IMG/VR virus record: IMGVR_UViG_3300030116_003998
Coordinates: 1 to 22,624 of that record
Direction: 5' to 3' (one strand)
From: a virus
DNA length: 22,624 nucleotides
Shown: one piece after another, positions 1 to 22,624 of the stretch
Numbering within the stretch: position 1 is the stretch's first letter
Layout: each line of letters starts with the position of its first letter
Notes under the pieces: generated by a model
The model's database searches: none
What the model was told of the DNA's origin: nothing
The model's input: the letters and a program-made list of their open reading frames with translations, nothing else
Made by a program: the position numbers and the translations under genes

Positions 1-1012
1 AATACAAATCTTCTGGATGTTGTCTTGAACCAATAATAACCATAGCTGTATGTTCTTCTTTTCTTGAACCTAAAGTTGTTGTCCACCATTGTTTTGTGTT
101 TTCTCTTGACTTAGGTTGCATTGTAGAACTATGGTCTTCAATGTCGTCTGCAATAATAATGTCACAGTCTCTAGATAGAATCTTACCACCCCTACCTATG
201 CCAATCATTGTAGGTGATTTAATACCAGGTATAGTTCTTGTTGCAACAGAAAATTGATTTTGTGACCATGATTTACCAGTTCTGTTTGCAGGTTTAAAAC
301 TACCACCTGGTCCACAGTATGCTTCTTTTAATTTATCATTGTTATCTAATGTATCCATAATTGATGACACAGAGTTTTTTGCAATGTCTTCATTACCACC
401 AACCCACATGATTCTAATATTTGGATTAGTGCATATAAGCCAAACTACAAAATGTATAAGTAATTCTGTTTTACCATGTCTAGGTGGAGATAAAATCATT
501 TGTTGTCCACCTGTTTCTATAGCTTTTATAATAGAATCTATCCATACTTTGTGGAAGTCTGCTGTTTCAAACAACTCACCTTTTTCTGTTTGGAAATACA
601 TATCTCTAAAATTTTGAAAATCTTTTTCTGCTTGTAATGTAGCTTCTGATTTTTTCCAATTTTTAGTTTGTGCAGCTTGTTCTATATCTTCTTGATATGC
701 ACCAAGTAATCTAGAAATATGTGCTGGAGTACAACCTAGTAATTCTGCTATTGCATTACGCTTCATTGTTCCGTTTATTAAATCTAATGCATAACCTTCT
801 TCTACAAACTTGTCATACAAAGCACCTCGTCTTGTTGTAGCTACTTTAGATTTATTTACTTTTTTTACTTCTGGTTTGTATTCTCTATTTTGTTTTGCAT
901 TTCTATGTACTCTTTTTTGTTCTCTCCATTTACAAGTATCAGAACAATATTTTCTTTTACCTTTAGGTAATGCATTGTCGCATTCTGGAGATACACAAAC
1001 TAAATTAGGCAT
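1..1012 (-). CDS. terL: terminase large subunit, 3' end outside window
   Basis: This is the ATPase/nuclease motor that packages phage DNA into the prohead. The frame opens at the ATG at 1012 and stays open for 337 codons to the window edge, so the nuclease domain is missing. Residues 175-183 (SPPRHGKTE) are the Walker A motif and residues 283-293 (CDIIIADDIED) are Walker B with the acidic pair. The first 110 residues are unusual: C6, C11, C23 and C27 form a likely zinc-binding knuckle, followed by a basic stretch, and residues 86-106 (NAIAELLGCTPAHISRLL) read as a helix-turn-helix. No separate small-terminase gene is obvious beside it, so the N-terminus may supply DNA recognition; that is inference. 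The start overlaps the end of the upstream 37-codon gene by 8 bases, implying translational coupling. Confidence 0.92.
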   Translation of the reverse strand, partial: MPNLVCVSPECDNALPKGKRKYCSDTCKWREQKRVHRNAKQNREYKPEVKKVNKSKVATTRRGALYDKFVEEGYALDLINGTMKRNAIAELLGCTPAHISRLLGAYQEDIEQAAQTKNWKKSEATLQAEKDFQNFRDMYFQTEKGELFETADFHKVWIDSIIKAIETGGQQMILSPPRHGKTELLIHFVVWLICTNPNIRIMWVGGNEDIAKNSVSSIMDTLDNNDKLKEAYCGPGGSFKPANRTGKSWSQNQFSVATRTIPGIKSPTMIGIGRGGKILSRDCDIIIADDIEDHSSTMQPKSRENTKQWWTTTLGSRKEEHTAMVIIGSRQHPEDLY

Positions 1013-1118
1013 TAATATCCATTTCTTTGATTCTTAAATCAGTTAACATCTTGTAAACTAATTCTTTATCTTTTTTAAAATCACTATTTTTAAATCTTAT
1101 CCAATATGATTTTTTCAT
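1005..1118 (-). CDS. 37-residue basic protein of unknown function
   Basis: The frame starts MKKSYWIRFKN and ends KEMDINA. Its ATG shares an ATGA overlap with the stop of the 70-residue gene upstream, and its end overlaps the terminase start by 8 bases. It exactly fills the space between two real genes and shares their spacing style, which is the main reason to accept it. It is rich in Lys, Asp and aromatic residues. I recognise no domain. It could be a terminase-associated factor, but nothing in the sequence shows that. Confidence 0.6.
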   Translation of the reverse strand: MKKSYWIRFKNSDFKKDKELVYKMLTDLRIKEMDINA

Positions 1119-1327
1119 TCTTCTTCTTGTTTTGCTCTTACTTCATTCATAGTTTGCATATTGAAGTTGTAATCTATAACAAATTGTTCTAACAATTTAT
1201 CTACTTTTGCAACATTATGTTGATTTAATTTAATACTTGATTGCTGTACTTCTTGTCCACCACAAGCGTTAGCTAATGCAATCGCCCATTTCTTGAGTGC
1301 TTTAGGCTCACTAAATAAATTAGCCAT
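1115..1327 (-). CDS. 70-residue hypothetical protein
   Basis: A helical, mixed-charge protein (starts MANLFSEPKALKKW, ends with three Glu). It shares one base with the upstream gene (TAATG) and four with the downstream one (ATGA). It is directly upstream of the terminase genes and about the size of a small packaging accessory protein. Unlike its neighbours it is not strongly basic. I see no diagnostic motif. A small-terminase role is possible from position alone. Confidence 0.7.
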   Translation of the reverse strand: MANLFSEPKALKKWAIALANACGGQEVQQSSIKLNQHNVAKVDKLLEQFVIDYNFNMQTMNEVRAKQEEE

Positions 1328-1458
1328 TAGCTTTTCTTTTTTCGTTTACCGCTTTGTCGTAATTTTTTAAAATCAGCACCAGTTATTTTGTCAAATGGTG
1401 GAGCAACTCGTGCAATTTTTTTCTGTGCTTCAGAATAGTTACCATTACTTTTTGGCAT
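1327..1458 (-). CDS. 43-residue basic protein
   Basis: The frame reads MPKSNGNYSEAQKKIARVAP and ends in a Lys/Arg-rich tail (GKRKKKS). It overlaps both neighbours by one base through TAATG junctions. It is one of a row of tiny, strongly positive proteins between 1327 and 2547. Such proteins could neutralise DNA or act as internal virion proteins, but no family is recognised. Confidence 0.65.
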   Translation of the reverse strand: MPKSNGNYSEAQKKIARVAPPFDKITGADFKKLRQSGKRKKKS

Positions 1459-1631
1459 TACTTACCTACTTTCTTTTGTGCATTTACATGTGCTTTACTA
1501 AAACTAGCTCCTCTTCTCATACTGTTGTACATATATTGCATATGTTTTTTTGTATGATGTTTGGAATGTTTTTTCATAGCCTTTTGTTGAGACTTAGTAA
1601 GTTTTGATATATCTACGCCTTTAACTTTCAT
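1458..1631 (-). CDS. 57-residue His/Lys-rich basic protein
   Basis: The frame reads MKVKGVDISKLTKSQQKAMK, followed by a His/Lys cluster (KHSKHHTKKH) and a Met/Tyr/Arg segment. It overlaps upstream by ATGA and downstream by TAATG. The His-rich stretch could bind metal or nucleic acid. It has no recognised domain and belongs to the tiny basic gene cassette upstream of the terminase. Confidence 0.68.
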   Translation of the reverse strand: MKVKGVDISKLTKSQQKAMKKHSKHHTKKHMQYMYNSMRRGASFSKAHVNAQKKVGK

Positions 1632-1750
1632 TTTTTAATTTTCTTTATCTTTCCGTTTTTTGTTCTAGCAAACTTATGTGTCTTAGTTTCTCTAATGAGC
1701 GTACCATAATACCTTTTACCCTTCCACATCCAACTTACAGTTTTAGCCAT
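1628..1750 (-). CDS. 40-residue basic protein
   Basis: The frame reads MAKTVSWMWKGKRYYGTLIR and ends KNGKIKKIKK. The beta-like pattern of Trp/Tyr/Val with basic residues could form a small sheet, but there is no known family. It overlaps the next gene by ATGA and shares one base with the gene upstream. It is accepted because it tiles the interval exactly between two other coupled genes. Confidence 0.65.
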   Translation of the reverse strand: MAKTVSWMWKGKRYYGTLIRETKTHKFARTKNGKIKKIKK

Positions 1751-1932
1751 TATCTTTTTTTCTTTCTTGTTGCTCTTGATTTCTGTACAGCTTTCAAATC
1801 TATGTATCTACCTTCTTTATATGCTTTAGCTGTTCTTTTTATTTCAGCAGCAACTTTTGATTTAGGATTTTTTTTATTCTTAAGGTACTTAGCAGGAACA
1901 CCTTTTTCGTATTTATTTTTTCTTTTTGGCAC
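1750..1932 (-). CDS. 60-residue Lys/Arg-rich protein, GTG start
   Basis: The start is GTG at 1932, preceded by AAAGG at a spacing of 8 bases. The reading frame begins PKRKNKYEKGVPAKYLKNKK after Met. More than a third of residues are basic. It overlaps the end of the upstream 88-residue gene by 20 bases, longer than other overlaps here, but no better start is available. It is probably a nucleic-acid-binding or virion-associated protein, by charge only. Confidence 0.68.
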   Translation of the reverse strand: MPKRKNKYEKGVPAKYLKNKKNPKSKVAAEIKRTAKAYKEGRYIDLKAVQKSRATRKKKR

Positions 1933-2179
1933 TAGATTTACCTTTTTTCTTTATGTCATTATCTTGAGAATGACCACCCCTAATAAAACTATTAACTCTC
2001 CCCATAGCCCAAGCAGCCATGGAAGCTGACTTACTACCTGATGATAAATATGCTCCTTGTCCTCTTCTGTATACTTGTGCAAGCTGTCCATAAGTATATT
2101 TAGAGTTTGCAGCTTTCTTTTGCAAAGTTGCTTTTGTCTTTGCGTTTATTGGTTTTCTTGCTGGTTTCTTTTTTGCCAT
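1913..2179 (-). CDS. 88-residue basic virion-type protein
   Basis: It has a Lys-rich N-terminus (MAKKKPARKP), a middle segment YTYGQLAQVYRRGQGAYLSS and a conserved-looking block MAAWAMGRVNSFIRGG, then a Lys-rich tail. The AWAMGRVNSFI...GG block is a pattern I associate with small phage-encoded proteins of unknown function found next to packaging and structural genes; I cannot confirm a family name. The ribosome binding site AGAGGAG lies 7 bases before ATG and is among the best in this operon, so this gene probably has strong independent initiation. Confidence 0.75.
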   Translation of the reverse strand: MAKKKPARKPINAKTKATLQKKAANSKYTYGQLAQVYRRGQGAYLSSGSKSASMAAWAMGRVNSFIRGGHSQDNDIKKKGKSSAKKKK

Positions 2180-2191
2180 AATATATCTCCT

Positions 2192-2482
2192 CTACCATTT
2201 TGTCTTGTTTGCCCAATAGGCAGCAGACATCTTTCCTTTTTTAATATTCTTAGCATGACGTGCCTTAAAAGATTTTCTTCTAGCTTTATCTTTAGCTGAC
2301 TTAGGGTTTTTACCTGCACCTGAGACACCTTGTTGTCCAAACCTAATTAGCTTTAAAGTATGTCCTTCTTGAGCTAAAACAACATGCGACTTCTTAGGAT
2401 GTTTTGGTGTGCGTTTCGGTTTGTTAACACCTGATAGTCCATGCTTCTTTAATAGATTCTTCTTACGCGTCTCGTGTGCCAT
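2192..2482 (-). CDS. 96-residue conserved basic phage protein
   Basis: The protein has the pattern KLIRFGQQGVSGAGK followed by ARRKSFKARHAKNIKKGKM and SAAYWANKTKW. This arrangement recurs in small phage proteins of unknown function (I believe an assigned DUF, possibly DUF6321, but cannot verify it). It is basic throughout. Its start shares one base with the 21-codon gene upstream (TAATG). A structural or DNA-binding role is likely from charge and from its position upstream of the terminase. Confidence 0.8.
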   Translation of the reverse strand: MAHETRKKNLLKKHGLSGVNKPKRTPKHPKKSHVVLAQEGHTLKLIRFGQQGVSGAGKNPKSAKDKARRKSFKARHAKNIKKGKMSAAYWANKTKW

Positions 2483-2547
2483 TACATTCTTTTTTTCTTT
2501 TTTTTGCCCTTTTTCTTTTTAGGCTTGCTATACATTTTACCGTACAT
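2482..2547 (-). CDS. 21-residue polylysine mini-protein
   Basis: A 21-codon frame beginning MYGKMYSKPKKKKG; 12 of 21 residues are Lys or Arg. The start has a strong ribosome binding site (AAGGAGATAAC just before ATG), and the stop overlaps the next start as TAATG. The strong site and exact tiling argue that it is translated. It may be a DNA-condensing or virion peptide; alternatively its translation mainly serves coupling. Confidence 0.6.
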   Translation of the reverse strand: MYGKMYSKPKKKKGKKKKKRM

Positions 2548-2548
2548 G

Positions 2549-2668
2549 TTATCTCCTTATAATAATTGCATTATATCTTATGCAACCAAGATTAACACAT
2601 TTCTTGTGCTTCTTAGTTATCTCAAGTGGTTTGTTGCAACTTTTGCAAATTGCAATTAACTTACCCAT
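2549..2668 (-). CDS. 39-residue zinc-ribbon mini-protein
   Basis: The frame contains CKSCNKPLEI and, after a Lys/His stretch, CVNLGC. Two Cys pairs separated by about 14 residues fit a compact zinc ribbon. The stop lies inside the ribosome binding site of the 21-codon gene, so translation is probably coupled. The start has only a weak upstream purine match. The role is unknown; such ribbons usually bind nucleic acid or protein. Confidence 0.62.
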   Translation of the reverse strand: MGKLIAICKSCNKPLEITKKHKKCVNLGCIRYNAIIIRR

Positions 2669-2677
2669 TTGCTTATA

Positions 2678-3157
2678 TTAATATTTTTTATTTAAGATTT
2701 CTTGTAATAAATTTTCTGATATCGTATGCGTACGTACCAGCCCTGTTGCGAGCAACTCGCTCTTATCGAGCTTTATTGTGTGTGAAAAAAAATTTTTTAT
2801 TTCTATTACCTGTTTCATTAGGTAAGGATTTAGCTCTGAAGGATTCCAGTAAAGAAGCTCTGCGGTTGGGTAAATCCAGTAGAAAAAGTAATCTGGGAAT
2901 GTTTGCATGGCTTCGCCTATTTCTAGTTGGTCGTTTTCTTTATATAGTTCTAGAGAAACTAGGTCTGTTTTTATTATTTCTTTATCTGTTTTTACTTTAA
3001 GAAACCTAGATTCTAATTCATTAGATACTATAAAAAAATCAGCACCCTTTTCTTTTTCTTCTTTACCAGCAGGACGCACGACATACACGATGTTGCCATC
3101 TGTGTCAACTATAGTCTCATACCACTTCCTAACAAGTTGTCTACCTAGTTCTTGCAT
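2678..3157 (-). CDS. 159-residue protein of unknown function, first leftward gene
   Basis: A soluble, mixed-charge protein beginning MQELGRQLVRKWYETIVDTD, with an Asp/Gly turn and a Tyr/Trp-rich middle (FPDYFFYWIYP). No catalytic motif is seen. It is the first gene of the leftward unit and borders the divergent control region. There is no ribosome binding site before its ATG; instead TATGAT lies exactly 6 bases upstream, so transcription could start on the ATG itself. Its codons include the motif TATGCGTA that recurs in the intergenic regions. Confidence 0.75.
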   Translation of the reverse strand: MQELGRQLVRKWYETIVDTDGNIVYVVRPAGKEEKEKGADFFIVSNELESRFLKVKTDKEIIKTDLVSLELYKENDQLEIGEAMQTFPDYFFYWIYPTAELLYWNPSELNPYLMKQVIEIKNFFSHTIKLDKSELLATGLVRTHTISENLLQEILNKKY

Positions 3158-3163
3158 ATAGAT

Positions 3164-3169
3164 ATCATA
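3164..3169 (-). promoter_or_regulatory. -10 element giving a possible leaderless mRNA (leftward)
   Basis: Read on the minus strand, TATGAT is followed by 6 bases and then the ATG at 3157, placing +1 at or next to the A of ATG. There is no good -35 at standard spacing; TTGTAA sits 14 bases upstream. The same TATGAT-N6-ATG arrangement appears at 10867. Confidence 0.5.
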
Positions 3170-3198
3170 CTGTTATAGTAAAGTTACAAATATTTTTT

Positions 3199-3309
3199 AA
3201 TAAGGTATTTACAGGTAAAGGAGCTATCGGACGGCTAAAAGCTAGCTACTTATCAAGGATAAGGACTGGGATTACCACAAGGCTAGTACCCAAGGAATAA
3301 GGTTATTAA
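3199..3309. other. three hairpins flanked by a direct repeat
   Basis: AATAAGGTATTTA at 3199 and AATAAGGTTATTA at 3297 flank three successive potential hairpins: AGCTA/TAGCT (3222-3247), CTTATC-AAG-GATAAG (3249-3263) and TGGG...CCCA with inner pairs (3267-3292). AAGG recurs four times inside. It may be an untranslated RNA, a regulatory site or iteron-like repeats; the strand cannot be decided. Confidence 0.35.
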
Positions 3310-3351
3310 ATTTTTAAAAAAATTACACGCATATGTCCGCTCACGCACAAA

Positions 3352-3494
3352 ACGACAAACACTACACATTTAAAAGAAAGTTTTAAACGCTTGTGTTTAG
3401 TCCTCTTTACTGTTAAAGTAGGACATAGTGTACGGTGGTGTAGTTCTCAACTATACCTTCCTTGTCGTGTAATATACCTGCTACACCACAGTAC
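3352..3494. ncRNA. possible structured RNA in the divergent region
   Basis: Several long complementary arms occur close together: AAACAC/GTGTTT (3357-3362 with 3393-3398) enclosing TTTAAAA-GAAAG-TTTTAAA (3369-3387); GTCCTCTTTA with TAAAG-T-AGGAC (3400-3424, loop CTGT); and a 14-base arm at 3430-3443 matching 3481-3494 at 13 positions. GTCGT at 3464-3468 could pair with ACGAC at 3352-3356, forming a pseudoknot. The non-coding context fits an RNA, but there are no G.U pairs to show which strand is transcribed. Confidence 0.4.
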
Positions 3495-3798
3495 CTAATT
3501 AGACAAGTTACCACATAATTTTTCTCTACTTACGTACTATATATAGGGGGTAGCTGGGTTAAATCCCCCCTCGCATACACATGCGTAGGCATAATGCGTA
3601 CTCGTATAATAGGAAATCTAAATCTAAACTTTACATCTAGATTTGTGCTCGTATGCGTATGTATGCCCCTATGTGTCCCATGTTGAATTAAAATTAGTTC
3701 CTATGCATTGAAACGATTTATAGTTCGCATAAGCCCTATGCGTAAGGAAAACAAAACAGTAAAAAATAACTAATGTTCGGCTCGTGTTCTTTTGGTGC

Positions 3799-3827
3799 TT
3801 GACAAGATTTGAAACTTGTACTAGCTT
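3799..3827 (+). promoter_or_regulatory. promoter for the 3881 gene
   Basis: A perfect -35 TTGACA (3799-3804), a 17-base spacer and a weaker -10 TAGCTT (3822-3827). It lies 54 bases before the ATG and just before an inverted repeat. The perfect -35 suggests recognition by the host's primary sigma factor. Confidence 0.5.
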
Positions 3828-3838
3828 TAATTTCAGTA

Positions 3839-3857
3839 GATTCGAAAAAGTCGAATC
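3839..3857 (+). promoter_or_regulatory. 7-bp hairpin or operator in the leader of the 3881 gene
   Basis: GATTCGA-AAAAG-TCGAATC is a perfect 7-bp inverted repeat with a 5-base loop, between the predicted promoter and the ribosome binding site. It could be an operator for a dimeric repressor or a stabilising leader hairpin. Confidence 0.5.
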
Positions 3858-3880
3858 GTTAAAGTAAAGGCAGGTAAAAA

Positions 3881-4279
3881 ATGGGGGTACAAGAATCCTT
3901 ATTTCAACCATATAAAAGCAAATTCGGGAAATACACAGTCGTCAAGACTCGTGGGGATATTTCCCTAAAATACGATAAGGATAGCGAAGGAAAAACTCGC
4001 TATATCATCTGCGATTTAGTAGATGGAAACTATAAGCCATTAGGGGTTTTGAAACAGTATGAAGCTGTAATTCAATTCAAGGCTCTTATGGAAATTAGCC
4101 CTAGTCCCTTAAATCGTAAGGCTCTAAAGCCATTAAAAAATGGCTCTATGAGTAGCGAATTTATGGGGCTTATAGGCTCTAATCGTATAGCTCAAGAATT
4201 TGAGGGCAAAGTTCCTACAATTCAACAGGCTAAGGCTTTTATGAATAGTAAATTTAAGGGTAGCCCTTTAGATTACTAA
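3881..4279 (+). CDS. 132-residue protein of unknown function, single-gene unit
   Basis: The gene has its own promoter, a leader hairpin and a strong terminator at 4299, so it is transcribed separately from the operons on either side. The protein is soluble and Lys-rich, beginning MGVQESLFQPYKSKFGKYTV, with a possible beta-rich first half and a helical, basic second half (PSPLNRKALKPLKNGSMSSE). I recognise no domain. Codon use includes TCC, CCC and GGG more often than the neighbouring genes, possibly a sign of separate origin. By position it could be an immediate-early regulator or an anti-host protein; this is inference. Confidence 0.8.
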   Translation: MGVQESLFQPYKSKFGKYTVVKTRGDISLKYDKDSEGKTRYIICDLVDGNYKPLGVLKQYEAVIQFKALMEISPSPLNRKALKPLKNGSMSSEFMGLIGSNRIAQEFEGKVPTIQQAKAFMNSKFKGSPLDY

Positions 4280-4298
4280 ATCTAGCCTAAACAAAAAG

Positions 4299-4326
4299 CC
4301 CCCCTATGCGTAGGGGGGTTTTTTTT
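4299..4326 (+). terminator. rho-independent terminator after the 3881 gene
   Basis: An 8-bp stem CCCCCCTA/TAGGGGGG with loop TGCG, followed by eight T. The stem-loop centre is the TATGCGTA motif found throughout the flanking non-coding DNA. Confidence 0.9.
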
Positions 4327-4999
4327 ATGCTCTCCCCCTATGCATTATGCATAATCAACCTAATCAAAAAAGCTATACCTAGATACAAAACATTAGCTCA
4401 CGATAGCCCTAACTCGCTTGAGGTTTGATTTTAAGAGGGGTTTAGTTCGATTGTGGGGAATTGTAGCCCAAAAGCAAAAACTAGGTCTTAAATCGGCTCT
4501 ATCGTTCTCACAGAGCAAAAGCCTAATTTTATTGGGTTTTTCCCTATATAAGAATTATACCACATATCCCTATATATATGAAATAAAATAAAAATTTTTT
4601 TTTCGCATAGGGGGGCGTATACATACGAAAAATATGCATACATAAGTGAACGATTATCAGCTCTGGTAAATCTATGCATACGAATATGATTATGCATAAG
4701 TATTACGCATAATGTTTATATATAGTAATGTGAACGCCTCTCAGTCCTGTAAAAAAATACATAGGAAATAAATTGCTAGTAGGCATAGTCTATATAGAAA
4801 AAAACTTTTGAATTTTTTTTGAGTCTATATATTTAAATACGAAATTATGAACGCATAGTGGTTACCGCATAGGGGTTGTCAAGTCTCACTAGTATACAGG
4901 GTCTTATGAATAGCAAGAGATGTTAGCTTGAGTTCAAGCAAAATTGCAAGTCAATATATACATTATGTATTTATTGCGTACATACAAAGGGGAATCATT
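4327..4999. other. gene-poor region, 673 bases
   Basis: No convincing gene is present. The stretch holds many TATGC(A/G)TA motifs, a G/U-paired hairpin with a T tail (4521-4541) that could be a weak terminator, an A/T-only tract around 4575-4602, a direct repeat AGTCTATATA (4787 and 4822) and a GCTTGA-GT-TCAAGC inverted repeat (4926-4939). The low-melting tract with repeats is compatible with a replication origin or a regulatory array, but neither is demonstrated. Confidence 0.5.
4926..4939. promoter_or_regulatory. inverted repeat, operator candidate
   Basis: GCTTGA-GT-TCAAGC has perfect 6-base arms and a 2-base centre. The centre is too small for a good RNA hairpin loop, so a dimeric DNA-binding protein site is more likely. 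It lies about 75 bases before the first rightward reading frame. Confidence 0.35.
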
Positions 5000-5125
5000 A
5001 TGATAAGAAAAATAAAAATAATGTGGTACTTCTCGTGGCTTGATGTAAAGATAATTAGAATTAAATATCTTGTACTCACGCTACTTGATGTAATTAGGAA
5101 TTATTATGTTTATACAAGGACATAA
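5000..5125 (+). CDS. possible 41-residue basic peptide
   Basis: ATG at 5000 is preceded by AAAGGGG at suitable spacing. The frame reads MIRKIKIMWYFSWLDVKIIR and continues with a hydrophobic basic segment, overlapping the next start by 20 bases. The DNA contains an imperfect duplication (CTTGATGTAA... near 5039 and 5084), so the peptide repeats a LDVI-type motif. It may be a leader peptide that couples to the next gene or may not be translated at all. Confidence 0.35.
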   Translation: MIRKIKIMWYFSWLDVKIIRIKYLVLTLLDVIRNYYVYTRT

Positions 5126-5561
5126 TACTGACAAGGCAAGTTACTTGCCGAAGGGTACTTACAAAGAAGGCTCTACCATAGACAGTATGCGTGAGCCTAC
5201 TGTAAGACCTGACATACCACTTCCCTCTGGTGCATGTATTTACTGTCGTAAGAATACATCATCACAACGAGCTTGTTACTCGTGTAGGGAAGTTGACTTC
5301 AAAGTAAACAGCAAAGAACATGCTGAATACCTAGCTAGTATTCACGATGTTATAGATACTAAACAGAAGTCCATTGATGAGGGACACTATGAGGGTATTA
5401 CTAACGCTGATTACGAGGAGAAACTAGCTTTGCTAGGCGACACTAAGTACGACCATGATATAGCAGAAGGTTGTTGCCCTAGCCATAGCGATTTATTCAA
5501 GCCATACTGCAAAGGTTGTGGGTTACAACTACCTATGACTATGGTATGCGACTACTGTTAG
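5106..5561 (+). CDS. 151-residue multi-zinc-knuckle protein
   Basis: The start has AGGA 7 bases upstream. Cys pairs occur in an early CIYCRKN...CYSC module, in a CCPSH segment and in a C-terminal CKGCG...CDYC module, a layout typical of small zinc-ribbon proteins binding nucleic acid or protein. The central part is acidic and helical. I do not recognise the family. It is immediately upstream of the large structured RNA, so an RNA-related role is worth considering, but that is inference. The last codons and the following bases form ACTACT-GTT-AGTAGT followed by five T, which could be a weak terminator. Confidence 0.8.
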   Translation: MFIQGHNTDKASYLPKGTYKEGSTIDSMREPTVRPDIPLPSGACIYCRKNTSSQRACYSCREVDFKVNSKEHAEYLASIHDVIDTKQKSIDEGHYEGITNADYEEKLALLGDTKYDHDIAEGCCPSHSDLFKPYCKGCGLQLPMTMVCDYC

Positions 5562-5587
5562 TAGTTTTTATATAAGAACTAATGAGT

Positions 5588-6236
5588 GGCTTGTCCATGT
5601 AGGCGTATGCTACATAGCATACACCATTTCACATGCCTACGCGTAGTGAATCTACGCCAAGCCCTGCTATCTACTAAGTATAAAACAAGCTGGACACTTG
5701 CGTAAAGGTTAGTAGGTAGCACGATATCTATACGAGATTGATGTTCTCAACTGTTGCATTGCAACCAATAAATTATTCAATAAGTTGTAGGTATCGTGCT
5801 ATCTATCTATTACATAGTACTCCCTGTACAAGTCGTGCAAACGATATAGGTAGGTAGCTTAGAGCAGACACTTCACGAGAGTGAGAACTTTGTATACAAA
5901 TAGTTATGGGTAAGTTAACTGCTTATCAGCGTAGTAGGTGTTTATATTTTTCCCTACATATATTGTTACGCTGTATGTGAAGCGATAGTGTCTGTTCTAG
6001 GCTATCTATCACATCATTAAATAGGGCATTGGATTGTTTGCCCTTTGTGTGAGTGTTGTGATGATAGAAGTAACTACTGTGATAGTTGCTCGTTACTTAT
6101 AAGTAGGAGTCAGTACTTTACAGCCCTGTTTGAAACTGATGACCGAAGTGTAGGTAGCGAGAGGTGTATATTCAGGGAATCCCCTTCCCAATTACTTGCC
6201 GTAATTTGCGTACGATGTACACCTCTCGTTATCTAT
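5588..6236 (+). ncRNA. very large multi-domain structured RNA, about 650 nt
   Basis: No credible gene lies here, yet complementary arms cover most of it. Domain A (5588-5663): GGCTTG/CAAGCC closes a junction of GTAGGC/GCCTAC (5599-5604 with 5635-5640, capped by GTATGC/GCATAC) and hairpin GCGTAG/CTACGC (5641-5657), with almost no unpaired joints. After it, seven segments pair in series: 5666-5675 with 5711-5720; 5717-5726 with 5792-5801; 5798-5810 with 5846-5858; 5855-5872 with 5987-6004 (18 bp); 6001-6012 with 6148-6158; 6150-6169 with 6217-6236 (20 bp). The non-Watson-Crick pairs in these stems are G.U on the + strand, not A.C, which fixes the strand; the 6001/6148 stem also needs one bulged base. 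Inner hairpins include TCGT-GCAA-ACGA (5833-5844) and TCAC-GAGA-GTGA (5873-5884), both with GNRA loops, CAGCGTA/TACGCTG, GGGAA/TTCCC and AATTAC/GTAATT. Its 3' end abuts the ribosome binding site of the 6249 gene. It resembles large ornate phage RNAs in style; the family is unknown. Confidence 0.85.
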
Positions 6237-6248
6237 CAAAGGAGAAAA

Positions 6249-6392
6249 ATGTTATGTGATAACTGTAAACAAGGCGAGATGTCCGTAGTAGGTCAACTTG
6301 CAAATGTTAAATCAACTGTACTCAACATAGTGAAGTGTTGGACTTGTGGGTATGGTAGTGTTCGCAAACTCAACACAAAGAGGAGGTTGTAA
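6249..6392 (+). CDS. 47-residue zinc-ribbon protein
   Basis: The frame reads MLCDNCKQGEMSVVGQLANV and later CWTCG, a two-knuckle zinc ribbon with a basic tail. I chose the ATG at 6249 because AAAGGAG sits just before it; the same frame stays open upstream to a TTG at 6045, but that part overlaps strong RNA stems and has no ribosome binding site. It is the first gene of the operon that follows the large RNA, and its stop overlaps the next start as TAATG. Function unknown. Confidence 0.72.
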   Translation: MLCDNCKQGEMSVVGQLANVKSTVLNIVKCWTCGYGSVRKLNTKRRL

Positions 6393-6739
6393 TGACCGAC
6401 AATGTCATAGGCAATGTATTCAAGACAAGCAATAATACAGAGCCTATTAAGGGTAAACGCCCTTTGACTAAGGAAGAAAAGCAAATGAGATACTTTGACA
6501 AGAACTCAAAGATTCTTAACAAAGTAAAGAAAAATCCTATGACTTGGTATGTCTTTGATATGCAAGAGGACAATGCTGAGAACTATGGGAATATGAGAAC
6601 TCGTTGTACTAGGTACAGAGTAGTCCTAAAAGACTTAGGATTTGAGTTTCGTGTTACTTATAGAGAAGGAGATAAAGGCTTCATCTACTTACTAGTGAGG
6701 TATAACGACTCTGGTATGTCAAATGAAGAAGAACAATAA
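6392..6739 (+). CDS. 115-residue hypothetical protein
   Basis: The start is coupled to the zinc-ribbon gene and preceded by GAGGAGG. It has a Lys-rich N-terminal half (KRPLTKEEKQMRYFDKNSK) and a C-terminal half with alternating hydrophobic and charged residues (RYRVVLKDLGFEFRVTYREG), likely a small alpha/beta fold. No family is recognised. Its place in the operon upstream of the MoxR/VWA pair suggests co-expression only. Confidence 0.75.
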   Translation: MTDNVIGNVFKTSNNTEPIKGKRPLTKEEKQMRYFDKNSKILNKVKKNPMTWYVFDMQEDNAENYGNMRTRCTRYRVVLKDLGFEFRVTYREGDKGFIYLLVRYNDSGMSNEEEQ

Positions 6740-6755
6740 ATAAAGGAGGGCTAAT

Positions 6756-7349
6756 ATGTCAAAAGAATTTTATGATTTTGACAGTGATGCAGAGCATTGG
6801 ACTGAGATGTTTGAACAAGCAAGAAATCTTGGATTCAATCCTTTGCTACCAGCAAGTAACTTCCCACCCAGAATATTTGGGCTGAGGTCGTTACGGCTAG
6901 ACAAAGAAAAAGAAAATGGGAGCTTAACAGGAGATTGGTATTTTGCACCAAAAAATAATCCTGTTGAACTAGTCATGGACTATTTCATGAAACTAGTAGA
7001 GAACAATACTAAAGAAATAGTTAGAGCTTTTGCTTACTTCACAGCACAAGTAATGGAGGACGGAGTAAGTGATGGTGTCATTGACTTAAGCGAGTGTAAG
7101 AAACCAGAGGACTATGCAAAAGTCTTTTGTGATGTGGTTGCACAAGGAGCTCTTATGACAACGAAAGGCAAGACTTGGAAACGCTTTCTAGAAGGCGTAC
7201 AAGTAGAAATGCCTGAAGTAGTTGTACTTGGACACCCTGATGCAGTAGCAAATATGGTGGCGACTACTAATGGAAAAGACTTTGAGGAAATGAGAAACGC
7301 AAATGTTGATGACTTCCTTAAAAATGTCTTTAAACAAGAGGAGGAATAA
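6756..7349 (+). CDS. 197-residue protein of unknown function
   Basis: An AAAGGAGG ribosome binding site precedes the ATG at good spacing, one of the strongest in the operon. The protein is acidic with a hydrophobic helical middle (IVRAFAYFTAQVMEDGVSDG) and a later segment VEMPEVVVLGHPDAVANMVA. There is no clear catalytic motif or membrane span. It ends with the EEE tail seen in several proteins of this operon. It shares one base with the following gene. Confidence 0.8.
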   Translation: MSKEFYDFDSDAEHWTEMFEQARNLGFNPLLPASNFPPRIFGLRSLRLDKEKENGSLTGDWYFAPKNNPVELVMDYFMKLVENNTKEIVRAFAYFTAQVMEDGVSDGVIDLSECKKPEDYAKVFCDVVAQGALMTTKGKTWKRFLEGVQVEMPEVVVLGHPDAVANMVATTNGKDFEEMRNANVDDFLKNVFKQEEE

Positions 7350-7594
7350 TGCCTGAAGCAATCAAATCTCACGACATTATCTCGTTTGTACATTGTCGTA
7401 TGTGTAACGAGGAGTGGGAAATGAGTGATAAAAGCATGAGTCCTCGTGAATACGCACATATAGAAGTTGGTATCAATATAGATAACCAAATTCTAATTGG
7501 TTGTGTTAGACACAACGCACATATAGCAGCGTTTACTTTGTATGAGCAAGTAAACATGGAGGCTATGGGAAGGAATTGTGATTGTTGTGAGTAA
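7349..7594 (+). CDS. 81-residue Cys/His-rich protein
   Basis: It is coupled to the upstream gene by TAATG. It contains CRMC near residue 16, a central GCVRHNAH segment and CDCC at the C-terminus, which could coordinate one zinc ion or more. The remainder has an amphipathic pattern. It is not recognised as a family. It is another of the many short Cys-pair proteins encoded in the early region. Confidence 0.72.
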   Translation: MPEAIKSHDIISFVHCRMCNEEWEMSDKSMSPREYAHIEVGINIDNQILIGCVRHNAHIAAFTLYEQVNMEAMGRNCDCCE

Positions 7595-7787
7595 CGAGGA
7601 AATAAAGAAGTTCGTAACTAGTGTCGTAAGACCTGTTATGCACGAGGAATTAAACAGTTTCATTGCAGAGTGCAATGATATTGAGTTTCTTGAGGAAATT
7701 TGTGAGTGGTCTAGAGAAAGACAAGAACTCATAAAAAAGTACGGAGGGAAACTCGCTAACTATGGGAGAAAAACACATGGAAAATAA
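7578..7787 (+). CDS. 69-residue helical protein, GTG start
   Basis: The frame overlaps the upstream gene by 17 bases. The GTG at 7578 has GGAAGGA just upstream, with rather short spacing; a second in-frame GTG at 7587 is the alternative and would overlap by 8 bases. The protein is strongly helical and charged (IKKFVTSVVRPVMHEELNSF, then a Glu/Arg-rich stretch). No domain is recognised. It overlaps the next start, so all three genes are translationally linked. Confidence 0.65.
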   Translation: MIVVSNEEIKKFVTSVVRPVMHEELNSFIAECNDIEFLEEICEWSRERQELIKKYGGKLANYGRKTHGK

Positions 7788-8274
7788 TGATGGATTGAAT
7801 CCAGAAATAGAAACTATGTTAACCAACATAGGTAAAGACATAAGTGATGCGACTATACCAAAGAAGCATGTTGCTATCACTAGAGATATATTACAATATC
7901 TCAACGAACTATCAGTAGACATAGGGTACAACCAAAGTCTTGCTGATTGGTTATTTGAGGACAGCCAAGACAAACAGATAGATAAGAAGTTTCCTGTCTT
8001 TCTGCGACTTGTTGTACCTCATCACTTTATAGCAGGAGAGCCAAGTGATACACATTACCGAACTATTTGGGAATTTGTATTTACTGATGACTATGAGAAT
8101 AGCCATACAGGTATGGTAGATATTCCTGCCGAAGCATACGAACTACTACCAGAAGTACCACCAGCAGTACAAGTTGATGAAGCTACTTATGATGTATGGT
8201 CGTCTATGGATACGGAGTCTATTACTAATGACTTCATTACACAAGTAGAGAGTCTACTTAAGGAGGAGGAATAA
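7777..8274 (+). CDS. 165-residue acidic protein
   Basis: I chose the ATG at 7777 because GGGAG sits 8 bases upstream; an in-frame ATG at 7762 has no such site. The protein begins MENNDGLNPEIETMLTNIGK, is acidic throughout and contains a beta-rich middle (FPVFLRLVVPHHFIAGEP...YRTIWEFVF). It ends KEEE, and its stop overlaps the ATPase start as TAATG. No family is recognised. The tight coupling to the MoxR-like ATPase makes an accessory or substrate role plausible. Confidence 0.75.
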   Translation: MENNDGLNPEIETMLTNIGKDISDATIPKKHVAITRDILQYLNELSVDIGYNQSLADWLFEDSQDKQIDKKFPVFLRLVVPHHFIAGEPSDTHYRTIWEFVFTDDYENSHTGMVDIPAEAYELLPEVPPAVQVDEATYDVWSSMDTESITNDFITQVESLLKEEE

Positions 8275-8993
8275 TGGAGAATCAATGGACATTACTTGAG
8301 GAAGTAATTAAGTCCCCAAGAATATTGCTCTATGGTAAGCCCGGTACAGGTAAAACCTATTCAGCAATGAAACTTGGTATGAAGAAAAACAAACCAAGAA
8401 AATCTATTACGCTAACACCAGAAACTACTGCGACTGATTTGGTCGGTCATTACATACTAGCTGGTAACAATGGTATGGTATGGAACGATGGCGTTGCAGT
8501 CCAGATGTGGAAGCAAGGTGGTAGGTTAGTAATTAACGAGATAGACCATGCAGGTCAAGATGTTAGTTCAATACTACATGCTCTACTTGATGATGTAGAG
8601 TTTGCAGAGATGACACTTCCTAATGAGGAGAAAGAAATTGTTAGACCTGCAAAGGGATTCCAAGTCATAGCAACTATGAACGGAGAGCCTGAGGACTTGA
8701 GCGAAGCATTGAGGGACAGATTCCCTATCAAGATTAATATTGATACGATACACCCTCAAGCTATTGAGAGTCTTACACCAAAGATTGCTAGTGTAATGCA
8801 AGATATTGAAGGTACTGATAGTTCTATTCGTAGCTTTATGGAACTAGACAGACTCATTAACAAGCAAGGAGTTGATGTTACTACGGCTTGTTTTGCAGTA
8901 TTTGGAGCTAGTGAATCCTTTGCTGAAACTATGGTAGAAGCCTTAACTGTCGTTGATAGTGATGAAGCATTTACCGAAAACGAAAACAACTAA
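8274..8993 (+). CDS. MoxR-type AAA+ ATPase
   Basis: An ATP-driven remodelling enzyme of the MoxR/CobS type. Walker A GKPGTGKT is at residues 21-28, Walker B LVINEID at 85-91, the sensor-1 segment ATMN at 133-136 and an arginine-finger-like RDRF at 147-150. At 239 residues it is close to a minimal AAA+ module, shorter than cellular MoxR proteins (around 300), so the C-terminal lid is reduced. The next gene, coupled by TAATG, encodes a VWA-domain protein. MoxR and VWA partners work together in metal chelatases and in RavA-ViaA or NorQ-NorD systems; the ATPase would form a ring that acts on a target through the VWA subunit. CobS-like genes also occur in cyanophages. The target here is unknown. 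Confidence 0.9.
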   Translation: MENQWTLLEEVIKSPRILLYGKPGTGKTYSAMKLGMKKNKPRKSITLTPETTATDLVGHYILAGNNGMVWNDGVAVQMWKQGGRLVINEIDHAGQDVSSILHALLDDVEFAEMTLPNEEKEIVRPAKGFQVIATMNGEPEDLSEALRDRFPIKINIDTIHPQAIESLTPKIASVMQDIEGTDSSIRSFMELDRLINKQGVDVTTACFAVFGASESFAETMVEALTVVDSDEAFTENENN

Positions 8994-10678
8994 TGCTATT
9001 CAAAGCTAGAAAATCGAGTAAGCAGTTACCAAAGAGCTTACCTAACCTAGCATTGCAAGGCAACAAGATACAAAGATATACTTATGAGAAAGACAAAAGT
9101 GTATCTGCTACTAGGCATGGTATACCTATACCAAGTTCCTCGTATGATACTCAGCATGATGTTAATAGGGCAATGTTATTACAAACCCTGCGTAAGAAAT
9201 ACTTTAGTCGTGCTATGTACAGAGGAGAGATTGATTGGGATATTATGTCTGTTGCTCAAACTCTTTGTATCTTGCCTATTGCAAGAGCAGTCTTAGTAAA
9301 AACATCTAAGGAATTGAGTAAATACTCAAGTAACTTACAAGATGAACACAATGGACAAAGCTACAATGTTTCTAATTATCTACCAAAGATGAGTTATAGA
9401 AACTTTACTTACTATGTAGACCAACTAGTTGACTTACTATATACGGAACTAGACAAGAATAAATCTAGTGATGATATTAGTAAGACACTTACGAGTTTTG
9501 CAATCAAAACATTTGGCTTTACTAGAAATGGTATAGGTCAACTGTATGGTGATGATTGGAGCGATACGATAGAGAGTGCAGTTCGTAGAAATGCACCATT
9601 GCAAATAGTTAGGAACGATGCTGAACTTAAATGGGAAGTATCTGCTGTGCATAGAGTTGTTAACTCAAGTCTGGAAAATCTCAATAGTGCTATTAGATAT
9701 ATTAATAAGCGTAAGAGACCTTCTAAGTGGAGTTATGATAATGAGGAGGAGCGTTGGAAAATTCGGTATTTGAAGTTCCAACCTACCAAACATGCTAGAA
9801 AAGTATACAATATGTTATATGATAGACATGAGTGGTACTCTAATCATTGGAAAAGTATACTAACAGGTATACCTTCTGTTGTTAATGGAGAAGTAGGCGA
9901 TATGTCTAAACTTGATAAAGTTAAAAGTCAAACACAAAAAGACAGAGATACTAAATTACAAGAGTTGGCTATGCCTAAGTATATTGATGATTCACTTGCT
10001 AAAAAGATTGTTACAAAAGCAGAGAGAAACTTTAAACATGCTGTTGACTACCTAAGTAATAATGGTGGTGTGCATGGTAAAGCTAAACTGCATGTGTTCA
10101 AAGGCAACAAAGCTATTCGCAAAGCGTTACAAAAACTAACAGTAACTCAAGGCGAGTATGGTGTAAAACCAAGAAATGTACATAGAATCATTACTGATAG
10201 AAAAGTATTCAAACAAAGAAAACATATTGCAGGTGGTAGCATAATGATTGACTGCTCTGGAAGTATGGGCTTTACTAGTGATGATGTACGAGAAATTGTA
10301 GAAATATTACCAGCTACTAATATGGCTGGTTATGTAGGGTATGGTAATACTATCAATGGATATGACGGAGATATTAGAATCATAGCTAAAGATGGTCGTA
10401 TGGATACAACAGCGATAGACAAACTAATGGACTATGGTTGTAACTCTATTGACCTAGAAGCTCTCAAATGGTTGGCTAAGTTACCTAAGCCAAGAATTTG
10501 GGTTAGCGACATGCAAGTGGTTGGTGTACAGGATAACGAATCTGGTAGTACACAAACACTATCACATGATAAAGTCATGGAGATTTTTAGATTCATGACT
10601 CTTAATGAAATTATACCTATCAATGACATAGAACATGTCAAAGAGTATGCTAAACAGTATGCTAGATATGTAGGTTAA
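8993..10678 (+). CDS. VWA-domain partner of the MoxR ATPase (CobT-like)
   Basis: This 561-residue protein has a C-terminal von Willebrand A-like domain from about residue 414. The MIDAS metal site shows as DCSGSMG at 420-426, with a later WVSDMQ segment that could supply another acidic residue. The first 400 residues are helical and basic, with no recognised domain, and probably recognise the target. The gene overlaps the ATPase by one base and ends the operon; its stop codon overlaps the first base of a structured RNA element and a strong terminator follows. The pairing is the main evidence for joint function as a remodelling machine, in virion assembly or against a host complex. It is intact, with no sign of truncation. 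Confidence 0.85.
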   Translation: MLFKARKSSKQLPKSLPNLALQGNKIQRYTYEKDKSVSATRHGIPIPSSSYDTQHDVNRAMLLQTLRKKYFSRAMYRGEIDWDIMSVAQTLCILPIARAVLVKTSKELSKYSSNLQDEHNGQSYNVSNYLPKMSYRNFTYYVDQLVDLLYTELDKNKSSDDISKTLTSFAIKTFGFTRNGIGQLYGDDWSDTIESAVRRNAPLQIVRNDAELKWEVSAVHRVVNSSLENLNSAIRYINKRKRPSKWSYDNEEERWKIRYLKFQPTKHARKVYNMLYDRHEWYSNHWKSILTGIPSVVNGEVGDMSKLDKVKSQTQKDRDTKLQELAMPKYIDDSLAKKIVTKAERNFKHAVDYLSNNGGVHGKAKLHVFKGNKAIRKALQKLTVTQGEYGVKPRNVHRIITDRKVFKQRKHIAGGSIMIDCSGSMGFTSDDVREIVEILPATNMAGYVGYGNTINGYDGDIRIIAKDGRMDTTAIDKLMDYGCNSIDLEALKWLAKLPKPRIWVSDMQVVGVQDNESGSTQTLSHDKVMEIFRFMTLNEIIPINDIEHVKEYAKQYARYVG

Positions 10679-10735
10679 AGCTACTTAAGTCTAGCAATAG
10701 ACTAAGTATCTAGCAATAGATACCATAAGTAGCTT
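10678..10735 (+). ncRNA. three-way-junction RNA with twin GCAA-capped hairpins
   Basis: A perfect 10-bp closing stem AAGCTACTTA/TAAGTAGCTT encloses two hairpins, AGTCTA-GCAA-TAGACT (10688-10703) and GTATCTA-GCAA-TAGATAC (10706-10723). Joints are 0 to 2 bases. Both loops are the GNRA tetraloop GCAA on the + strand. It starts at the last base of the VWA gene stop codon and ends 4 bases before the terminator stem, so it is the 3' end of the operon transcript. Confidence 0.8.
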
Positions 10736-10739
10736 ATAA

Positions 10740-10788
10740 ATGCCCCCCAAGTGTGTGGTTGTTCGCACATTGGGGGGCATTTTTTTTT
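10740..10788 (+). terminator. strong rho-independent terminator of the MoxR/VWA operon
   Basis: An 11-bp stem ATGCCCCCCAA/TTGGGGGGCAT (10740-10750 with 10770-10780), with further inner pairing (TGTG/CACA), is followed by eight T and then a second T run. Confidence 0.92.
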
Positions 10789-10844
10789 GTTTTTTTTTCT
10801 ATGCATATGCATATACATGCTTATAAAATAATTCTATTTAATAC

Positions 10845-10872
10845 TTGTATATAGGGCGAACAATGATATGAT
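10845..10872 (+). promoter_or_regulatory. promoter of the second early operon, possibly leaderless
   Basis: -35 TTGTAT (10845-10850), a 16-base spacer and -10 TATGAT (10867-10872). The ATG of the next gene begins 7 bases after the -10, where transcription would be expected to start, and there is no ribosome binding site. Two overlapping TATGCATA motifs lie just upstream at 10800-10813. Confidence 0.62.
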
Positions 10873-10878
10873 TACCAC

Positions 10879-11148
10879 ATGAGCGATAAGAAAAACATAG
10901 AGGAGCTACTTGAAATGGCTTACTCTAAAAAACAGGGAGGTGTTACTGCATGGTATTTACAAGTACCAGATGAAGTAAAACCATTTGTTGAGGGCATAGA
11001 AGTCCTTGTCAAAGAAGGTAAAAAACCAAACTCTACTGCTGTAAGTAGAATCTTAACAGAGGAATACAAGTTCAAAGTATCTAGAGCTGGTGTTAACAGG
11101 TGGCTATCATACTTAAAGGAAAAACATGAACAAGAACGAGGAAGCTAA
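10879..11148 (+). CDS. 89-residue HTH-like protein
   Basis: The C-terminal half (NSTAVSRILTEEYKFKVSRA then GVNRWLSYLKEK) has the spacing of a helix-turn-helix, so DNA binding is likely. The protein is small and Lys-rich. It is the first gene of the operon with metallophosphoesterase and annealing genes, directly at the promoter and without a ribosome binding site, a position common for early regulators. It overlaps the next gene by 23 bases. A recombination-linked or small terminase role cannot be excluded. Confidence 0.72.
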   Translation: MSDKKNIEELLEMAYSKKQGGVTAWYLQVPDEVKPFVEGIEVLVKEGKKPNSTAVSRILTEEYKFKVSRAGVNRWLSYLKEKHEQERGS

Positions 11149-12175
11149 GTTAGTTAAACTCTTAGCAGAGGTTGAGAGTGATAAAATTACAGACCTTAAA
11201 AATACAAACAAAAGATTATTAAGGCAAATTGAAAAACTCAAAGACAAAAAAGCTGACTTAGTAGAAGCAGTATACAAAGGAGCTAAAGATGGTATGTCAA
11301 CTGTTACATTACCAAAAGTAAAAGCCCCTACTAAATCAAAAACAAAAGGGCAAGAAATCTGTGTCCCTTTACTAAGCGATATTCAACTCGCAAAAAATAC
11401 CGAAACATACAACTCTAAGATAGCATCAAAGAGAGTCATTAAATATGCAGAGAAAATCGTGAATCTCTCTCAGTTGCAGGGTGCAAACCACACTATTAAG
11501 AAATGTGTAGTTCTAGCACTTGGCGATATTGTGGAGGGTGAATTGATTTTTCCTGGACAAGCACATGAAATTGACAGTTCACTTTACAAACAAGTAACTG
11601 TTGATGGACCTGCTATGTTGTATGAGTTCTTTAGCATATTACTTTCTCACTTCGAGGAGGTTGAATGTTATTGGGTAATAGGTAATCATGGTGCGTTAGG
11701 TGGTAGGAGTCGTAGAGATTACAACCCTGAAACTAACGCAGACAGAATGCTAGGTAAGATAATGGAAACTATGTTCAAGAACGAGCCAAGAATGAAATGG
11801 CATATTCCTGAAAAGAAATGGTATACCATTGCTAATTTAGGAGTCAAAGCAAAGTTCTTTTGTTTTCATGGCGACAACATTAGAGGTAGTATGGGACTAC
11901 CTTTCTATGGATACAACAAAAAAATCTTAGGTTGGAAGGCATTAGCAAGTGCTGAACTGATGGAGGATTTTACACACGCAGTATGTGGACACTACCACAC
12001 ACCAACATCTCTATATCTAAATGATGTAAGAGTATGGGTAAACGGCTCAACTGAAAGTCATAATGGATATGCACTTGAACAGTTAGCTGCAATGGGTAGA
12101 CCATCACAATTCTGTTTGTTTGTAAAACCTTCTAAAGGAGTAACAGCAGAGTATCTAGTGAATTTAGAAGAATGA
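11126..12175 (+). CDS. calcineurin-like metallophosphoesterase
   Basis: A two-metal phosphoesterase, probably a phage nuclease or DNA-repair-type phosphatase. Motifs in order: SDIQ at 84-87, GD at 133-134, GNH at 186-188, FHGD around 247-250 and GHYH at 288-291. The first motif is D-x-Q instead of the common D-x-H. Residues 1-50 look like a charged coiled coil that could mediate assembly. The start has AAAGGA upstream and overlaps the HTH-like gene. Its neighbour downstream is a Rad52-like annealing protein, so a role in end processing for recombination, in the manner of SbcD-like nucleases, is plausible; no SbcC-like ATPase is encoded here. Confidence 0.85.
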   Translation: MNKNEEAKLVKLLAEVESDKITDLKNTNKRLLRQIEKLKDKKADLVEAVYKGAKDGMSTVTLPKVKAPTKSKTKGQEICVPLLSDIQLAKNTETYNSKIASKRVIKYAEKIVNLSQLQGANHTIKKCVVLALGDIVEGELIFPGQAHEIDSSLYKQVTVDGPAMLYEFFSILLSHFEEVECYWVIGNHGALGGRSRRDYNPETNADRMLGKIMETMFKNEPRMKWHIPEKKWYTIANLGVKAKFFCFHGDNIRGSMGLPFYGYNKKILGWKALASAELMEDFTHAVCGHYHTPTSLYLNDVRVWVNGSTESHNGYALEQLAAMGRPSQFCLFVKPSKGVTAEYLVNLEE

Positions 12176-12249
12176 AATTACAGTATCAAGTTATATCTCT
12201 AGGCATAGTAATCTATCTTGTAGGTATATTGACAGGCATGGCATTATAA
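12172..12249 (+). CDS. 25-residue single-span membrane peptide
   Basis: The ATG overlaps the previous stop as ATGA, and the stop lies in the AAGGAG ribosome binding site of the next gene. The frame is MKLQYQVISLGIVIYLVGIL plus TGMAL, almost entirely one transmembrane helix. Exact tiling supports translation. Function unknown. Confidence 0.6.
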   Translation: MKLQYQVISLGIVIYLVGILTGMAL

Positions 12250-12258
12250 GGAGTGCAA

Positions 12259-13137
12259 ATGGACAAGGAAAAACATAAAAAATTAATCAAAGACTTCCCT
12301 AAAAGTGTGGTAAAACCTGCACCAAAGGGTAAGTTTGGGGACTATGTACCCCATCACATATACACACAACGACTTGTTGATGTGATACCAGGAGAGTACA
12401 ACTTCTTTTACGAAGTTATCAGAGGTAAAGATAATTCTATTGTTGGTGCAAAATGCACACTCATTATAGAAGGACTAGGTACAGTAGACGAAGTAGGAGA
12501 TGTTGATATGAATGCAATGAATAGAAACATTACCGAAAGCGAGATACTTAAACTAGCTGTATCAGATGGTATTAAAAGATGTTGTATGAGATTTGGAATA
12601 GGTCTAGAGCTATGGACAGGGGGGACAACAGAGGAAGAACACTATGCCTCTGAAAAAAAAACTCAACCTAACGCGGTGAAACCACCCTCAGTTCCAGTAA
12701 AATCAGATGCAGATAAGTCGCAGGATAGCCTTTCTCCTGCCGTTGAGACCAAGGCTTCTTCTGCATCGCAAGATAGTTCTAATCCTATAAAGGTATTAGA
12801 AGATGCAAACTTTTCTACAAAAGACTTGAATCATCCTAACGGAAAAAAAGCTATTGATGAAAATGGGTTGTGGTGTCCTTGTGGAGTAAAAGTAAATTAC
12901 ATTCCAGAATCACAAAAGACATCTGCAAAAGGACCTGACTTTAGATGTTCTGCTATGGGACAGTGTGAGGTAGGTGATGTAGTTGACGGTAAAAGATTTG
13001 CTAAATCTTGGTGGATAGTTGACTATAAAAAAGAAACACCAAAGATATGGAGTTACTACGTACAAGCTCTCAATGGTGTAGTGATGCCTACTGCAAAAGG
13101 TATGGATGATATTAAAGAAGGTGAAGCTCCTTTCTAA
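12259..13137 (+). CDS. Rad52-like single-strand annealing protein with zinc ribbon
   Basis: I chose the ATG at 12259, 5 bases after AAGGAG; a GTG two codons upstream is less likely. Residues 25-120 match the Rad52/Sak-type pattern: YVPHHIYTQRLVDVIPGEYN, a hydrophobic strand, then SDGIKRCCMRFGIGLELW near 102-119. A flexible Ser/Pro/Lys linker follows, then a Cys cluster (CPCG, later C-x5-C) that fits a zinc ribbon, and an acidic tail ending EGEAPF. The tail resembles the acidic Phe-ending tip of bacterial SSB, which recruits repair proteins. The protein would anneal single strands during phage recombination or replication, with the metallophosphoesterase upstream as possible end-processing partner. 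Confidence 0.75.
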   Translation: MDKEKHKKLIKDFPKSVVKPAPKGKFGDYVPHHIYTQRLVDVIPGEYNFFYEVIRGKDNSIVGAKCTLIIEGLGTVDEVGDVDMNAMNRNITESEILKLAVSDGIKRCCMRFGIGLELWTGGTTEEEHYASEKKTQPNAVKPPSVPVKSDADKSQDSLSPAVETKASSASQDSSNPIKVLEDANFSTKDLNHPNGKKAIDENGLWCPCGVKVNYIPESQKTSAKGPDFRCSAMGQCEVGDVVDGKRFAKSWWIVDYKKETPKIWSYYVQALNGVVMPTAKGMDDIKEGEAPF

Positions 13138-13292
13138 TGTTGTATGGAACAGAGAAAGTGTTTTTCAATACATGCATAGATTGTTTTAAAACTTATTTAC
13201 ATGAGTTACAAGCATATAAAGGACTATGCGAAGAATGTGAAAGGGCTTTTGGAGAAAGGATGAATGATGTCGCAAGAGGAAACAATAGCTAG
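13137..13292 (+). CDS. 51-residue zinc-ribbon protein
   Basis: The frame starts MLYGTEKVFFNTCIDCFKTY and continues to CEECERAF, giving two CxxC knuckles about 16 residues apart. Its start shares one base with the previous stop (TAATG), and its end overlaps the next gene by 29 bases. It is likely a nucleic-acid-binding or protein-binding ribbon. The overlap is long, so it may be shorter in reality, but there is no alternative stop. Confidence 0.62.
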   Translation: MLYGTEKVFFNTCIDCFKTYLHELQAYKGLCEECERAFGERMNDVARGNNS

Positions 13293-13527
13293 ATTACTAA
13301 CAGAAAACAGAAGAGGTGTCTGTGGTACAACATTCTTACAACATTACATCCCAAGATTTGGTGGTCATATATATAATTTAAGACACGACAAAAATTGGGA
13401 TATAGTAAAAGAGCGTTGTGATTTACACGAACACAAGAATACTCAATGGAAATACAGATTAATTAAGAGTGATACAATCAACTACGATGTAGAAGAAAAT
13501 CAAAATTATTCTTTTAATTTGTATTAA
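13264..13527 (+). CDS. 87-residue small HTH-like protein
   Basis: The segment RRGVCGTTFLQHYIPRFGGH then IYNLRHDKNWDI resembles a small helix-turn-helix domain seen in short phage proteins, where a Gly-Cys turn is followed by R...I..LR. Two adjacent ATG codons could serve as starts (13264 and 13267), both behind GGAGAAAGG. It is the last rightward gene, and its TAA overlaps the stop of the leftward holin-like gene. A DNA-binding or transcriptional role is likely but not shown. Confidence 0.7.
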   Translation: MMSQEETIARLLTENRRGVCGTTFLQHYIPRFGGHIYNLRHDKNWDIVKERCDLHEHKNTQWKYRLIKSDTINYDVEENQNYSFNLY

Positions 13528-13814
13528 CTACTAATTTGTTTTTTAGCGTAAGTTTTGACAACTGCTAACGCAGCACCACCACCAGCTAGTAATGCTAATT
13601 GAATTGCATCAGCATCTACACCAGCTAATGGAGCAACTACTAAAGCACCTATGAACGCTTCAACGAAGGTCCATACAGTTCTTTCCAGCATATCTTTGAG
13701 GTCTTCACTCATTTTATAACTCCATGCATCATTCCAAGGAGTCCACCATAAGTCCTTCTTGAACTTACCCTCTTGGTTTCTTCTTCTATTATTCTTCTCG
13801 AATAAATCTGACAT
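13524..13814 (-). CDS. holin, two membrane spans
   Basis: This 96-residue protein has a charged N-terminus with a Trp-rich patch (LWWTPWNDAWSY), one span at about 46-63 and a second at about 70-87, with a short basic tail. That is the layout of small phage holins. It follows the lysin gene, sharing one base, and completes the leftward late unit. The Ala/Gly/Val-rich spans are similar to holins of actinobacterial phages. Its stop overlaps that of the convergent rightward gene. Confidence 0.72.
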   Translation of the reverse strand: MSDLFEKNNRRRNQEGKFKKDLWWTPWNDAWSYKMSEDLKDMLERTVWTFVEAFIGALVVAPLAGVDADAIQLALLAGGGAALAVVKTYAKKQISS

Positions 13815-14410
13815 TATGTTATTACCTTTCCACTAAGTTTTGATTTGATAGTAAGTACATTACCATTTATTTCTTGTAATTTTTCATATACAGAATCAGC
13901 TAGTACAAGATGGTCTTTAGATTTGTTGTCCACTTCAGGTGTACCTGCTAATAATTTATTAATAGTTGTATATTCTATTGTTACTTTTTTACCTTGTAGT
14001 AGTTGACCTGCAACTTTTGCATACATTTTTTTGTAAGCTAATGTACTGCTACCAATAAATCCATCTTTTGATACTTCTAAATCTTGTTGTGTTTCCCCAA
14101 CAATAAGGCAACCTGATGTATGTTCATCAGTGTTACCTGTGTGAATTAAGATATAAGTAAAGTTTGGTACGTCTTGTACATGGAGCATACCATAGTGTGC
14201 ATTCTTATATCTTTCTGAATACTTGGCATGAAAGCCACCTGTTTTTCTAAATTCAATATCATATGTACCTTCTGGTATGCAAGTTTCGTGCATAACTTTT
14301 ACTGCTTGATACTGGTCTTCTAATGTATAGCATTCAAATATGCCGTCAATAAACAACAGACCATTAGTTGCATCTGTGCCGAACTGTGTTCTAACTACTT
14401 GTAATTTCAT
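13814..14410 (-). CDS. DUF5675-like lysin, YkuD-type motif
   Basis: The 198-residue protein has IPEGTY at 45-50, VPNF and ILIHTGN around 81-93, and TSGCLIVG at 98-105. The H...TSGC arrangement is the hallmark of DUF5675 proteins and resembles the His/Cys active site of L,D-transpeptidase (YkuD) enzymes, which act on peptidoglycan cross-links. With a holin directly downstream, a role as endolysin or cell-wall enzyme is reasonable. The C-terminal 60 residues form a helical tail. The start has GGAG just upstream. It has no signal peptide, so holin-dependent release is expected. Confidence 0.72.
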   Translation of the reverse strand: MKLQVVRTQFGTDATNGLLFIDGIFECYTLEDQYQAVKVMHETCIPEGTYDIEFRKTGGFHAKYSERYKNAHYGMLHVQDVPNFTYILIHTGNTDEHTSGCLIVGETQQDLEVSKDGFIGSSTLAYKKMYAKVAGQLLQGKKVTIEYTTINKLLAGTPEVDNKSKDHLVLADSVYEKLQEINGNVLTIKSKLSGKVIT

Positions 14411-14552
14411 TTTTCTTCTCCACTCCTTCTAACCAAGAGATGTGTACTCTTGAACCATCATCTAGTATAACCCAAACATGGTCTTCTTCTTTGTCTTTAT
14501 TTACCAACACTACCATATTTACAATCACATATAGAAACATTTGTGTACCCAT
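14391..14552 (-). CDS. small protein upstream of the lysin (start uncertain)
   Basis: The frame from ATG at 14552 gives 53 residues: MGTQMFLYVIVNMVVLVNKD, then a segment DHVWVILDDGSRVHISWLEG. The second half looks genuinely coding, a small beta-rich domain. A start further in (GTG or TTG near VLVNKD) is possible. Another frame on the same strand (to 14497, containing HPNGYTNVSICDC) competes for the first part, so the start is unclear. The ribosome binding site of the lysin lies inside this gene. Confidence 0.5.
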   Translation of the reverse strand: MGTQMFLYVIVNMVVLVNKDKEEDHVWVILDDGSRVHISWLEGVEKKNEITSS

Positions 14553-14576
14553 TTGGGTGCTTAAATGTTCTACACT

Positions 14577-14759
14577 TTACTTTCGGAAGCCTATTGTTAG
14601 TAACCATATACCTAATGTTATTATAGTGGCTAACCCAGTTACTTGCTGGGCAGAACCAGTTAGTGTAAGCGTAGCTATAACTAAACCAACCAAAGTCCAA
14701 CTTAGGTTAAGAGTTTCTTTTATAGCTTCTACAAACCAATTCCATAATTTCTTTATCAT
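14577..14759 (-). CDS. 60-residue membrane protein, holin-like
   Basis: There are two predicted spans: TLVGLVIATLTLTGSA (about 22-37) and TGLATIITLGIWLLTIGF (about 41-58), after an amphipathic Trp-containing N-terminus. The size and layout fit a holin or antiholin, making a pair with the 13524-13814 protein. The ATG overlaps the stop of the 644-residue secreted protein by ATGA, which would couple the two. Which of the two membrane proteins forms the lesion cannot be told from sequence. Confidence 0.7.
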   Translation of the reverse strand: MIKKLWNWFVEAIKETLNLSWTLVGLVIATLTLTGSAQQVTGLATIITLGIWLLTIGFRK

Positions 14760-16690
14760 ATTTGTCTCCTAAAAACAAATGCAGCCATACTTGCTATTCT
14801 AGTCAGAATAACTGGGACTACCACTTCTTGTGCTTTTTCTTTTTGGTCTTGTGTCATATCATCTCCTATACTTCCAATACTTATATCTTCAAAATCTATA
14901 TCAACAAAAGTTTCTATTGGATTTTCTATAAATGTTTCGAACTGCACTTCAGTAACAACATCAGCAAGTGTATAGTTTTCTACATCTGCATTCTCTACAG
15001 CTCTTTCAACATATTCTTCTACAGCTTCAGCAACTACCTCATCTTCTTTAACAGCCTCAGCAATAATCTCTACATCTTCAGCTTGGACTTGTAGTACTTC
15101 TGCAACAACTTCTACTTGTTCTTCGGTTAATTCTTCTACGTTTTCTATTGCTTCTTCTACAACAGCTTGAACAACTTCTTGTACTTCTTCAGTAGCTTGG
15201 TCTAAATTTTGTACACCAATGTCATTGACTTGTTCTATAACTTCTATTGCTTCTTCAGTAGTAACTTCTTCTATAACAATATCTTCAATAACTTCTTCTA
15301 CTTCTGCTACTTCTTCAGCTACTTCTTCTTCAGTAAGTTCTAAAGGTTCTTTAATATCTTCTTGTTCACTCTTGATTTCGATATCTTCTTCTTGAATTTC
15401 TTCCTCTCTGATATCGTCATCTCCTGGTATCTCTTCGTCCAACTCATCTTCTATTTCTTCTTCCTCAAATTCTGTATCCCAGTCATCAAATTCTGTTTCT
15501 TCAGGTATATCAACCATCTCAATCTCCAAGTCAATATCCACTTCAAATTCTTCTTCAATGATAAAATCTTCTTCGATAGTTTCAAGTTCTTCAACTTCAT
15601 CTTCAAGTTCCAACTCAAGTACCACATCATCATCTTTAGGAAGCTCTCCTTTGGTATCGTATTCTTCTTCATTATCTTTTATTATAACTTCTTCTTCAGT
15701 TTCTTCTTCTGGTATATCACAATCACCACGCTCTATTTGTGCATCTGTCATATAACAACCAAACATTTCTTCATTCAATTTACGCTCATTATCTCTTTCA
15801 ACTGTTCCATCTTCTATTTCATGCTCTTCATATTCTGAGACAGTACCATCATCCATTACAACTTCTACCTTTACAGGCTCAGGGGGCGGTGGCGGTATGT
15901 AAGGCTCTGGTTCTGGTTCTGGTTCTGGAGGTGGCGGTAATGTAGTAGTTGTTGTAGTTGGTTGTATGTATTTAAATGATATATTATCTAACAAAGACCA
16001 ATCATTAATTGTTATTGTAAAACTTTCTATGAATGTTTCTAATGTGTCGTAAATGTTGTAAACAACATCTTCAAACATATTTTCTATATCTGTATTGTCT
16101 TGACCTTCTAAAACATTTACTTGTGTAGTTTCATCAGTATGTGTGTATGTAACTGTGCCATCATTATTTAATGCACCAATTCTAAAACCTACTTCATATA
16201 TATCTATTTGAAGTTCTTCTTCATCTACTGTTGTTGTTTCAGGTAATGTAAATGTATAGTCATTACTATCATTTCCATGTTGGAAATAATGTAAGTTCAT
16301 ATGAAAATCTTCCATACCACAACAATTCCAATTACCATTGCTGTGTTTATCGTCTATTTGTATATTATTTTCTACTTCATTACCCTGACTATCTAGCTCG
16401 TCTTCAGGTATTACTATGTCTGTAGTCTGTTCATATGTTTCAGGAACAGTTGTAGTCGTAGTAGTAGTTGTTGTAGTGTTATCTTCAGGAACAGTTGTAG
16501 TCGTAGTTGTTTCTTCTGGTCCATCAAATGTTTCTATTTCTTCTACTTCTCCTGGGATAGTCGTAGTAGTAGTATCAGGTACAGTAGTGGTAGTAGTAGT
16601 TGTAGTATCTGTATCATTAGCTAATGCCTTTATAGGCATTATAACAAGTAACAGTATTAACCACCATTGCAGCAACCGTGTCCGCAGCAT
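14756..16690 (-). CDS. secreted, Thr-rich and very acidic 644-residue membrane-anchored protein
   Basis: Residues 1-24 are a Sec signal peptide (basic start, WWLILLLVIMP core, cleavage after ALA). Next come poly-Thr repeats ending in VP (about 29-90), then a domain with two Cys (NCCGMEDF), a Pro/Glu hinge around 250-272, and a long region dominated by Glu and Asp. After about residue 480 a series of regular helical repeats (EEQVEVVAEVLQVQAEDVEI type) leads to a hydrophobic segment VVVPVILTRIASMAAFVF and a basic RRQI end. This is the layout of an exported protein anchored at its C-terminus, with about 590 residues outside. T(n)VP tracts are typical of surface proteins of low-GC marine actinobacteria. 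AGGAGG lies 9-10 bases before the ATG. It sits inside the lysis block. Function is unknown; superinfection exclusion or surface modification is conceivable. Confidence 0.85.
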   Translation of the reverse strand: MLRTRLLQWWLILLLVIMPIKALANDTDTTTTTTTTVPDTTTTTIPGEVEEIETFDGPEETTTTTTVPEDNTTTTTTTTTTVPETYEQTTDIVIPEDELDSQGNEVENNIQIDDKHSNGNWNCCGMEDFHMNLHYFQHGNDSNDYTFTLPETTTVDEEELQIDIYEVGFRIGALNNDGTVTYTHTDETTQVNVLEGQDNTDIENMFEDVVYNIYDTLETFIESFTITINDWSLLDNISFKYIQPTTTTTTLPPPPEPEPEPEPYIPPPPPEPVKVEVVMDDGTVSEYEEHEIEDGTVERDNERKLNEEMFGCYMTDAQIERGDCDIPEEETEEEVIIKDNEEEYDTKGELPKDDDVVLELELEDEVEELETIEEDFIIEEEFEVDIDLEIEMVDIPEETEFDDWDTEFEEEEIEDELDEEIPGDDDIREEEIQEEDIEIKSEQEDIKEPLELTEEEVAEEVAEVEEVIEDIVIEEVTTEEAIEVIEQVNDIGVQNLDQATEEVQEVVQAVVEEAIENVEELTEEQVEVVAEVLQVQAEDVEIIAEAVKEDEVVAEAVEEYVERAVENADVENYTLADVVTEVQFETFIENPIETFVDIDFEDISIGSIGDDMTQDQKEKAQEVVVPVILTRIASMAAFVFRRQI

Positions 16691-16703
16691 TCCATATAAC
16701 CTC

Positions 16704-16889
16704 CTACATTAATGCGTTGACTAACACCACCAATGCAGACCCTGCAACTAACCAACCGCTTAGTTCTTGCCTTGAAATTTTTGAGTTTACTTTTTCGTGT
16801 AGTAAATCTATTCTTTCATTTGTTTTTTCTTGAGTTTCAATAATTATATTTAAAAGTTCTTTATTAGTGTATCCGTTGCCGTTGTTCAT
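16704..16889 (-). CDS. 61-residue coiled-coil membrane protein (XhlA-like)
   Basis: A helical, charged segment TNERIDLLHEKVNSKISRQE leads into a C-terminal span GWLVAGSALVVLVNALM. This coil-plus-span layout is typical of XhlA-type phage lysis accessory proteins. Its start overlaps the upstream gene by ATGA. It precedes the secreted acidic protein, whose AGGAGG ribosome binding site overlaps the stop of this gene. Confidence 0.7.
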   Translation of the reverse strand: MNNGNGYTNKELLNIIIETQEKTNERIDLLHEKVNSKISRQELSGWLVAGSALVVLVNALM

Positions 16890-17011
16890 ATAATAAAATC
16901 CCAGTCCTCTTCATCATAGTGGTCTGGTACTTTTGGAACAGCAAATTTATCTAGCCAAACAAAAAATTTTTGACAAAAATATCCTAGTATAAATCCAATT
17001 ATATAATCCAT
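16886..17011 (-). CDS. 41-residue membrane peptide
   Basis: The frame MDYIIGFILGYFCQKFFVWL is a single N-terminal membrane span followed by an acidic tail (VPDHYDEEDWDFII). Its TGA overlaps the next ATG (ATGA). No strong ribosome binding site is seen. It is part of the small-membrane-protein block near the lysis genes and may help in lysis timing. Confidence 0.6.
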   Translation of the reverse strand: MDYIIGFILGYFCQKFFVWLDKFAVPKVPDHYDEEDWDFII

Positions 17012-17023
17012 CAACGGATTATA

Positions 17024-17752
17024 TCATGCCTTCCGAAAATTTCTAAGATAACCGCTCTTAAATGTTCCATGTATGGTTAAATAATTTTTATTAAAATATT
17101 TTTTTGCTTCTTCATCTTCTGTATATTTAGTAACTTCTAGTTCAAGTTCATCAGTTCTTTTAAAAGGTACATAAACACACAGAGGTGTATGTTGTGGTAT
17201 TAATATTTTTTTATTGTATTCTTTTATTGCTATTTGTATATTAAGTTCATTTATAATATCAGTCTTTATTACACCATACATACTTTCCCAATCTTGATTT
17301 TTATCAAACAAATAAGTCATAGGTATCTGCCTACATGAATAACCAGGAGGTGTCATAATGTACATAGGAAATTGCATCTTTAGTATTTTTACAATACCTG
17401 CACTCGAAGGTAAATGTTCTGCCATTTGCATGTCAGCATGTCCTTGTATAAATTCTGCACCTCCTGTGTTGTGTGCCGAATCAATATCATAAATTCTGTT
17501 AGTTTCCCATGTATATGAACCATCTTCTTTTACTTCAATAACTACATCAACAGGTGTGGTAATTACATAACCTTCTTTAAATATATCTAAAAATGATGGA
17601 CAAGTTTGCACAGTTTTATTTTTAGGATAATCATAATTAGGAATGTTTTTGTACCACTCAGGAATATACTCTCTCATAGGTTTTGGGTGTAAGTCTTTGT
17701 TGTAATAAACCATGTCAGAAAACATAGCAAATTTTATTTTATTCTTCTTCAT
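17024..17752 (-). CDS. 242-residue phage protein of unknown function, paralogue A
   Basis: It begins MKKNKIKFAMFSDMVYYNKD and has an early IPEWYKNIPNYD segment, a CPSFLDIFKEGYVI stretch and a MTPPGYSCRQIPMTY region followed by an acidic-beta portion. The same order (PQWYKD, CPAI, GVVIPAWTDMQ, TPKGYGTHFYDPF) appears in the next gene upstream, so the two are paralogues made by duplication. Such proteins occur in other marine phages near tail genes, by my recollection; no enzymatic motif is visible. It overlaps the paralogue by 14 bases. It could be a structural or modifying tail-associated protein. Confidence 0.8.
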   Translation of the reverse strand: MKKNKIKFAMFSDMVYYNKDLHPKPMREYIPEWYKNIPNYDYPKNKTVQTCPSFLDIFKEGYVITTPVDVVIEVKEDGSYTWETNRIYDIDSAHNTGGAEFIQGHADMQMAEHLPSSAGIVKILKMQFPMYIMTPPGYSCRQIPMTYLFDKNQDWESMYGVIKTDIINELNIQIAIKEYNKKILIPQHTPLCVYVPFKRTDELELEVTKYTEDEEAKKYFNKNYLTIHGTFKSGYLRNFRKA

Positions 17753-18485
17753 CTAATATCTTCTTTGTTCTACGCCAATTACCACTTACAGTATTACTGA
17801 TAGCATTGTTTCTGTCATGTATGTAATGTTTTTCTTCAGAATAATCATGTACATATAATTTTGTCTTATTAGATTTTTTATATACAGATGCTACAACTAA
17901 TGGTTCTCCTGCTTTTACAGCAACTAATTTACTTTCTTTTGGTACATCTACATTATTAAACTCGAATGGAAAATTAACCTCGTGCCATATATCTGTTTCT
18001 ACTCTTCCAGGTAGCAATCTAATGTTGTTTCTATGATGATAAAAAGGGTCATAAAAATGTGTGCCATAACCTTTAGGTGTTACAAACATATATGGAGAAC
18101 TAAGTTTTAATACTCCGACTTGCTCAATATCCCATAATCCCATACCAGTTAATTGTCTTTGGTCTTGATTGTCTAAGAATTGTTCATTGAAAGCAACGCT
18201 ATGTCCTGCACTAACATACCACTCAACCACACCATTTTGATTTACTACAATTTGCATATCAGTCCATGCAGGAATTACCACACCATCTACTAAGTAATCT
18301 TGTATTGCAGGACATTGTTTAGCATGTTTTTGTATTAAGGGATTTACAATAACATCATCTAAAGTAACATAATTAGGTTTTCTATCTTTGTACCATTGAG
18401 GTAAAAATTTATTTGCTGCTACTGGTGGGTAAGCATCTAGTAGTATTTCAAATTCTTTTTTTATTGGATATATGTTAAGTTCTAT
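17739..18485 (-). CDS. 248-residue phage protein, paralogue B, probably starting at ATA
   Basis: The frame is open to 18485 and homology to paralogue A (PQWYKDRKP, CPAIQDYLVDG, IPAWTDMQ) begins well before the first GTG (18281), so a start there would cut off the conserved N-terminus. No ATG, GTG or TTG exists upstream before an in-frame stop. The codon ATA at 18485-18483 follows AGGAG by 7 bases and overlaps the previous stop as ATAG, the same geometry as the ATGA overlaps elsewhere. An ATA start, or a recent ATG-to-ATA mutation, is the simplest reading; this makes the protein 248 residues, close to the 242 of paralogue A. The remainder carries the paralogous TPKGYG region and a beta-rich C-terminal half. 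Confidence 0.7.
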   Translation of the reverse strand: MELNIYPIKKEFEILLDAYPPVAANKFLPQWYKDRKPNYVTLDDVIVNPLIQKHAKQCPAIQDYLVDGVVIPAWTDMQIVVNQNGVVEWYVSAGHSVAFNEQFLDNQDQRQLTGMGLWDIEQVGVLKLSSPYMFVTPKGYGTHFYDPFYHHRNNIRLLPGRVETDIWHEVNFPFEFNNVDVPKESKLVAVKAGEPLVVASVYKKSNKTKLYVHDYSEEKHYIHDRNNAISNTVSGNWRRTKKILDEEE

Positions 18486-18685
18486 AGCAAATCTCCTAAC
18501 ACTAATAATCTTGGTAATGTACTTTGATTAGTTGTTATATTAAGACCATTGTATATAGTTCTTAAAGCAATAGGTAGGTTACCATTTTGATTTGGTTTTA
18601 AATCTACTTGCCATTGAAAAGGTATCTCAACAGTTGTAACAAATGTTTTTACATTGCTTTCATAGTGTGTAAGTATAAATGCCAT
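18482..18685 (-). CDS. 67-residue hypothetical protein
   Basis: It begins MAFILTHYESNVKTFVTTVE and is rich in beta-type residues and Asn, as in small tail-associated proteins. AAAGGTGG lies upstream of the ATG. Its stop overlaps the presumed ATA start of paralogue B. No family is recognised. Confidence 0.68.
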   Translation of the reverse strand: MAFILTHYESNVKTFVTTVEIPFQWQVDLKPNQNGNLPIALRTIYNGLNITTNQSTLPRLLVLGDLL

Positions 18686-18703
18686 GTTCCACCTTTATTT
18701 AAA

Positions 18704-19159
18704 TTATTCTGTATCTTCTACCCAAGCTCCATCAATCCAACTATAACTCTTACCATCTGTTGGATATGCTTCTGTTGCTTCCCATGCTGTATCCCAAGAT
18801 GTTGTATCTTCATTCCATATATAACCTTTTAAGGCAGGGATTGCATCATAGTCTGCAGGGTAATCTACTGGTGGTTGCCATACATCATTTTCATCAAGTG
18901 TCCATGATGGATAATCTGCAGGTCTTATAAATTTATCTTTTTCAGCGTTATATGTGCCACCTATTGCAGCATAAGAACCTCTGACATTTGCATTGTAAGA
19001 AGTTTGTACCCAGTTTGTATCATCTCCATGTAAACCTTTTAAAAATGCTACGCCTAAACTTTCTTGTTCATCTCCATTTTCATCAGTAATGATATCATTA
19101 TTAACTACATGTACTGATAAGACTACATTGTTTTCATCAAGTTTTGCAAAGTGTGCCAT
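18704..19159 (-). CDS. 151-residue tail-fibre-associated protein
   Basis: It begins MAHFAKLDENNVVLSVHVVN and contains SYNANVRGSYAAIGGTY and a WTLDENDVWQPPVDYP segment. This pattern recurs in marine phage proteins encoded next to tail fibres, where a short beta-rich domain is thought to cap or decorate the fibre. It shares one base with the glycine-rich fibre gene upstream, supporting joint translation. Precise role unknown. Confidence 0.78.
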   Translation of the reverse strand: MAHFAKLDENNVVLSVHVVNNDIITDENGDEQESLGVAFLKGLHGDDTNWVQTSYNANVRGSYAAIGGTYNAEKDKFIRPADYPSWTLDENDVWQPPVDYPADYDAIPALKGYIWNEDTTSWDTAWEATEAYPTDGKSYSWIDGAWVEDTE

Positions 19160-20139
19160 TAGAACTGTGCTGACCCATCACCAGTAAATTTATATACTGT
19201 GTTATCGCCTATTGAAATTTCTGTTGGAGAACCTGTTGTAGAAGCAGGTTTTTTACTATTTGCTACTTTAAATAAAATTACTCCAGAACCACCTGAACCA
19301 CCATCAGCGTGTGAATAACCTCCTCCACCACCACCTGAGCCTGAGTTAGCTATTGCAGAAGTTCCTGCTTGTCCACCATTGGTAGCACCATTACCACCAT
19401 CTCCACAACCTGCTCTGCTTGTAGTTAAATCTGTAGAGTTGCTTTTAGCATTGTTTGTTCCTGAGTTTCCTCTGCTTCCATTACCACCTGCAGCATAAAA
19501 TTGTGATACACCTGTCATTAAGTTTTCTTTACCACCACCACCACCATGACCATTATTATCAGTACCTCCATGTCCACCTGAACCTGAGATGCCGCCACCG
19601 CCACCTCCGCCTCCACCGCCACCACCACGGCTTTGACCTCCAGTAGAGCCTTCAGAAGGTGAATAACTTCCTTCGTTGCCTGAGCCACCATTTACATTGT
19701 TAGAACCATCATTACTTCCACCACCACCTGAACCACCTGAGTTTCCTTGTGTTGCAGTCCTAGAAGCACCACCACCATGACTTTCAAATGAACCAAAAGA
19801 ACTTTCAGCACCATCACTACCATGACCACTTGAACCTGAACCACCTGCACCTATAGTTATTGTGACATTAGTTCCTCTTGTTACTGTTTGTGTAGTGCTG
19901 TTTCTAAAACCACCTGCACCACCACCACCTGCACCACCTCTACCATTACTGTTAGAACCTGCAGCACCACCACCACCTGCTACTACAAGTAGTTCAATAA
20001 TGTCAGTGCTTCCTGCAGTGGCAAATGCACCATCGGATGTTAAATTATTTACTTCTGTAAAGTTGAATACCCCTGTGTTAGCTGACGCTGTTTGGTCAGG
20101 TCCTGCACCGAGATAACCAAATTCATTAGTTCTTCCCAT
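19159..20139 (-). CDS. glycine-rich tail adhesin
   Basis: This 326-residue protein starts with a short N-terminal region and a conserved DIIELLVVAGGGG segment, then long glycine blocks with Ser/Asn, including a run of ten Gly, and a C-terminal VILFKVANSKKPASTT stretch followed by a short beta domain ending SAQF. The ELLVVAGGGG opening and GVILFKV close are typical of the glycine-rich domain of phage and bacterial surface adhesins, probably a bundle of polyglycine type II helices. It would be the host-recognition tip at the end of the tail. AGGAG precedes the ATG. Low-complexity glycine tracts are hotspots for length change, so strains may differ here. Confidence 0.85.
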   Translation of the reverse strand: MGRTNEFGYLGAGPDQTASANTGVFNFTEVNNLTSDGAFATAGSTDIIELLVVAGGGGAAGSNSNGRGGAGGGGAGGFRNSTTQTVTRGTNVTITIGAGGSGSSGHGSDGAESSFGSFESHGGGASRTATQGNSGGSGGGGSNDGSNNVNGGSGNEGSYSPSEGSTGGQSRGGGGGGGGGGGGISGSGGHGGTDNNGHGGGGGKENLMTGVSQFYAAGGNGSRGNSGTNNAKSNSTDLTTSRAGCGDGGNGATNGGQAGTSAIANSGSGGGGGGYSHADGGSGGSGVILFKVANSKKPASTTGSPTEISIGDNTVYKFTGDGSAQF

Positions 20140-20151
20140 TCAAAACTCCTG

Positions 20152-20481
20152 TTATGTAATTTCTAAAATACTGGCAAATGCTTCTATATCACTAGCTGCA
20201 CTCGCAGTTAACCTGACTTTATCTCCTGCTTCTAAAACAATTTTTGAAGCACCTGCAAGTTCTAATGTGCTATCTGCAGGTACATTAATTGTTGAAGCAA
20301 TCATAGAGTTAGTTGAACCATCACTATCTAAAACTTTAGCATCTACAGTTGCAGCATTTGTTCCATCAACATTTGTCATTCTTAATGTAAGAACGATTGC
20401 AGTTGTAGAACTAGGGCAAGTGTAAAAATCTGCTTCAGAGTTTGGTACATCTAAGTAAGCATTTTTAAATGTTTCTGCCAT
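20152..20481 (-). CDS. 109-residue tail-associated structural protein
   Basis: A beta-rich, slightly acidic protein: MAETFKNAYLDVPNSEADFY, later TAIVLTLRMTNVDGTNAATV and a C-terminal DKVRLTASAASDIEAFASIL. The pattern fits a jelly-roll or small immunoglobulin-like domain in fibre or head decoration proteins. Its neighbours are fibre genes. No specific family is named with confidence. Confidence 0.72.
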   Translation of the reverse strand: MAETFKNAYLDVPNSEADFYTCPSSTTAIVLTLRMTNVDGTNAATVDAKVLDSDGSTNSMIASTINVPADSTLELAGASKIVLEAGDKVRLTASAASDIEAFASILEIT

Positions 20482-20505
20482 TTATATCTTCTCCATCATA
20501 TATTT

Positions 20506-20700
20506 CTATACTTCTAATACTATAGCACGACTTGTGCTACTTGTGTTACTTGTTACAGATAATGTATTAAATACAACTCTGAAACTTGTAGATAGACTAC
20601 CACCCTCAGGTAATAAGTCTATATCTTCATCAATAGGTTTATTACCTATTGTATCTATTAGTAAACTACCGCCCTCTTTGAGCATCATTAACATACTCAT
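20506..20700 (-). CDS. 64-residue structural protein
   Basis: It begins MSMLMMLKEGGSLLIDTIGN and ends with Ser/Thr-rich beta-like residues (TLSVTSNTSSTSRAIVLEV). It shares one base with the upstream 211-residue gene. It probably belongs to the virion fibre set by context; function unknown. Confidence 0.66.
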   Translation of the reverse strand: MSMLMMLKEGGSLLIDTIGNKPIDEDIDLLPEGGSLSTSFRVVFNTLSVTSNTSSTSRAIVLEV

Positions 20701-21335
20701 TATGACAACGCTATTACTAAACCAATACTTGCAAAAGGTAATTGTGCAACATTTACCTTTTTAACTGTGCTGTCTGAATTATCAAGCAATAATACTTTAT
20801 CATCAGTTCCTTCTACTTGAACACTTGTTCCATCAGTTGCACCTGCAATATCTACAGAGAAAGTCATATCATAAGGGTCTGCATCTGTACCATCTGTAAC
20901 ATCTGTCCAGTTAATATCTATTGCAGCACCTTCTACAAACTTGACTTCTTTTCCTGCTGCTACTTGTTGTTCTGTTCCATCACCATCTTCTAAAATAAAA
21001 CCTGTATCAATCCTGTCATGTACATCTTCAAACATTTCTTTGACAACTGCCATACGAACTGTAGTTCCTGAAACATGTGTAGGGTCAGGTGAATGTCTTC
21101 CTTCTACATCCCTTGTCATTCCTGTAACATTTACTCCTGATGCTGCTGTAACTAATACAACTTCTCTGTTAGAAGCATTGTCAGGGTCAATAACTAAATA
21201 ATATGGTGCAGCTATATTTGATGTTCCATTACTTGTAGGTGCTGCACTTAATGTCATTTCTGAAGAACCTGATGCTAAAATAGCACCTAATGTACTTTCA
21301 TAAAAATTACTAAATGTTACTTCTTGTGCTGTCAT
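20700..21335 (-). CDS. 211-residue tail-fibre-type protein
   Basis: The protein has a beta-rich N-terminus (NFYESTLGAILASGSSEMTL), a middle segment typical of fibre proteins (REVVLVTAASGVNVTGMTRD), and Asp/Gly/Thr-rich repeats in the second half. It lacks enzymatic motifs. It shares one base with the large tail protein upstream and precedes the small fibre genes. Likely a fibre shaft or connector, by context. Confidence 0.75.
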   Translation of the reverse strand: MTAQEVTFSNFYESTLGAILASGSSEMTLSAAPTSNGTSNIAAPYYLVIDPDNASNREVVLVTAASGVNVTGMTRDVEGRHSPDPTHVSGTTVRMAVVKEMFEDVHDRIDTGFILEDGDGTEQQVAAGKEVKFVEGAAIDINWTDVTDGTDADPYDMTFSVDIAGATDGTSVQVEGTDDKVLLLDNSDSTVKKVNVAQLPFASIGLVIALS

Positions 21336-22624
21336 TAAGCTCCAAACCTCATTAGTCCAAGTGCTTGTATACCAAACAATTCAGTGCTTGTTATATCAGT
21401 AACAACTGGTTGTCTAGTTCCACGCACAGTAAGTATAGCATACTGTGTCACACTTCCTCTTTCAACATTTGAATTTATTGGGTAGCTAATTCTTTCTACA
21501 ACTCCTCTAATAATTTCTGAAGGGTCAAATAATTCTAAAGTAACACTATCTCCTTCTTTATCACGAAGAGAATTGTACAAAGTATCTCCTAAACCTTTTA
21601 CTTTAAATGGTTTTCTTCCTGGTCTTTCTACCCTATCTGATATATTTATAGGTATTTGTGCTACAACTAATTCTGGTCTAGCCAATGCACGAATCTGAAC
21701 AGATTTTAATTGTGGTGTATTAGCACCATTAGTTGATTTTAAAACAACTTTCCCCACAATATATCTAGATATTTTTGTAAGCTGTACTTCTGTGTCACCA
21801 GTTCCTGTTGTTTGTGTTAAAGACAGTTCATAACTAGAGTGGTTAGAATCATCTAGTGCTTCAAACTGTGTTGATAAAAATAATTCTATAGAAGTCTTTT
21901 CTGCTAAGTTAAATGTTGATATTTCTGCACCAACAAACTGTTTTCTTTCTGCAGTAAAAAAGTCTGCAGCAGACAATACAAGAAAACCTTCTGTTTCAAA
22001 TGTTGATGTTTGTTGATATACTCCGTCAGAGGAAACTGAAAACAAAAATTTTTCGTTTATATTTATAATATTATGTATAGTTCCTCCTGCAGATGCCTTG
22101 TAATATCTTGCTATACCTGCTGTTGGTAAATAGTATCTCCATAAAAAACTTGTACTTCCTGATTCTTTTATACCTGTATATACACTATCTCTGGTAGTAA
22201 AAAGTGTATTAGGTGAATTGTCAATACCATCTTCATCCCATTGTTTTATTAACTGATTTTGTGATAATACATACAAATCATCTGCTACTGTTAAAGTTGC
22301 ACGGTATAGTCTTCCTATAACTTTAGTACCAGTTTGTAATTCCTTAGTGCCATAAAAAACAAGACCCTGTGACTCTACTATACATGTAGGTTGTTCTCCT
22401 GTAATTTCTGTTTGACCTTTTAATGTTAATGTTCCAGATATATCTTTTAAAGAATATATTCTGCCATCTGTGGCAGTAGCCAAAACTACAGCACCTGCAT
22501 CGGCAACATCTGTAAATGTTTGTCCTGAAGGTAAAGTAACTATAGCAGAACCTACAGTTGTATTACCATCGTATTGATGTATAGCATTTCCAATAGACAC
22601 AAGTAAAACACCTTTAACTGAAAA
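21335..22624 (-). CDS. large tail or baseplate protein, 5' end outside window
   Basis: The frame is open to the last base of the window for 430 codons. A GTG at 22600 could be read as a start, but residues FSVKGVLLVS before it are in frame and plausible, so the gene probably begins beyond the window. The visible part has repeating short beta segments (VVLATATDGRIYSLKD, LFYGTKELQTG type), suggesting a beta-propeller or prism fold, followed by a more varied region with LYNSLRDKEGDS and a C-terminal RQPVVTDITSTELF. Position at the head of the fibre genes suggests a tail-tip, baseplate or fibre-attachment protein. Confidence 0.75.
   Translation of the reverse strand, partial: FSVKGVLLVSIGNAIHQYDGNTTVGSAIVTLPSGQTFTDVADAGAVVLATATDGRIYSLKDISGTLTLKGQTEITGEQPTCIVESQGLVFYGTKELQTGTKVIGRLYRATLTVADDLYVLSQNQLIKQWDEDGIDNSPNTLFTTRDSVYTGIKESGSTSFLWRYYLPTAGIARYYKASAGGTIHNIININEKFLFSVSSDGVYQQTSTFETEGFLVLSAADFFTAERKQFVGAEISTFNLAEKTSIELFLSTQFEALDDSNHSSYELSLTQTTGTGDTEVQLTKISRYIVGKVVLKSTNGANTPQLKSVQIRALARPELVVAQIPINISDRVERPGRKPFKVKGLGDTLYNSLRDKEGDSVTLELFDPSEIIRGVVERISYPINSNVERGSVTQYAILTVRGTRQPVVTDITSTELFGIQALGLMRFGA

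Follow-up and report, generated by a model that had tools for sequence, protein, structure and literature searches.

What occupies the 687 noncoding nucleotides between two early genes of this uncultured marine phage, and is it one giant RNA or something built differently? The window, meaning the whole 22,624-nt stretch that was analysed, comes from a 30-kb IMG/VR phage record encoding a terminase, a MoxR-like ATPase, and a single-strand annealing protein. At 4293-4322 and 10738-10790, near 4300 and 10750, lie two intrinsic terminators, both very strong and rich in long runs of T, which seem to bound a polycistronic unit that holds the noncoding stretch. The features that frame it are as follows (other loci are cited by L numbers).

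5106 to 5561, + strand: gene for a protein of 151 aa bearing several CxxC pairs; its stop codon is followed directly by the array
5562 to 6248, + strand: hairpin-cassette array, noncoding, 687 nt, folding z of -13.5 on this strand against 16 shuffles
6240 to 6246, + strand: AAAGGAG, by direct reading the likely ribosome-binding site of the 47-aa gene
6249 to 6392, + strand: gene for a 47-aa CxxC...CxxC zinc-ribbon protein, directly 3' of the array, with homologues at 62 loci in viral contigs
12253 to 13137, + strand: single-strand annealing protein (phrog_3290, E 1.6e-9)

The 151-aa protein has homologues of 66-89% identity in L005 and L006 and no match in Pfam or PHROG. The predicted fold of the 47-aa protein weakly resembles an NrdR-like zinc ribbon (mean pLDDT 80; best E 0.14). 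No tRNA or tmRNA gene was found in the window, and no tRNA in the 78 related loci scanned.

The + strand of 5570-6250 folds at -232.8 kcal/mol, against a mean of -172.1 (sd 5.0) for 20 dinucleotide shuffles, none of which was equally low (z -12.2); the corresponding z on the - strand is -5.3. Over the whole window, taken in 160-nt steps, mean z is about -1 (sd 1.7), and the steps 5641-5800, 6001-6160, and 6121-6280 reach -5 to -6 on the + strand. A reading of the DNA from its letters alone (hereafter the sequence-only reading) had described a large structured RNA of some 650 bases here, an observation that these energies confirm. It had also assigned the RNA to the + strand, noting stem imperfections of the G.U rather than the A.C kind, and a count of mismatches in inverted repeats that did not presuppose a strand bears this out: isolated mismatches number 14 G.T and no A.C in the window's array, and 123 G.T against 12 A.C in 14 related arrays together. 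Because G.T so far exceeds A.C at these positions, sequence analysis identifies the array as a structured RNA encoded on the + strand. A strongly structured noncoding stretch stands 5' of the 47-aa gene in all 37 regions examined (the window and 36 relatives), and energy is lower on the + strand in 37 of 37, the z values of this survey being rough, with 16 shuffles each, and some regions having an equally low z on the - strand. As for protein coding through the region, the only long ORF overlapping the array, 6045-6392, is the 47-aa gene (6249) extended upstream in its own frame.

The array resolves into a row of cassettes, each a long stalk with its own distinct head as judged from sequence analysis. 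Their bases are the half-sites UAGGUAGC and GCUAUCUA in the order Y-R-Y-R-Y, R (UAGRUAGC) being complementary to Y (GCUAYYUA) with one wobble.

5588 to 5663, + strand: three-way junction in the minimum-energy fold, with P1 at 5588-5593/5658-5663, a first arm from 5599, and a second arm at 5641-5657
5665 to 5721, + strand: Y-R hairpin (Y 5666-5673, R 5713-5720; inverted repeat 5665-5677/5709-5721), with homologues in L112, L006, L117, and L246
5712 to 5805, + strand: R-Y hairpin (inverted repeat 5713-5741/5777-5805), its R common with the preceding and its Y with the following hairpin
5716 to 5717 (approximate), + strand: insertion point, from pairwise alignment, of an extra 86-nt cassette in L095
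5798 to 5858, + strand: Y-R hairpin, from the fold, with an arm capped by GCAA near 5837
5850 to 6009, + strand: long R-Y hairpin with a multibranched head (inverted repeat 5851-5872/5987-6008); the inner 5882-6009 is a mobile domain
6001 to 6071, + strand: hairpin whose apical loop is exchangeable (about 6018-6046, swapped in L095 according to alignment)
6068 to 6101, + strand: small hairpin, from the fold and an inverted repeat, in competition with the following cassette through its 3' side
6091 to 6160, + strand: E hairpin, matched by covariance model R1; internal loop AGUA/GAA, apical loop CCCUGUU
6149 to 6237, + strand: terminal long hairpin (R 6151-6158 common to the E hairpin; inverted repeat 6151-6171/6215-6235), with a homologue in L112

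The three-way junction is recognisable in L112, L006, L117, and L246, its closing stem changed on both sides, and the GCAA-capped arm recurs in L113/L114. Both the junction and the two GNRA loops (GCAA and GAGA) picked out by the sequence-only reading appear in the minimum-energy fold. The inverted repeats behind the long stems it proposed are real and lie where it had placed them; several share an arm, so the stems cannot all form simultaneously.

Around the E hairpin, 208 of 228 neighbouring half-site pairs alternate, against a mean of 135.6 in label shuffles, though simple tandem hairpins would do so by construction. Arrays open with a Y half-site in 58 of 65 cases and close with one in 50 of 65. 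Because Y stands at both ends and the conserved E hairpin lies between Y and R, adjacent hairpins appear to share basal strands, and hence neighbouring hairpins would compete for them. Partition functions, computed in silico, give R 5713 a probability of 0.97 of pairing with Y 5798, which is the R-Y register; they predict the Y-R register for L117, L172, and L161, and a 0.59/0.41 mixture of registers for L112. That the preferred register differs between arrays in these predictions counts against the overall reading proposed below.

The best-conserved cassette is the E hairpin, in which an outer stalk leads to an internal loop of AGUA opposite GAA, followed by the clamp GG/CY and by an inner stem that ends in the apical CCCUGUU. 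Across 36 copies, the internal loop and CCCUGUU are nearly invariant and the stalks vary freely. The window copy scores 62.5 bits (E 9.7e-13) against R1, a model built from 36 sequences that include this copy, and is the only one in its genome record. In the alignment of 36 distinct copies, 90.8% of cells are paired. Covariation in homologues, suggested earlier as a check, was found in 17 of 18 pairs, which show double changes, and doubly changed cells number 139 against 39.3 in shuffles, with 0 of 500 shuffles as high; at least six outer pairs were needed for a copy to be aligned, so that the outer stalk is favoured by selection and the inner stem beyond the clamp and first pair is free of it. 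A pattern scan matched at least 120 viral stretches, and among the 98 distinct sequences read, roughly a dozen are apparent chance matches lacking a stalk. The hairpin occurs in roughly 100 viral contigs, with one copy per genome among the matches listed. Exactly one is present in each of 11 viral records, and R1 likewise returns one per locus, apart from two weak second matches of 30 bits in L223 and L249. On this comparative evidence, the E hairpin is a conserved, covarying RNA family, absent from Rfam and present once per genome. A literature search for a description of such an RNA found none; the Ocean-VI candidate motif of PMC2864571 has no Rfam accession.

A stricter E pattern run against GTDB matched a single Actinomycetota MAG, on a contig that matches the L006 phage; a second contig of the same MAG also bears the hairpin. 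An origin as a host RNA was considered and rejected, the hairpin being absent from 41 other genomes of that MAG's order. Because the matching contig corresponds to the L006 phage and those 41 genomes lack the hairpin, E is a phage feature, and the host is likely to be an Actinomycetota, as judged from one bin. A hammerhead ribozyme, suggested by CUGAUGA...GAA in the window, was likewise set aside since relatives do not preserve CUGAUGA. Scanning for the CCCUGUUU loop with a 16-base pattern returned mostly chance matches. AGUA opposite GAA also recalls loop E of the sarcin-ricin type, but that is a widespread submotif rather than a family, and the apical loop here is CCCUGUU instead of GAGA.

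Close relatives were found through the MoxR-like ATPase and through the 47-aa protein (62 loci). Over 630 nt, a handful of bases separate the window from L095, barring one insertion and one loop swap: L095 alone of the pair carries an extra complete 86-nt hairpin, a near-identical version of which occurs in L108, and its swapped apical loop resembles that of L005. L005 itself lacks the 160-nt hairpin of 5850-6009. The 128 nt of domain 5882-6009 are found again, 93% identical, in L170, a phage otherwise different, and blastn of the L170 array against the window finds no match outside that domain. The domain lies 5' of E in the window and 3' of E in L170. L290 also has the domain, with one sub-arm missing; its region is 84% identical to that of L170, yet lacks an E hairpin where L170 has one. 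Heads change stalks as well, a head of about 85 nt being common to L136 and L204 on different stalks, and in other phages, cassettes stand at other gene junctions, preceding other genes. These alignments demonstrate that phages gain and lose cassettes, swap them, and change their order. Because hairpin number, identity, and order vary between near-identical genomes, the picture of a modular row of RNA cassettes open to exchange suits the array better than that of a single giant globular RNA. To our knowledge, there is no parallel for RNA evolution by the movement of whole hairpin domains between genomes as cassettes.

Certain relatives carry tRNA-like heads with canonical T-arms. Heads with a T-arm and T-loop, not recognised as tRNA genes, are seen in L013 (about 3480-3610; the same contig as L161), L200 (on the minus strand, about 150 nt past E), L260, and L192. 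A compact tRNA-like stretch adjoins the array in L198 (2390-2465, minus strand) and L255 (2163-2238, minus strand), with a G3.U70 acceptor pair by inspection and 32 bits against tmRNA (RF00023), below the cut-off of 47. L180 and L279 also carry a compact tRNA-like domain with G3.U70 and no message part. The likeness of these four to tmRNA goes no further than a tRNA-like stretch with G3.U70 next to an array, since they lack a reading frame and pseudoknots, and the window has nothing of the kind. Pyrimidine-rich loop motifs are strand-specific, being enriched on the + strand, with 14 copies of CCCTTT (1.6 expected) and six of CTCCTTT (0.5 expected), some copies being homologous and hence not independent; AAAGGG, the complement of CCCTTT, occurs twice (1.8 expected). 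In array loops of L113, L114, L119, and L172, GUGUCUCCUUUC matches eight bases of the anti-Shine-Dalgarno tail of 16S rRNA.

The reading proposed here, to which about an even chance is given, is that the phage encodes, between cistrons, an RNA composed of hairpin cassettes open to exchange, which serves as a set of platforms or decoys. The array would be made within the operon transcript between the two terminators, and the RNA would fold as a string of hairpins, each exchanging basal strands with its neighbours. Its heads may bind host factors of RNA handling or translation, as platforms or as decoys, and the short common half-sites may let the phage annealing recombinase exchange cassettes, so that they spread; the annealing protein is a plausible agent of such exchange. 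High cassette turnover would fit an arms race. The downstream-encoded zinc ribbon perhaps acts together with the RNA and is a possible partner of the array, although the 47-aa gene lies within about 1.4 kb of E at just 26 of 70 E loci, which counts against a joint role. The function favoured, with low confidence, is that of an early-expressed set of RNA platforms or decoys that engage host RNA-handling factors and are reshaped through recombination. A more specific version, in which tRNA-like, loop-E, and anti-Shine-Dalgarno-like (CUCCUUU) heads mimic the translation machinery as a cassette library of tunable decoys against host RNA-targeting toxins or nucleases, is unlikely; if true, it would make this a phage RNA whose evolution resembles that of a cassette library, its many distinct heads carried on interchangeable stalks that complementary half-sites join, and one loop-E hairpin being widespread. 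The novelty lies in the anatomy, and the mechanism is an unproven proposal. The anatomy adds to the RNAs of uncultured phages a widespread structured family absent from Rfam, and the single-copy E hairpin, with its probable link to marine Actinomycetota, makes function testable.

The main rival, itself doubtful, holds that the hairpins are elements for RNase III-type processing and stability, through which the operon mRNA is cut and the relative expression of flanking genes is set as in T7, the heads being minor. In T7, each intergenic RNase III site is one short hairpin, set between early genes within a polycistronic unit, and the array too consists of hairpins between early genes of such a unit, bounded by terminators; its stems of at least 20 pairs suit the enzyme, and no promoter-like site beyond chance was found at its start. 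One or two hairpins would suffice for this task, however, whereas the array has about nine cassettes with conserved heads. Those heads are over-specific for cleavage sites, as the contrast between the E loops and their variable stalks illustrates, and the presence of cassettes at other gene junctions in other phages also speaks against this explanation.

A cis-acting switch, in which alternative Y-R-Y hairpins control translation of or readthrough into the zinc-ribbon gene in the manner of an attenuator, is quite improbable. In its favour, every R can pair with a Y on either side, and L112 is predicted to be a mixture; but the final hairpin leaves AAAGGAG uncovered in the predicted fold, arrays elsewhere precede other genes, and cassette number varies freely.

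The sequence-only reading had itself compared the locus with GOLLD and ROOL while allowing for a new class. Rfam 15 at the gathering score gives no match in the window or in 12 related loci, and at E<=10 neither the window nor 5540-6270 gives a credible match, GOLLD and ROOL included; a DNA similarity search of INPHARED phages returns no match to the window region or to an E cassette. According to PMC12286853, GOLLD assembles as a 14-mer, is often found beside tRNAs, and keeps a 3' region that is universally conserved, and ROOL, with its pseudoknot and fixed stems P1-P19, builds an 8-mer cage. The array shares with GOLLD a phage origin, a length of 700 nt or more, and a high degree of structure, and with ROOL its being a large structured phage RNA; GNRA loops and the loop-E motif also fit an ornate RNA that self-assembles into an oligomer. 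It differs in lacking a covariance-model match to either, a nearby tRNA, and a fixed domain order, with the whole structure altered by insertion, loss, swapping, and reordering of cassettes even between near-identical genomes. An RNA of this type is very improbable. What stands of the earlier interpretation is a large + strand structured RNA of an undescribed class, which energy, polarity, covariation, and the lack of an Rfam match support; the likeness to GOLLD or ROOL is not borne out.

A DNA element (a replication origin, packaging site, or recombination site with its inverted repeats as cruciforms) would account for the repetition of complementary half-sites and for cassette movement at the DNA level, but is scarcely credible given the excess of G.T over A.C at stem mismatches, which a DNA role does not predict. 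Integron attC sites seem a poor fit to the array by their core sequences.

The modular array is not the only folded element in the unit. Directly 5' of the operon terminator, 10676-10735 contains a junction-like RNA with closing stem AAGCUACUUA/UAAGUAGCUU and two arms, each with a GCAA loop (CUAGCAAUAG). The same shape, with a changed closing stem, occurs at 7455-7516 of L287 (PBPX01000045), a MAG contig that appears to hold more than one unit of a phage of about 43.9 kb (positions 2857 and 46716), as a circular or concatenated assembly would. Elsewhere in the window, 14756-16690 is a minus-strand ORF of 644 aa that includes long repeats of Thr and Glu and probably encodes a protein of the surface or one associated with the tail.
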